Source of the DNA: Acidimicrobiales bacterium
GTDB taxonomy: Bacteria > Actinomycetota > Acidimicrobiia > Acidimicrobiales > Palsa-688
Length of the DNA stretch: 64,000 nt
Direction of reading: 5' to 3'
Assembly: GCA_035533095.1 (NCBI GenBank)
Contig: DATLUM010000106.1
Span: forward strand, 62,001 to 126,000
Shown in pieces: positions 1 through 64,000 of the stretch. The notes under the pieces were generated by a model, which saw only the letters and a list, made by a program, of their open reading frames with translations, was not told the origin of the DNA and made no database searches. A program made the position numbers and the translations under genes. The first letter of the stretch is position 1, and every line of letters starts with the position of its first letter.

Positions 1-6
1 GTTCGG

Positions 7-930
7 TCAGGGTAGCGGCCGCGAGCGGTGGGCACCGGTCGCCGGTTCCGCCATCCGGGATGCGCCGGCGGGAGCGAACCGGTGCCAGGCGGCGGCCGCG
101 ATCAGCCTGGCCGCCAACCCGACTGCGACCAGTGGCAGGGCTGCACGCTTCGGCCCGGCGGTCGTCCGAGCTGCGAATCGCCACATGGAACGGTGGTGCG
201 CGGCGAGCATCCTGTACGGGTGGCGGTCCGCCGACACCCCCTGCACGTGCACCACCTCGGCGCACGGCTCGTATGCGACCTCCCATCCTGCTCGCCGCGC
301 CCGCCAGCAGAGATCCACGTCCTCCATGTACATGAAATACGACGGGTCGAAACCTCCGAGAAGGTCCCACACGTCGCGCCTGATCAAGAAGCAGGCGCCG
401 GACACCCAGTCGACCCTCGCCGGAAGGTCGTGGTCGGCGTCGAGCAGCCGGTACCTGCGGGTGAACCGGTTGCGGGGCATGACCATCCCGAGCAGCCCGT
501 GCCCGATCGCGTCGACCAGGTTCGGGAAGGTTCGTACCGACGGGTAGACGGAGCCGTCGGGGTTCAGGATCCTCGGTCCGACGATCCCCAGGCGGGAATC
601 GGATTCGAGGGCGGCGACCAAACCGGCGACCGCACCGGGACACACCTCGACGTCGGGGTTGGCTATCAACAGCATGGGCTCGCTCTCGGCGGCGGGCGTC
701 CCGGCTCCGAGGTTCGCTGCCCGGCCGTAACCCAGGTTCGCGCCGGTCTGCACCCAATGCGCGGAGCTGCGAGCAACCACGTCGCGTGAGCCGTCGGTGG
801 AACCGTTGTCCACGACGACCGCCGTCTTTATCCCCTCGATCTCCAGCGTCGACAAGCAACGCTCGAGGTGGTCTGCAGCGTTGTAGTTGACGACAACCGC
901 CGCCACGCTTGCCCCGAGCCGGCCGCTCAC
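7..930 (-). CDS. Family 2 glycosyltransferase (rhamnosyltransferase-like)
   Basis: This encodes a 307-residue GT-A fold glycosyltransferase that probably adds a sugar, perhaps rhamnose, to a cell-surface glycan at the inner face of the membrane. Seen: the N-terminal strand AVVVNYN (11-17), the nucleotide-binding DNGSTDGS (41-48), the metal/diphosphate site NPDVEV (91-96) and the acidic EDVDLCWR box (203-210). All are typical of WbbL-like GT2 enzymes. The reading frame is open upstream to 1002, but the GTG at 930 makes a GTGA overlap with the stop of the preceding epimerase gene, so I chose that start. It is the last gene of a nucleotide-sugar run whose products include UDP-xylose and dTDP-rhamnose. 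Donor and acceptor cannot be read from the sequence. Confidence 0.85.
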   Translation of the reverse strand: MSGRLGASVAAVVVNYNAADHLERCLSTLEIEGIKTAVVVDNGSTDGSRDVVARSSAHWVQTGANLGYGRAANLGAGTPAAESEPMLLIANPDVEVCPGAVAGLVAALESDSRLGIVGPRILNPDGSVYPSVRTFPNLVDAIGHGLLGMVMPRNRFTRRYRLLDADHDLPARVDWVSGACFLIRRDVWDLLGGFDPSYFMYMEDVDLCWRARRAGWEVAYEPCAEVVHVQGVSADRHPYRMLAAHHRSMWRFAARTTAGPKRAALPLVAVGLAARLIAAAAWHRFAPAGASRMAEPATGAHRSRPLP

Positions 931-1865
931 CTCGCCGCAGTCGCTCTGAACCACTCGACGGTTCGCGCCAAACCGTCGCGCAGCGGCGTCACCGGCTCCC
1001 ATCCGAGCTTCGTGCGCGCGATCGTCAGGTCGGGCCGGCGCTGCGTGGGGTCGTCCGCCGGCAGCGGAAGATGCGCCATCTCGGACTTCGAGCCCGCCAG
1101 CTCGATGATCAGCGAGGCGATCTCGGCGATCGTCCGTTCGTCGTCGTTGCCGATGTTCACCGGCGTGGACACGTCCGATTCCAGTAGCGCGAGCAGGCCG
1201 GTCACTTCATCCTCGACGAAGCACAGGCTGCGTGTCTGGGTCCCGTCCCCGTACACCGTGAGCGGTTCGCCTCGGAGCGCCTGCGTGGCGAAGTTGGACA
1301 CCACCCGCCCGTCGTCGTGACGCATGCCCGGGCCGTACGTGTTGAAGATCCGCGCAATCCGCACCTCGACGCCGTGGCGCCGCTGGTACGCCATCGTCAG
1401 CGCCTCGCCGAACCGCTTTGCCTCGTCGTAGACGGACCGCAGCCCGACCGGGTTGACGTTGCCCCAGTAGCTCTCGGGTTGGGGATGCACCTGCGGGTCG
1501 CCGTACACCTCGCTCGTCGACGCCTGTAGGAATCGAGCACCGGTGCGGACACACAGCTCGAGAAGGTTCACCACGCCCCGGCTCCCGGTCTCCAGGATCT
1601 CGAGCGACAGGGGCACGAAATCGGCAGGTGACGCCGGGCAGGCCAGGTTGACGACCGCGTCGAGCGGGCCGGCGTCGAACTCCGCCAGCGAGGCGATGTC
1701 GGCCTCGACGAACGTGTACCCGGGTTCGTCTTGGAAGTCCTTGACGTTGCCGACGGTCCCGGTCACGAGGTTGTCGACGCAGATCACCTCGTCGCCGCGA
1801 TCGAGGAGTCGGCTGCACATGCAGCGGCCGATGAAGCCGGCGCCGCCGGCCACGAGTATGCGCAC
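927..1865 (-). CDS. uxs: UDP-glucuronate decarboxylase (UDP-xylose synthase)
   Basis: This NAD-dependent extended-SDR enzyme converts UDP-glucuronate to UDP-xylose. Seen: 312 residues, Rossmann motif GGAGFIG (7-13), catalytic Tyr146 and Lys150 in YDEAK, and the stretch TSEVYGDPQVHPQPESYWG, which matches the UXS subgroup closely and separates it from GalE and RmlB. The start is the GTG at 1865, directly abutting the stop of UDP-glucose dehydrogenase. Those two genes in order give UDP-glucose to UDP-glucuronate to UDP-xylose. The assignment to UXS rather than another UDP-glucuronate epimerase rests on motif memory. Confidence 0.88.
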   Translation of the reverse strand: MRILVAGGAGFIGRCMCSRLLDRGDEVICVDNLVTGTVGNVKDFQDEPGYTFVEADIASLAEFDAGPLDAVVNLACPASPADFVPLSLEILETGSRGVVNLLELCVRTGARFLQASTSEVYGDPQVHPQPESYWGNVNPVGLRSVYDEAKRFGEALTMAYQRRHGVEVRIARIFNTYGPGMRHDDGRVVSNFATQALRGEPLTVYGDGTQTRSLCFVEDEVTGLLALLESDVSTPVNIGNDDERTIAEIASLIIELAGSKSEMAHLPLPADDPTQRRPDLTIARTKLGWEPVTPLRDGLARTVEWFRATAAR

Positions 1866-3179
1866 CTACGACCTGCCCATACCGGCGTACTCGCATCCGG
1901 CCGAGCGGGCCGACGCCGGATCCAGCATATTTCGGGTGTCGACGATCGAAGGGTGCTCCATCGTCGCCGCGACCTTCTTGAGGTCGAGGCTGCAGAACTC
2001 GGGCCACTCCGTCAGCACCACCAGAGCGTGCGCCCCTTCCACCGCCGTGTACGGGTCGTCACACACCTCGAGTTCCAGACCCGCGAGGCAGGAATGGTCG
2101 GGGGTCGGGAGCGTCGGGTCGAAGGCCTTCACCTTCGCTCCCCGGGAAACCAACTGTCGCAGAACCGCAATGGCCGGTGACTCCCTGAGATCGTCCGTCG
2201 CAGCCTTGAAAGTCAGGCCCCACGCGGCGACCGTCGCGCCTTCGAGCGGGCGGCCGGCGGCGGCGGCAACCTGGTCGGTGACGTGCTCGAACTGACGCTC
2301 GTTCGCGGCGATCACCTCCCGTAAGAGGGAGAAGTCGTAACCGTGCTCGTCGGCAATGCGCAGCAGCGCGCTGGTGTCCTTGGGGAAGCAGGAGCCTCCC
2401 CACCCTGGGCCCGGCGCGAGGTGATCGGCGCCGATACGCCTGTCGTAGCTCATGCCGCGGATCACGTCCATGGAATCGGCGCCCACGACCTGGCACAGGT
2501 TGGCTATCGCGTTGACAAACGACACCTTGGCAGCGAGGAACGCGTTACACGCGTACTTGATCGTCTCCGACGAGGCCGGGTCGGTTATGAGGATCGGAGC
2601 GCCCAGCGGCTCGTACAGGGCTGCCAGCTTCTCGCCTGCCGCCCGGTCGTCTGCGCCGATCACGACCCTGTCGGGATGAAGCCAGTCGGAGACCGCCTTG
2701 CCCTCGCGCAGGAACTCCGGGTTCGACACGACGGAGGTGTCGGGCCGGTTGAGGGCCGTGACGACGAGGGCCGCCGATCCCACCGGCACCGTCGACTTGG
2801 TCACCACGACAGCGCCCGGTGTCAGGTGCGGCGCGATCTGGGACGCGGCCTGCTGCACGTAACTCAGGTCTGCCGCGCCGTCCGCTCCTTGGGGCGTCGG
2901 GACGCACAAGAAGACGAAGCCGGCGCCGGCAGCGGCAGCGGAGGGGTCGGACGAGAAGGTCAGCCTGCCCGACGAGATGCCCTCTTCGAGCAGCTTCGGC
3001 AGGCCCTCTTCGAGGATCGTCGGTTCGCCGCGGTTCAGCGTCTCCACCTTGGCCTCGTCGACGTCGACGGCGACGACCGAGTTGCCAAGATGGGCCAGGC
3101 ACACGGCCGTCGTGAGGCCGACGTAGCCGGCGCCGATTACGGCTATCGTCGCCGGCTGGTTCCCTGCGTTGTTTGTCAT
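1866..3179 (-). CDS. ugd: UDP-glucose 6-dehydrogenase
   Basis: This enzyme oxidises UDP-glucose to UDP-glucuronate with two NAD+, in the cytoplasm. Seen: 437 residues, N-terminal NAD-binding motif GAGYVGL (17-22 region), substrate-domain signature GPGWGGSCFPKD with the catalytic Cys264, and a C-terminal UDP-binding domain. The length is normal for the bacterial family. The ATG start gives MTNNAGNQPATIAVIGAGYV. Its stop is followed at once by the GTG of the UDP-xylose synthase, so the two are almost certainly cotranscribed and sequential in the pathway. About 40 bases separate it from rfbD upstream. Confidence 0.94.
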   Translation of the reverse strand: MTNNAGNQPATIAVIGAGYVGLTTAVCLAHLGNSVVAVDVDEAKVETLNRGEPTILEEGLPKLLEEGISSGRLTFSSDPSAAAAGAGFVFLCVPTPQGADGAADLSYVQQAASQIAPHLTPGAVVVTKSTVPVGSAALVVTALNRPDTSVVSNPEFLREGKAVSDWLHPDRVVIGADDRAAGEKLAALYEPLGAPILITDPASSETIKYACNAFLAAKVSFVNAIANLCQVVGADSMDVIRGMSYDRRIGADHLAPGPGWGGSCFPKDTSALLRIADEHGYDFSLLREVIAANERQFEHVTDQVAAAAGRPLEGATVAAWGLTFKAATDDLRESPAIAVLRQLVSRGAKVKAFDPTLPTPDHSCLAGLELEVCDDPYTAVEGAHALVVLTEWPEFCSLDLKKVAATMEHPSIVDTRNMLDPASARSAGCEYAGMGRS

Positions 3180-3218
3180 GGATTGATCCGAATGAACCTT
3201 TGTTGGGGGTGGCCTTTG

Positions 3219-4079
3219 TCAGGGTGCGAGGAGCGCCTTTACGGTGCGCTCCAGAGGTTCGTGGTAGTCCGGAAGGAGGGGAATGCCCCCAAGACGCAGG
3301 GCGGAGTTGTCGAGTACCGAGTTGGCGGGCCTGGGTGCGGGTCGCGGCGGATGCAGATCTTTCGTCCTGATCGGTTCGACCCTGGATGAGTCGAGTCCTG
3401 CCGCTTCGAGGACCGCCTGCGCGAAGCCGAACCAACTGGTCGGGCCCTGGTTGGTGACGTGGAAGAGCCCTCCGCGCCGGCTGAGCCCGAGCCGGAGAAG
3501 CACGCCTGCGAGGTCTTCGGTGAACGTCGGGCAGCCCCGCTGGTCGTCGACGAACTTCATGGCACCGTCACCGGAAGCGAGGCGGAGGATGGTCTTGACC
3601 ATGTTGGCGCCGTTGACGCCGCACACCCAGGACGTGCGGACGATGGTCGCTCCCGGGAGGCACGCCCGGATCTCCTCTTCGCCGCCGAGCTTCGATCGGC
3701 CGTAGACGCCGAGAGGGTTCGGTCGGTCCCACTCGTGATACGGATCGGACGAGGTGCCGTCGAACACGTAGTCGGTGGACACCGCCACGAGGTGCGAACC
3801 CGCCTGCCCAGCTGCCTCCGCGACATACCGGCACCCGAGCGCGTTGATCTTCCAGGCCCGGTCGGGATCGGATTCGCACGCGTCCACCGCTGTCCATGCC
3901 GCGGCATGGATCACCATGGCAGGTTTGATCGACGTGATCGCCGACATCACCTCGTCGCGATCACCCACGTCCAGCTGTTCGTGGCCCGCAGCGATGACCT
4001 CGTGGTGGCGCTCGCGGCTCGTCAAGCGCACCACATCGGTGCCGAGCTGTCCATGCGCACCGGTGACGAGTATCCGCAA
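3219..4079 (-). CDS. rfbD: dTDP-4-dehydrorhamnose reductase
   Basis: This enzyme performs the last step of dTDP-L-rhamnose synthesis, reducing dTDP-4-keto-L-rhamnose with NAD(P)H. Seen: an N-terminal Rossmann motif VTGAHGQLGTD, then a YGRSKLGGE box with the catalytic Tyr/Lys pair, and 286 residues, usual for RmlD. The frame runs open to 4193 inside rfbB, but a TTG at 4079 puts the Rossmann strand at residue 2 and lies 4 bases past the rfbB stop, so I use that start. It belongs to the rfbA-rfbB-rfbD run. The epimerase rfbC, needed between RmlB and RmlD, is not in the window. Confidence 0.9.
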   Translation of the reverse strand: MRILVTGAHGQLGTDVVRLTSRERHHEVIAAGHEQLDVGDRDEVMSAITSIKPAMVIHAAAWTAVDACESDPDRAWKINALGCRYVAEAAGQAGSHLVAVSTDYVFDGTSSDPYHEWDRPNPLGVYGRSKLGGEEEIRACLPGATIVRTSWVCGVNGANMVKTILRLASGDGAMKFVDDQRGCPTFTEDLAGVLLRLGLSRRGGLFHVTNQGPTSWFGFAQAVLEAAGLDSSRVEPIRTKDLHPPRPAPRPANSVLDNSALRLGGIPLLPDYHEPLERTVKALLAP

Positions 4080-4083
4080 CTGC

Positions 4084-5049
4084 CTAGCCTCGTGCCTTGA
4101 GCGGTTCCCACCACCACCGGTTGTCGCGGTACCACCCGAACGTGTGCTCCAGCGCGTCGTCGAACTTGCGCGACGGCTCCCATCCGAGGGCACGGACCTT
4201 CGACGAATCGATGGCGTAACGGCGGTCGTGGCCGAGGCGGTCCTCGACGTACTGGATCGAGTCGTCGCCGGCGCCGGCGAGCGCGAGAAGGCGTTCGGTC
4301 AGCTCCCGGTTGGCCAGCTCGTTTCCACCGCCGATGTTGTAGATCTCGCCGAGCTTCCCCTCGCGCAGGACCAGGTCGATGGCGGAGCAGTTGTCCTCGA
4401 CGTAGAGCCAGTCCCGCTTGTTGAGGCCGTCGCCGTACAGAGGCACCCGCTTGCGGTCCAGCAGGTTGGTCACGAACAGGGGAATGACCTTCTCGGGGTA
4501 CTGCCAGGGGCCGAAGTTGTTGGACGAGCGGGTGACCACGACGGGCAGCCCATAGGTCGAGTAGTACGACCGCGCGATGAGGTCAGAACCGGCCTTGGAA
4601 GCGCTGTACGGAGACCTCGGGTCGAGAGGGTCCGACTCCGTGCTCTCGCCGCTGTCCACAGAGCCATAGACCTCGTCGGTGGAGACGTGCACGACCCGTT
4701 CGATTTCGAGGGTGCGGCACGCGTGCATGACTGCGTTGGTACCCACGCAGTTCGTCACCACGAAGTCCTCTGGTCCGGCGATCGAGCGGTCCACGTGGCT
4801 CTCCGCAGCGAAGTGCAGGACCGCGTCATGGCCCCTCGCCGAGTCGGTGAAGGACCTGAGGTCGCAGATGTTGGCGTGGACGAACCGGAATCGCGAGGGG
4901 TACGCCGACTCCACGTCCTCCAGGGTCGAGCGGTTGCCTGCGTAGGTAAGAGCGTCGTAGACGGTCACCTCGTCGTCGGTGTGCTCCAGAACCCACCGGA
5001 CGTAGTTGGAGCCGATGAAACCGGCGCCGCCCGTGACCAGAAGCTTCAT
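4084..5049 (-). CDS. rfbB: dTDP-glucose 4,6-dehydratase
   Basis: This enzyme converts dTDP-glucose to dTDP-4-keto-6-deoxyglucose, the second step of rhamnose synthesis. Seen: 321 residues, GGAGFIGSN at the N-terminus, catalytic Asp125-Glu126 in HVSTDEVYG, Tyr148 and Lys152 in YSASK, and RSSNNFGPWQYPEK, diagnostic of RmlB. It lies between rfbA (72-base gap upstream) and rfbD (4 bases downstream, TTG start). It therefore looks translationally linked to the reductase. Confidence 0.95.
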   Translation of the reverse strand: MKLLVTGGAGFIGSNYVRWVLEHTDDEVTVYDALTYAGNRSTLEDVESAYPSRFRFVHANICDLRSFTDSARGHDAVLHFAAESHVDRSIAGPEDFVVTNCVGTNAVMHACRTLEIERVVHVSTDEVYGSVDSGESTESDPLDPRSPYSASKAGSDLIARSYYSTYGLPVVVTRSSNNFGPWQYPEKVIPLFVTNLLDRKRVPLYGDGLNKRDWLYVEDNCSAIDLVLREGKLGEIYNIGGGNELANRELTERLLALAGAGDDSIQYVEDRLGHDRRYAIDSSKVRALGWEPSRKFDDALEHTFGWYRDNRWWWEPLKARG

Positions 5050-5121
5050 CTTACGAGGATAACAGGGGGCTTCGAAGCGACCCCTGGCAGTCGGCTCTTG
5101 TGGCTGCGGCGTTGCGGGTCT

Positions 5122-6228
5122 TCAACCGAGGTCGATGCTGCCGTGGTCACCGACCATGAGACGGGTCGCCCTCGGCCGCCGGTCGCTGCGGGTGACCTCC
5201 ACCTGTTGGCCCAGCAACGAATCCTCCAGGCGCCCGGCCCGGATGACCCTGCAGTTCTCGAGCACCACCGAATGCTCGATCTCGCTGCCTTCGATCTCGC
5301 AATCCCGGCCGATGGCTGTGAAGGGGCCGATGAAGCTGTCGACGATCGTCGTGCCGGCGGCTATGGCGACCGGGCCCCGGACACGGCTCCGAACGATCCG
5401 GGCACCCGCCTCGACCACCACCCTGCCGTCGATCTCGGAGTCGTCGTCCACGTCACCCTCCACCCTCCGCTCGACGGTCTCGAGCATGAGGCGGTTGGCT
5501 TCGAGCAGCGGAGTGAGCTTGCCGGTGTCGATCCACCACCCTTCGAGGATCTGGGTCCGCACCCTGTAGCCGCTGTCGACCAACCACTGGATTGCGTCGG
5601 TGATCTCCAGCTCTCCACGCGCTGACGGCTTGATCGACGCGACCGCCTCGTGCACCCGTCGGTCGAACAGGTAGACACCGACGAGTGCGAGATTCGAGGG
5701 CGGATGCTCCGGCTTCTCGAGGAGCCTGACCACGGTGCCGTCGGGGTTCAGCTCCGCGACCCCGAAGCGGTGCGGGTCGGGGACCTCTTTCAGCAGGATC
5801 TGCGCGCATGGTGCGTCTCCGGCGTCGTCGAGCGTCGGTGCCATGAAGCGCCGGCGGTCCTCTTCGAAGCGCTCCACGAACTCGCGGAGGCTCTGCTTCA
5901 AGAGGTTGTCCCCCAGGTACATGACGAAGTCGTCGTCGCCGAGGAAGTCTCGGGCGATGAGCACCGCATGGGCGAGCCCCAGCGGCGCTTCCTGGGGTAT
6001 GTAGGTCACCGAGATCCCCCACGCGGAGCCGTTTCCTACCGCGCCCTTGACCTCATCAGCGGTGTCGCCGACCACGATGCCGACCTCTTTGATTCCCGCC
6101 TCGGCGATCTCCTCCAAGCCGTAGAAGAGGATCGGCTTGTTCGCCACAGGCACCAGCTGCTTGGCCCTCGTGTGGGTGATGGGCCGCAGGCGCGTCCCCG
6201 CACCGCCGGCCAGGATCAACGCCCTCAC
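5122..6228 (-). CDS. rfbA: Glucose-1-phosphate thymidylyltransferase, long form
   Basis: This enzyme makes dTDP-glucose from dTTP and glucose-1-phosphate, the first committed step to dTDP-rhamnose. Seen: N-terminal nucleotidyltransferase signature GGAGTRLRPIT with the catalytic Lys in AKQLVPV, followed after about residue 240 by hexapeptide-like repeats (a left-handed beta-helix). That makes the protein 368 residues, against about 290 for the E. coli type. It is thus the long RmlA subfamily, which in some relatives carries acyltransferase or regulatory function. The frame is open to 6279, but the GTG at 6228 starts the protein directly before RALILAGG and fits the family. It is probably the first gene of the minus-strand sugar operon. 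Confidence 0.9.
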   Translation of the reverse strand: MRALILAGGAGTRLRPITHTRAKQLVPVANKPILFYGLEEIAEAGIKEVGIVVGDTADEVKGAVGNGSAWGISVTYIPQEAPLGLAHAVLIARDFLGDDDFVMYLGDNLLKQSLREFVERFEEDRRRFMAPTLDDAGDAPCAQILLKEVPDPHRFGVAELNPDGTVVRLLEKPEHPPSNLALVGVYLFDRRVHEAVASIKPSARGELEITDAIQWLVDSGYRVRTQILEGWWIDTGKLTPLLEANRLMLETVERRVEGDVDDDSEIDGRVVVEAGARIVRSRVRGPVAIAAGTTIVDSFIGPFTAIGRDCEIEGSEIEHSVVLENCRVIRAGRLEDSLLGQQVEVTRSDRRPRATRLMVGDHGSIDLG

Positions 6229-6354
6229 CCGTGCTCCTGAAGTCGCCCGCGGACGGGATCTGCTTCTGAAGCTCCGCATGGCCGTCCGGGCACGAGGACC
6301 CCTCCCCTGGGAGAGATCACATCCGCTGGCGGCTTGTGGAGCACCGCGACGACG

Positions 6355-7122
6355 TTACCAAGCGTGCTGCGGACCGCCACCGGGGCGCACGTGCACGACG
6401 TCGCCGGCGGAAACCGCTACCGGCTCAGAAGCCTCTCCCGCGTCAGGACGTACGACCAGCCTGCCGTCGTCGTCGATCGCCTCGGCGAAGCCGGTGATCG
6501 CCTGCCCGTGCTGCTCGACCAGCACATGCCTGCCCACCGTGGCGCACTCGGTCCGGTACCGCTCGGCAACGTCGTCCCAGTGATCCAGCAGAGCGTCGAG
6601 GTGGCGCAACCAGGATGGCAGCAGCACCCCACGGCTCACCCTGCGTCCCGCCGCCTCGTCCAGGTACGCGGCGCCCGGGGGGCACGAGTGCACGTTGAGC
6701 CCCATGCCGGCAACGAGGGCCCCCGCGGTGGATTCGGCCAGCACCCCGGCGAGCTTGCGCCCCTGCCAGAGGAGGTCGTTGGGCCACTTCAGATCTGCCG
6801 CCACCCCTGCGACGTCCGCGCACGCGTCCTTCGCCGCCAGCCCTGCAGCGGCGGTGACCAGGTGCCATCGCTGCATCGGAAGCCCATCGGGTCTGAGGAG
6901 CAGCGATACCAGCAGGCCCGCACCGGGCTCAGCCTCCCAGGTGCGGTCGAGGCGTCCACGCCCCGCCGTTTGGAGGTCGGTCGCTATGACGATCCCCTCG
7001 TCGCCGCCCGCCTGGGCGAGCTCGGCGACGACGCGGTTGGTCGAGTCGGTCACCTCCAGCAGACGGATATCCCAGAAGCGCGTGGAGGCCGCCAGGTCTT
7101 CGCGGACTCGCTCCTCGATCAT
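6355..7122 (-). CDS. birA: Biotin--[acetyl-CoA-carboxylase] ligase
   Basis: This ligase attaches biotin, via biotinyl-AMP, to the lysine of biotin carboxyl carrier domains. Seen: the biotin/ATP loop GRGRLDRTW, the lysine-bearing KWPNDLLW motif and a small C-terminal SH3-like domain, in 255 residues. There is no N-terminal helix-turn-helix, so this is the monofunctional (group I) type and not a repressor. The ATG at 7122 (MIEERVRED) is preferred over an open frame to 7227, because the divergent carboxylase gene starts at 7145. Only 22 bases separate the two start codons, so ligase and substrate genes share a very compact divergent control region. Confidence 0.92.
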   Translation of the reverse strand: MIEERVREDLAASTRFWDIRLLEVTDSTNRVVAELAQAGGDEGIVIATDLQTAGRGRLDRTWEAEPGAGLLVSLLLRPDGLPMQRWHLVTAAAGLAAKDACADVAGVAADLKWPNDLLWQGRKLAGVLAESTAGALVAGMGLNVHSCPPGAAYLDEAAGRRVSRGVLLPSWLRHLDALLDHWDDVAERYRTECATVGRHVLVEQHGQAITGFAEAIDDDGRLVVRPDAGEASEPVAVSAGDVVHVRPGGGPQHAW

Positions 7123-7144
7123 CACGCTGCCAGAATGCCTCTTC

Positions 7145-8923
7145 GTGCTGAGCAAGGTCTTGATAGCCAACCGGGGCGAGATCGCTGTCCGGGTAATCCG
7201 CACCTGCCAGGAGCTCGGGATAGCCACGGTCGCGGTGTATTCGGACCTCGACCGCGAAGCACTGCACGTCCGGCTCGCCGACGAGGCATACGCCCTGGGC
7301 GGCCAGACTGCCGCCGAGAGCTACCTGGACACGCAGAAGATCCTCGATGTGATCAGCCGCTCGGGTGCCGACGGTGTGCACCCGGGCTACGGGTTCTTCT
7401 CCGAGAACGCGGACTTCGCCAGGGCGATCACCGACGCAGGGGTCGCCTGGATCGGACCGCCGCCCGAGGCGATCGAGGTGATGGGCGACAAGATCAGCTC
7501 CCGTCTCGCGGCGGAGCGAGCGAAGGTGGCCGGGGTGCCCGGAACGACCGAGGTCCTCACATCTCCTGACGAGGTCGTCGCGTTCGGCGAGGCACACGGG
7601 TGGCCTGTGGCGATCAAGGCCGCGTACGGCGGTGGTGGTCGCGGGATGCGCGTCGTGCGCGAGGCCCAGGAGGCCGCCGGCGCGCTCGAATCCGCGCAAC
7701 GAGAGGCGGAGAAGGCCTTCGGCCGGCCGGAGAGCTATCTCGAGCGGTACCTGACCTGGCCCCGGCACGTCGAAGTGCAGGTCTTCGCCGACACCCACGG
7801 GAACGCCGTGTACCTCGGCACCCGTGACTGCTCGGCCCAGCGCCGGCACCAGAAGCTGATCGAAGAGGCCCCTGCGCCCGGGATCCCCGAGTCCACGCTG
7901 GCTGCGATGGGCGAGGCCGCGGTAAAGGTGGCCAAGGCATGCGGTTACGTCAACGCCGGAACCGTCGAGTTCATCTACGAGGACGGAGACTTCTATTTCC
8001 TCGAGATGAACACACGGCTGCAGGTGGAGCATCCCGCGACCGAAGCCGTCGTGAGCATGGACCTCGTGGCGCTCCAGCTGCGAATCGCCGCCGGTGAACC
8101 ACTCGGATTCACGCAGGACGACGTCAGGATCCATGGTCACGCGATCGAGGTGCGGATCAACGCCGAGGATCCCGCCGGCGGCAGGTTCCTCCCCTCGCCC
8201 GGGACGATCACCAAGTTCCGGCGACCCGACGGGTTCGGCGTGCGTACCGACGCCGGTTACGAAGAGGGCGACACGGTGAGCCAGTTCTACGACAACCTCA
8301 TCGCGAAGGTGATCGCCTGGGGAACCGACCGCGAAGACGCCCGCCGCCGGATCCTCCGCGCCCTGCGCGAGATGGAAGTCGAGGGCCCGGCGACGACGAT
8401 CCCGGCCGATATCGCGATCCTGGAGCACGAGGACTTCGTCAACATCGAGCACTCCACCAACTGGGTGGAGCAGAAGCTGGACCTGAGCGGGATTGCCGCC
8501 AGGCCGGCGGCAGCCCCGGCTGCGGGTGAGGGGCCGGAGGCGAAGGTCCAGCGCGACGTGGACGTGGAGATCGACGGCCGGCGTTACCAGGTGAAGGTCT
8601 GGGTGCCGAATGCCGCGCCAGTCGTCGCTGCCGGCGCCTCTGTCACCGGCTCGCGGCCCGCACGGCCCCGGCCCGGCAGCGCGCACGGATCGGGCCAAGG
8701 CGTGGGCGGCACCGGTGAGGTCGCCGTGCCCATGCAAGGGACCATCGTCAAGGTGCTGGTGGCGGTGGGCGATAGCGTCGAGGTGGGCCAAGCGGTGACC
8801 GTGCTGGAGGCCATGAAGATGGAGAACAACATCACCGCCGAAGCGTCCGGCACCGTGAAGGAGATCCGGGTCAAGCCCGGCGACGCGGTCGGAGCCGGAG
8901 ACGTGGTAGTCGTAGTCGGGTGA
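7145..8923 (+). CDS. Acyl-CoA carboxylase alpha subunit (biotin carboxylase + BCCP)
   Basis: This protein carboxylates its own biotin with ATP and bicarbonate, for transfer to acetyl- or propionyl-CoA by a separate beta subunit. Seen: an N-terminal biotin carboxylase domain (VLIANRGEIAVRV, then ATP-grasp loop YGGGGRGMR and the MNTRLQVEHPATE box), a linker of about 60 residues rich in Ala/Pro/Gly, and a C-terminal biotinyl domain. The biotin site is Lys558 in EAMKMENN. Length is 592 residues from the GTG at 7145, usual for actinobacterial AccA/PccA. No carboxyltransferase gene is nearby. Its stop overlaps the hutH start by GTGA. Acyl-CoA specificity cannot be told from this subunit. Confidence 0.93.
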   Translation: MLSKVLIANRGEIAVRVIRTCQELGIATVAVYSDLDREALHVRLADEAYALGGQTAAESYLDTQKILDVISRSGADGVHPGYGFFSENADFARAITDAGVAWIGPPPEAIEVMGDKISSRLAAERAKVAGVPGTTEVLTSPDEVVAFGEAHGWPVAIKAAYGGGGRGMRVVREAQEAAGALESAQREAEKAFGRPESYLERYLTWPRHVEVQVFADTHGNAVYLGTRDCSAQRRHQKLIEEAPAPGIPESTLAAMGEAAVKVAKACGYVNAGTVEFIYEDGDFYFLEMNTRLQVEHPATEAVVSMDLVALQLRIAAGEPLGFTQDDVRIHGHAIEVRINAEDPAGGRFLPSPGTITKFRRPDGFGVRTDAGYEEGDTVSQFYDNLIAKVIAWGTDREDARRRILRALREMEVEGPATTIPADIAILEHEDFVNIEHSTNWVEQKLDLSGIAARPAAAPAAGEGPEAKVQRDVDVEIDGRRYQVKVWVPNAAPVVAAGASVTGSRPARPRPGSAHGSGQGVGGTGEVAVPMQGTIVKVLVAVGDSVEVGQAVTVLEAMKMENNITAEASGTVKEIRVKPGDAVGAGDVVVVVG

Positions 8924-10491
8924 ACGACGCCACCGGCCCCGCCGCCGGGCGCGGCGACGAGGCGGTGGTGATCGGGCGGGCAGGGCTGACGATCGAACAG
9001 GTCGTGAGGGTGGCGCGCCAGCGTGCGCCCGTCTCCGTTGGCGGCGACGCCCGAGAGTCCTTGGAGCGATCTCACCGGGTCGCGCTCGACCTCGTCGGCG
9101 GCGAGCGCGCCGTCTACGGTCTGTCGACGGGCTTCGGGGCGCTGGCCGACCGCTACATCGAGCCCGGCAGGAGGCAGGACCTTCAGACCGGGCTGGTCCG
9201 GTCGCACGCCGCGACGGTGGGCGACGAGGTCGAGCCAGAGATCGTGCGGGCGATGATGGTCCTGCGCACCGCGACGCTCGCGAAGGGGTTCTCAGGGGTC
9301 CGGCCGCTGCTGGTTGAAGCGATCGTCGGGTTGCTCAACCACAGGATCACACCGGTGGTCAGGGAGCACGGCTCCCTCGGGTGCAGTGGCGACCTCGCCC
9401 CCCTCGCGCACGCGGCGCTGGCGCTGATAGGCGAGGGCGATGTCGACGTCGAGGGGGTCGGCCGGATGGGCGCCGGCGAGGCCCTGCGCCTGGCTGGCCT
9501 CGAACCATCGGCATTGCAGGCCAAAGAGGGACTGGCGCTGACGAACGGGACCGACGGCATGCTCGGGATCCTCTGCCTCGCGTGCGAGGACCTGCGCATG
9601 CTCCTTCGCACCGCCGACGTGGCCGCGGCGATGTCCGTGGAGGCACTGCTGGGGACGGACCAGGCGTTCATGCCGGAACTCGCGGCCCTACGCCCCCACC
9701 CCGGCCAGGCCGCCTCCGCCGCCAACATCTTCACGGTCTTGTCGGGGTCGGCGATCGTCGAGTCGCACAAGCAGGGCGACTCGCGCGTGCAGGACGCGTA
9801 CTCGCTGCGCTGCGCGCCGCAGGTCCTTGGCGCGTGCAGGGACACACTCGACCACGCGGAGCAGGTCTTGAGACGAGAGTTGGCGTCCGCGATAGACAAC
9901 CCCGTCGTGCTCCCGGACGGGCGGGTTGCATCGTGCGGCAACTTCCACGGCGCACCACTGGCGTACGTGGCGGACTTCCTGGCGGTGGTGGTCGCCGACG
10001 CCGCATCGATCTCGGAACGCCGGATCGACCGCCACCTCGACCCGGCAAGGTCGCACGGTCTGCCGCCCTTCCTCGCGGCCGATCCCGGTGTCGATTCGGG
10101 ACTGATGCTCGCCCAGTACAGCGCGGCTGCTCTCGTTGCCGATTGCCGGCGGCTCGCTGTTCCGGCGAGTACCGACAACGTCCCGACGTCGGCCATGCAG
10201 GAAGATCACGTGTCCATGGGGTGGGCCGCTGCGCTGAAGCTCCGCCGGTCGGTGGTCAACCTTGCCCGCGTCACGGGCATCGAGGTGATGACGGCCGCTC
10301 GCGCGATCGAGATGCGATCCCCGCTGCGGCCGGCGCCGGCAACCGCCACTGTGGTGCAGGGGCTTCGCCGGCGCGTGCCGGGGTTGGGGCCCGACCGCTA
10401 CATGGCGCCCGAGATCGACGCCGCTACCGAAGCCGTCCGGTCAGGCGAGGTGCTGGGCTGGGCCGAGGCGGTGACGGGCCCGTTGCGGTAG
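8920..10491 (+). CDS. hutH: Histidine ammonia-lyase
   Basis: This enzyme deaminates L-histidine to trans-urocanate, the first step of histidine degradation. Seen: 523 residues, YGLSTGFG near residue 68, and the loop that cyclises to the MIO electrophile at residues 155-157. Here the triad reads Cys-Ser-Gly within GSLGCSGDLAPLAH, not the textbook Ala-Ser-Gly. The later QDAYSLRCAPQ and the active-site Glu-containing QEDHVSMG are present. The GTG start overlaps the biotin carboxylase stop by 4 bases. A 214-base gap with repeats follows before hutU. A phenylalanine/tyrosine ammonia-lyase is unlikely given the hut neighbours. Confidence 0.94.
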   Translation: MNDATGPAAGRGDEAVVIGRAGLTIEQVVRVARQRAPVSVGGDARESLERSHRVALDLVGGERAVYGLSTGFGALADRYIEPGRRQDLQTGLVRSHAATVGDEVEPEIVRAMMVLRTATLAKGFSGVRPLLVEAIVGLLNHRITPVVREHGSLGCSGDLAPLAHAALALIGEGDVDVEGVGRMGAGEALRLAGLEPSALQAKEGLALTNGTDGMLGILCLACEDLRMLLRTADVAAAMSVEALLGTDQAFMPELAALRPHPGQAASAANIFTVLSGSAIVESHKQGDSRVQDAYSLRCAPQVLGACRDTLDHAEQVLRRELASAIDNPVVLPDGRVASCGNFHGAPLAYVADFLAVVVADAASISERRIDRHLDPARSHGLPPFLAADPGVDSGLMLAQYSAAALVADCRRLAVPASTDNVPTSAMQEDHVSMGWAAALKLRRSVVNLARVTGIEVMTAARAIEMRSPLRPAPATATVVQGLRRRVPGLGPDRYMAPEIDAATEAVRSGEVLGWAEAVTGPLR

Positions 10492-10527
10492 GCGGCCGGC
10501 GGCCGGCGGTTCTTGAGGGACATTCGT

Positions 10528-10594
10528 TTTTTGCGGGACGTCGCCGTCGCCAGATGACGTCTGTGTCCCGCAAAACGCCGTCGTCCCGCAAAAA
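10528..10594. repeat. Inverted repeat with arms TTTTTGCGGGACG / CGTCCCGCAAAAA
   Basis: Two perfectly complementary 13-base arms lie at 10528-10540 and 10582-10594. A second copy of GTCCCGCAAAA in the right-arm orientation lies at 10565-10575, so the core occurs three times within 67 bases. It sits between hutH and hutU. The A/T-rich ends are on the outside, so neither strand has the usual GC stem followed by a T-tract. It could be an operator for a hut regulator, a structured RNA element or a dispersed chromosomal repeat. Confidence 0.8.
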
Positions 10595-10616
10595 CCGTCC
10601 GGCGTGATGCTGTTGT

Positions 10617-10650
10617 GCGCTGCGTGATGCGCTGCGTGGTGCGCTGCTGC
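10617..10650. repeat. 12-base tandem repeat, about 2.5 units
   Basis: Units GCGCTGCGTGAT (10617-10628) and GCGCTGCGTGGT (10629-10640) are followed by a partial unit. It lies in the hutH-hutU gap, 55 bases before the hutU start. I see no coding potential and no clear promoter in the rest of this gap. Confidence 0.75.
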
Positions 10651-10705
10651 CCCCCGCCGGCGCCCCGCCGCCCGGGGGGCTCCGAGGGCGGTAGCGTCTG
10701 GCGCG

Positions 10706-12363
<1,658 letters not shown>

Positions 12364-12367
<4 letters not shown>

Positions 12368-12939
12368 CGGTCCGCCACGTGGCGACTATCGGTCACCCGG
12401 TGCTGCGCGAGTGGGCGGTTCCGGTCGATCCGGCTTCGCTCGATGATCCCGCCACCCAGGCCTTCATCGACGATCTGATCGAGACCATGCGCTACTGCAA
12501 CGGTGCCGGCCTCGCCGCCCCCCAGGTGTTCGACTCGCGCCGCATCGTGGCGATCGAGGTCAGCTCCAACCCGCGCTATCCCTACAAGCCCGACATCCCT
12601 CTCACGGTGCTCGTCAACCCAGAGATCGAACCCTTGAGCGACGAGACATTCGACAACAACGAGGGCTGCCTTTCGGTCCCGAACCTCCGCGGCGTCACCC
12701 AGCGGTTCGTGGAGATCGCTGTCAAGGCCCTCGATCGCCACGGCGGACCGTGGGAGAAGGAGGTACGCGGGCTGTCGGCGGTCACGTTCCAGCACGAGGT
12801 GGACCACCTAAACGGCAAACTCTTCCTCGATCGAGTGATGGACCCGACGACGCTGACGACGTGGGAACAGTACGAGCGCTTCGGAAAGCAGGAGTTCACG
12901 AGCCGGGCGGCCGCGCTCGTGGCGAGGTTCGGTTCCTGA
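12364..12939 (+). CDS. Peptide deformylase homologue inside the hut operon; candidate N-formylglutamate deformylase
   Basis: Seen: a 191-residue metalloprotein with all three peptide deformylase motifs, GAGLAAPQ (47-54), EGCLS (100-104, metal Cys102) and HEVDH (144-148, metal His144/148 and catalytic Glu145). Known family role: Fe2+/Zn2+ hydrolysis of the formyl group from N-formylmethionyl proteins. Context: GTGA-coupled to hutU and 2 bases before hutF, with hutI next. HutF yields N-formylglutamate, and no HutG homologue is in this run. I infer that this paralogue may deformylate N-formylglutamate in place of HutG. The alternative is an ordinary housekeeping deformylase that happens to sit here; there is no fmt or priA neighbour to support that. 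Confidence 0.85.
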
Positions 12940-12941
12940 AG

Positions 12942-14291
12942 GTGCACGGCAACGGAACCTGGTGGGCGGAGCACGCCTGGCTCGGCGGTGAACGCAACGC
13001 CGGAGGAGTTCTTATCGGGGTGAAAGACGGGACCTTCTCGTCTGTCACCCCCGGGGTACCGGTCCCGCCGCCCGGTGCAACGACGCTAAGGGGCATCACG
13101 ATGCCCGGCCTGGTCAACGCGCACTCACACGCATTTCACCGGGCATTGCGCGGACGGACCCACGACGCACGCGGAACGTTCTGGTCATGGCGCGACACGA
13201 TGTACAGGGCGGCCGAGGCTCTGGACCCGGACCTCTACCTGAGACTGGCGCGTGCGGTGTTCGCCGAGATGGTCCTCGCCGGGTACACGACCGTCGGCGA
13301 GTTCCATTACCTGCACCACGACCCGCTCGGTCGCCCGTACTCGGACCCCAACCAGATGGGCTCGGCCCTTCTCGGGGCCGCATCCGAAGCCGGTATCCGC
13401 ATCACCCTTATCGACGCGTGCTACTTGAGCGGAGGGTTCGGCGAAACCGCCCTCGAGGGGGTGCAGAGGCGGTTCAGCGACACAGACGTTTCGTGCTGGG
13501 CTGAGCGCGTCGCCTCGTTGAAGACCGGTGACGGCCAACGCATGGCCGCGGCCGTCCACTCCGTGCGAGCCGTGCCGCCGGGGGCCATCAAGCACCTTGC
13601 GGCGTACGCAGCGCAGAGCGGGTGGCCGCTTCACGCGCACGTCTCCGAACAGCGCGCGGAAGTCGACGACTGCATGGCGGCGACCGGTCTCAGCCCGTTC
13701 CAGCTGCTGGAAACCGCGGGAGCACTCGACTGTGACTTCACCGCGGTGCACGCCACGCACGCCGGTCCGCACGACGTGGTCGTGCTCGGAGACTCCCGAG
13801 CCCACGTCTGCGCCTGCCCGACCACCGAGCGGGATCTCGGCGACGGCATCGGTCCCTTCGCTCGGATGCGGGACGTCGGCGTTCAGCTGTGCCTGGGAAG
13901 CGATTCGCACGCTGTCATCGACGGCTTCGAAGAAGCACGGGCCCTGGAGATGGATTCGCGCCTCGTGAGCGAGCAGCGCGTCCTCTTCTCCTCCTCGGAG
14001 CTCATCCGCGCCGCGACATCAGCGGGGTTGGAGTCGCTCGGATGGTCCGCGGGAGGGCTCGCGCCGGGCCAGCCTGCTGACTTCGTGTCCATCCGGACGG
14101 ACACCCCCAGGACCGCCGGCTGCGACCCGGAGCTTGCCGCGTCGACGATCTTCGGCGCGTCCGCGGCCGACGTCGACACGGTGGTCGTGGGCGGCGACAC
14201 GATCGTCGACGGAGGCGAGCACACACGCATCGAGAACCCGGCGGCCGCGATCGCAGCAGCCGTCGACGAGGTCTGGGCATGGCATCGATAG
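12942..14291 (+). CDS. hutF: Formimidoylglutamate deiminase
   Basis: This amidohydrolase releases ammonia from N-formimidoyl-L-glutamate to give N-formyl-L-glutamate, the five-step branch of histidine degradation. Seen: an N-terminal composite beta domain, metal-binding NAHSHAFHRAL, the insertion FHYLHHDPLGRPYSDPNQM characteristic of HutF, His and Asp ligands in HVSEQ and CLGSDSHAVIDG, and 449 residues. The frame is open from 12750 inside the previous gene. I use the GTG at 12942, 2 bases after the deformylase stop, which gives the family length. It overlaps hutI by 13 bases. Its presence implies that a formylglutamate hydrolase is required. Confidence 0.93.
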   Translation: MHGNGTWWAEHAWLGGERNAGGVLIGVKDGTFSSVTPGVPVPPPGATTLRGITMPGLVNAHSHAFHRALRGRTHDARGTFWSWRDTMYRAAEALDPDLYLRLARAVFAEMVLAGYTTVGEFHYLHHDPLGRPYSDPNQMGSALLGAASEAGIRITLIDACYLSGGFGETALEGVQRRFSDTDVSCWAERVASLKTGDGQRMAAAVHSVRAVPPGAIKHLAAYAAQSGWPLHAHVSEQRAEVDDCMAATGLSPFQLLETAGALDCDFTAVHATHAGPHDVVVLGDSRAHVCACPTTERDLGDGIGPFARMRDVGVQLCLGSDSHAVIDGFEEARALEMDSRLVSEQRVLFSSSELIRAATSAGLESLGWSAGGLAPGQPADFVSIRTDTPRTAGCDPELAASTIFGASAADVDTVVVGGDTIVDGGEHTRIENPAAAIAAAVDEVWAWHR

Positions 14292-15463
14292 CCCTGACCG
14301 CGATCGCGGAACTCGTCACCTGCGACCCCGCGATCGGCCGCGGCGAGCTCGGGATTGTCGACGACGGCGTCCTCGTGGCGGATGAGGGGACGGTGGTTTA
14401 CGCCGGGCCGCGACGCGGCGCTCCGTCGGGTGTGGAGATGCAGGTCGAGCTGCACGGACACTGCGTCGTTCCGGGTTTCGTCGACTCGCACACGCACCTC
14501 GTCTTCGCGGGCGACCGTGCCGGCGAGTTCACCCGGCGGATGGCGGGCCAGCCTTACCAACCGGGGGGGATCCTGGAGACGGTCGCGGCGACCAGGGCCG
14601 CCGGCCGGCCGGCGCTCGAAGCCCACGCCGGCCGGTTGGCGCGCGAGGCGATGAGCTACGGCACGACGACACTCGAGGTCAAGACCGGATACGGGCTGAC
14701 GCCGCGGCACGAGGCGATCCTCCTCGACGTGGCCAGAGGGGTCACGTCCGAAGCCACCTTCCTCGGAGCGCACATCGTGCCGGCCGAATACGAGCACGAC
14801 AGGGCGGGATACATCGCGTTGCTCACGGAGGTCATGCTGCCGGCCGCCGAGGGGGTCGCCAGGTGGTGTGACGTCTTCTGCGAAGCCGGCGCCTTCGACG
14901 TCGACGAGTCGCGAGCTGTACTGCAGGCCGCACGCGACCGCGGTCTGGGGCTGCGGGTCCACGCCAACCAGCTCTCCGCCGGAGGCGGAGTGGCTCTTGC
15001 CTGCGAGATGGGCGCCGCGTCCGCCGACCACTGCACCCATCTCACACCCGGCGACGTCAGCGCGCTCGCGGATTCGGACACTGTCGCAACGATCCTTCCG
15101 ATAAGCGACTTCTGCACCCGCCAGCCGTACGCGGACGGCAGGCGGCTCATCGACGCAGGCGCGACGGTGGCGTTGGCCAGCAACTGCAACCCGGGCTCGA
15201 GTTACTCCGTTTCGGTGCCACTGGCCATGGCGCTCGCGGTGCGCGAGTGCGGGCTGTCCGCCGGTGAGGCCCTGTGGGCCGCTACGGCCGGCGGGGCTCG
15301 TGCGCTACGGAGAAGCGACGTCGGCAGGCTGGCGCCCGGCTGCCGCGCCGACGCCCTGGTGATCGCAGCCCCGTCCCACGAGCACCTCGTGTACCGGATG
15401 GGTTCGAACCTCGTGTCGGCTGTCCTGAAGGATGGGAAGTGGGCCCGGGGCCATTTATCGTGA
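14279..15463 (+). CDS. hutI: Imidazolonepropionase
   Basis: This enzyme hydrolyses 4-imidazolone-5-propionate to N-formimidoyl-L-glutamate, the third hut step. Seen: 394 residues, metal-binding DSHTHLVFAG, GGILETVAATRAA, the lysine-bearing TTLEVKTGYGL, and ASNCNPGSS near the C-terminus, as in HutI. The ATG at 14279 lies inside the end of hutF (13-base overlap), so translation is coupled. It closes the hut run; 29 bases separate it from the mutase gene, so that gene might read through from this operon. Confidence 0.94.
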   Translation: MASIALTAIAELVTCDPAIGRGELGIVDDGVLVADEGTVVYAGPRRGAPSGVEMQVELHGHCVVPGFVDSHTHLVFAGDRAGEFTRRMAGQPYQPGGILETVAATRAAGRPALEAHAGRLAREAMSYGTTTLEVKTGYGLTPRHEAILLDVARGVTSEATFLGAHIVPAEYEHDRAGYIALLTEVMLPAAEGVARWCDVFCEAGAFDVDESRAVLQAARDRGLGLRVHANQLSAGGGVALACEMGAASADHCTHLTPGDVSALADSDTVATILPISDFCTRQPYADGRRLIDAGATVALASNCNPGSSYSVSVPLAMALAVRECGLSAGEALWAATAGGARALRRSDVGRLAPGCRADALVIAAPSHEHLVYRMGSNLVSAVLKDGKWARGHLS

Positions 15464-15492
15464 CCGGTCGGTAGCCCAATAACCTGGACGGC

Positions 15493-17079
15493 ATGCCCCC
15501 CGCCGACGAGCGCCGCACCGACTCCGGGATCGAGATAAGGCCGGTCTACTCGACCGCAGACCTCGAGGGCTGGGACCCCGCCAAGCAGCTCGGATCCCCC
15601 GGCGCCTACCCCTACACGCGCGGCATCTACCCCACCATGTACCGCGGGCGGCCGTGGACCATCCGGCAGTACTCGGGCTTCGGCACCGCGGAGTCGACCA
15701 ACGAGCGCTGGCGCCTGTTGCTCGCCGGAGGCGGCACGGGACTCTCGTGCGCGTTCGACCTCCCGACGCAGATGGGCTACGACTCCGATCACCCCCGCGC
15801 CGAGGGGGAGGTCGGCAAGGTCGGGGTCGCCATCGACTCGATCGACGACATGCGGATCCTCCTCGGAGGATTGCCCCTGGACAAGGTCACGACGTCGATG
15901 ACGATCAACGCGACCGCCGCGATCCTCCTTCTCCTCTACCAGCTCGTCGCCGAGGAGCAGGGCGTCTCGGGCGACAAGCTCGGCGGCACCATCCAAAACG
16001 ACATCCTCAAGGAATACGTCGCCCGCGGCACCTACATCTACCCGCCACGCCAGTCGATGAGGCTGATCACCGACATCTTCGCATACTGCCGCGAGAACCT
16101 GCCCAGCTGGAACACCATCTCAATCTCCGGGTACCACATCCGCGAGGCCGGCTCGACTGCGGTCCAGGAGATCGCGTTCACGATCACGAACGGGATCGCG
16201 TACGTTCAAGCCGCCATCGACGCGGGCCTACCGGTCGACGAGTTCGCACCCCGGCTGAGCTTCTTCTGGAACGCACACAACAACTTCTTCGAGGAGGTCG
16301 CAAAGTTCCGCGCGGCCAGGCGCATGTGGGCGCGGATCATGACCGAGCGTTTCGGCGCCAAGGACGAGAAGAGCAAGCTGCTCCGCTTCCACACCCAGAC
16401 CGGTGGCTCGACGCTCACCGCGCAGCAGCCGGAGAACAACATCGTTCGCGTCACCGTTCAGAGTCTCGCTGCCGTCCTCGGCGGGACACAGAGCCTGCAC
16501 GCCAACGGTTACGACGAGGCGCTCGGGCTGCCAACCACCAAGGCCGCGACGATCGCTCTCCGCACCCAGCAGATCGTCGCCAGCGAGTCGGGCGTCGTCG
16601 ACACGGCGGACCCCCTGGCGGGCTCGTACTTCGTCGAGTCGCTCACCGACGCGATCGAGACCGAAGCGTGGGCGTACCTCGAGAAGATCGACGGCATGGG
16701 CGGGTCGGTCCCGGCGATCGAGGCCGGCTACATGCAAGAGGAGATCGAGCAGGCCGCATACCAGTACGCCAAGGCAGTCGACACAGGTGAGAAGGTCATC
16801 ATCGGTGTCAACAAGTACGTCGACGACCAACCCGAGCCGGCGGAGGTGTTCCCCATCGACCCCGCTCTCGAGGAGCACCAGGTCGAGAGGGTCCGCCGTA
16901 CCCGAGCCGAGCGCGACCAACCCGCGGTCGACGCCGCCCTGGCCGATGTTGCATCAGCTGCCCGCGGCACGCAGAATCTCCTACCGCCGATGAAGGAGGC
17001 GCTGCGCCGGCGGGCGACGTTGGGCGAGGTCAGCGACATCCTTCGCGCCGAGTTCGGCGTGTACCAGCCGAGCCGGTAG
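15493..17079 (+). CDS. Methylmalonyl-CoA mutase, catalytic (large) subunit without B12 domain
   Basis: This is the acyl-CoA-binding TIM-barrel chain of adenosylcobalamin-dependent mutases that interconvert (R)-methylmalonyl-CoA and succinyl-CoA. Seen: 528 residues ending after the barrel, no C-terminal DxHxxG cobalamin motif, and Tyr60 in TIRQYSGF. That Tyr is the family marker for methylmalonyl-CoA; isobutyryl- and hydroxyisobutyryl-CoA mutases have Phe or Ile there. A separate small B12-binding subunit must therefore exist outside this window. A meaB chaperone gene lies at the far edge (63 kb). ATG start at 15493; 9 bases to the next gene. Confidence 0.88.
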
Positions 17080-17088
17080 GAGCAGCGA

Positions 17089-18450
17089 GTGCCCGTGCGT
17101 TTCGTGATCGTCGGCGGGGGCCCCGGGGGGAACACCGCGGCCACGTACGCGGCACGCCTCGGAGCCGAGGTCACCTTGATCGAGCGCGACGTCATCGGCG
17201 GCGCCGCCCATCTTTGGGACTGCATCCCCTCGAAAACGATGATCGCTACGGGGGGCGCGATGAGCTTCAGCCGGCGCGTGGAGGGGATGGGCCTCGAGCA
17301 CCAGGACCCGCACCTGGATCTGGCGGCGCAGCGCCGGCGGGTGGAAGGGATAGAGGGCCACCTCCGCGATCAGGTGACCACGCTCCTCGAGAGCCAGGGA
17401 GTGCGCATTCTGCGTGGAACCGGCCGGGTCAAGGGCCCTCACGAGGTCGTGGCCGAAACGGAGGCCGGTCTCGAGGAGATAGATGCCGACGCCGTGCTGA
17501 TCTCCACCGGGAGCAGGCCACGAATCCCGTCGTGGGCGGACCCGGACGGCGAGCGGGTTCTCACCACCCGGCAGGCCTATCCCCCGCCGCAGATGCCGGA
17601 GCACATAGTCGTGATCGGATCGGGCGTGACGGGCGTCGAGTTCGTGCACATGTTCAGCTCGTTCGGCTCGAAGGTGACCCTCATCGTGAGCCGCCAGCAG
17701 GTCCTGCCGAGCAAGGACCCCGAAGTCGCCGCGGCGCTCGAGGACGAGCTGCTCCGCCGCGGCGTGAAGCTGCTGAAGGGCGCACGCGCGGAAGGCATCG
17801 ACATGCGTCCCGACGGGGTCTCGGTCAGGTGCGACGACGGTCGCGTCGCCGCCGGCAGCCACGCCCTGCTCGCCATCGGGTCGATCCCCAACAGCGACGG
17901 CCTCGGTCTGGAGTCAGCCGGCGTCGAGATCGACCGCGGGGGTTACATCTCGGTCAACCACCACTGCCAGTCGAACGTCCCGCACATCTACGCGGCGGGC
18001 GACGTCTCGGGAAAGCTTCCGCTCTCGTCGGTGGCTGCGATGCAGGGGCGCAAGATCGCGGAGCACGTGATGGGGATCCACACCCGCGAGCACCGGCACA
18101 TCGACTACGAGAAGGCCGCCTCGGCGATCTTCACCGAACCGGAGATCGCCGACGTCGGGCTCGCCGAGGCTGAGGCTTTCGCGTCCGGCCGCAAGATCCG
18201 GGTCACCAAGGTCCCCTACGCCGCTGCAGCGAAGGCGCTGATCAACGACGACCCGACAGGCTTCGTCAAGATTCTCTCCGACCCGGCAACCGGTGTGGTG
18301 CTGGGAGGGTCGATCGTCGGCCGCCATGCCGCTGAGCTGATCTCGGTTATCGCTCTGGCGGTCACAGCCAACCTCAAGGTCAGCGACATCGTCGAGAGCT
18401 GCCTGGCACACCCGACCCTGTCAGAGGCTCTCGCCGACGCTGCCGAATGA
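17089..18450 (+). CDS. FAD-dependent NAD(P)H dehydrogenase, LpdA-like (lacks redox disulfide)
   Basis: This is a two-dinucleotide-binding flavoprotein of the lipoamide dehydrogenase fold. Seen: FAD motif GGGPGGNTAATYAA at the N-terminus, NAD(P) motif VIGSGVTGVEF near residue 180, second FAD motif YAAGDVSG, and the C-terminal LAHPTLSEA. The active-site segment reads GGAAHLWDCIPSKT: Cys45 is present but Ala40 replaces the first cysteine, so no CxxxxC disulfide can form. Mycobacterial LpdA (Rv3303c), a quinone reductase, shows the same kind of change. I therefore call a quinone or NAD(P)H dehydrogenase and not a dihydrolipoamide dehydrogenase. GTG start with AGGAG 9 bases upstream. Confidence 0.85.
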   Translation: MPVRFVIVGGGPGGNTAATYAARLGAEVTLIERDVIGGAAHLWDCIPSKTMIATGGAMSFSRRVEGMGLEHQDPHLDLAAQRRRVEGIEGHLRDQVTTLLESQGVRILRGTGRVKGPHEVVAETEAGLEEIDADAVLISTGSRPRIPSWADPDGERVLTTRQAYPPPQMPEHIVVIGSGVTGVEFVHMFSSFGSKVTLIVSRQQVLPSKDPEVAAALEDELLRRGVKLLKGARAEGIDMRPDGVSVRCDDGRVAAGSHALLAIGSIPNSDGLGLESAGVEIDRGGYISVNHHCQSNVPHIYAAGDVSGKLPLSSVAAMQGRKIAEHVMGIHTREHRHIDYEKAASAIFTEPEIADVGLAEAEAFASGRKIRVTKVPYAAAAKALINDDPTGFVKILSDPATGVVLGGSIVGRHAAELISVIALAVTANLKVSDIVESCLAHPTLSEALADAAE

Positions 18451-18480
18451 CCTGAAGAGGTTCGTCAGAACCTCTTCAGG
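18451..18480. repeat. Perfect 13-bp palindrome between convergent genes
   Basis: CCTGAAGAGGTTC (18451-18463), spacer GTCA, then GAACCTCTTCAGG (18468-18480). It begins right after the lpdA-like stop and contains the stop codon of the minus-strand lipoprotein gene. A T-tract is absent on both sides, but it could still act as a bidirectional terminator. Its GAACCTCTT core recurs at 22.45, 26.67, 43.70 and 53.29 kb. Confidence 0.85.
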
Positions 18481-19090
18481 TGGCGATGGGGCTGCCTGGG
18501 CGGATGTAGCTTTCGAGGCTGGTGATCGGGAAGGAAACGGTCCCCGCAGGGAACGCCACTACCAGCGAGTCGGGCGTGAGGTACCAAACGGAGAAGTCGC
18601 CGGCGCTCGGGTTGGAGGCACCGTTCGCCTGCATCTGGGTGACGGCGGTAGAGCTGAGGTACGACTTGTAGCCCCCTTGGAACAGGTCGTCCAGAGTCAG
18701 CTGTCGGTTGTCCGCCAGATCGAACGTCGCGGCAGTGAGATGCCCGCCGCACGACCACAGAAACGACACCACTTTCGCGTCGTCCCTCTCGGCGCTGACC
18801 GTGCAGGTTCCCGACAGCTTCGACCCGATGGCGGTCAGCTGCGTGTTGACTGACGGCTTGCCGGCGAGTTGTGGCACCGGAAGCCCCGAGACGTGGATGA
18901 CGCTCACGGCGGGTCCCGCCGCGGCCTGCCGGGCCGTCGTCGGTGAACCACGTTGTGGGCCGCTCAGCCCGGGATTGTCGGAGCTACTCGACCCGCACGA
19001 GGCCACTACGGAAGCCGCGGCCATAACCAGCGCGACGGCCGCTCTTTTTCCTACCTCGATTTGGGGGCCTCGATCGGATGCGGCATGCAC
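18476..19090 (-). CDS. Predicted lipoprotein, DUF3298/RsiV-like C-terminal domain
   Basis: Seen: basic N-region, hydrophobic AVALVMAAASVVAS and a lipobox cysteine at residue 32, then a Ser/Gly/Pro-rich linker and a beta-rich domain. Within it, RQLTLDDLF and WYLTPDSLVVAFPAG resemble DUF3298-type extracellular domains. It is therefore likely anchored outside the cytoplasmic membrane. Length is 204 residues from ATG 19090, which overlaps the moeB-like gene by 40 bases; an ATG at 19024 would cut off the positively charged N-region. Function is unknown. The DUF3298 link is from motif memory and needs a profile search. Confidence 0.72.
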   Translation of the reverse strand: MHAASDRGPQIEVGKRAAVALVMAAASVVASCGSSSSDNPGLSGPQRGSPTTARQAAAGPAVSVIHVSGLPVPQLAGKPSVNTQLTAIGSKLSGTCTVSAERDDAKVVSFLWSCGGHLTAATFDLADNRQLTLDDLFQGGYKSYLSSTAVTQMQANGASNPSAGDFSVWYLTPDSLVVAFPAGTVSFPITSLESYIRPGSPIAT

Positions 19091-20232
19091 AGCTCGTCAT
19101 ACTCGGCAATCACGATCTGCTCTTTGGGGATGCTGCACGCCGCGCATTGCGGATCGCGGTTCACCTTGAACGTGCGGAAGGTCTCCTCGAGCGCGTCGTA
19201 TGCAAGCAGGCGTCCGGCGAGTGGATCGCCGATGCCGAGCAGCAGCTTGACCGCCTCCATCGCCTGGATGCTGCCGATGATCCCGCAAAGGACTCCGAGC
19301 ACGCCCGCCTCCGAGCACGACGGCGCCAGCTCCGCCGGCGGTGGCTCAGGGACCTGGCAGCGGTAGCACGGTCCTTGATGCGGGAGGTACACGCTGGCCT
19401 GGCCCTCGAAGCGGAAGATCGATCCGTGCACCACCGGTATGTCGAGCTTGAGGGATGCGTCATTGACCAGGTATCGGGTCGGGAAGTTGTCGGTCCCGTC
19501 GACGATCACGTCGTAGCCCTTGAAGATCTCGAGGACGTTGTCGGCACCGAGGCGCACGTCGTAGGTGACGACGTTGACGTCGGGGTTGAGCGCGGTGAGC
19601 GTCTTCTTCGCCGAGTCGACCTTGCGTTCGCCGACGCGGTCACCGTTGTGCAGGATCTGGCGTTGGAGGTTGGACGCGTCCACGACGTCCATGTCGATGA
19701 TGCCGAGTGTGCCGACTCCGGCCGCCGCGAGGTACAGCGCCGCGGGTGACCCGAGGCCGCCGGCGCCGAGCAGCAGCACCTTCGACTGCAGGAGTTTGTG
19801 CTGCCCCGCGACGTCGACTTCGGGCAGCAGGAGGTGGCGCTGATACCGGTTGCGCTGTTCCGCGGTCAGGGCGGCGGGTGTCCTCCATGCGCGTCCCTCG
19901 TCCTTCCACTTGTTGAAGCCGCCCGCCATCGACACGACGTCGGTGTAGCCGAGCTGGGTGAGGGTGTCGGCGGCGAACGCAGAGCGGGTGCCGCCGGCGC
20001 AGTAGACCACCAGGTGCGCGTCGCGGTCCGCGATGCGCGCCTCCACCTGGCTCTCCAGGTGGCCGCGGGGAATGTGTACCGCGCCGGGGAGCGCGCCTTG
20101 CTCGTACTCGTCGGGCTCGCGCACGTCGAGCACCACGGTGCCCGGTCGGGCCACTTCCTCCTCGGCCTGGGTGGTATCGACCTCTTTGATGCGCGCCTTG
20201 GTGTCACGCAACAGGTCACGGAACGTCGCCAT
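19051..20232 (-). CDS. Rhodanese-ThiF fusion adenylyltransferase/sulfurtransferase (MoeB/MoeZ-like)
   Basis: This E1-like enzyme adenylates the C-terminal Gly of a ubiquitin-like sulfur carrier (MoaD, ThiS or CysO) and can load sulfur onto it. Seen: residues about 1-118 are a rhodanese domain with the active-site loop CAGGTRSA. Residues about 135-393 are a ThiF/MoeB domain with GAGGLGSPAALYLAAAG, the DNLQRQ-like ASNLQRQIL and zinc pairs CYRC and CAAC. Actinobacterial MoeZ usually has the order ThiF then rhodanese; here it is reversed. The ATG at 20232 is chosen because upstream sequence to 20436 is low-complexity. No moaD or thiS gene is adjacent. Confidence 0.88.
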   Translation of the reverse strand: MATFRDLLRDTKARIKEVDTTQAEEEVARPGTVVLDVREPDEYEQGALPGAVHIPRGHLESQVEARIADRDAHLVVYCAGGTRSAFAADTLTQLGYTDVVSMAGGFNKWKDEGRAWRTPAALTAEQRNRYQRHLLLPEVDVAGQHKLLQSKVLLLGAGGLGSPAALYLAAAGVGTLGIIDMDVVDASNLQRQILHNGDRVGERKVDSAKKTLTALNPDVNVVTYDVRLGADNVLEIFKGYDVIVDGTDNFPTRYLVNDASLKLDIPVVHGSIFRFEGQASVYLPHQGPCYRCQVPEPPPAELAPSCSEAGVLGVLCGIIGSIQAMEAVKLLLGIGDPLAGRLLAYDALEETFRTFKVNRDPQCAACSIPKEQIVIAEYDELCMPHPIEAPKSR

Positions 20233-20311
20233 GGCGTAAATCTTACCTCGCCGGTCAGGTAGTCGGCCTGGGCGCCGCCGGCCGGCAGTCCGGTCTGCGA
20301 GTCTCTTGTCC

Positions 20312-20953
20312 ATGGAACTGGGTGAGGTGCTGCGCCGGCGGCGAATGTGCCGCAACTTTCGGGACGAGCCCGTGCCGCCGGAAGTGGTCGACCGGCTGCT
20401 CGACCGGGCCCGCCGTGCGCCTTCGGCGGGGAACACGCAGGGCTGGTCGTTTCTGGTCCTCGAGGGGCGCGAGCAGCTGGACGCCTTCTGGGAGGTGGAG
20501 TCGGATCCCGAGTGGAGGGACGTCCCCTCCCTGCCGGGTGTGCTGAGGGCGCCGCTGATCGTGGTGCCGCTGTGCAGCGTGCAGCGTTACCTGGACCGCT
20601 ACTCGGAGCCGGACAAGATCGCGGCTGGCATGATGGAGGAGGGGGCGTGGCCGGCGCCGTTCTGGGTCGTTGATGTGTCGTTCGCTACGATGACCCTCCT
20701 GTTGTCGGTCGTCGACGAGGGCCTCGGCGCACTGTTCTTCGGGCTCCGAGGGACGCCCGGCGACTTGCGGTCGGCGTTCGGGATCCCAGAGGGCTGGCAG
20801 GCGATCGGCGCGGTGGCGATCGGCTGGCCGGAAGACGACCGCGGCCCCGTCGGGTCGGCGGCGCGGGGACGCAGGCCGGTCGACGAGGTCGTCCACCGCG
20901 GGCGCTGGCAAGCAGACCCGGGCCCGGCCAGGCCAAACGACATACCTAGATGA
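20312..20953 (+). CDS. Nitroreductase-family flavoprotein
   Basis: An FMN-dependent oxidoreductase of the nitroreductase fold. Seen: N-terminal RRRRMCRNFRDEPVPPEVVDR and ARRAPSAGNTQGW, the FMN-contact signature of the family, then a dimer-forming helix region and GLGALFFGLRG in the C-terminal half; 213 residues. ATG 20312 is preferred; a TTG 6 bases earlier is in frame. It is divergent from the moeB-like gene and its last 8 bases overlap the end of the convergent sirtuin gene. The substrate cannot be inferred; nitroaromatics are only the assay substrate of the family. Confidence 0.82.
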   Translation: MELGEVLRRRRMCRNFRDEPVPPEVVDRLLDRARRAPSAGNTQGWSFLVLEGREQLDAFWEVESDPEWRDVPSLPGVLRAPLIVVPLCSVQRYLDRYSEPDKIAAGMMEEGAWPAPFWVVDVSFATMTLLLSVVDEGLGALFFGLRGTPGDLRSAFGIPEGWQAIGAVAIGWPEDDRGPVGSAARGRRPVDEVVHRGRWQADPGPARPNDIPR

Positions 20954-21710
20954 TCTGTGGCAGGACCTCGCTGATCGAAGCGTGGAGGAGCGCGTCGGCG
21001 TCCGCGTCGTAGGGGGTCGGTTGCGCGTTGACGATGATCAGCGCGGCGCCCGCGTTCTTGGCGAGGGGGACCAGACCGGCGGCCGGGTAGACGCCGAGGC
21101 TCGACCCGACCGCCAGTAACACGTCGCAGGCGAGGGCAGCGGCCTCTGCCTTAGCCATGACCTCGGGGTCCAGGGCCTGGCCGAAGCTGATCGTCGCGGA
21201 CTTGAGGACTCCGCCGCAGCGCACGCAGAACGGGTCGAGGTCGCCGGCTCGAACCCGCTCGAGGGCTGCCTCCATCGCGCCCTCCTCACCGCAGTCCCAG
21301 CACCTGACCCGGCGCATGGTGCCGTGCAACTCGATCACCTTCCCCGGGCTGTTGCCGGCCTGCTGGTGCAGCTCGTCGATGTTCTGGGTCGCGATGGCGA
21401 CCAGGCGTCCCTGCCGTTCGAGTTCGGCGAGCGCCTTGTGGCCGGGGTTCGGCTGCGCCGTCCATGCCGGCGAGTTGAGGCGGTTCTGCCACGCCTCGCG
21501 GCGGACCTCGGAGTCGCGCAGGTAGTGGGACAGGGTTGCCGTGCGCTCGGCTTTGGGGTCCTTGGTCCAGGTCCCCTGAGGACCCCGGTAGTCCGGGATT
21601 CCCGAGTCGGTGGAGATGCCGGCCCCCGTGAGGACCGTCACGCGCTCGGCACCTCGCAGGATCTGGCGCGCCTGGCCGACGGCTTGCTGGATGTCGTCGG
21701 GTGGAGCCAT
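20946..21710 (-). CDS. cobB: Sir2-family NAD-dependent protein deacylase
   Basis: This enzyme removes acyl groups from protein lysines using NAD+, giving nicotinamide and O-acyl-ADP-ribose. Seen: 254 residues, NAD motif GAGISTDSGIPDYRGPQG, TQNIDELHQQAG with HG in the following ELHGTM (catalytic His), and the zinc site CWDC...CVRC. I do not see the paired Tyr/Arg of desuccinylases clearly. Acetyl- and propionyl-CoA enzymes near by make lysine acyl control plausible, but that is inference. It overlaps the nitroreductase end by 8 bases (convergent) and is divergent from an unrecognised gene with a good promoter. Confidence 0.92.
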   Translation of the reverse strand: MAPPDDIQQAVGQARQILRGAERVTVLTGAGISTDSGIPDYRGPQGTWTKDPKAERTATLSHYLRDSEVRREAWQNRLNSPAWTAQPNPGHKALAELERQGRLVAIATQNIDELHQQAGNSPGKVIELHGTMRRVRCWDCGEEGAMEAALERVRAGDLDPFCVRCGGVLKSATISFGQALDPEVMAKAEAAALACDVLLAVGSSLGVYPAAGLVPLAKNAGAALIIVNAQPTPYDADADALLHASISEVLPQII

Positions 21711-21733
21711 CCGTTCCAGTTTTCCAAATCCTC

Positions 21734-21762
21734 TTGATGAGTTTCATACACTGTTGTATCAT
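21734..21762 (+). promoter_or_regulatory. Sigma70-type promoter with internal ATACA-N4-TGTAT palindrome
   Basis: TTGATG (21734-21739), a 17-base spacer and TATCAT (21757-21762) match the -35/-10 consensus at 4 and 5 of 6 positions, in an unusually AT-rich island. The inverted repeat ATACA/TGTAT (21746-21759) lies in the spacer and touches the -10, a typical repressor position. Because the -10 covers the ATG at 21761, that ATG cannot be the start of the downstream gene. Confidence 0.6.
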
Positions 21763-21802
21763 GAAAGTCACTCAGATTGATCTAGAAGGAGGGAGATCGG
21801 CG

Positions 21803-22426
21803 GTGGTACAGCAGATGGTCACTTTCCAGTCGGAGGTTCTAGGCATCCGGCCGTGGCCCGACGATGTGGTCGAGAAGGTCGGCTTCGACCCGCGGAGCCC
21901 TTACGTCGAGCGGTTCTGGCTGTCGATCATCGGTCCGAGCGCTACGTGGCTGATGCGCCGCATCGCCGCTGGGTTCGACGCCGCCCCTGAGGGCTTCGAC
22001 CTTCCACTTGGAGAAACCGCCCGCGCGCTCGGGCTCGGGGACAAGGGCGGCCGGCACTCGCCGCTGCTGCGCACGGTCAACCGTCTGATCCTGTTCGAGC
22101 TGGCGCACGCGAGCGGCCCCGACGAGCTGACGGTCCGGCGAAAGCTGGCACCGCTGAGCCGACGGCACACCCACCGCCTCCCGCCGGCGCTGCAGGAAGC
22201 CCACGAGCGCTGGCAGGCCGAACAGTTGGAGGAGCCGCCCGGCGAGGCTTTGCGCAGGAGAGGACGCCAGCTCGCCCTCAGCCTGCTCGAGCTCGGCGAG
22301 GACTCCGAGGCTGCAGAGCGCCAGCTGCTTCGCTGGCGTTACCACCCGTCGCTCGCCCGGGACGCCGTCGCGTGGGCATGCGAGCGGCACAAGGTCGCTC
22401 TCGCGGCAGCGGGAGGACCCGCCTAG
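21803..22426 (+). CDS. Conserved-looking hypothetical protein, possible winged-helix segment
   Basis: I do not recognise a named family. Seen: 207 residues from the GTG at 21803, which has a strong Shine-Dalgarno AAGGAGGG 10 bases upstream. The frame extends to an ATG at 21761, but that lies in the -10 box of the predicted promoter. The first half has RPWPDDVVEKVGFDPRSPYV and FWLSIIGPSATWLMRRIA. Residues about 75-115 (LPLGETARALGLG...LLRTVNRLILFELA) read like a helix-turn-helix/winged-helix unit. The C-terminal half is Arg/Glu/Leu-rich helix. With a palindrome in its own promoter, an autoregulated DNA-binding protein is a reasonable guess, not a call. Confidence 0.7.
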   Translation: MVQQMVTFQSEVLGIRPWPDDVVEKVGFDPRSPYVERFWLSIIGPSATWLMRRIAAGFDAAPEGFDLPLGETARALGLGDKGGRHSPLLRTVNRLILFELAHASGPDELTVRRKLAPLSRRHTHRLPPALQEAHERWQAEQLEEPPGEALRRRGRQLALSLLELGEDSEAAERQLLRWRYHPSLARDAVAWACERHKVALAAAGGPA

Positions 22427-22468
22427 AGGTCGCAGGATTTACCTGCGATGGCGCGAACCTCTTCTAGG
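22422..22468. repeat. Palindromic element, GAACCTCTT family
   Basis: Outer arms CCTAGAGGTCGC and GCGAACCTCTTCTAGG are imperfectly complementary; inside is the small hairpin GCAGG-N5-CCTGC. It contains the stop of the upstream gene. Its segment ATGGCGCGAACCTCTT (22448-22463) is identical to 53278-53293, so the two elements clearly belong to one family. Confidence 0.75.
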
Positions 22469-22492
22469 CCGGCGTGCCCGTACCCTTGGCGC

Positions 22493-23389
22493 ATGAGCGC
22501 GCGCACTCCCCGGTTACCGCCGGGCGGCCCAGTAAGGCTCGAGAGGCGAGGGCGGACCTGGGTTTACGACACGGGGCCACCCGACGGAGCCGGCGCGCCC
22601 CCCGTCGTTCTCCTCCACGGTTGGACCTCGTCGGCCGCTCTCAACTGGTACCGGTGCTTCGAGCCCCTCGCGTCACGCCACCGGGTCGTCGCGCTCGACC
22701 ACAGGGGGCACGCAAGGGGGATCCGCAGCCGCCGTCCGTTCCGGCTCGAGGATTGCGCAGACGACGCGGCGGCGTTGATCCGAGAGCTGGGGCTCGGACC
22801 ATCGATCATCGCCGGATACTCGATGGGCGGCCCGGTGGCACAGCTGCTCTGGAAGCGCCATCGGGACCTGGTGGAAGGGCTGGTGCTGTGCGCCACGGCG
22901 GCTCGTTTTCCGGTGCGAAAAGAGCTGGGGAGGGTGATCGGCCCGTTCAGCTTCGCGATGTCGTTGGCGCTGTCGGGCGTGCCGTACCAGCTGCGCAGGC
23001 AGGGCGTATCGATGTTGTTGCGCAGCAGGGTGCCGGCCGCGGGGACCGCTCCGTGGGCGTTCGAGGAGTGGGAGCGCCACGACCCGGCGGCGGTGATCCA
23101 GGCGGGCCTGGCTCTGGGCCGCTTCGACTCGCGTGAGTGGATCGGGGGCATCGACGTCCCGACGGCGGTGATCGTCACGACCATGGACACGGCGGTCTCC
23201 CCGCGCCGGCAGGCGGCTCTCGCGGCTGCGATCCCCGGCGCGGTGGCGATCGAGGTCGCTGGCGCGCACCGCGCGTGCGTCGAGGATCACCGCCTGTTCG
23301 TGCCCGCGCTGGTGGAAGCCTGCGGGATCGCCGGTGCCGGGCGAGACGTGCCGCAGGCCCGCCCGCAGGCCGGCAGCCGGACGGTCTAG
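22493..23389 (+). CDS. Alpha/beta hydrolase
   Basis: A serine hydrolase of the alpha/beta fold. Seen: oxyanion strand VVLLHGWTSS, nucleophile elbow GYSMGG, a cap region, and a late GAHRACVEDH that supplies the His. Length is 298 residues from ATG 22493; an in-frame ATG at 22448 falls inside the palindromic repeat and is rejected. There is no signal peptide, so it is cytoplasmic. The substrate is unknown; esterase, lactonase or haloperoxidase-like are all possible. Its stop overlaps the end of the convergent IclR gene by 4 bases. Confidence 0.82.
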   Translation: MSARTPRLPPGGPVRLERRGRTWVYDTGPPDGAGAPPVVLLHGWTSSAALNWYRCFEPLASRHRVVALDHRGHARGIRSRRPFRLEDCADDAAALIRELGLGPSIIAGYSMGGPVAQLLWKRHRDLVEGLVLCATAARFPVRKELGRVIGPFSFAMSLALSGVPYQLRRQGVSMLLRSRVPAAGTAPWAFEEWERHDPAAVIQAGLALGRFDSREWIGGIDVPTAVIVTTMDTAVSPRRQAALAAAIPGAVAIEVAGAHRACVEDHRLFVPALVEACGIAGAGRDVPQARPQAGSRTV

Positions 23390-24048
23390 CCCCCGCTCAT
23401 TCCGGCTTCCACCTCCCGGGCGGCTGCGAGCACCTCGCGGGCGTAACGCTTCCCGGGACTGCGTGTCGTTCGCTCGATGGGTCCCGATACCGACACCGCG
23501 GCGACGGCTTGACCGGCTACTAGGACGCCGGCGCTCACCGACGCCACCCCTTTCTCCCGCTCCTCGACGCTCTGCGCCCAGCCGGTACGCATCGCAGCGG
23601 GATCGCCGCGCAACACCTTCGCAGCGGATCCCCGGTCCATCGGGAGCGTCGCTCCCACTGGCACGATGGTGCGCAGGCTGTGCGGCGACTCGAGTGAGAG
23701 CACGCAGACCCTCGAGTCTCCGGCGCGCACGAACAACTGGGCGCTCTCCCCCGTCACATCCCTCAGGCGGGCGAGGGCCGGGGCGGCCACCTCCGAGATC
23801 GTGCGCCGGCCGCTGATGCCCGCGCTGCCTGCAAGCCTGGCGAGGCGCGAACCGAGTACGAACCTGCCTGCCGCGTCGCGCTCGACGAGGCTGTGGACCT
23901 CGAGAGCCTGCGCGAGGCGGTGCGCCGTCGCTCGGGGGAGGTCAGTGTGGTCCACGAGGTCGGGCAGCGCGAGAGGTCCGGTCTCGAGTGCGGCGAGGAT
24001 CCGAACCGCCTTGTCGAGGACGCCGACGCCGCTTACACTCTCTCCCAT
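23386..24048 (-). CDS. IclR-family transcriptional regulator (NdgR/LtbR-like), divergent to leuCD
   Basis: Seen: 220 residues, an N-terminal winged helix (VLDKAVRILAALETGPLALP, then PRATAHRLAQALE as recognition helix) and a C-terminal IclR effector domain. In Streptomyces (NdgR/AreB) and Corynebacterium (LtbR), an IclR regulator divergent from leuCD controls leucine synthesis. The same arrangement here, with a perfect palindrome in the 76-base divergent gap, makes control of leuCD the best guess. Activation or repression cannot be read directly, though the palindrome position over the leuC promoter favours repression. Confidence 0.88.
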   Translation of the reverse strand: MGESVSGVGVLDKAVRILAALETGPLALPDLVDHTDLPRATAHRLAQALEVHSLVERDAAGRFVLGSRLARLAGSAGISGRRTISEVAAPALARLRDVTGESAQLFVRAGDSRVCVLSLESPHSLRTIVPVGATLPMDRGSAAKVLRGDPAAMRTGWAQSVEEREKGVASVSAGVLVAGQAVAAVSVSGPIERTTRSPGKRYAREVLAAAREVEAGMSGG

Positions 24049-24051
24049 AAC

Positions 24052-24080
24052 TTGAACACTATCTCACATCCTGAGATAGC
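24052..24080 (+). promoter_or_regulatory. leuC promoter with IclR operator CTATCTCA-N5-TGAGATAG
   Basis: The perfect 8-bp inverted repeat with a 5-base spacer lies at 24059-24079. A plausible promoter overlaps it: TTGAAC (24052-24057), 17-base spacer, GATAGC (24075-24080). A bound dimer would cover the spacer and -10. Transcription would start near 24087. The element also sits 11 bases from the iclR start codon, so autoregulation is likely. Confidence 0.65.
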
Positions 24081-24124
24081 CGCTCCGGATGGACGATCAG
24101 ACTCGACGAGGGTGGGATGACGCC

Positions 24125-25531
24125 GTGACCAACCCGCAGACACTGGCAGACAAGGTTTGGGAGCGCCACGTTGTCCGGCGCGCCGAAGGCGAGCCCGACC
24201 TTCTGTACATCGACCTCCACCTCGTCCACGAGGTGACGTCCCCGCAGGCGTTCGACGGGCTGCGGATAGCCGGCCGTGCGGTGCGGCGGCCGGATCTCAC
24301 GGTCGCAACGATGGATCACAACGTCCCCACCACGGCACTCGACCGGCCCATCGAGGACCCGATCTCGGCGCGCCAGATGGAGGTACTCGCGGCCAACTGT
24401 GAAGAGTTCGGGATCCGGCTCTACTCGATGGGCGACGCGCGCCAGGGGATCGTGCACATCATCGGGCCCGAGCTCGGGCTGACCCAGCCGGGCATGACGA
24501 TCGTCTGCGGGGACAGCCACACCTCCACCCACGGCGCGTTCGGCGCGCTCGCGTTCGGAATAGGCACCAGCGAGGTAGAGCACGTGCTTGCCACGCAGAC
24601 GCTCCCACAGAGGCGCCCGAAGACCATGGCCGTGACGGTCGACGGTGAGCTTCCGGCCGGTGTGACGGCCAAGGATCTGGTGCTCGCCATCATCGGCAAG
24701 ATCGGCACAAGCGGCGGCATGGGGCACGTCATCGAGTACAGGGGCTCGGCCATCAGGTCGCTCTCGATGGAAGGCCGCATGACGGTCTGCAACATGTCGA
24801 TCGAGGGCGGGGCCCGGGCAGGGTTGGTCGCTCCTGACGACAAGACCTTCGAGTACCTCCAAGGTCGTCCCTTCGCACCGTCGGGCACAGCATGGGAGCG
24901 GGCGTTGGACGACTGGAGGTCGCTCGTAACCGACGACGGGGCGGTGTTCGACAAGGACGTGACGCTGGAGGCGGCGGCGTTGACCCCGTTCGTGTCCTGG
25001 GGGACCAACCCCGCCCAGGTCGTGCCGATCGGCGGTGTCGTGCCGTCGCCGGACGAGCTCGGCTCGCCTTCGGAGCGCGACGCCGCTTCGCGGGCGCTCG
25101 AGTACATGGGCTTGACCGCCGGGTCGAAGGTTCGGGACATCCCAGTCGACACGGTGTTCATCGGCTCGTGCACCAACGGCCGTATCGAGGACCTGCGCGC
25201 CGCGGCCTCGGTGCTGGAGGGACGGAAGGTCGCTCCGTCTGTGCGGGCCCTGGTGGTACCCGGGTCCGGCCAGGTGAAGGCGCAAGCCGAATCGGAGGGA
25301 CTCGACAAGGTGTTCACGGGCGCGGGCTTCGAGTGGCGCAACCCAGGTTGCTCGATGTGCTTGGCGATGAACCCGGACAAGCTTCAGCCCGGCGAGCGCT
25401 CGGCTTCGACGTCCAATCGCAACTTCGAAGGGCGTCAGGGCCGTGGGGGGCGGACACACCTCGTCTCGCCGGCGGTGGCCGCGGCAACCGCCGTAGCCGG
25501 CCGCTTCGCCACGCCGGCGGACCTCGGCTAG
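24125..25531 (+). CDS. leuC: 3-isopropylmalate dehydratase, large subunit
   Basis: With LeuD this [4Fe-4S] enzyme isomerises 2-isopropylmalate to 3-isopropylmalate in leucine synthesis. Seen: [36 protein letters not shown], and the cluster cysteines in FIGSCTNGR and GCSMCLAMN. The GTG at 24125 gives 468 residues and has GGTGGGA 7 bases upstream. An in-frame ATG at 24089 (480 residues) would lie only 1-2 bases after the predicted transcription start and could be used leaderlessly. Both are compatible with the family. leuD follows after 50 bases. Confidence 0.95.
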
Positions 25532-25581
25532 GGCTGGTCGGGTCGTCACCGATCAAGGTTTACGGGACAGGAGGACTTGAG

Positions 25582-26175
25582 ATGGAAGCTGTGCGCGTGG
25601 TGACAGGAACAGCGGTCCCGCTGGACCGCTCGGACGTGGACACCGATCAGATAATCCCCAGCGACTGGTTGAAGAGGGTGGAGCGCACCGGCTTCGGGCA
25701 GGGGCTGTTCTCGGAATGGCGCGACGACCGCAACTTCGTGCTCAACAAGCCGGAGCACGCCGGCGCCACGATCCTCGTGGCCGGCCCGAACTTCGGCACT
25801 GGATCCTCTCGAGAGCACGCAGTGTGGGCGCTGATGGATTACGGGTTCCGCGCGGTGGTGTCGCCTCGTTTTGGTGACATCTTCAAGAACAACTGCACCA
25901 AGGCGGGCTTGGTACCGGTGCAGGTGGACGCGACCTTCGGCGAGGCGCTGTTGCGCGCCGTGGTTGCGGATCCTTCTCTGGAGATCACGGTCGACGTCGA
26001 GCGCCTGGTCGTGTCGGCGCCGGCGGCCGGCCTGGAGGCGGAGTTCCCGCTCGACGCGTTCACCCAGCACCGCCTCGTCGAGGGTCTCGACGACATCGGG
26101 CTCACCTTGCGCCACGAAGGCGACATCACGGTGCACGAGGGTCGCAGGCCGGATTGGATGCCCTCGGTAGGGTAG
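25582..26175 (+). CDS. leuD: 3-isopropylmalate dehydratase, small subunit
   Basis: The swivelling-domain partner of LeuC. Seen: DVDTDQIIPSDWLKR near the N-terminus, GPNFGTGSSREHA with the substrate-binding Ser/Arg, FKNNCTKAGL, and 197 residues, all normal for LeuD. The frame is open far upstream into leuC, but ATG 25582 with CAGGAGG 8-9 bases before it is the clear start. It is followed after 9 bases by a small membrane protein gene that may be cotranscribed. Confidence 0.95.
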   Translation: MEAVRVVTGTAVPLDRSDVDTDQIIPSDWLKRVERTGFGQGLFSEWRDDRNFVLNKPEHAGATILVAGPNFGTGSSREHAVWALMDYGFRAVVSPRFGDIFKNNCTKAGLVPVQVDATFGEALLRAVVADPSLEITVDVERLVVSAPAAGLEAEFPLDAFTQHRLVEGLDDIGLTLRHEGDITVHEGRRPDWMPSVG

Positions 26176-26184
26176 TTTCCTTGC

Positions 26185-26670
26185 GTGGTGAGGCTCTTGC
26201 GCATGATCCTGCGGCTGTTGTTCCGGGCCCTGGCGGTCGCCGCGGTCGTCTGGGCCGGGCGCGAGTTGATGCGGCGGTGGGTGGACGGGCCTGATCAACC
26301 CGCGGTCGCCGGCAACTGGGAGAGATGGGAGCCGACGCGGGCGGGCACGGGCTCCGGCGGAGTGGACGGTGAAGCCGAGGACGATGGCACGCGCACGAAC
26401 GCGGGAACCGTCACACCCGAGGCACCAACGCCGAAGAAGGCCTCCTCGGCGACGGCTCCGGCGCGGCGCGCTACCGCGCCGTCCGGCGGTGCCTGGGTCG
26501 CGCCGAACGGTTCCGGCGAGACCCCGGCCACCCATCCTGTGAAGGCGAAGCTTTCGAGCCACCTCTACCGGGTCCCGGGCATGCCCATGTACGACCGCAT
26601 GGTTCCCGACCGCTGCTACGCCAGCCCGGAAGCGGCAGAGACCGACGGGTTCTCCCGGGCGAAGCGCTGA
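26185..26670 (+). CDS. Single-pass membrane protein with C-terminal sunset domain
   Basis: Seen: 161 residues; a transmembrane helix at about 10-25 (LLFRALAVAAVVWAG) flanked by Arg; a disordered middle rich in Gly, Thr, Ala and Pro; and a compact C-terminal module HPVKAKLSSHLYRVPGMPMY...CYASPEAAETDGFSRAKR. That module fits the small actinobacterial sunset domain, whose role is unknown. N-in with the domain outside, or the reverse, cannot be decided. GTG start, 9 bases after leuD and ending 9 bases before the convergent serA stop. It is probably expressed with leuCD. Confidence 0.75.
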   Translation: MVRLLRMILRLLFRALAVAAVVWAGRELMRRWVDGPDQPAVAGNWERWEPTRAGTGSGGVDGEAEDDGTRTNAGTVTPEAPTPKKASSATAPARRATAPSGGAWVAPNGSGETPATHPVKAKLSSHLYRVPGMPMYDRMVPDRCYASPEAAETDGFSRAKR

Positions 26671-26671
26671 G

Positions 26672-26683
26672 GAACCTCTTCAG
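26672..26683. repeat. GAACCTCTTCAG element copy at convergent gene ends
   Basis: The 12-base core is identical to 18468-18479. It overlaps the serA stop codon, just as the 18.45-kb copy overlaps the lipoprotein stop. The left arm is degenerate here (GCTGAGGAACC). Confidence 0.6.
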
Positions 26684-28248
26684 ACCCCGGCGAGAGCCAC
26701 AGCCCCGAGGATCCCGGGCGTCGAACGCAATGCACCCACCACCGCGGCCGGCACTTCCTCCTCGAAGGAAAGGGCCATCATCGCAGTACCGCCCTCGGCA
26801 CTGCGTCCGAGCTTGAGGTCGACGATGTTGAGCCCGGCGCCGGCGATGATCGACGCGACGGCGGCGACCATGCCGACGCGATCATCGTTGTGCACGAGCA
26901 GCATCCAGGGCGACAGCGGAAGCTCCAGGTCGTGGTCGTCGATCATGACGACGCGGGGCTCCCCGACGGTGAACATGGTGCCGGCTACTGAGTGCTTGCC
27001 TCCTCGAAGAGTGATGAGGTTCGCGTAGGCGCCACCACCGCTGTGCCCGGACGTGGCGCGCACGGCCAACCCGCGTTCATCCGCCAGCCGGGGAGCATTG
27101 ACAAACGACACAGGCTCGTCGGAGCTGATCGAGAAGATTCCCTTCTGCACGGCGAGGGCAAGGATCCGGGTGTCCTCGTCTGCAAGTCCGCCGGCGAACT
27201 CGATGTCGAGAACCGCGGGAAGCTCGGTGACGATGCCGCCGAACATGCGCCCGAGTCTTTCTGCCAGCGGCATCCAGGGCTTGACCGCTTCGGGCACCTC
27301 GTTCGCCGCGATGTTCACGGCAAACGGCACGAAGTCGCCGGCGAGCGCGAGCTGTACCTGTTCCGCGATCGTCATCCCGGCCTTGTCCTGCGCTTCCCGG
27401 GTCGACGCGCCGAGGTGAGGCGTGACTACGACAGATTCGAGTTCGAACAACGGCGAGGAGGTGACGGGCTCGTGCTCGAACACGTCGAGGGCCGCGCCGG
27501 CGATCGTGCCTTCTGTGACGGCGGTGGCGAGGGCCTTCTCGTCGACGATCCCCCCGCGTGCGGTGTTGACGATTCGAAGCCCGGGCTTGGCGCGCGCGAG
27601 CACGTCGACTCCGATCAGGCCAGTCGTTTCCGGCGTCTTCGGCAGGTGGATGGTCAAGAAGTCGGCGACCGACACGACGTCCGCCAGAGACATCATCTCG
27701 ACACCCATGTGCTTCGCGCGCTCGGGACTGACATAGGGGTCGTACGCGACCAACCTCATCCCGAACGCGGCGGCGCGTTGCGCGACCAGAGCGCCGACCC
27801 TCCCGAGCCCTACGACACCGAGGACCTTGCCGTGCAACTCCACGCCCTCCCAGCGCGACCGCTCCCAACGACCGGCCGCCAGCGCGGCATGCGCCTGCGG
27901 CACATTGCGGGCCTGCGCGAGAAGCAAGGCCATCGTGTGCTCCGCGGCCGAAAGAACGTTGGACTGCGGAGCGTTGACCACGAGCACACCTTGCTTGGTG
28001 GCCGCGTCGACGTCGACGTTGTCCAGGCCGATCCCGGCCCGGCCGACCACCACCAGGTCACGGCCGGCGGCCAGGACCTCGGCGGTGACCTTGGTGGCGG
28101 AGCGGATGATCAGCGCCGCGGCTCCCGGCACGGCCGCCAACAGCTCGGACGCCGACAAGCCGACGGACACGTCGACCTCGTGGCCGGCAGCGCGCAGCAA
28201 CTCGAGGCCAGGCTCGGCGATCTCCTCGGTCACGAGAACTCTCGCCAT
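26680..28248 (-). CDS. serA: D-3-phosphoglycerate dehydrogenase
   Basis: This enzyme oxidises 3-phosphoglycerate to 3-phosphohydroxypyruvate, the first step of serine synthesis. Seen: 522 residues from ATG 28248; NAD motif VVGLGRVGALVAQ; catalytic Arg in NTARGGIVDE and His in TPHLGAST; then an allosteric intervening domain (about 320-450) and a C-terminal ACT domain (about 452-522) for serine feedback. This is the long mycobacterial-type SerA. The frame is open much further upstream but only this start fits. Two bases separate it from the aminotransferase stop upstream; serC lies divergently beyond. Confidence 0.95.
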   Translation of the reverse strand: MARVLVTEEIAEPGLELLRAAGHEVDVSVGLSASELLAAVPGAAALIIRSATKVTAEVLAAGRDLVVVGRAGIGLDNVDVDAATKQGVLVVNAPQSNVLSAAEHTMALLLAQARNVPQAHAALAAGRWERSRWEGVELHGKVLGVVGLGRVGALVAQRAAAFGMRLVAYDPYVSPERAKHMGVEMMSLADVVSVADFLTIHLPKTPETTGLIGVDVLARAKPGLRIVNTARGGIVDEKALATAVTEGTIAGAALDVFEHEPVTSSPLFELESVVVTPHLGASTREAQDKAGMTIAEQVQLALAGDFVPFAVNIAANEVPEAVKPWMPLAERLGRMFGGIVTELPAVLDIEFAGGLADEDTRILALAVQKGIFSISSDEPVSFVNAPRLADERGLAVRATSGHSGGGAYANLITLRGGKHSVAGTMFTVGEPRVVMIDDHDLELPLSPWMLLVHNDDRVGMVAAVASIIAGAGLNIVDLKLGRSAEGGTAMMALSFEEEVPAAVVGALRSTPGILGAVALAGV

Positions 28249-28250
28249 GC

Positions 28251-29444
28251 TCAGGCACCTACCAGCTTGGCGATCCGGGTGATGCCTTCCTCCAGGGCCG
28301 CGTCGGAGAGGGCGTACGAGAACCGGGCGTAGCCCGGAGCTCCGAAGGCCTCTCCAGGCACGAACGCGACCTTCGCCTCGTCCAGCACGAGCGCTGCGAG
28401 ATCCAGGGTCGTCGACGCGGTGCGCCCGGCGATGGGGCGGCCCAGAAGCCCTGTCATGTCGGGGAAGGCGTAGAACGCCCCCTCCGGCTCGGAGCATTCG
28501 ACACCCGGGATGTCGCGCAGCATCGACACGATCGTCCGCCGGCGCCGGTCGTACACGGCCCTCATCTCCGAGACGGCGGACAGGTCGCCCGACACGGCTG
28601 CGAGCGCCGCTCGCTGCGCGACGTTGCACACGTTGGAGGTGGCGTGCGACTGCAGGTTCGCAGCCGCTGCCACAACGTCGGGGGGTCCGATCAGCCAGCC
28701 GACGCGCCAACCGGTCATGGCGTACGTCTTCGCCACGCCGTTGATGACCACGCAGGTGTCCGCGAGCTCGGGCACCACTACCGGCATGGAGCTGAACCGG
28801 GCATCGCCGTACACCAGGTGCTCGTAGATCTCGTCGGTGACGACCCATACCCCGTGCTCCAACGCCCAACGACCGATCGCCTCGACCTCCTCGCGCGGGT
28901 ACACAGCTCCGGTCGGGTTCGACGGCGAGACGAAGAGCAGCACCTTGGTGCGGTCCGTCCGTGCAGCTTCGAGCTGATCGACCGAAACCCTGAAGCCCGA
29001 TTCGCCCGTCGTCGGTATCTCCACCGCCTTCCCGCCGGCCAGGCCGATCACCTCGGGGTACGTGGTCCAGTAGGGGGCCAGCAGGAGAACTTCGTCGCCG
29101 GGGTCGAGGAGCGTGGCGAACGCCTCCTCCACCGCCTGCTTGCCGCCATTGGTCACGAGCACCTGCGAACCCGATACCCGCAAACCGGAGTCTCTCGACG
29201 TCTTCGATGCGATCGCATCCTTGAGCTCGGGGAGCCCGGCTGCCGGGGTGTACTTGTGGTTGCGAGGGTCGCGGCACGCCGCCACCGCGGCTTCGACAAT
29301 GTGCTCCGGCGTGGGGAAGTCCGGCTCGCCGGCGCCGAAGCCGATCACGTCCTCCCCGGCGGCCTTGAGGGCCTTGGCCTTGGCGTCGATTGCGAGGGTC
29401 GCGGATTCGGCGACTGCTGATATGCGCTGTGAGATGCGGGCCAT
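28251..29444 (-). CDS. Class I/II pyridoxal-phosphate aminotransferase (aspartate aminotransferase-like)
   Basis: Fold-type I aminotransferase, probably aspartate/2-oxoglutarate. Seen: 397 residues, [13 protein letters not shown] (substrate loop), [11 protein letters not shown], and the PLP lysine in [15 protein letters not shown], typical of the AspC Ib subgroup. ATG 29444 is preferred; a GTG at 29462 would overlap the region of the divergent serC start at 29464. It lies directly before serA in the same operon, so glutamate/aspartate supply for serine synthesis is a natural link. A dedicated aromatic or branched-chain role cannot be excluded. Confidence 0.88.
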
Positions 29445-29463
29445 CGCCTGCAATAGTTTCACA

Positions 29464-30612
29464 GTGACCACCCCCACTCCGCCGAATTCGGGCACGACCG
29501 ACGTCCGCATACCCGCCGACCTGCTGCCCTCCGACGGGCGATTCGGGTCCGGCCCGTCCAAAGTCCGGCGGGAGGCCGTCGAAGCGCTGCGGGCGGCCGG
29601 TACCAGCCTGCTCGGGACCAGCCACCGGCAAGCCGCAGTGCGGTCCCTGGTGGGACGTGTACGGAAGGGGCTCGCCGACTTGTGGGAGCTGCCAGAGGAC
29701 TACGAGGTGGTCCTGGGCAACGGCGGAACCACGACGTTCTGGGACGTGGCCACGTTCGGGCTGATCGAGAACCACAGCCAGCATCTGACCTTCGGGGAGT
29801 TCTCCTCGAAGTTCGCCCAGGCGGTGGCAGCAGCGCCGCACCTGGGCGACCCCCAGATCATCTCCAGCCCTCCGGGGACGCACCCGGAGGCCGAAGGCGC
29901 CGCCGGGGTGGATTTCTACGCTCTCACCCACAACGAGACGTCCACCGGTGTGATGATGACCCTGCGCCGCCCAGAGGGTGTCGACCTAGGCGCTCTTGTG
30001 GCGGTCGACGCAACTTCGGGGGCCGGCGGGCTCCGCTTCGACCCGCGCGAGACCGACGTCTACTACTTCGCCCCGCAGAAGGGTTTCGCGTCCGACGGGG
30101 GCCTGTGGGTTGCCGTCCTTTCACCCGCTGCGATCGAGCGGTCGAAGCGCATACAAGAATCAGGGCGCTGGGCGCCGGCGTCGCTGGACATCAACATCGC
30201 GATCGAACAGAGCCGTCTCGACCAGACCTACAACACGCCGGCGGTGGCGACGCTCGTCATGTTCGCCCACCAGCTCGAGTGGATCCTGGCCGGCGGCGGA
30301 ATGGATTTCTCCGCGGGCCGTTCGGAGCGGTCGGCACGCACGCTGTACGGCTGGGCTGAGCAGACCGGATACACGACACCATTCGTCGCCAAGCCCGACG
30401 AGCGCAGCAATGTCGTGGCCACGATCGACTTCGACGAGAGCATCGACGCGGCGGCGGTGGCAAGGATCCTGAGGGCGAACGGCATCCTCGACACCGAGCC
30501 CTACAGGAAGCTGGGGCGGAACCAGCTACGGATAGCCATGTTTCCCGCCATCGATCCCGAAGACATCGAGGCGCTCACCCGCTGCATGGAGTACGTGGTG
30601 GAGCGCCTCTGA
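29464..30612 (+). CDS. serC: Phosphoserine aminotransferase
   Basis: This enzyme transfers the amino group of glutamate to 3-phosphohydroxypyruvate. Seen: 382 residues, [35 protein letters not shown], and the PLP lysine in [14 protein letters not shown]. The pattern matches the mycobacterial-type SerC and not the E. coli type. The GTG at 29464 is only 19 bases from the divergent aminotransferase start, so serC and the serA operon share a tiny control region. The longer open frame from 29113 is antisense to the aminotransferase gene and rejected. Confidence 0.93.
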
Positions 30613-30624
30613 GGGTCCTGACCC

Positions 30625-31848
30625 TTGTTGTACTGGAAAAGACGGATCGGTTGCGTGGGCAGGGCCGCTCTCGGTGGTTATCCTCGTCTGATCGCCGGTC
30701 GAGGAATCGCTGCCGCCCTGGCGTCGCTAGCAGCCGCAGTGGCGGTGTTGCTCGGGGCCTCCCCAGCGGGTGCTACGTCATCCGCGCCTTCGACGGCCGC
30801 GCCCGGGCCCCCGCCCGCGAAGGCGGAGCTGCTCGCCGACCTCGACACCGGTCGCGTGCTGGTCGCCCAGAACGCCCACACCCCCCTCCCGCCGGCAAGC
30901 CTCACCAAGCTCCTCACCGCGGTAGTCGCGGCGGACTGGGTCCCCTCCGGCACTCAGGTCCCTGTGAGCGCGCGCGCCGAGAACGTCTCGCCCGACAAGC
31001 TCGGCATGAAGGCGGGCCAGGTCTGGCCCCTCGACATCACCATGCACGCGCTGTTGATCTCGTCCTCCAACGACGCCGCCTACGCCCTGGCCGAGCTCGT
31101 CTCGGGCTCGATCGAGAAGTTCGCCGGCACGATGGAGGACGCAGGTCGGCAGATGGGCATGCAGGATCATCCCGTACTCCGTGATCCCGCCGGCCTCGAC
31201 GGAAGCGAGGGTGCAGGCGGCGGGAACCTGTTGAGCGCGTGGGACATCGCCATCGCCGCGCGGGACCTGATGGCGAACCCGTACCTGGCGGGCATCGTGG
31301 CGGAGAAGTCATTTCGCTTCACGGGCCCCGATGGGATCGTGTACGAGATCGCAAGCCACAACCGGGCCTTCCTCAACAGCTACCCGGGCGCGGTCGGCGT
31401 CAAGACCGGCTACACGGACCCAGCTGGTGTGTGCGTCGCCGCCGAGGCGGTGCGCGGCGGTCGGCACATGCTCGCCGTCGTCATGAACGGCGAGTTCCCC
31501 GACAAGACCGCCGAGATGCTCCTCGACCAGGGCTTCGCGACGGCACCGGGATCCGAGCCGGCGCAGGGTCCCATGTTGCCGCCGGTGCTGGAGCCGCACC
31601 CGCCGGCGCCCGTGGCCAAGCACGACCCCGCCCGCGGCGGTTCGCGTACGCAGCCGACGCCCGGCACCGCCGCCAGCGGCACCGACCAGCTCGCCTCGAT
31701 CGGTGCGACCAAGAAGTCGCAACCGCTGATGCCGCCCGTCCTAGCGGCTGCCAGCATCGCGACACTCATCGCGTGCGCCTGGACGCTCGCATCGCGTGGC
31801 CGGCGGCGGCAGCGTTCGATGGGAGTGCACTACCGCCGCAAGCAGTGA
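30625..31848 (+). CDS. Membrane-anchored D-alanyl-D-alanine carboxypeptidase (PBP5/6-like)
   Basis: This enzyme trims the terminal D-Ala of peptidoglycan stem peptides, outside the membrane. Seen: a signal region (hydrophobic about 25-50 ending ASPAGATS), S-x-x-K in ASLTKLL, S-x-N in SSSNDAA and KTG in VKTGYTDPAG, then a Pro/Ala/Gly-rich linker and a C-terminal transmembrane helix (LAAASIATLIACAWTLA) with a basic tail. It lacks the full PBP5 beta domain. The TTG at 30625 has GAGGG about 9 bases upstream; a later start before the signal peptide is possible. It is 12 bases after serC. Confidence 0.9.
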   Translation: MLYWKRRIGCVGRAALGGYPRLIAGRGIAAALASLAAAVAVLLGASPAGATSSAPSTAAPGPPPAKAELLADLDTGRVLVAQNAHTPLPPASLTKLLTAVVAADWVPSGTQVPVSARAENVSPDKLGMKAGQVWPLDITMHALLISSSNDAAYALAELVSGSIEKFAGTMEDAGRQMGMQDHPVLRDPAGLDGSEGAGGGNLLSAWDIAIAARDLMANPYLAGIVAEKSFRFTGPDGIVYEIASHNRAFLNSYPGAVGVKTGYTDPAGVCVAAEAVRGGRHMLAVVMNGEFPDKTAEMLLDQGFATAPGSEPAQGPMLPPVLEPHPPAPVAKHDPARGGSRTQPTPGTAASGTDQLASIGATKKSQPLMPPVLAAASIATLIACAWTLASRGRRRQRSMGVHYRRKQ

Positions 31849-31861
31849 ACGCTTCTGCCGG

Positions 31862-32890
31862 CTATCCGCCGCTTACGTCTTGCGGACGCTGAGACCCGGC
31901 GCTGATGAACGGCATCATCGCCCGCAATTCCGCACCGACCTTCTCGATCGGGTGGGCACGGCCCTCCTCCTGGAGTTGGCGGTAGCGGGGGCGCCCGGCC
32001 TTGTTCTCCGCGATCCATTCCTCGGCGAAACGACCGGTCTGGATCTCCTCCAGGATCTTCTTCATCTCGTCACGTACGGCCGAGTTGATCACCCGAGGGC
32101 CTCGCGTGAGATCGCCGTACTCCGCTGTGTCCGAGATCGAGTAGCGCATGCCGGCGATCCCGTGCTCGTACATGAGGTCGACGATGAGCTTCACCTCGTG
32201 CAGGCATTCGAAATAAGCGGACTCGGGCTGGTAGCCGGCGTCGACAAGAGTCTCGAAACCGGCCTGGATCAGAGAGGTGAGGCCGCCGCAGAGCACGACC
32301 TGTTCGCCGAACAGGTCGGTCTCGGTCTCCTCGGCGAACGTGGTCTCGAGCACGCCGGCGCGCGTAGCGCCGATCGCGTCCGCGTAGGAAAGAGCGAGAT
32401 CCCGGGCTTTTCCCGTGGCGTCCTGCGCCACGGCGATCAGCGCCGGCACCCCGCCCCCGCCTTCGTAGGTGCGCCGCACCAGGTGGCCGGGACCCTTCGG
32501 GGCGACCATCGCGACATCGACGCGTTCGGGCGCGCTGATGAGTCCGAAGCGCACGTTGAAGCCGTGCGCGAAGAGGATGGCGTCACCGGCTTTGAGGTTG
32601 GGTTCGATGTCGGCTTTGTAGATCGCCTGCATCTCGGTGTCCGGCGCGAGCATCATGATCACGTCGGCCTCGCGTGCGGCCTCGGCGATCGAGACGACCC
32701 GGAGCCCGGCGGCCTCGGCCTTCGCCTTGGACGACGAGCCCTCTCGCAAGGCCACCCGGACGTCGATACCCGAGTCGCGCAGGTTCAACGCGTGGGCGTG
32801 GCCCTGTGAGCCGTAACCGATGATCGCCACCTTGCGGCCGGCGATGATGCCGGAGTCGGCGTCCTTCTCGTAGTAGACCGTCGCTGCCAT
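31862..32890 (-). CDS. ilvC: Ketol-acid reductoisomerase
   Basis: This enzyme turns acetolactate or acetohydroxybutyrate into dihydroxy acids with Mg2+ and NADPH, second step of Ile/Val synthesis. Seen: class I form, 342 residues from ATG 32890, NADPH motif [17 protein letters not shown], and the metal-binding helices of the C-terminal knotted domain ([34 protein letters not shown]). It is the last gene of ilvBNC, 4 bases after ilvN. Confidence 0.96.
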
Positions 32891-32894
32891 TTGT

Positions 32895-33428
32895 CTAGCT
32901 TGCCTTTCCGGTGAGACGCAGGCGAGGGGGCGCCTGGCGGTCGAGCTTGGGCAGCGCCACACGGCCGGTGCGCTGCAGTTCTGTGATCCCGTAGGGTCGC
33001 ATGAGTTCCTCGAAGTCGTCGAGTCTGTCAGGCTCGCCGGCGAGCATCACGGTGAGGGCGTCCGGCCCGACGTCGACGATCCTGCCCTCGAACACGCCGA
33101 CGAGCTCGATGACCGAGCTGCGCTGGTCGGACCCCGCCGCGAGCGTGGCCATGAGCAGTTCACGCTCGACCGCTTCCGAGGGGTGGAGCTCCGTGATCTT
33201 CACGACGTTGACGAGCTTGAACAGCTGCTTGGTGATCTGCTCGACGGAGGTCTCCTCCACGTCGATGACGATGTTGATGCGGCTGAAGCGTTCGTCGTCC
33301 GAGGGGGCGACGGCGAGCGAGATGATGTTGAAGCCACGGCGTGCGAACAGCCCGCTGACACGGGCGAGCACGCCGGACCTGTTCTCGACGAGCACAGAGA
33401 GGGTCTGGTGGGTGGGGCTGACTGCCAT
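32895..33428 (-). CDS. ilvN: Acetolactate synthase, small (regulatory) subunit
   Basis: The valine-sensing partner of IlvB. Seen: 177 residues; N-terminal ACT domain ([23 protein letters not shown] is the family start; key residues Asn16, Gly19) and a C-terminal ALS-ss domain ([16 protein letters not shown]...[10 protein letters not shown]). The ATG at 33428 shares its A with the ilvB TAA stop (TAATG), so the subunits are translationally coupled. The larger frame that contains it is antisense or out of frame with ilvB and is rejected. Confidence 0.95.
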
Positions 33429-35164
33429 TACTGGACCACTCTTTCTCCGCCTGGCTTCTGGGACGGGTGCACGACGAGGTCGTCGTTGGAGAACCCTGCG
33501 GGCACCATGGGGAAGACCTTCTCCCTGGAGTCGGTGCGGAAGTCGATGACGACCGGGCGGTCGTCGATCGAGTTCGCCTTCTCGATCACAGGCTGGACCT
33601 CCTCCGGCGACTCGACGCGGAATGCGGCGCAGCCCATCGCCTCGGCCCACTTGACGTAGTCCGGCAGGTCCGGCGAGAGGTACACCTCGCTGTAGCGCTC
33701 CTCGTAGAACATCTCCTGCCACTGGCGGACCATCCCCAGATACGCGTTGTTGAGGATGGCCACCTTGACGGGGATCCTCTCGCTCGCGGCGGTGACGAGC
33801 TCCTGCGCGGTCATCTGGAAGCATCCGTCGCCGTCGACCGCCCACACGGTGCGGTCCGGGCGGCCGACCTTCGCGCCGATTGCGGCCGGGACGGAGAAGC
33901 CCATGGTCCCCAGCCCGCCCGAGTTGACCCACGTGTAGGGCTCGGTGAACCGCCAGTACTGGCTGGCCCACATCTGGTGCTGGCCGACACCGGAGACGAG
34001 GATCGTGCCTTCCGGAGCGCAGTCGCGTAGTTGCTCCATGACGTACTGCGGCTTCAGGGCGTCCCCGGGCACGTGGGGGTCGTAGTACAACGGGAAACGT
34101 TCCTGCCAACCCGAGATCCGGCTGCGCCATTCCTCGCGGTCGGCCTGGTCCCGACCCTCCAGGGCCCGCACGATTTCGGTTATGACCTGCCTGCAGTCCC
34201 CCACGATCGGAACATCGGGCCTGCGGATCTTGCCGAGCTCCGCCGGGTCGATGTCGACGTGCACGACCTTGGCTTCGGGGGCGAAAGACGTCACCTTGCC
34301 GGTCACCCGGTCGTCGAAGCGCGTGCCGAGAGCTATCAGCAGGTCCGACTTCTGCATCGCGGTGACGGCCGTGTAGTTGCCGTGCATACCGGGCATGCCG
34401 AGGCACAGCGGATGGTCGTCGGGGAACGCACCGCGGGCCATGAGCGTCGTGACCACGGGGATGCCGGTCCGCTCGGCCAGCTCGCGCAACGCACCGGCCG
34501 CTCGGGACCTCAGGATCCCCCCGCCGGCGTAGATGACGGGCCGCCGGGACTCGCTGATCAGGCGGGCGGCCTCCTTGATCATCTTCGGGTGACCCTTCAG
34601 CGTGGGTTTGTATCCCGGCAGGGAAGCCGCGAGGTCCTCGTCGCTGGGCCAGTGCCAGGTGATGTCCGCCTGGAGGACGTCTTTGGGGACGTCGAGCAGA
34701 ACGGGGCCGGGTCGGCCGGTGGTGGCCAGGTGGAACGCCTGGCGCACCATGAGCGGGATCTCGTCGGGGTCCATGATCAGCTCGTTGTGCTTGGTGACCG
34801 AGCGGGTGATCCCGACGGTGTCGCACTCCTGAAAGCCGTCCGTCCCGATGACCGGCCGGCTCACCTGCCCGGTGATGGCGACCATCGGGACCGAGTCCAT
34901 GTAGGCGTCGCAGAGCGGGGTGACCAGGTTGGTCGCAGCCGGGCCGCTGGTCACCATGGCCACGCCGGGGCGGCCCGTGACGTGGGCGTAACCCTCGGCC
35001 ATGTGACCGGCCCCCTGCTCGTGACGGACCAGGATGTGGCGGATCGGCGAGTCCAGGATCGGGTCGTAGGCAGGGAGGATGCAGCCGCCAGGCAGCCCGA
35101 ATACGACCTCGACCTGTTCCATCTCGAGGCTCTTGATCAGGGCTTGTGCTCCGGTCATCTTCAT
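33428..35164 (-). CDS. ilvB: Acetolactate synthase, large (catalytic) subunit
   Basis: This thiamine-diphosphate enzyme condenses two pyruvates (or pyruvate and 2-ketobutyrate), the first step of branched-chain amino-acid synthesis. Seen: 578 residues from ATG 35164; [13 protein letters not shown] with [14 protein letters not shown] (catalytic Glu), [13 protein letters not shown], and the ThDP/Mg motif beginning [13 protein letters not shown] and ending [10 protein letters not shown]. The true start lies 60 bases after a terminator-like hairpin and a short leader peptide, so expression is probably attenuated by branched-chain aminoacyl-tRNA levels. Confidence 0.95.
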
Positions 35165-35223
35165 GGGGTTTCTCCGTGTATCGGGCTCTTGGCGGCGGGT
35201 TGCGTTCGGTTCCGGAAAATGAA

Positions 35224-35247
35224 ACGACCTCCCGTCTGGGAGGTCGT
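35224..35247 (-). terminator. ilvB attenuator terminator hairpin
   Basis: Ten-base perfect stem ACGACCTCCC / GGGAGGTCGT (35224-35233, 35238-35247) with loop GTCT. In the minus-strand transcript it is followed by UUCAUUUUCC, a U-rich tail. It lies between the leader peptide and ilvB, the classic position of an attenuator. Confidence 0.85.
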
Positions 35248-35250
35248 CAA

Positions 35251-35274
35251 CGCACACGCAGGTTTGCGTGTGCG
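35251..35274 (-). promoter_or_regulatory. ilvB leader hairpin upstream of the attenuator
   Basis: Perfect 10-base stem CGCACACGCA / TGCGTGTGCG (35251-35260, 35265-35274) with a 4-base loop. It starts immediately after the leader peptide stop in the transcript. It would act as the pause or 1:2 structure. I could not see by eye a strong alternative (antiterminator) pairing with the terminator arm. Confidence 0.75.
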
Positions 35275-35310
35275 TCAGGTGATGAGTACGAGAACGAGCT
35301 TGTTGCTCAC
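35275..35310 (-). CDS. ilv leader peptide, [11 protein letters not shown]
   Basis: An 11-codon reading frame with GTG start (35310) and TGA stop (35275-35277). Codons 5-10 are Leu-Val-Leu-Val-Leu-Ile, the three end products of the ilvBNC pathway and nothing else. It is followed by two hairpins and ilvB. This is what ribosome-mediated attenuation requires: a ribosome stalled for Leu/Val/Ile tRNA would change the downstream fold. No Shine-Dalgarno is visible, and the predicted transcription start falls at the GTG, so it is probably leaderless. Too short for normal gene callers. Confidence 0.85.
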
Positions 35311-35317
35311 GCCGCCA

Positions 35318-35346
35318 AGTGTCGCACAGCCGACCGGAGGGTGCAA
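35318..35346 (-). promoter_or_regulatory. Predicted ilvB leader promoter
   Basis: On the minus strand, TTGCAC (35346-35341), a 17-base spacer and GACACT (35323-35318). The next 7 bases lead to the leader GTG at 35310, so the transcript would start at or within a base of it. The -10 match is modest (3 of 6). Confidence 0.45.
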
Positions 35347-35375
35347 TCCGGAGCCTCGACGCCGGCGAAGGTACG

Positions 35376-36704
35376 GTGTGGCCCGTGCCCCGCCGAGCCT
35401 CCCAGCCAGTCGGGGCGGCGACTGGCGCCGCCCGATCGATCCTCCCACTGGCTTTGACCGCGAACGCGATCCGTCCCGTTTCGCGGACCGGGCCGATCGG
35501 GGCTTGGGCGTTCTGGCCCGGTTGGCACGTGTCCGAACTTCCTCTGGCCACTCTCGCCGTGCAACTCGCCGGGACGGGCCGATTCGTGCGGCGCCGAGGC
35601 TGGCGGACACCCGCGGGGAGTACGCGGCTCCTCGCTCAAGCCGCTTCCGCCGCGGGGCTGATCGCGCTGCAGCAGAGCGCGGCCGACTCCGGCCGCGTCC
35701 TCGAAGAGGCCCTCGACCACGGCCTCGGCACCGGCTACCGCAAGCACGCCGAAGAGGCCGGGATCGCCCCGCCCGAGCATCCCGCCGTCGGCGCATGGGG
35801 CGTCATGCCCACCTACATCGCCAGACGATCACGGCTTCGCGCCTCCGGGATCAATTACGGGCCAGCCGGCAAGCGGAACCTCCTCGACATCTGGGCCCGC
35901 GAGGACCTGCCCGCCGACGGCAAAGCGCCGGTGCTGATCCAGGTCCCAGGCGGGGCGTGGGTGAGCGGGGAGACGCGCTGGCAGGCGTACCCCCTGATGG
36001 ACCGGCTCATCGAAGCCGGCTGGGTGTGCGTTCCGATCAACTACCGCCTGAGCCCGCGGGCGACCTGGCCGGATCACATCATCGACGTCAAGCGCGCCAT
36101 CGGCTGGATCAAGGCCAACATCGGGCGGTACGGCGGTGATCCGGATTTCGTCGCCATCACTGGGGGTTCCGCAGGCGGCCACCTCTCCTCACTGGCGGCG
36201 ATGTCCGCGAACGCCCCCGAGTTCCAGCCCGATTTCGAGGAGGCCGACACCTCGGTCCAGGCCGCCGTGCCGTTCTACGGGGTCTACGACCTCGCCGATT
36301 GGGACGACAAGGGCGGACCGCCGCGGACCATCCGGTTCGTGGAGAGGGTGCTGTTGAAGTCGCGGCTCGCCAGTGATCCCGAGCGATGGCGGCTCGCCTC
36401 GCCGATCGGCTGGGTCAGCGAGGCGGCTCCCCCGACGATGCTGATACACGGCACCAACGACTCCCTCGTGCCCGTCGAAAGCGCGCGCCGGATGGCACGG
36501 GCCCTCCGGGAGAGATCACGCCAACCCGTCGTCTACGCAGAGCTTCCGCACGCCCAGCACGCCTTCGACATCTACGCCTCGCTGCGCACCCGGCACACGG
36601 TCCGGGCCGTGGAGCGATTCCTGGCCTACGTTCGGGCGACGGCTCAAGCCCCGCCGGCCGCCACCAGCAGCTCGTCGAAGGACACCCTGAGCGCGTCGGC
36701 GTAG
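35376..36704 (+). CDS. HSL-type lipase/esterase (alpha/beta hydrolase)
   Basis: A carboxylester hydrolase of the hormone-sensitive-lipase/BD-FAE type. Seen: a long N-terminal region (about 1-150) with weak hydrophobic segments, then the oxyanion motif [28 protein letters not shown], nucleophile [16 protein letters not shown] (Asp) and AQHAFD (His). Length is 442 residues from GTG 35376, which has GAAGG upstream. It is divergent from ilvB and its last 61 bases overlap the 3' end of the convergent wax-ester synthase gene. Together they suggest storage-lipid or ester turnover, which is inference. Confidence 0.85.
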
Positions 36705-38062
36705 TACGCCGGGGTCGGCATGATGTCGCGGTCGGTCGTGAACGAGAACGTCACGAGATCGCAGTAACTCATGATCACGTGTATCAGCGCGGCACCTGTG
36801 ACGACCGGCCCGAGGCCGTACATGCTGAGCAGCTTGGCGCCGGCGCAGTAGAGAGGGATCGGCGGGCCGGGGATGTTGCTGATCTGCGTGTTGAGCAATC
36901 CGGTCGTCCCCGTCCTCGAGCCGATCTCGGCGTTGGCGCGCAGAGCCAGGCCGAACAGCGCGCCCGGGAGGACGCTCGACATCTGCTGGAGGCTGTGCGC
37001 GCCGAGTGCCTGCTGGCTTCCCTTGGCAGCGCGCGTCGACTCGGCGACGGCAGCGAGGCGTTGCAGCGGATCCGCGATGTCGGTGTGCATGTCGCAGAAG
37101 AACTGCGCCACGCGGTTCCCTTCGTGGCCCGCTTCGTCCTCGGTGCGCAACGACATGGGCACGACGGCTGCGAGCGACGCCTCGGGAAGCTCTCCCAGCT
37201 TGTCGAGATAGATCCTCAGCGCGCCGGCGCAGACCGCGATGACCGCGTCGTTGACCGTCGCGCCCGGGACGGCCGACTTGATCGCCTTCAGGTCGGTCAA
37301 CGAGAAGGTCGCCGCGTCGAAGGCCCTGTGCGGAGAGACCTTGGCGTTGAACCGGGTGGTCGGCACGGTGAGGGAGGGCAACTGGATCTCGCGGTTGCGG
37401 ATCCTCGAAGGAATGCGGACAGCTGCCGGGAGCGCCTTGGCGATGCCCCTGGCGAGCCGCAGCGGCTTCTGCGCGTTGGAAGCCACGGCGCGCCCGAGCA
37501 GCTCCCACGGGCTCGGCATGCGTTCGGGCTGCCAGGTGTCCGGAACGCCGGGAGGCTCGTCTTCAGGATTGAGTTGGAGCAACGCGCTGAGCAGCTCGAT
37601 CCCACCGACCCCGTCGATGGCCGTGTGATGCACCCGAATGAGGATCGCGACAGACCCGGGCGGCACTCCGGGCACGGCGTTGACCCCCTCGATCAGCCAC
37701 GCCTCCCACGGCGGCCTGGCCAGGTCGAGCGGGCGGGAGTGCACGCGTCCCACGAGGGTGCACAGCTGCTGCCAGTCGCCGGGAGCAGGCAGCGACGTAT
37801 GCCGGAGGTGGTATTCGAGGTCGAAGGCGGAGTCCTCCACCCACCACGGGTCGTCGAGGTCGAACGGCACCCGTACCAGGCGCCGGCGGAACGACTTCCC
37901 GAGGTGAACCCTTCCCGCGTAGTACTCCAGGAGCCGCTCGAAGGACAACGTGCCGCCCGGCGCGGTGGAGGGGTCGAATATGCCGAGGGACCCGATGTGG
38001 TTCGGGCTCCCGGGCGTCTCCGTGTAGAGCATGAAGGCGTCACCCGGTGCGAGCTGCTTCAT
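36644..38062 (-). CDS. Wax ester synthase/diacylglycerol acyltransferase (WS/DGAT)
   Basis: This bifunctional enzyme transfers acyl groups from acyl-CoA to long-chain alcohols or diacylglycerol, making wax esters or triacylglycerol at the membrane face. Seen: 472 residues, the catalytic HHxxxDG as HHTAIDG (145-151), PLDLARPPWE and the C-terminal NIPGPP with the following YGLGPVVTGAALIH region. It resembles the mycobacterial Tgs family. It overlaps the convergent esterase gene by 61 bases. TAG or wax as the real product cannot be told. Confidence 0.93.
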   Translation of the reverse strand: MKQLAPGDAFMLYTETPGSPNHIGSLGIFDPSTAPGGTLSFERLLEYYAGRVHLGKSFRRRLVRVPFDLDDPWWVEDSAFDLEYHLRHTSLPAPGDWQQLCTLVGRVHSRPLDLARPPWEAWLIEGVNAVPGVPPGSVAILIRVHHTAIDGVGGIELLSALLQLNPEDEPPGVPDTWQPERMPSPWELLGRAVASNAQKPLRLARGIAKALPAAVRIPSRIRNREIQLPSLTVPTTRFNAKVSPHRAFDAATFSLTDLKAIKSAVPGATVNDAVIAVCAGALRIYLDKLGELPEASLAAVVPMSLRTEDEAGHEGNRVAQFFCDMHTDIADPLQRLAAVAESTRAAKGSQQALGAHSLQQMSSVLPGALFGLALRANAEIGSRTGTTGLLNTQISNIPGPPIPLYCAGAKLLSMYGLGPVVTGAALIHVIMSYCDLVTFSFTTDRDIMPTPAYYADALRVSFDELLVAAGGA

Positions 38063-38133
38063 CTGCGCTCCTTCCCGTGGAACCTGTTCCCCAGTGTCCC
38101 AGCGTTCGAGGATCAGCCTAGCCCTCGCTTCGG

Positions 38134-39816
38134 TTACGGCTCCGTTACGGCTCCCGTCTCGGCGCCTCTCACCAGCCGGGCGTACTTGGCCAGCACGCCG
38201 GTGCTGTACCGGGGCTTCGGGGGCGACCAGGCGGACTTTCGCCGCTCCAGTTCGGCTGGGTCGACCTCGAAGTCGATGGACCGGGTGTTCACATCGACGA
38301 TGATCCGGTCCCCGTCGGCCACGAAGGCGATGGGGCCGGCGTCGACCGCCTCGGGGGCGATGTGGCCCACGCAGAAGCCGTGGGTTCCGCCGCTGAACCG
38401 TCCGTCGGTGATGAGTGCGCAGTCCCCGCCCCGGCCGGCGCCCTTCATGGCACCTGTGACGGCGAGCATCTCCCGCATACCCGGGCCGCCTTTGGGGCCC
38501 TCGTAGCGGATCACGAGCACGGTGCCCGGCTGGATCGAGCCGGCCAGGATGGCCTCCATGGCCTTGTCCTCACCGTCGAACACACGGGCGGTGCCGTCGA
38601 AGCGGTCCTGGTCGATACCGGCGATCTTGACGACGGCGCCCTCGGGTGCCAGCGAGCCTTTCAGGATCGCGGTCCCGCCTTCGGCGTGGATCGCGTCGCT
38701 GATCGGGTGCACGACCTTGCCGTCAGGTTTGGGCGGGTCGAGCGCCATCAGGTTCTCGGCCACCGTCCGTCCGGTCACCGTCAGGCAGTCTCCGTGGAGC
38801 AAGCCGGCATCGAGCAGTTCCTTCATGACGACAGGTACGCCGCCCACCTTGTCGATGTCGACCATGTGGTAGCGGCCGTGCGGCTTGGTGTCCGCGATAT
38901 GGGGAACCTTCCTCCCGACGCGGTCGAAGTCCTCGATCGTCAGAGGAACCCGGGCCTCGTGCGCGATCGCTAGAAGGTGCAGCACCGCGTTGGTCGAACC
39001 ACCGAGCGCCATGGTCACGGCTATGGCGTTCTCGAAGGCCTCCTTGGTCATGATGTCGCGTGGCATGATCCCGGCCTCGAGAAGCCGGATGACGGCCTTC
39101 CCGGAGTCGCGGGCGAAGTCGTCCCTGATCGGATCGATGGCCGCCGGCGACGCGGAACCGGGAAGGGCCATCCCCAATGCCTCGGAGATCGAGGCCATGG
39201 TGTTGGCGGTGAACATGCCGGCGCAGCTGCCGATCGTCGGGCAGGCGCTTCGTTCGATGAGCGACAACTCCGCGTCGGTCAACGACCCTGCCGCCCTGGC
39301 GCCCACCGCCTCGAAGACACTCGTGATGTCGAGTGCTTCGCCCGCGGGGCCCGTGCCGGGCAGGATGCTCCCGCCGTAGAGGAAGACCGACGGCAGGTTG
39401 ATCCGGGCGGCCGCCATGAGCATGCCGGGGAGCGACTTGTCGCAGCCGGCGAAGGTCACCATCGCGTCGAATCGCTCAGCGTGCATCATCGTCTCGATGG
39501 AGTCGGCGATCACCTCGCGGCTGACCAGCGACGCCCTCATTCCTTCGTGCCCCATCGATATCCCGTCGGAGACCGCGATGGTCACGAACTCGATCGGGAA
39601 ACCGCCTGCCTCGCGGACACCCTCCTTGGCCTGCTTGGCCAAGCGGTCGAGGGGGAGGTTGCAGGGGGTTACCTCGTTCCACGAGGAGGCGACGCCCACC
39701 TGCGGCTTCGACCAGTCGTCGTCTGTCATACCGACCGCTCGCAGCATCGCTCTCGCAGGTGCACGCTCGAACCCGTCGGTCACTTCACGGCTCCGGGGCT
39801 TCATGTCGCTGGCCAC
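38134..39816 (-). CDS. ilvD: Dihydroxy-acid dehydratase
   Basis: This Fe-S enzyme dehydrates 2,3-dihydroxy acids to 2-keto acids, the third common step of Ile/Val synthesis. Seen: 560 residues, cysteines in [19 protein letters not shown] and [12 protein letters not shown] that would bind a [2Fe-2S] or [4Fe-4S] cluster, and the C-terminal [18 protein letters not shown]. The GTG at 39816 and an ATG at 39804 are both possible starts. It is monocistronic, 42 bases from a divergent lipoprotein gene, and separated from ilvBNC by 3 kb. Confidence 0.95.
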
Positions 39817-39858
39817 ACCTACACGATAGGCGGCAACCGTATCGGTAGAGTCGGGCGG

Positions 39859-40395
39859 ATGCGCTCCCGAGCCCGTTCAGCGATCGCGTTGGCGGTCGCG
39901 GCCGGCGCCGGGGGGATTCTCTCCTCGTGCGACGTGGGCCCGAGCCATACCCTCAACCCGAAGAGCGTCCAGAGCCAGATCGCGAAGCAGCTGAGCTCGC
40001 GCTACCCCGTGAGCGGCGTCCTGGTGGTATGCCCCGGGAAGATCCCCGACCAGGTCGGATTCAAGTTCTCCTGCACCGTTTCGTTCAACGGGGGGACCGT
40101 GCGCCTGGACGGTGAAGTCACCTCGTCGAAGGGTTCGTACAACATCCGGCCGGAGGAGGCGATCATCTCCACGGCCCAGGCAGCCACGACTCTCGAGAGC
40201 GACATCAGCGCGCAAGTTCATGCGACGACGAAAGTTGACTGCGGTCCCGTATCGGTCAAAGTCGTGCCGGTAGGAGGCCAGTTCTCCTGCCAGGCGACGA
40301 TCACCGGACAAGGGACGCGCCGGGTCACGGTCACCGTCGAAGATCTCGATGGCCACTTCCGCTACAGCGTGGCGCCCCCTTCATCCTCGTCGTGA
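39859..40395 (+). CDS. Lipoprotein with two DUF4333-like domains
   Basis: Seen: signal peptide with Arg-rich start, hydrophobic [13 protein letters not shown] and lipobox LSSC (Cys24). Two similar modules follow, about 31-97 and 108-172. Each starts with a helix ([22 protein letters not shown]), then a Cys-containing strand, a second Cys (FSCTVSF; FSCQATI) and a final strand (VTVEDLDG). This two-cysteine pattern fits DUF4333, an actinobacterial secreted domain of unknown role, probably with one disulfide each. ATG 39859; 178 residues. The last 15 bases overlap the convergent gatB end. Confidence 0.78.
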
Positions 40396-41883
40396 TCGGA
40401 GCAGAGCGGAGGCTTCCTTCATGTCCGCGTTGCCGCCGCTGCGTGAGCGGATGTGCCCGGCGAAGAAGCCCATCAACTTGTCCTCTCCGCCGGCGAAGCG
40501 GGCCCACTCGTCGGGGTACTCGGCGACCACCTGGTCGACGATCTCGCTGAGGGCACCGGCGGCGAGTGCTTCGAATCCGAGGCGTGAGGCGACCTCCCGC
40601 GGATCACCCCCGGATTCCAGCAGCTCCTTGAGGACGGTCCGCGACTGGGCCGGGGTCAGAGAGCCTTCCGTTTCCATCGCGACGAGCGATGCAAACGACT
40701 CTTCGCTGAGGTGTTCGAGCGACTCGAGCTGGGAGGCGACCTCGTTGGCCAGACGGCGGACCGCGACGGTCTCGGCACCGTCCGGGCCGCCCGCGCTCCG
40801 GACGGCCTCGACGTAGCGGTCGAGGTCGAGCCTGACGACCGTCACGACCGAGTCGTCGCCGGCCGGGATTCCCGAGGCGGCGGCCACGGCGTCCCGCCGG
40901 GCGGCGGGGAGAACCGGCAGCGACGAGGAGACCTCGGAGATCCACGCCTGCGAGGGGTTGACGGGTACGAGGTCCGGCTCGGGGAAGTAGCGGTAGTCGT
41001 AGGCCTCTTCCTTCGACCGCATCGACCCGGTACGGCCGGCGCCCTCGTCCCAATGCCGGGTCTCCTGCACGATGCTGCCGCCCTCGGTCAGGACCTCGAT
41101 CTGGCGCTGTGCTTCGTACTCGATCGCGCGTCCGAGTGATCGGAGCGAGTTCATGTTCTTGACCTCGCAGCGGGTCCCGTATTCGCTGCTGCCGGCGTGG
41201 CGGACCGACACGTTGGCGTCCACGCGAAGGGACCCTTCTTCCATCTTCCCGTCCGAGGCGCCCGTCGCCACGAGGATGGCCCTCAGCTCGTCTACGTAGG
41301 CGCGCGCTTCGTCGGCGCTCCTGATGTCGGGCGCGCTGACGATCTCGACCAGCGGCACCCCCGCCCGGTTGTAGTCGACGAGGGAGTGAGCCGCGTCGTG
41401 GATCCGGCCGCCTCCGCCCATGTGAGTGGTCTTGCCGGTGTCCTCCTCCATGTGCGCGCGCTCGATGCCGATGCGCCGGCCACTCGGGAGCTCCAGCCAG
41501 CCGTCCGCATTGATCGGGATGTCGTACTGGCTGATCTGGTAGTCCTTCGGCATGTCCGGATAGAAGTAGTTCTTCCGGTGGAACAACGAGGGCTGGACGC
41601 GGCAATTGAGCGCCGTGCCGATTCGCATGGCGAACTCGACGGCCGCACGGTTGATGACCGGAAGTGAACCCGGAAGGCCAAGGCACACCGGGCACACATT
41701 GGTGTTGGGCTCGTCGCCGAAGCTGTTGGGGCAGGCGCAGAAGAGCTTTGTTCGGGTGCGCAACTCGGCGTGCACCTCGAGACCCACGACGACCTCCCAG
41801 CCGGCCCGCCGGCCTGAGGCATTCCCGGCCCGCCGGCCTGAGGCATTCTCGGCCCGCCGGCCTGAGGCATCCGCAGCGGTCAT
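40381..41883 (-). CDS. gatB: Aspartyl/glutamyl-tRNA amidotransferase subunit B
   Basis: GatB activates the side chain of Glu-tRNA(Gln) or Asp-tRNA(Asn) with ATP for amidation inside the GatCAB complex. Seen: [20 protein letters not shown], zinc pair CAC...[19 protein letters not shown], and a C-terminal YqeY/tail domain ending [15 protein letters not shown]; 500 residues. Residues 7-28 are a tandem peptide repeat (SGRRAGNA-type) encoded by a 24-base DNA repeat. That extends the N-terminus by about 20 residues over the usual start near [10 protein letters not shown] overlaps the gatA stop (ATGA). Confidence 0.95.
41802..41873. repeat. Three in-frame 24-base tandem repeats at the gatB 5' end
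   Basis: Copies start at 41802, 41826 and 41850 and share CGGCCCGCCGGCCTGAGGCA. The period of 24 keeps the frame, so each copy adds eight residues (read as ASGRRAGN) to the GatB N-terminus. Near-identity of the copies suggests recent slippage. Confidence 0.9.
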
Positions 41884-43355
41884 CGTGCCACCTCCGACCG
41901 GATGAGCTGCGGCACGGGCAGATCGGGAGCCGCAGCCTCGAGGACCGCGGCGACCTGGAACATGACAACCTCTCCCAGTGCGGGGGCGAGGATCTGCACG
42001 CCGGCGGGCAGCCCATCGGCCCCGGTACCGAAGGGCACGCTGATAGCCGGATGGCCGGCGAGGTTCGAAGGGATGGTGCACACGTCGTTGAGGTACATGG
42101 TCAAGGGGTCCTGGGTCTTGGCGCCGAGTGGGAATGCGGTGCCGGGCGCCGTGGGCCCTAGCAGCACGTCGAAATCCCTGTACGCGGTTTCGAAGTCGCG
42201 GATGATGAGGGTGCGCACCTGCTGCGCCTTGCCGTAGTACGCGTCGTAGTAGCCGGCAGAGAGGGCATAGGTGCCGAGCATGATCCGTCGTTTTACTTCC
42301 GCGCCAAAACCCGCCGAGCGCGTGCGAAGGTACATATCGGTGATGTCCTTCGAGCCGCTCGCGCGCAGGCCGTACCTGACACCGTCGTAGCGGGCGAGGT
42401 TCGACGAGGCTTCTGCCGGTGCGATGAGGTAGTAGGCGGAGAGCCCGTACACCGCGGCGGGGACGCTCACCTCGTCGACCTTGGCGCCAGCTGCCGACAA
42501 GGCGTCGGCTGCTTCGCGCGTGCGCTCGACGACATCCGCCGAGATCCCTTCAGCGTCGGTCAGCTCGGTGACGATCCCTACGCGCAGTCCCTCCACGCCG
42601 GCACCGAGCCGCTCGGACGCCCGAGGCGGCGGCTCCCGGAACGAAGTCGAATCGGCGGGGTCCGGCCCGGCGATGACGTCGAGCAGAAGGGCGGCGTCGG
42701 CGACGGAGCGCGCGAACGGCCCGATCTGGTCAAGCGAGCTCGCGAACGCCACGAGCCCGTAGCGCGAGACCAGGCCGTAGGTGGGCTTCGCCCCTACGAC
42801 GCCGCACAGCGCCGCCGGCTGGCGGATCGAGCCGCCGGTATCCGATCCCAGCCCGAGGGCGGCGAAGCCCGCGGCCACCGCCGCCGCGCTACCACCCGAA
42901 GATCCGCCCGGCACCCGGTCCAGGTCATGCGGGTTGCGGGTGGGGCCGAACGCGGAGTTCTCGGTCGACGATCCCATGGCGAACTCGTCGAGGTTGGTCT
43001 TGCCGACGATCACCGCGCCGGCCGCCTGCAAGCGCGATACGACAGTGGCGTCGTAGGGGGGAATCCATCCCTCGAGGATCCGCGACGAGCAGGTGGTCGG
43101 TACGCCTCTCGTGCAGAGATTGTCCTTGAGCGCGACCGGGACTCCGGCGAGCGGACCGGGATCACGGCCCGACGTCACCGCCGCGTCAACGGCGTCGGCC
43201 GCCGCGCGGGCGCGATCGGCCGTAACCGTGTTGAAGGCGTGCACCTGCCCCTCGTGCCTCTCTATCCGCCCGAGATGCTCCTCGAGGACGGCTCTGGCCG
43301 AGACGGTGCCGTCTTTTACCCCTGCTGCGACCTCGACGGCGAACGCGAGGCTCAC
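41880..43355 (-). CDS. gatA: Aspartyl/glutamyl-tRNA amidotransferase subunit A
   Basis: GatA is the glutaminase of GatCAB and releases ammonia for the GatB site. Seen: 491 residues, amidase-signature residues Lys in [11 protein letters not shown], the cis-Ser/nucleophile segment [14 protein letters not shown] with [12 protein letters not shown], and the C-terminal region [16 protein letters not shown]. It is coupled by ATGA overlaps to gatC upstream and gatB downstream. Amidases of other function share the signature, but the operon fixes the role. Confidence 0.96.
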
Positions 43356-43663
43356 GGGGTGACCCCGAGGATCCGCGGGACCCGGAACCTTTCGTCCTCC
43401 ACCGCCGGAGCCTGTGCGAGCACTTCAGCGCGGTCGAGGCACGGACCGGCCTCGTCCTCCCTGAACACGTTCTCGAGGGGCAGCGGGTGCGCCGTGGGGG
43501 GCACTCCCGCTGTGTCGAGAGCTTCGACGTCCCGGGCGTGTTCCAGCACCGCGCCGAGTTGTGCCGTGAAGCGGTCCAGTTCCTCTTGGGTCAACGACAG
43601 CCGGGCCAGGCGCGCCACGTGCGCGACTTCATCGGACGAGATCCGGGTGGGCATGGGACTCAT
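43352..43663 (-). CDS. gatC: Aspartyl/glutamyl-tRNA amidotransferase subunit C
   Basis: GatC is the small belt-like subunit that stabilises GatA on GatB. Seen: 103 residues with the N-terminal helical pair [21 protein letters not shown] and a C-terminal segment [14 protein letters not shown] plus VPRILG, as in the family. ATG 43663 is used; an ATG at 43654 is also in frame. It is the first gene of gatCAB and shares a 105-base divergent gap, carrying a repeat element, with the SCP2 gene. Confidence 0.93.
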
Positions 43664-43698
43664 GCTAGGGCCGCCCCTTCGGCGGGCGTCCCACCATT

Positions 43699-43740
43699 GA
43701 AGAGGTTCGCGCTAGCTTCTGCGCACGATTCAGGCGCAGA
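43699..43740. repeat. GAAGAGGTTCGCGC element joined to a CTGCGC...GCGCAG hairpin
   Basis: GAAGAGGTTCGCGC (43699-43712) is the reverse complement of the core found at 22.45 and 53.28 kb. It is followed by CTGCGC-N9-GCGCAG and by CTTCTGCGCACGATTCAGG, which resembles the tandem repeat at 50.69 kb (CTTCTGCGGCGATTCAG). It lies in the gatC/SCP2 divergent gap, so here the element cannot be a terminator for either gene. Confidence 0.6.
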
Positions 43741-43768
43741 CGGGGTCAAGCAGAGATCGAGGTGGCCG

Positions 43769-44188
43769 GTGGCTCAGTACCAGTTCCTCAGCGACGAATG
43801 GCTGGCGGAGGCTCGCAACATCCGAGCCGAGTACCACGACAGGACACCGCAGATTCCGGTGTCGGTCCGCATGAACCAGATCATCCAGGACGTGCCATTC
43901 GGCGACGGGGTGATACACGCCCACGTTGACACCTCATCCGGTGACCTCGAGATGGAGACAGGCCACCTGGACTCACCGGACCTGACCATCACGCTCAGCT
44001 ACGACACCGCCAAGGCGATCCTCGTCGACGGCGACGCGCAGGCGGCGATGCAGGCGTTCCTCGGCGGGCGGATCAAGGTAGACGGCGACATCACGAAGAT
44101 GCTCACTTTGCAGACGGCGAGTGTCGGCGGGGCCGCGGACCCCGCGACCGTCGAGATGGCCAAGCGGCTCCAGGAGATCACTCTGTGA
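43769..44188 (+). CDS. SCP2 sterol-binding domain protein
   Basis: A 139-residue single-domain protein of the SCP2 fold, a small hydrophobic-ligand carrier. Seen: a short leader FLSDEWLAEARNI typical of actinobacterial SCP2 proteins, a central beta-sheet (GVIHAHVDTSSGDLEMETG, DLTITLSYDTAKAIL) and the exit helix signature QAAMQAFLGGRIKVDGDITKM. The GTG at 43769 is chosen as it gives the family N-terminus; the frame upstream is antisense to gatC. The ligand is unknown (acyl-CoA, phospholipid or sterol). Confidence 0.85.
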   Translation: MAQYQFLSDEWLAEARNIRAEYHDRTPQIPVSVRMNQIIQDVPFGDGVIHAHVDTSSGDLEMETGHLDSPDLTITLSYDTAKAILVDGDAQAAMQAFLGGRIKVDGDITKMLTLQTASVGGAADPATVEMAKRLQEITL

Positions 44189-44214
44189 ACAGGGCTGGCT
44201 GAACAGGGCCGGCT
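44187..44214. repeat. 14-base tandem duplication at the SCP2 stop
   Basis: GAACAGGGCTGGCT (44187-44200) is followed directly by GAACAGGGCCGGCT (44201-44214), one mismatch. The first copy overlaps the TGA stop codon. Confidence 0.75.
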
Positions 44215-44251
44215 GACGACCGCGGATCAGGCGAGGCGTCCAGACAGGAGC

Positions 44252-44333
44252 GGCAGAGAACCCAGGGGGGCGGCGGCACCGGCAACGGCTGGGGATCGCT
44301 GCCTCAGCACGCCGCCCCCCTTGGTCCTCTGCC
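44252..44333. terminator. 24-bp-stem hairpin between convergent genes
   Basis: Left arm 44252-44275 (GGCAGAGAACCCAGGGGGGC...) and right arm 44310-44333 pair at 22 of 24 positions around a 34-base loop. It occupies the middle of the 227-base gap between the convergent SCP2 and kinase genes. Neither side has a T-tract, so a strong bidirectional factor-independent or stem-only terminator is likely. A structured small RNA is the alternative. The rest of this gap shows nothing else. Confidence 0.65.
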
Positions 44334-44415
44334 TGACGAGCCCAATATACCGAGCCTCCGGACCCGGCACGACCGGGCGGCACAAAAGTTGCTTGAAGTG
44401 CGGATTTGGGAGGGA

Positions 44416-46389
44416 CTATCCGGTGAAGATCTGGACGTTCGCCCCGCGGTGAGCCATAGTCCCGGCGGACGGCGAGGTCGAGCTGACCGGCTTGTTCGGG
44501 TTCCCCGTCACGCCGGTCACGTTGAAGCCGTCCTGAGCGAGGATCTGCGACGCCGCCGCGACGGATTGGCCACTGACATTGGGGACGGCAACGAGATCGG
44601 GGCCCTTGGAGATGAGCACGGTCACCTGGCTCCCGACCGTCGCCTGCGTGCCGGCCGCCGGGTTCGTACCTATCACCTGCCCCTTGGCGACGGTGTCGCT
44701 GAACTGGTCGCTCTCGACGGCCGAGAGCCCGACTGACTGCAGCGCCGCCTGCGCGGACGCAAACGACTGGCCCGCCTGGCTCCCCGCCAGTGCCGGGACC
44801 GCGACCGTCGGCTTGCCGGAGGACACGACCAGGTTCACCGACTGCCCGGGGAGCAGGGTGCCCGAATTCGGGCTGCTAGAGATGACGGAGCCCGCGCTGA
44901 CGGTCATGCTCGTCTGGTGGGTGACGGTCCCCGTCTTCAGGCCGAGGGTCTGCAGGACCGCTTCGGCTGCGTCGAGGGGCGTGCCCGCCAGGTTGGTCGG
45001 GACCTTCACCGGTTGCGGGCCGAGAGACAGCAGCACCGCGATGGTGCTGCCCTCGGAGACCGTGCCGCGCGACGGGCGCTGGGCCAGGATCGTGCCGGCG
45101 GCCTGGCCCGAGTACGAGCGCTGGTAGACGGACAGATGGAGGTGCAACCTCTCCAGCGCCACCTTGGCTTGCGCCTCGGTGTCACCGACGAGGCGTGGGA
45201 CGGGGTGCGTCGGCGTCAGCACGCCGGTTGCGACGATCGCACCTGCTGTCCCGCCCCCGATGAGCACGAGCGCCGCGAGGATCATTACTGCGATGCGAAG
45301 GCGCCGGCGGCCGGCGCGCCGCGGTGGTTCGGGCTGGCCGGGCAGCGGGGCGGGCACAGCCGGTCTGGTCGCCGCTGGGATGGGCGGCGGCGGGACGGGG
45401 ATGGCCTGGGTCCAGGCCTCGCCAGCGCGAGCCTCCTCCGCCTCGATGGATGCCACGTCGAACAGGCGGGTGCGCCCCGGGTATTCGGTCGGGTTGGGGT
45501 CGCTCTCGACGAATCCGCTGAGCGAGGACGGGGCTGCCAGCGGGAGGGGAGCCGGAGGGGGCAGCTTCGCGGCGACGGCATCGAGGGCCCCGACGAACGC
45601 TGCGGCGTCGAGCCTCGCTTCCCGGTCGGAAGTCCCGGCTTGCGCGAGCACCGGGCCGAGTGCTCCGAGACTGTCGGGAACCTCGACGTCTCGCTCCACG
45701 CGCGCCATGAGCGTGCCGAGGGTGGTGTCGGCGGCGAAGGGAACGGTGCCGGTCGTCGCTTCGATGAGGACGAGGGACAGCGAGTACACGTCCGCCCTGC
45801 TGTCGAGGGACTGGCCGCGAACCTGTTCGGGGGCTGCGTATCGAGCGGTGCCCACCACGGCCCCGGCCGGCTCGGTCCAGGTCGCCTCCGCGAGCGCTCG
45901 GGCCAGCCCGAAGTCGGCGACGCTCAGCCGCCCCTCGTCGTCGAAGATCAGGTTCGCGGGCTTGATGTCGCGGTGGACCAGCCCGCGGCGGTGCGCGTAG
46001 TCGAGTGCCCTGGCTGCGTCGGCACCGACGGCCGCCGCCTGCGCCGGCGAGAGGAGGTTGCCCCTGTCGAGGAGCGAGCGCAGGCTCCCACCCTCCAGCA
46101 GCTCCATGACCAGGTAGGGCGAGCCGCCGTCTTCGCCCCAGTCGTATACGCGAAGGATATTGGGATGGCGCAGTGCGGCGACCACCTGGGCCTCCGCCCT
46201 GAAGCGGCGCAGGAAGCCCTCGTCGCCGGCGAGTGCGGGGTGGAGCACCTTGATGGCGACACGCCGGCGGAGGCTGACGTCCTCCGCCACGTAGACGTGG
46301 GCCGACGCCCCCGTGCCGAGGGGGCGAGTCAGGCGGTAACGGTCACCGAGGACGCGCCCCACCGAGTCGGCGATGCGCGACGTCGCCAC
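44416..46389 (-). CDS. Transmembrane Ser/Thr protein kinase with four PASTA domains (PknB-like)
   Basis: Seen: 657 residues. Residues about 17-275 are the kinase (glycine loop LGTGASAHVYVAEDV, VAIKVLHP lysine, HRDIKPANLIFDDEG, ADFGLAR). A juxtamembrane Pro/Ala-rich segment, a transmembrane helix (IAVMILAALVLIGGGTAGAIV) and four extracellular PASTA repeats follow, each ending in a VSxGxxV-like turn. PASTA kinases sense peptidoglycan or lipid II and control division and wall growth. The usual neighbours (FtsW/RodA, PbpA, PP2C phosphatase) are absent; ligA is upstream. GTG start. Confidence 0.93.
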   Translation of the reverse strand: MATSRIADSVGRVLGDRYRLTRPLGTGASAHVYVAEDVSLRRRVAIKVLHPALAGDEGFLRRFRAEAQVVAALRHPNILRVYDWGEDGGSPYLVMELLEGGSLRSLLDRGNLLSPAQAAAVGADAARALDYAHRRGLVHRDIKPANLIFDDEGRLSVADFGLARALAEATWTEPAGAVVGTARYAAPEQVRGQSLDSRADVYSLSLVLIEATTGTVPFAADTTLGTLMARVERDVEVPDSLGALGPVLAQAGTSDREARLDAAAFVGALDAVAAKLPPPAPLPLAAPSSLSGFVESDPNPTEYPGRTRLFDVASIEAEEARAGEAWTQAIPVPPPPIPAATRPAVPAPLPGQPEPPRRAGRRRLRIAVMILAALVLIGGGTAGAIVATGVLTPTHPVPRLVGDTEAQAKVALERLHLHLSVYQRSYSGQAAGTILAQRPSRGTVSEGSTIAVLLSLGPQPVKVPTNLAGTPLDAAEAVLQTLGLKTGTVTHQTSMTVSAGSVISSSPNSGTLLPGQSVNLVVSSGKPTVAVPALAGSQAGQSFASAQAALQSVGLSAVESDQFSDTVAKGQVIGTNPAAGTQATVGSQVTVLISKGPDLVAVPNVSGQSVAAASQILAQDGFNVTGVTGNPNKPVSSTSPSAGTMAHRGANVQIFTG

Positions 46390-46441
46390 GACTCCCGAGG
46401 GTACCGCTCGCGCCTTTCGCTGACGCGGACCCCGCCCGGGG

Positions 46442-49542
<3,101 letters not shown>

Positions 49543-49545
49543 GGT

Positions 49546-50673
49546 TCAGCCGCCTGACAGCCTGGCGACCGCTTCCGGTATCGCCCGCGCCGCGAAGTCG
49601 ATCTCGTCGAATGTCGTGCTCGGCCCGAGGGTGAGACGAAGCGTCGACATGGCGTCCTCCTTGGTCGCGCCCATGGCGAGGAGAACCGGGCTGGGCTCCA
49701 GCGCGCCGCTGGCGCATGCCGACCCCGCGGATGCACAGACCCCCGCTTCGTCGAGGAGCACCAGCAGCGCCTCGCTTTCGATTCCGGGCAGCACGAGGTG
49801 CAGATGGCCGGGCGTGCGGTTCGAGCCGCTCCCGGTCTCCACGAACGCGGGGAGGGAAGCTCGAAGGCGGCCCGACAGCTCGTCCCTCATCGCGCTCACC
49901 CGCCGGCAGGACTCTGCGCGCGACGCGACGGACGCGCGCGCGGCGGCGGCGAGGCCGACGGCTCCCGCGACGTTCTGCGTGCCGCTCCTCAGCTCGCGTT
50001 CCTGGCCGCCGCCGTACAGCACAGGACGCAGTCTCGGGTGCCCGCGTACGCCAAGGACGCCTATCCCCTGAGGGCCGCCCCATTTGTGGCCGCTGACCGA
50101 GACCATGTCGGCGGCCGACGCAGCTTCGGCGAGATCCGTCCACTGTGCGGCCTGGACGGCGTCGGTGTGAAGCAGCGCGTTGGGCGCGCGCCGGCGCACG
50201 AGGTTGGCGACACGCGAGAGGGGTTGGATGACGCCGGTCTCCTGGTTCGCCGCCTGCACCGACACCAGCGACACATCCGGATCGAGTAGCCCGCGCAGGC
50301 TGTCGAGGTCGACGACGCCGTCCGGACCGACGGGCGCCACTCGAAGGTCCTCTCCGCTCGCTACAGCCGCCTCTATGACGGCGGGGTGCTCGACGGCGCT
50401 GACCACGACCGCGCCGGGCCGGGCGGCGAGCGACCCGAGCACGGCGAGGTTGTCGGATTCCGTGCCCCCGGAAGTGAACAAGACGCCCCCGGGTGGCATG
50501 CCCAGGATGTCCGCAAGCGTGTCGCGTGCGTCGTCGAGCGCGGCGCGCGCCGCCCGGGCAGCGCGGGGAGCGCCCGAGGGGTTGCCGAAGCGGCCCTCGA
50601 GCCACGGGCGCATGGCCTGCGCGGCTTCGCAACGCATCGGCCCTCCGGCGGCGTGATCCAGGTACGCCGGCAC
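49546..50673 (-). CDS. Cysteine desulfurase (IscS/NifS family)
   Basis: A PLP enzyme that moves sulfur from cysteine onto its own Cys as persulfide. Seen: 375 residues, YLDHAAGGP at the start, TSGGTESDNLAV, PLP lysine in SVSGHKWGGPQG, and the active Cys in ASAGSACASG. The short active loop is that of the IscS type and not SufS. The GTG start is at 50673. mnmA follows directly, so tRNA thiolation is the likely main use; Fe-S assembly and thiamine or Moco supply are possible too. Confidence 0.93.
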   Translation of the reverse strand: MPAYLDHAAGGPMRCEAAQAMRPWLEGRFGNPSGAPRAARAARAALDDARDTLADILGMPPGGVLFTSGGTESDNLAVLGSLAARPGAVVVSAVEHPAVIEAAVASGEDLRVAPVGPDGVVDLDSLRGLLDPDVSLVSVQAANQETGVIQPLSRVANLVRRRAPNALLHTDAVQAAQWTDLAEAASAADMVSVSGHKWGGPQGIGVLGVRGHPRLRPVLYGGGQERELRSGTQNVAGAVGLAAAARASVASRAESCRRVSAMRDELSGRLRASLPAFVETGSGSNRTPGHLHLVLPGIESEALLVLLDEAGVCASAGSACASGALEPSPVLLAMGATKEDAMSTLRLTLGPSTTFDEIDFAARAIPEAVARLSGG

Positions 50674-50691
50674 GCATTGATGCTACTTGGC

Positions 50692-50752
50692 CAGTCTTCT
50701 GCGGCGATTCAGACAGTCTTCTGCGGCGATTTCAGGCTTCTGCGCCGGTCGG
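50692..50752. repeat. 22-base tandem repeat CAGTCTTCTGCGGCGATTCAGA, about 2.5 copies
   Basis: Copy 1 is 50692-50713, copy 2 50714-50736 (one base inserted), and copy 3 starts as CTTCTGCGCCGG at 50737. It lies in the 149-base divergent gap between the cysteine desulfurase and the GalT-like gene. A related sequence occurs at 43715-43733. The rest of the gap shows no clear promoter. Confidence 0.8.
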
Positions 50753-50822
50753 TGATCAACATTCAATCAAGCGCAGCACTACGGTCAGGAGTAGTGGTCC
50801 TTCCCAGCTACCCTGCTAATCG

Positions 50823-51800
50823 ATGAGCGAGCTCAGGCTCGACCCTATGACGGGCCGTTGGGTGGTGATTGCCGGCGAAAGGTATCAGCGACCTTCCGAC
50901 TTCCTGCCGCGCCGCCTCCCTGTCGAGGACGAGCCGATCCGCCCCTGCCCGTTCTGCCCCGGACGCGACGACGACGTCGTTGCGAGCTACGGCCCCCCGG
51001 GGAGCTGGGTGGTGCGGGTGGTTCCGAACCGCTACCCCGCGTTCAGCGGCTCGGAGCCCATGGTCGTGTCGCACCTTGGGCCCGTGTTCACGCAGGCGCC
51101 GGCAAGCGGGTTGCACGAGGTACTGGTGCTCAGCCCCGAGCACAACTCGAGCTGGGCCGACCTATCCGAAACCCACGCAGGGTTCGTGATGGAGGCGCTG
51201 CGAGACCGGATGGCGGCGCACGCTGCGACCCCCGGCCTGCGATACAGCCAGGCCGTGGTGAACTGCGGCCGCGAAGCCGGTGCGTCCATCGAGCACCCGC
51301 ACGGGCAGCTGCTGTCGATGCCCTTCATCCCAGGTGAGGCGGCCAATGAGCTCGCAGGTTTCGCCCGCTTCCGGGGCAACTGCCTCATGTGCGCGACGAT
51401 CGACGCCGAGGAGGAAGCGGCGCACCGGATCATCTTCGCCGACGACCGGGTCGCGACGATCAGCCCGTTCTGGGGTGGAACCCCCTACGAGCTGCTCATC
51501 CTCCCCCGCCGCCACAACGGCAACCTGCACGAATCCGATTCCCGTGACCTGGCGGCGATGGGCAGCGCGGTGCAGCGTGCGCTAGCCGCCCTGCGCGGCC
51601 GCCTGGGCGACATCGCCTACAACGTGATGTTCCACTCGGCACCGTTCCGGCTGACGGGCGATTTCCACTGGCACGTGCACGTGATGCCGAAGATCTCCAC
51701 CCGCGGCGGGTTCGAGATGGGTTCCGGCGTGCTCATCAACGTGGTGCCTCCCGAGCGCGCCGCGGAGGAGTTGCGCGCCGAGGTCGCCGCCGCCGCCTGA
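50823..51800 (+). CDS. GalT-like nucleotidyltransferase (galactose-1-phosphate uridylyltransferase or ADP/UDP-sugar phosphorylase)
   Basis: A HIT-superfamily enzyme that exchanges NMP between nucleotide sugars and sugar phosphates. Seen: 325 residues; N-terminal LRLDPMTGRWVVIAGER, zinc-type CPFC, the nucleophile box EHPHGQL with catalytic His, a second CLMC, and HWHVHV near the end. Overall length and motifs fit the archaeal/actinobacterial GalT group. No galK or galE is adjacent; the glucan genes downstream make an ADP-glucose or UDP-glucose role possible. ATG start with no visible Shine-Dalgarno. Confidence 0.82.
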   Translation: MSELRLDPMTGRWVVIAGERYQRPSDFLPRRLPVEDEPIRPCPFCPGRDDDVVASYGPPGSWVVRVVPNRYPAFSGSEPMVVSHLGPVFTQAPASGLHEVLVLSPEHNSSWADLSETHAGFVMEALRDRMAAHAATPGLRYSQAVVNCGREAGASIEHPHGQLLSMPFIPGEAANELAGFARFRGNCLMCATIDAEEEAAHRIIFADDRVATISPFWGGTPYELLILPRRHNGNLHESDSRDLAAMGSAVQRALAALRGRLGDIAYNVMFHSAPFRLTGDFHWHVHVMPKISTRGGFEMGSGVLINVVPPERAAEELRAEVAAAA

Positions 51801-51809
51801 GCGGCCGCC

Positions 51810-53180
51810 TCAGGTTGCTGCGCCGGCGGCGGTCGTCGAGGTCGTGGAGGCTGTCGACGGGGGCGTGGTCGTCGTGGACGCGGGCGGCGCGCCCGGAGCG
51901 GCCTGCACCGTCGCCGGAGTCCACTGGCTCCAGTCGGTGGACCAGTCCATCACGCCGTGGTCGCCGGACGCCGGCGGGCGTGGGCTGCCCACCACCTGGA
52001 CGATGTCGCCGATCTGGCTGAAGTCGTAGAAGGCGAGAGAGTTGGTCGGGCTCAGGTTGATGCACCCGTGCGAGACGTTGACAGACCCCTGCGAACCGAC
52101 CGACCAGGGGGCGTCGTGCACGTACTCGCCGCTGTCGGAGATGTGCACGTCGTTGTACACGTACTCGTCGTATCCGCCAGGTGAGTTGACGGGAATGCCC
52201 ACCGTAGAGGACACCATGTGCACGACGTGCTCCTTGTCCATCACGATGTGTGTGCCGCCCATGGTGGGCCACACCGAGCTGCCGCCACTGAGGGGATAGG
52301 TGGAGATCACGGTGCCGTTGAGATACACGGTCATGTGCTCGGTCGCGAGATTTGCGACCGAGACATGGGAGTCGCCGATGACGAAGCTGGCGGTCACCTG
52401 ACCTGTTCCCCATCGGCCGTCGCCGGCGTCCCATCCGTCGAGGTTGCTGGTGACGGTGACCTTCTCGCCGGTGGGCCAATAGGACTGCGGGCGGAAGTGC
52501 AGCTCGTAGGGGCTGAACCAGTGCCAGCCACCGGGGACCGGGTCCGATTCGGTGATCGTGAAATGCGACAGCACCGACTGCTGGGCCGCGGCGGTCGAGA
52601 TCGGGTGGTTGAACTTAACGATGACCGGCTCGCCGACACCCACCGTCGCGCCGCCGTACGGGAAGAGCGTGTTGCTCACCGTTTGCACCGGCTTCATGGT
52701 GGTAAAAGAGGCGATCTGCTGCGCTTCGACGCCGTCTGGTCCCGTCACCGTCGCCGTCACGGAGTAGGCGGTTCCCGGTTCGAGGCCACTCGAGGAGGTC
52801 CACTTGAAGTGGTCGGGTGCCAGCACGCCTGAGACCGGGCTCTTGCCGCCGGATACCTGGACTGATGCCAGGGCCCCGTAGGTGCTGACCACCGTCACCG
52901 GAGTCGACGGGAGCACCGCGGACGAGCCCGAGGCCGGCGTGATCGAAAGCGCCGAGACGAGCTTGGCGATCTCCGCCTGCCTGGCTGCTTGTGCAGCGCG
53001 GGCCTGCGCTGCCTCGAGGCGGGCCTTGGCAGCGCGAACCTCAGCGGGCGAGGGACCGCTCGTAACGGCCGCTACCGCGACGCCGCCGGCGCCGAGCACG
53101 ACGACCGCAGATGCTGCAATTGCCCACCAGCGGGTCCACCAGACCCCCCTGGAATGTTGACCATGAGAACCTACCCGCAC
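51810..53180 (-). CDS. L,D-transpeptidase (YkuD) with N-terminal Ig-like domains
   Basis: This enzyme makes 3-3 peptidoglycan cross-links outside the membrane. Seen: basic N-terminus, a membrane/signal helix at about 20-40 (AIAASAVVVLGAGGVAVAAV), a short coiled-coil-like Ala/Arg segment (45-75), two Ig-like beta domains as in mycobacterial Ldt (about 80-265), and the YkuD domain with HGxxN-type HISDSG and the catalytic Cys in NVSHGCINLSP. A Thr/Ser/Pro tail ends the protein. 456 residues, GTG start at 53180. It is convergent with the GalT-like gene, 9 bases apart. Confidence 0.92.
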   Translation of the reverse strand: MRVGSHGQHSRGVWWTRWWAIAASAVVVLGAGGVAVAAVTSGPSPAEVRAAKARLEAAQARAAQAARQAEIAKLVSALSITPASGSSAVLPSTPVTVVSTYGALASVQVSGGKSPVSGVLAPDHFKWTSSSGLEPGTAYSVTATVTGPDGVEAQQIASFTTMKPVQTVSNTLFPYGGATVGVGEPVIVKFNHPISTAAAQQSVLSHFTITESDPVPGGWHWFSPYELHFRPQSYWPTGEKVTVTSNLDGWDAGDGRWGTGQVTASFVIGDSHVSVANLATEHMTVYLNGTVISTYPLSGGSSVWPTMGGTHIVMDKEHVVHMVSSTVGIPVNSPGGYDEYVYNDVHISDSGEYVHDAPWSVGSQGSVNVSHGCINLSPTNSLAFYDFSQIGDIVQVVGSPRPPASGDHGVMDWSTDWSQWTPATVQAAPGAPPASTTTTPPSTASTTSTTAAGAAT

Positions 53181-53247
53181 ACCGTAAGGATACGGGGAGG
53201 AACGTCAGAACACACGTCGTCCTGCCAGACCACCCGAGCTGACGAGA

Positions 53248-53296
53248 CTAGAGAGGTTCGCAGGACTGCCTGAGCCAATGGCGCGAACCTCTTTAG
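53248..53296. repeat. Palindromic element, GAACCTCTT family, at the glgB stop
   Basis: Arms CTAGAGAGGTTCGC (53248-53261) and GCGAACCTCTTTAG (53283-53296) are almost perfectly complementary, with an inner CAGG/CCTG pair. The right arm contains the glgB TAA stop. The core ATGGCGCGAACCTCTT is shared with 22448-22463. The surrounding 112-base gap before the transpeptidase gene shows nothing else. Confidence 0.8.
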
Positions 53297-55512
53297 CCAT
53301 CAGTCGACGGCGCCGAGAGCCACAGCACCGACAGAGGCGGCAGGGTCATTGTCGCCGACCACTGCTGGCCGTGCCACGGCAACGGTTCGGCTACCACGGA
53401 TCCGTAGTTGCCCTGGCCGCTGCCTCCCCATTCGAGGGCGTCGGTGTTGAGCAGTTCCCCCCAGCTCCCCGGTGCTGGAAGGCCGACCCGGTACCCGTGG
53501 CGAGGAACGGGCGTGAAGTTGCCTACGCATGCGATCTCGCCGCCTGGTTCCCCCCCACGCCGGCGCCGGAAGAAGGACACCACGCTCTGCTCCGCATCGT
53601 TGGCGTCGATCCACGCGAAGCCGTCTGCGCTGAAGTCCTCCTCGTAGAACGCGGGGCTGTCGCGGTAGATCCGGTTGAGCTCTTGGACCATCGATTGGAG
53701 CCGCCGGTGATCACCCCAGCTGTCGGGGATCCACCAGTCGATCTCCGATTCGAAGTCCCATTCGCGTTCCTGCGCGAACTCGCCGCCCATGAACAGGAGC
53801 TGCTTGCCGGGGTGAGCCCACATCCACCCGAAGAGCGCACGCAGGTTGGCAAGCTGCTGCCATCGATCGCCGGGCATCTTCGAGAGGAGCGAGCCCTTCC
53901 CGTGCACCACCTCGTCGTGCGACAGCGGCAGGACGAAGTTCTCGCTCCACGCGTAGATGAGCCCGAAGGTCAGCTCACCGTGGTGGTAGCGGCGGTGCAC
54001 CCCCTGGTGGTGAAAGTAATCGAGGGTGTCGTGCATCCAGCCCATGTTCCACTTGAACCCGAATCCGAGCCCCCCGAGATACGTGGGCCGCGAGACGCTC
54101 GGCCAGGCCGTGGACTCCTCCGCGATCACCGTCGCTCCCGGGTGGAGCCCGAACACCGTCTCGTTGAGCTCCTTTACAAACGAGACCGCCTCCAGGTTCT
54201 CTCGCCCCCCAAAGCGGTTGGGCACCCACTGGCCGGGCTCGCGGGAGTAATCGAGGTAGAGCAGCGAGGCCACCGCATCGACCCGCAAGGCGTCGATGTG
54301 GAACTGCTCGATCCAGTAGAGCGCGTTGGCGATGAGGAAGTTGCGCACCTCGTTGCGGCCGAAGTTGAAGACGAGCGTGCCCCAATCCGGATGCTCGCCC
54401 TGGCGTGGATCGGCGTGCTCGTACAGTGCGGTGCCGTCGAAGTGTGCAAGGGCGAAAGCGTCCTTCGGGAAGTGCGCCGGCACCCAGTCGAGCATGACTC
54501 CGATGCCATGCTGATGCAGCGCGTCGACGAGGCAACGGAAGTCGTCAGGGCCGCCGAAGCGCGACGTCGGGGCGTAGTAGCCCGAAACCTGGTATCCCCA
54601 GGAGCCGCTGAACGGGTGCTCGGCCACCGGCATGAGCTCCACGTGGGTGAAGCCCATCCTCTCGACGTACTCGGGCAGCCGCTCGGCGAGCTCCCTGTAG
54701 GTGAGCGGCCTCTTGGGCCCCTCACCGGTGTCGGCGTGCATCCAGGACCCGAGATGCAGCTCGTACACGGACATGGGTGACCGCAAGAGGTCTCGCGACC
54801 CCCGATCGGTAAGCCATTGCCCGTCTCCCCATTCGAACTCGCTCGGTCCCACCACCACGCTGGCGGTCGCCGGCGGCACCTCCATCAAGAAGGCCATCGG
54901 ATCCGTCTTGAGAATCAGCCGTCCGTCACTCGTGACGATTTCGTACTTGTAGCGGGCACCGGGATCGACACCGGGAATGAACAGCTCCCACACGCCCGAC
55001 GAGCCGAGCGACCGCATCGGGTGGACCCTGCCGTCCCAGAAGTTCCAGTCGCCCACCACTCGCACCGCCCGCGCGTTCGGCGCCCACACAGCGAAGGAAA
55101 CCCCGCTCATGCCGTCGTGCTCACGGGGGTGCGCTCCGAGGACCTCCCAGAGCCGGTGGTGCCTGCCCTCACCGAACAGATGCAGGTCGAGCTCGCCGAT
55201 GGTCGGCCACGCCCGGTACGGGTCGGCGAACCGGTAGGTCGAAAGACCGTCCCCGTTGGGGTAGTCGGCCTCCAGCTCGTAGGTCTTCACGGTCTTGCCG
55301 ATCGGGCCCTCGAAGACGCCGCTTCCGCCAAGGCACTCCATCTCCGTGGCCTTGGGCCGGCCCGAGACCCCTGTTACCAGCCTCATGGCGACGGCACCGG
55401 GGCGGTAGGCGCGCACCACCGTGCCGTGACGGCCCAGGTAGCGGTGGGGGTCGCCGTGGTGCCCCGCCGTGATGAGCTCGAGCTCCTTGTCAGCCAACCT
55501 GATCTCCTCCAT
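53293..55512 (-). CDS. glgB: 1,4-alpha-glucan branching enzyme
   Basis: This GH13 enzyme makes alpha-1,6 branches in glycogen or capsular glucan. Seen: 739 residues from ATG 55512; two N-terminal beta domains (CBM48 region [18 protein letters not shown]), then the barrel with nucleophile Asp in [18 protein letters not shown], acid Glu in [10 protein letters not shown], and [12 protein letters not shown], followed by a C-terminal beta domain. The start overlaps the maltokinase end by 23 bases. It is the last gene of the glgE-treS-mak-glgB operon. Confidence 0.96.
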
Positions 55513-56842
55513 GCAAGAGGCGGTCGAGTGCGTCGAGAGGGATAGATACCCACTCCGGGCGGTGGGCTCGCTCGTAGTCGAGCTCGTACAGCGCCTTGTC
55601 CAGCTCGTACCCGATGAGGACCGCAGGGGATTCCTCGGGTGGCGGCAGCAGGTCGTCGATTCCGGGCGTCCGGCGGTAGCCATCCAAGAAGGCCTGCCTG
55701 TTGTGGGTGTCCCAAGCCAGCGCGAGAGGTTCGAGCTGCTCGGCGTCCGCCGCGGGTTGCTCGCCGAGCGCGTGCCTCGTGGCGTAGTGGAAGGAACGAA
55801 GCATCGAGCTCACGTCTTTGAACGGCGACGAGTACCCGGTGCGCTCGGAGAGGTCCCTGGCCGGCTCGCCCTCGAAGTCGAGGACGTACCAACCCGTGTC
55901 TGTACGCATCACCTGGCCGAGGTGGTAGTCACCGTGCACTCTGAGGAACGGCCCGGCGTCCGATACCGAAGAAAGTCGGTCGAGCATGGGTGCGGCCGCG
56001 CCGGCCAGGTCCCGACCGGCGACGTCTCCCGCCGCCTGGATGCGCCGCTCCATCCCGCTGACGAGAGCGTGCCAGCTGTCGGTTGCCCGTTCCCCCGTGG
56101 TGACCCCGAAGCCCGTGGCGAGGGCGAGATGCATCTCGGCTGTCATGCGACCGAGGCGCTCTGCTTCCGCGCTGAAGTCGCCACCCGCCTCGCCGGGCCC
56201 TTGGGCAGGGGACTTGTACAGGTCGCGCAACGAGGTGAGTGCGAGCGCCCAGCCCTCCGACCCCCCAACCAGGTACTGCTGGCCGAACGCGAGGTCGAAG
56301 TCCTGCTCCCGCCAGGTCACCAGCGGGGCCGCGACGTGGGTGAACCCGGCGGCAGCCAGCGCTGTGGTCACCTCCACGTCGGGGTTGTGCCCCCGGTGCA
56401 AGCGGCGGAACAGCTTGAGGATGAGCCGGTCGTCGAACACGAGCGACGTGTTGGACTGTTCCGCCTGTACCGGCCGCGCCAGCTCGGCCGACTCCTTGCC
56501 GTCGCTGGCCACGCGGAGCAGCACCTTGTCCATGTCGGCGTCGAGCGTGGCGTCGTAGAAGTACGACTGCCCGAGCGTCGCGATCGTCGCGCCTTCCCGG
56601 CCGTGAAGGAAGTCGGCGGGCTCGCCGGCAGGCCGCTCTCCGACCACGAGCTGGTAGAGGTCGCCGCCGGCCTCGACGATGGCGTGCCAGAGGGAGTGCC
56701 CGGTTCCGTCGCTCCACAGGAGCCGGCCCGATTCGACGTCGACGTGCTCGAGCGGCGGGCCCGAGTGGCCGGCGTACCAGCGCTGCGCCATCAAGTGGGC
56801 GGGGAGCAATTCCTGGAGCCCGGCAGGTAGCTCGACTGTCAA
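55490..56842 (-). CDS. mak: Maltokinase
   Basis: This enzyme phosphorylates maltose to maltose-1-phosphate with ATP, feeding GlgE. Seen: 450 residues; N-terminal cap region with [10 protein letters not shown], then the aminoglycoside-phosphotransferase-like core with [10 protein letters not shown] (catalytic Asp) and LDFEGEP (Mg-binding Asp). In many actinobacteria TreS and Mak form a complex, and the genes here are adjacent with a TTGA overlap. TTG start at 56842. Its other name is Pep2. Confidence 0.94.
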
Positions 56843-58545
56843 GGCGCACCTCCCGGGGAGTCGACCAGTTCGAACCAGTAGAAGCCGTACGGTGCAAGGG
56901 TCACGAAGTACGGCAGCTCGCCGATCCGCGGGAAAGGGACCCGGCCGAGCAACTCGATCGGCGTCTTACCCTCGAAGCGTATGAGCGGAAGCTCCGCGGG
57001 TTGGGCGAACCTCGACAGGTTGCAGACGCACAGGACTATGTCCTGCTGGCCGCTCACGGGGCTGTCCGGGTCCAGGGTTGCGTCTTCCGGTGTGCAGCGG
57101 ACGTAGGCGAGGACCGACGGGTTGTCCACCGAGACCACCTCGAAGGTGCCCGTACCGAAGACCGGGTGCTGTTTGCGGACCTCGAGCATCCGCTTCATCC
57201 AGTGCAGTTGTGAGCTGGGATCACGCACGTTGGCTTCGACGTTGACCGCCTGGTACCCGTACACGGGGTCCATCAACGGCGGCAGGTACAGCCGCGCGAA
57301 GTCACCCTGGCTGAAGCCGGCGTTGCGGTCCGGGGACCACTGCATGGGGGTACGGACCCCGTCTCTGTCTCCGAGGTAGATGTTGTCCCCCATGCCGATC
57401 TCGTCCCCGTAATAGAGGACCGGCGAGCCGGGGAAGCTGAATAGGAGAGAGTGGAGTAGCTCGGCGACCCGCCGGTCGTTGTCGACCAGGGGAGCCAGCC
57501 GGCGACCGATGCCGATGTTGCGCTTCATGCGCGGGTCCTTGGCGTACTCCGCCCACATGTAGTCGCGCTCTTCATCGGTGACCATCTCGAGCGTGAGCTC
57601 GTCGTGGTTGCGGAGGAAGATGCCCCACTGCGCTCCGGGCGGTATCTCTGGGGTACGGGCGAGGATCTCGGTGATCGGATGGCGCTGCTCGCGGCGCACG
57701 GCCATGAACATGCGCGGCATCAGGGGGAAGTGGAAACACATGTGGCACTCGTCGCTGCTCCCGAAGTACTCGACGACGTCCTCAGGCCATTGGTTCGCCT
57801 CCGCCAACAGGACGCGGCCGGGAAACAGCGAGTCCACTTCCTTGCGCACCCGCCGGAGGTACTCGTGAGTCTCGGGCAGGTTCTCACAGTTGGTGCCCTC
57901 GCGTTCGAACAGGTAGGGGACAGCGTCGAGCCTGAAGCCGTCGAGTCCTATGTCCAACCAGTACCGGCAGACGTCGATCATCGCTTCGGCGACCTCGGGG
58001 TTGTCGTAGTTGAGGTCCGGCTGGTGGGCGAAGAAGCGGTGCCAGTAGTACTGACCGCGCTGCGCATCGTGAGTCCAATTCGATTTCTCGGTGTCGACGA
58101 AGATGACCCGTGCATCGCGGTACGCCGAGTCGTCGTCGCGCCAGACATACCAGTCCGCCTTTGGGTTGGTCCGGCTTTCGCGGGACTCGACGAACCACGG
58201 GTGCTGGTCGGAGGTGTGGTTCATGACGAGGTCGGCTATGACCCGGATGCCCCGCTTGTGGGATTCCTCCACCAGCTCCACCGCGTCGGCAAGGTCTCCG
58301 TACTCCGGAAGGATCGTCCAGAAGTCGCTGATGTCGTATCCGCCGTCGCGCAGGGGCGACTGGTAGAAGGGCAGCAACCACAGGCAATCGACTCCCAGCC
58401 ACTGGAGATAGTCCAGCTTCGCGGTGATCCCGGCGAGGTCGCCGGTGCCGTCACCATTGCTGTCGTAGAAGCCCCGTACGAGTATCTCGTAGAAGACGGC
58501 GTGCTGGTACCAGCGCTGCTGCGGCGCAGCAAAGGGGCTGATCAT
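56839..58545 (-). CDS. treS: Trehalose synthase (maltose alpha-D-glucosyltransferase)
   Basis: TreS interconverts maltose and trehalose. Seen: 568 residues, GH13 barrel with [28 protein letters not shown], nucleophile Asp in [19 protein letters not shown], acid Glu in [17 protein letters not shown], and [14 protein letters not shown]; an all-beta C-terminal domain ends the protein. Pattern and length fit TreS and not oligo-1,6-glucosidase. ATGA overlap with glgE upstream and TTGA overlap with mak downstream tie the three together. Confidence 0.95.
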
Positions 58546-60314
58546 CCCGCTGCTGCAGTGCCGCCGCTATCGAGCGCTTCCGCCGCGCCGGTCGCCGGGC
58601 TCAGGTCGAACACGTGGGCGACGCGGTACATCGGGTCGAGCCTGATGTACGGCTTCGTCCCCGACCACTGGTACCTGTCGCCCGAGAGTACGTCTGTCAC
58701 TTGGTAGGGCTCCCCATTCGGCAGGTCCAGTTGCCATAGGTCGAGCGTGGCCTCCTGCGCCCAGTACGGGTCGAGGTTCACAACCGTCAGCACGATGTCG
58801 TCGCCGTCGTCGGACACCTTGGAGTAGGCGATGATGTTCGCGTCGGTGCTGTCGTGGAACCGGATCGAGCGCAGGCGTTGCAGCGCCGGGTGCTCGCGGC
58901 GTATGTGGTTGAGGGACTTCATCAACGGAGCCAGCGTCCCCGGGTGGCCGAAATCCCTGTGCTTGATCTCGTACTTCTCCGAGTTCAGGTACTCCTCGTT
59001 GGTGTCCGAGGCCGGCGCGTTCTCGTAGACCTCGTAGCCGCTGTACACCCCGTACGACGGCGACATCGTCGCTGCCAGCACCAGGCGAAGCGCGAACGCG
59101 GCGGGAGGCCCGTTGCGGAGCGGGCCCGACAGGATGTCCGGCGTGTTCGGCCAGAAGTTCGGTCGCATGTAATCGGCCACGGGTCCGTGGGCTATCTCCT
59201 CGAGGTACGCCCAGAGCCCTTCGGGGCCGTGCTGCTGGGTTCGCCACGTGAAGTACGTGTAACTCTGGCTGAAGCCGACCTCGGCCAGCTTGGCCATGAC
59301 CTTCGGCCGTGTGAACGCCTCCGAGAGGAAGATGATGTCGGGATTCACGGCCCTTATCTCGGAGATGACCCATTCCCAGAACGCGACCGGCTTGGTGTGG
59401 GGGTTGTCGACACGAAAGGTGCGCACTCCGCGGGCGATCCAGTGTTCGAGGATGCCCTTGCACGCGTTCCACATCGCCACCCGGTCGGTCTCCTTCTCGG
59501 GCCAGAAGTTGAGCGGGTAGATGTCCTGGTAGATCTTCGGAGGGTTCTCCGCGCACGCAATCGTTCCGTCCGGCCGGTGGTGAAACCATTCAGGATGCTC
59601 CTCGACCCAGGGATGGTCGGGCGAGCACTGAAGGGCGTAGTCGAGGGCTATCTCCATTCCGCATCTGCAGGCGGCCTCCACCAGATGGGCGAAGTCGTCC
59701 TCCGTCCCGAGGTCCGGGTCGATAGAGGTGTGGCCGCCTTCTGGCCCGCCGATGGCCCACGGGCTGCCCGGGTCTCCGGAGCCGGCGGTAAGGGTGTTGT
59801 TGGGTCCCTTGCGCGCGGTCCTGCCGATCGGGTGGATCGGGGGCAGGTACAGAATGTCGAATCCCATCTCCGCGATGGCCGGGAGCCGGTTCGCCGTGCC
59901 GGCGAAACCGCCGAACGAGCGCGGGAACAGCTCGTACCACGCCCCCACGAGGGCGCGCTCGCGGTCGACCCAGATCGGGCAAGGGTCGGAGGACGTGAGA
60001 TCCACGGCATCCTCGGGGTCCACCGGGCCGCCGCGCTCCGACCAGCCCTGCACCACCACGTGGTGCAACCCTACGCGGTCGGGTGTGACGTACGCCTCCC
60101 ACTCGTCGTTGCCGATGCTGCGCATCTCCGCTTCGGCTTGCGGCTTCGGCTCGCCGTCGGCGGTCAGCAGGACCCTCGCGGCGAGAGGATCGTGCCCGTC
60201 CTTGAAGATGGTGGCGGTCACCCGGACCCTTTCCCCGACGACCGCCTTCGCGGGACGGGAATTGGGGGCCCTGGGCCGGATGTCGTCGACGACGAGACGT
60301 CGCAGCACGGGCAT
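58542..60314 (-). CDS. glgE: Maltose-1-phosphate maltosyltransferase
   Basis: GlgE extends alpha-1,4-glucans with maltosyl units from maltose-1-phosphate. Seen: 590 residues from ATG 60314, a little short of the usual 660-700; N-terminal IVVDDIRPR-like start ([14 protein letters not shown]), Ig-like N domain, GH13_3 barrel with [16 protein letters not shown], nucleophile Asp in [11 protein letters not shown] and acid Glu in FLSEAFTRP. This DNPHTKP segment is a GlgE hallmark. It is the first gene of the operon, 115 bases from divergent glgP. Confidence 0.95.
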
Positions 60315-60429
60315 CAACCTATGTTGCGGCACAGGGCACGCGTTACCCAATTGGCGCGGTCCTTGACATCGGAGGCCGAAACCCGTCGCTGTGCGGGGGC
60401 CGCCGGGAGATTCGGTACCGTTGCCTGTC

Positions 60430-62979
60430 ATGAGGGCTCTTCGAAGCTTCACAGTCCGGGCCCGCCTCCCTGAGGCCCTTGCGCCGCTTCAGGAGCTTGC
60501 TTTCAACCTCCGCTGGTCCTGGGACGACCGCACCCGTGACCTGTTCCGCTGGGTCGACCCCCAGATCTGGGAGCTGACGTTCCACGACCCGGTCCGGCTC
60601 TTGAGCCTCGTCGGCCGTTCACGCCTCGACCAGCTGGCAGCTGACCCCGGGTTCATGGGGCTGCTCGGCGAGATGCACGCTGATCTGCGTCGATATCTCG
60701 AAGCTCCGAGGTGGTTCCAGAACCGCTCGGTCAGCCCGTTGCGGAGCGTCGCCTACTTCTCGCCGGAGTTCGGCATCGCGGAGGCGTTGCCGCAGTACTC
60801 CGGCGGCCTGGGGGTGCTGGCCGGCGACCACCTCAAAGCTGCGAGCAGCCTCGGCCTTCCTCTAACCGGCGTCGGCATCATGTACCGGTTGGGCTACTTC
60901 CGCCAGCATCTCAACAGCGACGGCTGGCAGGAGGAGCGATACCCGGTCCTCGACCCGCACAGCATGGCGCTGGAGCTGGTGGACGGCGTGAGTGTGGAGG
61001 TGGACCTCGCGGGCTCGGTCCTGGCCGCGCAGGTTTGGCTGGCGAAGGTCGGCAGGGTGAAGCTCTACCTCCTCGACGCGGACGTCGAGTCCAACGACGA
61101 CGAGCTGCGCGCGGTGACCGACCGCCTCTACGGAGGCGGGTCTGAGCACCGGGTGCGGCAGGAGATCCTCCTCGGTATCGGTGGTGTCAGAGCCCTCGAA
61201 GCCCTCGGGGTCGAGCCGCAGGTGTTCCACACCAACGAGGGTCACGCCGGCTTCCTCGGCCTCGAGCGGATCCGCAAGCTCATCACCGAGCACGGGCTCA
61301 AATGGCACGAGGCAATCGAGGCTGTCCGCGCCGGCACGGTCTTCACGACGCACACCCCAGTGTCGGCCGGGATCGACCGCTTCCCTCGGGAGCTGATGGA
61401 GCGTTACTTCTCGTCGTGGGCGGAGGAATGCGGGGTCACCATCGACACGCTCATGGCGCTCGGCCACTTCCCGGGCGAGCTGCCGACGGAGCCGTTCAAC
61501 ATGGCGGTCATGGGCCTGCGCCTAGCGGGCAGGTCCAACGGTGTCGCCAAGCTTCACGGCCGGACGAGCCGGGAGATGTTCCAGGGCCTGTGGCCCCCCG
61601 TTCCGGTGGAGGAGACACCCATCGGGTCGGTGACCAACGGTGTCCACGGCCGCACCTGGGTGTCGTCGCAGATGGGCGACCTGTACTCGAAGTACGTCTC
61701 CCCTGCATGGGACGACGCCGGGCCCGACGAGTGGGACCGGATCGACGACGCCCGAGACGACGAGCTGTGGAGGGTTCGCGAGCAGGGCCGTGAGGCGCTG
61801 GTCAGTTTCGTGAGGGACCGTTTGCGCAAGTCGCTGTACGACCGCGGTGTGTCGGTGACCGACGCCGAGTGGGTCGACGAGGTGCTCGATCCCCGCTACC
61901 TGATCGTCGGGTTCTCCCGGCGCTTTGCGACCTACAAGCGCGCGACCCTGCTGCTGTCGCAGCCCGAACGCCTCCGCCGGCTACTGCTCGATGAGCACCG
62001 GCCTCTGCAGCTCGTCTTCGCCGGCAAGGCGCACCCGGCGGACGACCTCGGCAAGGACATGATTGCCCAGATCGTGAGGTTCTCCCGCGACCCCGCTGTG
62101 CGCCATCGCATCACGTTCATCGAGGATTACGACATAGCGGTCGCCCGCATGCTCTACCAAGGAAGCGATGTCTGGCTCAACACACCCCGGCGACCCATGG
62201 AGGCCAGCGGCACGAGCGGCGAGAAGGCAGCCCTCAACGGGGCGCTGAACTGCTCGATCCTCGACGGCTGGTGGGACGAGATGTTCGACGGGACGAACGG
62301 GTGGGCGATCTCATCCGCCGAGAGCATCACCGACCTGGCGCACCGCGACGAGACCGAGGCCAACAGCCTCTTCGAGATCCTCGAACGCCAGATCATTTCG
62401 CTCTTCTACGACAGGGCGGGCGCCCGCTTCCCACGTGGGTGGGTGACCCGCGTGAAGGCTTCAATCCGCTCCCTCGGCCCGAAGGTGATGGCATCGAGGA
62501 TGGTGCGGGATTACCTGACCGATCTTTACGAGCCGACGGCGCGACAGAGCGACCTCTTGGCCGACGACGGTTACGCCCGGGCCAGGTCGCTCGCCGACTG
62601 GAAGAAGCACGTGCTGGCAGCTTGGCAAGAGGTGAAGGTCGTCGATGTCGACGCGGACGTAGCGGGCACCGCCGTCGACCTCGGCGGCGAACGCCAGGTG
62701 ACCGTCGAGGTGAGTCTCGGATCCTTGAGCACCGGCGATGTGGCAGTCGAGCTCCTTCACGGCCCGGTCGCTCCGGGAGACGAGATCAGCGAACCGCAGG
62801 TGGTCCGATTGCAGCAGGAGGACCTGTCCGGCGCGGGCAGTCCGCGATCTGGGCTGGTGCGCTACCGCGGCGGTTTCCGCTGCGACACGGCAGGACGTCA
62901 CGGCTACACCGTCCGCATCGTTCCCCATCACCCCGACCTGGTCGCGCCGGTCGAGCTCGGCTGCGTCGCGTGGGCCTGA
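60430..62979 (+). CDS. glgP: Glycogen phosphorylase, alpha-glucan phosphorylase type
   Basis: This enzyme cuts glucose-1-phosphate from non-reducing ends of alpha-glucans. Seen: 849 residues; N-terminal DUF3417 region (LAFNLRWSWDDRTRDLFRW), YFSPEFGIAEALPQYSGGLG, TNEGHAGFL, and the PLP lysine in EASGTSGEKAALNG. It is the short mycobacterial/thermophile class without the allosteric N-terminus of GlgP from E. coli. ATG 60430. The 115-base divergent gap to glgE contains TTGACA at 60363-60368 but no matching -10 that I can see. Confidence 0.95.
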   Translation: MRALRSFTVRARLPEALAPLQELAFNLRWSWDDRTRDLFRWVDPQIWELTFHDPVRLLSLVGRSRLDQLAADPGFMGLLGEMHADLRRYLEAPRWFQNRSVSPLRSVAYFSPEFGIAEALPQYSGGLGVLAGDHLKAASSLGLPLTGVGIMYRLGYFRQHLNSDGWQEERYPVLDPHSMALELVDGVSVEVDLAGSVLAAQVWLAKVGRVKLYLLDADVESNDDELRAVTDRLYGGGSEHRVRQEILLGIGGVRALEALGVEPQVFHTNEGHAGFLGLERIRKLITEHGLKWHEAIEAVRAGTVFTTHTPVSAGIDRFPRELMERYFSSWAEECGVTIDTLMALGHFPGELPTEPFNMAVMGLRLAGRSNGVAKLHGRTSREMFQGLWPPVPVEETPIGSVTNGVHGRTWVSSQMGDLYSKYVSPAWDDAGPDEWDRIDDARDDELWRVREQGREALVSFVRDRLRKSLYDRGVSVTDAEWVDEVLDPRYLIVGFSRRFATYKRATLLLSQPERLRRLLLDEHRPLQLVFAGKAHPADDLGKDMIAQIVRFSRDPAVRHRITFIEDYDIAVARMLYQGSDVWLNTPRRPMEASGTSGEKAALNGALNCSILDGWWDEMFDGTNGWAISSAESITDLAHRDETEANSLFEILERQIISLFYDRAGARFPRGWVTRVKASIRSLGPKVMASRMVRDYLTDLYEPTARQSDLLADDGYARARSLADWKKHVLAAWQEVKVVDVDADVAGTAVDLGGERQVTVEVSLGSLSTGDVAVELLHGPVAPGDEISEPQVVRLQQEDLSGAGSPRSGLVRYRGGFRCDTAGRHGYTVRIVPHHPDLVAPVELGCVAWA

Positions 62980-63007
62980 AGCGACCCGGAGGCGACGACC
63001 CTTTCGG

Positions 63008-64000
63008 CTAGAGCCCCGCCAGGCCCATCAGCTGCTCGGCCGCCTCGTAGGGATCGACCTGCCGGCGGAGGAGCGCCTCACGCACCGGTTCCGCACGCCC
63101 GGCATATGCCAGGTCGTGCACCCGGATGCTGAGGTTCGACCTGATGACCCGTTCGAGCTCTGCGAGCAGGCGGCGCTCGCGGCGACGCAGTAGCTCGCCG
63201 CTCTCGTCCAGAAACCGTTTGTGATCGAGCACCGCCGACCACAGCGTGCGCAAACCCTGCTCCGAGTCCTCGCCGGCGGATGACGCGGCAGTCAGGATCA
63301 CGGGGGGACGCCACTCGCCCATCACCGTGTTCATGTCGAGCATGTTCTCGAGATCGCGCCGTGTCTCCGCGGCCCCCGGGCGGTCGGCCTTGTTGACCAC
63401 GAACACGTCGGCGACCTCGAGCAGGCCCGCCTTGCTTGCCTGAACAGCGTCGCCCCAACCGGGGTTCACCACGACCAGCGTCGTGTCCGCCTCGCCGGCG
63501 ATCTCGACTTCCACCTGTCCGACGCCGACGGTCTCGACGATGACGGTCTGCATCCCGATCGCGGAGAGGACCCGGATCGCCTCGGGGGCCGCCAGGGCCA
63601 GACCTCCCTGGTGGCCCCTCGACGCCATCGAACGGATGAACACACCTTCGTCGAGCGCGTGGCTCTGCATCCGTATGCGATCGCCGAGGATGGCACCTCC
63701 CGAAAAGGGCGACGACGGGTCCACGGCGAGGACACCCACCTTCGCTCCTCCTTCGCGCGCCAGCGTGATGAGACGGTCGGTGATGGTCGACTTGCCGGCT
63801 CCCGGAGCTCCAGTGATGCCCACGACATGCCCAGGATCTGACCCGGAAGGGAACGTGATCCGCCCCACCTCCCGCGCGACCGGCCCTCCGCGCTCGACGA
63901 GCGAGAGCAGGCGACCGGTCGCCACCCTGTCGCCGCGTCGCGCGGCGTCGAAGAGCGCAGCCGGGTCTCGCAGCCGGGAATCATGTTGCGCGCCGGCTCT
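63008..64000 (-). CDS. meaB: Methylmalonyl-CoA mutase-associated GTPase MeaB (5' end outside window)
   Basis: MeaB is a G3E GTPase that protects and reloads methylmalonyl-CoA mutase with adenosylcobalamin. Seen: Walker A GAPGAGKST, VDPSSPFSGGAILGDR, ETVGVGQ(V/S)E-type switch ETVGVGQVEVEIA, NKADRPG base motif, and a C-terminal dimerisation helix. A GTG at 63925 exists, but the same frame stays open to 64000 with DPAALFDAARRGDR, a convincing family N-terminus. I therefore treat the gene as cut by the window edge. It is convergent with glgP, 28 bases away. Its mutase partner lies at 15.5 kb. Confidence 0.9.
   Translation of the reverse strand, partial: RAGAQHDSRLRDPAALFDAARRGDRVATGRLLSLVERGGPVAREVGRITFPSGSDPGHVVGITGAPGAGKSTITDRLITLAREGGAKVGVLAVDPSSPFSGGAILGDRIRMQSHALDEGVFIRSMASRGHQGGLALAAPEAIRVLSAIGMQTVIVETVGVGQVEVEIAGEADTTLVVVNPGWGDAVQASKAGLLEVADVFVVNKADRPGAAETRRDLENMLDMNTVMGEWRPPVILTAASSAGEDSEQGLRTLWSAVLDHKRFLDESGELLRRRERRLLAELERVIRSNLSIRVHDLAYAGRAEPVREALLRRQVDPYEAAEQLMGLAGL

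Follow-up and report, generated by a model that had tools for sequence, protein, structure and literature searches.

A predicted leaderless leader peptide and two abutting hairpins upstream of ilvB in Acidimicrobiia: a probable ribosome-mediated attenuator

The ilvB gene of this Acidimicrobiales bacterium is preceded by an element that is probably a ribosome-mediated transcription attenuator with a leaderless leader peptide. In it, a first hairpin (H1) would antagonise the terminator hairpin (H2). We give the attenuator reading a probability of about 0.72. It draws on the parts themselves, their class-wide conservation, the covariation in H1 and H2, the leaderless geometry and the match between leader codons and downstream genes, all found by sequence comparison. 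In fold calculations, the position of the ribosome switches H1 and not H2. We infer that H1 would in turn lead to readthrough.

Since 2005, the ilvB leaders of Actinobacteria have been described as attenuators that lack some of their parts (PMC1262725). A literature search found no paper joining Acidimicrobiia with attenuator and leader peptide. What appears to be new is a near-universal ilvB element in Acidimicrobiia, with putative codon-matched sister elements before leuA, leuB-ilvE-cimA and cimA. New as well are a rare-GUA signature and a constant abutting H1-H2 geometry without a base-paired antiterminator. Over 100 natural variants, along with two sister families, reveal the constants: a predicted leaderless start, a rare-codon sensor beside the stop, a stop-codon hairpin and an adjoining terminator. 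This variant set makes the working of an antiterminator-free attenuator directly testable. The outcome is an annotated, putative branched-chain amino acid (BCAA) regulon for a class whose members are largely uncultured.

The ilvB leader region and its conservation

The element lies on the minus strand of the window, the whole 64-kb stretch of DNA that was analysed (Table 1). An earlier, sequence-only reading had described promoter-like boxes TTGCAC and GACACT, 17 nt apart, and an 11-codon frame with six consecutive Leu/Val/Ile codons. Both are present. The frame reads GTG AGC AAC AAG CTC GTT CTC GTA CTC ATC ACC TGA, that is, 11 sense codons and a stop (a 12-codon switch). The same reading had proposed a 10-bp hairpin after the stop and a 10-bp terminator 60 bases before ilvB. 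The two hairpins exist, but their dimensions had to be corrected. H1 has 12 bp and starts inside the stop codon; 10 bp are extended by A-U and G-U pairs with the G and A of the UGA. H2, followed by its U-rich tail, has a stem of 11 bp and ends 58 nt before the ATG of ilvB. There are 0 unpaired nucleotides between H1 and H2.

The IlvB protein scores above the cut-off for NF005860 (901 bits) and TIGR00118 (767 bits) in the profile search. Its nearest named relatives are Acidimicrobiales/Acidimicrobiaceae bins, with an identity of up to 89%, in keeping with a metagenome-assembled genome from the Acidimicrobiales. Judging from the list of open reading frames, ilvN and ilvC appear to lie downstream of ilvB on the same strand.

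Table 1. Coordinates of the ilvB leader element in the window and of two sister elements in the same genome
Feature	Position	Strand	Basis or remark
-35 element TTGCAC	35341..35346	-	Sequence; TTGC motif regained in relatives by the start-codon-blind search
-10 box GACACT	35323-35318	-	Sequence; spacer to -35 of 17 nt; ends 7 nt before GTG
Extended -10 element TGC-GACACT	35318..35326	-	Sequence; TGnCA(C/T/G)A(C/A)T counterpart in relatives
Predicted transcription start	35310	-	Inferred; at leader start codon or within 1-2 nt
Leader peptide, GTG start, TGA stop	35275..35310	-	Sequence; conserved in 106/120 relatives
Sensor codons CTC GTT CTC GTA CTC ATC (codons 5-10)	35281..35298	-	L/I/V run and GUA bias in relatives
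H1 hairpin, ribosome-controlled by calculation	35249..35276	-	Fold; paired changes in relatives
H2 intrinsic terminator hairpin	35223..35248	-	Terminator and fold predictions; paired changes in relatives
U-rich tail TCATTTTCC	35214..35222	-	Sequence
Shine-Dalgarno-like GGAGA of ilvB	35171..35175	-	Sequence
ilvB, acetolactate synthase large subunit, 578 aa, first operon gene	33428..35164	-	Profile matches
Sister attenuator (putative) before leuB (L168), leader VKRPAPSCSIVIIV and stop	C59:15678-15759	-	Window's own genome
Sister attenuator (putative) before leuA (L173 / L208), leader VTAQPKLLTAGLLLLM and stop	C11:4152-4236	+	Window's own genome

The two-hairpin fold of the leader RNA has an energy of -47 kcal/mol, compared with -26 +/- 3.5 in shuffled sequences. 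This is 6 standard deviations lower, and none of the 200 shuffles reached so low a folding energy. Likewise, when the intergenic region was dinucleotide-shuffled 3000 times, no GTG/ATG frame 7-20 codons long with six successive L/I/V codons arose. When the whole window was scanned for such a frame combined with two hairpins and a T-run, the ilvB leader was the sole match. A leader of the ilvB type was also looked for at ilvD, within the window, and none was found. The Rfam covariance models gave no relevant match to the element up to E = 5.

We collected 120 distinct ilvB upstream regions from 60 family/order genomes and 80 named loci. An ORF with a run of Leu/Val/Ile codons near its stop is present in 106 of them. 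The run ends 0-2 codons ahead of the stop, and the commonest C-termini are LVVIT, LVLIT and LVVLT, each directly followed by the stop codon. Among the 14 regions without a called leader, several are truncated contigs or borderline cases, such as MSVRRSLVAIT. In the relatives, a hairpin like GCGCACGC...GCGTGCGC is always present 3' of the leader stop, and beyond it comes a terminator like CGACCTCCC-N4-GGGAGGTCG-TTTT. In nearly all members, H1 starts in the stop codon or at most one base past it.

Both hairpins covary. In an alignment of 50 sequences, 13 of 20 pairs are altered on both sides (8/10 in H1, 5/10 in H2), and the covariation score is higher than in any of 500 column shuffles or any slid control. 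RNAalifold, applied to the MAFFT alignment, recovered H2 alone; it missed H1 because the length of the H1 loop varies. A count of pairs on the given structure lends support to the two hairpins. The comparison across relatives that the sequence-only reading had proposed thus finds the branched-chain codons conserved and H1 and H2 covarying. Its central claim, a leader-peptide attenuator element before ilvB, is borne out by the parts, by their conservation and by the shuffles.

A covariance model of the element matches 124 of 149 Acidimicrobiia genomes (84 of 99 genera) and 85 of the 396 genomes sampled phylum-wide. Weak matches outside ilv genes (L204, L200, L187, L205, L201) have no fitting leader, and we rejected them as chance. 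L204 and L178, from the same phylum, show a GC-rich hairpin pair without an amino-acid-run leader and are probably ordinary terminators. At least one of these two weak matches precedes an isocitrate lyase-like gene (at L204, an isocitrate lyase-like ORF).

Start of the leader transcript

The promoter search used expectation-maximisation seeded with generic sigma-70 boxes and was blind to the start codon. On the 106 leaders it converged on TTGC(A/C/G) and TGnCA(C/T/G)A(C/A)T. In 98 of them, a distance of 5-9 nt separates the end of the -10 box from the first in-frame start codon. It is 5-8 nt in 84/106, while random sites give 11%. The promoter model was not trained on the leaders of leuA and leuB; it sets the -10 box at 6-10 nt in most of both. 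Shine-Dalgarno matches of merely 1-2 nt precede 84 of the 106 leaders. Ahead of the ilvB genes, such matches have at least 4 nt in 64 of 79 cases.

The prediction that the leader transcript is leaderless, starting at or within 1-2 nt of the GTG, is well supported by this geometry. Leader translation very probably begins at the 5' end of the RNA, as the sequence-only reading had predicted. Alternatively, transcription could begin farther upstream and the leader could be translated from an ordinary 5' UTR. The leader promoter is itself a prediction, and a generic sigma-70 scan did not call it. The scan missed it because the -10 box is CACACT-like and not TATAAT-like, and the comparative data back the promoter despite this miss. 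A motif found blindly at a fixed distance, in the ilvB leaders and in the majority of those of leuA and leuB, argues against an upstream start. The near absence of Shine-Dalgarno complementarity before the leaders does so as well. We regard this alternative as very unlikely.

The -10 box of these leaders is unusual throughout the class. With C as its first base, as in CACACT or CAGACT, it sits behind an extended TG and departs from TANNNT.

Sensor codons and sister elements

The codon GUA makes up 64% of the Val codons in the leaders, compared with 1.4% in the ilvB genes of the same organisms. This is an enrichment of about 45-fold.

Other matches of the covariance model in the same order lie upstream of leuA, leuB and cimA. 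The control runs of the leuA leaders consist of L112 V5 I2, and those of the leuB (leuB-ilvE-cimA) leaders of I45 V37 L2. Stand-alone cimA genes, which encode citramalate synthase of the isoleucine pathway, have leaders with Ile runs, for example MSASIIIIA and AIIII. Such leaders with two abutting hairpins were found at L192, L195 and L198 within the class, and at L181 and L186 in the phylum.

The window's own genome contains two of these elements. In the leader before leuB, the control run has Ile and Val codons exclusively, and cimA lies downstream of leuB on the same strand. In one relative, a branched-chain aminotransferase-like ORF was recognised by eye after leuB. The leader before leuA has four consecutive Leu codons; its model match is only E 0.019, and the family is clear in relatives. 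The codon content of the leader thus tracks the product of the downstream gene over four gene types (ilvB, leuA, leuB-ilvE-cimA and cimA). Among the comparative data, this match argues most strongly that the leaders are read as sensors.

Ribosome position, hairpin antagonism and known systems

The fold was calculated for three footprint sizes and for these ribosome states: no ribosome, a stall on the first control codon, a stall on the last one, and a ribosome at the stop. With a footprint of 12 nt, the mean P(H1) in the ilvB homologues is 0.96 when the A-site is on the first L/I/V codon and 0.01 at the stop. P(H2) is 0.96-0.97 in every ribosome state. The leuA and leuB families give the same pattern. 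By geometry, across the homologues, the 5' arm of H1 would lie under a ribosome at the stop but not under a stalled one. The gap between H1 and H2 is 0-6 nt, and 0-1 nt in 63 of 104 cases. Outside the order it is 0-1 nt in 15/17 and zero in 12/17.

The element combines a leader ORF rich in end-product codons, an intrinsic terminator before ilvB and, by calculation, a fold that depends on ribosome position. The sequence-only reading had called the attenuator complete and had proposed folding the region for an antiterminator alternative. Folding revealed none in base-pairing terms. More precisely, no base-paired antiterminator appears in the 106 homologues or the two sister families in any ribosome state, within a model that leaves pseudoknots and kinetics aside. 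In the same sense, the element lacks the terminator-exclusive antiterminator helix of the classical trp/his type (1:2 / 2:3 / 3:4). Since H2 stays at about 0.97 in all states, thermodynamics alone would predict that termination always occurs.

We propose the following mechanism. RNA polymerase would start at or within 1-2 nt of the GTG, and a 70S ribosome would start at the 5' end of the RNA. If charged Leu-, Val- or Ile-tRNA is scarce, the ribosome would halt on the CUC/GUA/AUC run. Its front edge would then stop short of the stop codon, and H1 could fold. If these tRNAs are plentiful, the ribosome would reach the UGA, cover the 5' arm of H1 and block it. H2 alone would then form, and transcription would end before ilvB. 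Because H1 and H2 share no bases and abut, we suggest that the effect would be steric or coaxial, with a rigid H1 right at the base of H2 hindering closure of the terminator inside the RNA exit channel. Taken alone, this step is tentative, with somewhat less than an even chance of being right. The loss of the leader start codon in C. glutamicum lowered expression (PMC11857589), which counts against it; a purely steric H1 should give readthrough without translation, the opposite result.

A hidden antiterminator helix could instead pair with one arm of H2 upon stalling, as in a classical trp/his-type attenuator. This mechanism is known in enterobacteria. Models invoke it for C. glutamicum and for Corynebacterium ilvB-II, and it has been stated for M. 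tuberculosis ilvB1 as well. However, as long as the 3' arm of H2 has not yet emerged, the probability that its 5' arm pairs elsewhere is only 0.17-0.23 with a stalled ribosome and 0.32-0.34 with one at the stop. If anything, a stalled ribosome leaves this arm freer. The direction is wrong for an antiterminator, likewise in the leuA and leuB sisters, and the 106 homologues share no conserved pairing partner, pseudoknots and co-transcriptional kinetics being outside the model. We consider a hidden helix unlikely.

The leader peptide might also not be a sensor at all. H1 would then be a mere pause or mRNA-stabilising hairpin, and H2 would end a fixed fraction of transcripts. The equal stability of H2 across ribosome states fits this view. 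So does the lack of effect of altered candidate regulatory ilvB codons in S. coelicolor, as cited in PMC1262725, which counts against the proposed attenuator. Nevertheless, leader codons that track the gene product over four gene types, and the choice of the rare Val codon GUA, are unexpected of a leader that senses nothing. Such a role is quite unlikely. In favour of the same regulatory logic as in the proposed attenuator, changing the LVVI codons of M. tuberculosis ilvB1 to Ala abolished induction (PMC13236596).

The attenuator of M. tuberculosis ilvB1 has a BCAA-rich uORF and a terminator upstream of the gene, and a ribosome at the stop favours termination (PMC13236596). According to its published description, GUA is among the control codons there too. 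Its terminator and antiterminator are mutually exclusive, whereas the hairpins described here share no bases. A leaderless ilv leader, which the sequence-only reading had presented as new, was already published. In S. lividans, the transcript of ilvL before ilvBHC is leaderless by RNA-seq, and hairpins and a U-rich tract follow, in the same phylum and before the same gene (PMC8079986). In that leader, MRTRILVLGKRVG, the control codons lie five residues before the stop; here the distance is 0-2 codons. Likewise, in C. glutamicum a single nucleotide separates the start of the ilvBNC transcript from the start codon of the leader (Morbach 2000, as cited in PMC11857589).

C. glutamicum ilvBNC and Corynebacterium ilvB-II also have two stem-loops, the second being the terminator (PMC11857589, PMC10272879). 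In ilvB-II, the uORF spans the first stem (P1), and the P1 loop pairs with part of the terminator (P2a) as antiterminator. The present element does not fit that motif: its H1 starts at the stop codon, and the H1 loop does not pair with H2. Candidate ilvB leader peptides with terminators were predicted in Corynebacterium, Mycobacterium and Streptomyces by Seliverstov in 2005, with the mode of regulation left open (PMC1262725). The ilvB element resembles those candidates. On the other hand, leuA in that study has a pseudoknot LEU element without a terminator, and leuA of Acidimicrobiia has H1 and H2 as in ilvB. Mycobacterial Cys-rich uORFs are also leaderless short ORFs that sense an amino acid (Canestrari 2020, as cited in PMC13236596). 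In that citing account, they differ in sensing cysteine and in acting by translation attenuation, with no intrinsic termination.

A broader reading is conceivable, although we would not yet favour it. There may be a phylum-wide attenuator class in which a ribosome-controlled hairpin lies directly against the terminator and, through stacking or a steric clash in the polymerase exit channel, blocks it with no shared base pairs. In Acidimicrobiia, this class would comprise a four-operon BCAA regulon (ilvB, leuA, leuB-ilvE-cimA and cimA), all leaderless.

The core of the terminator stem in H2, CCUCCC-N4-GGGAGG, is conserved in sequence throughout the class beyond what pairing requires. It resembles an anti-Shine-Dalgarno/Shine-Dalgarno pair.
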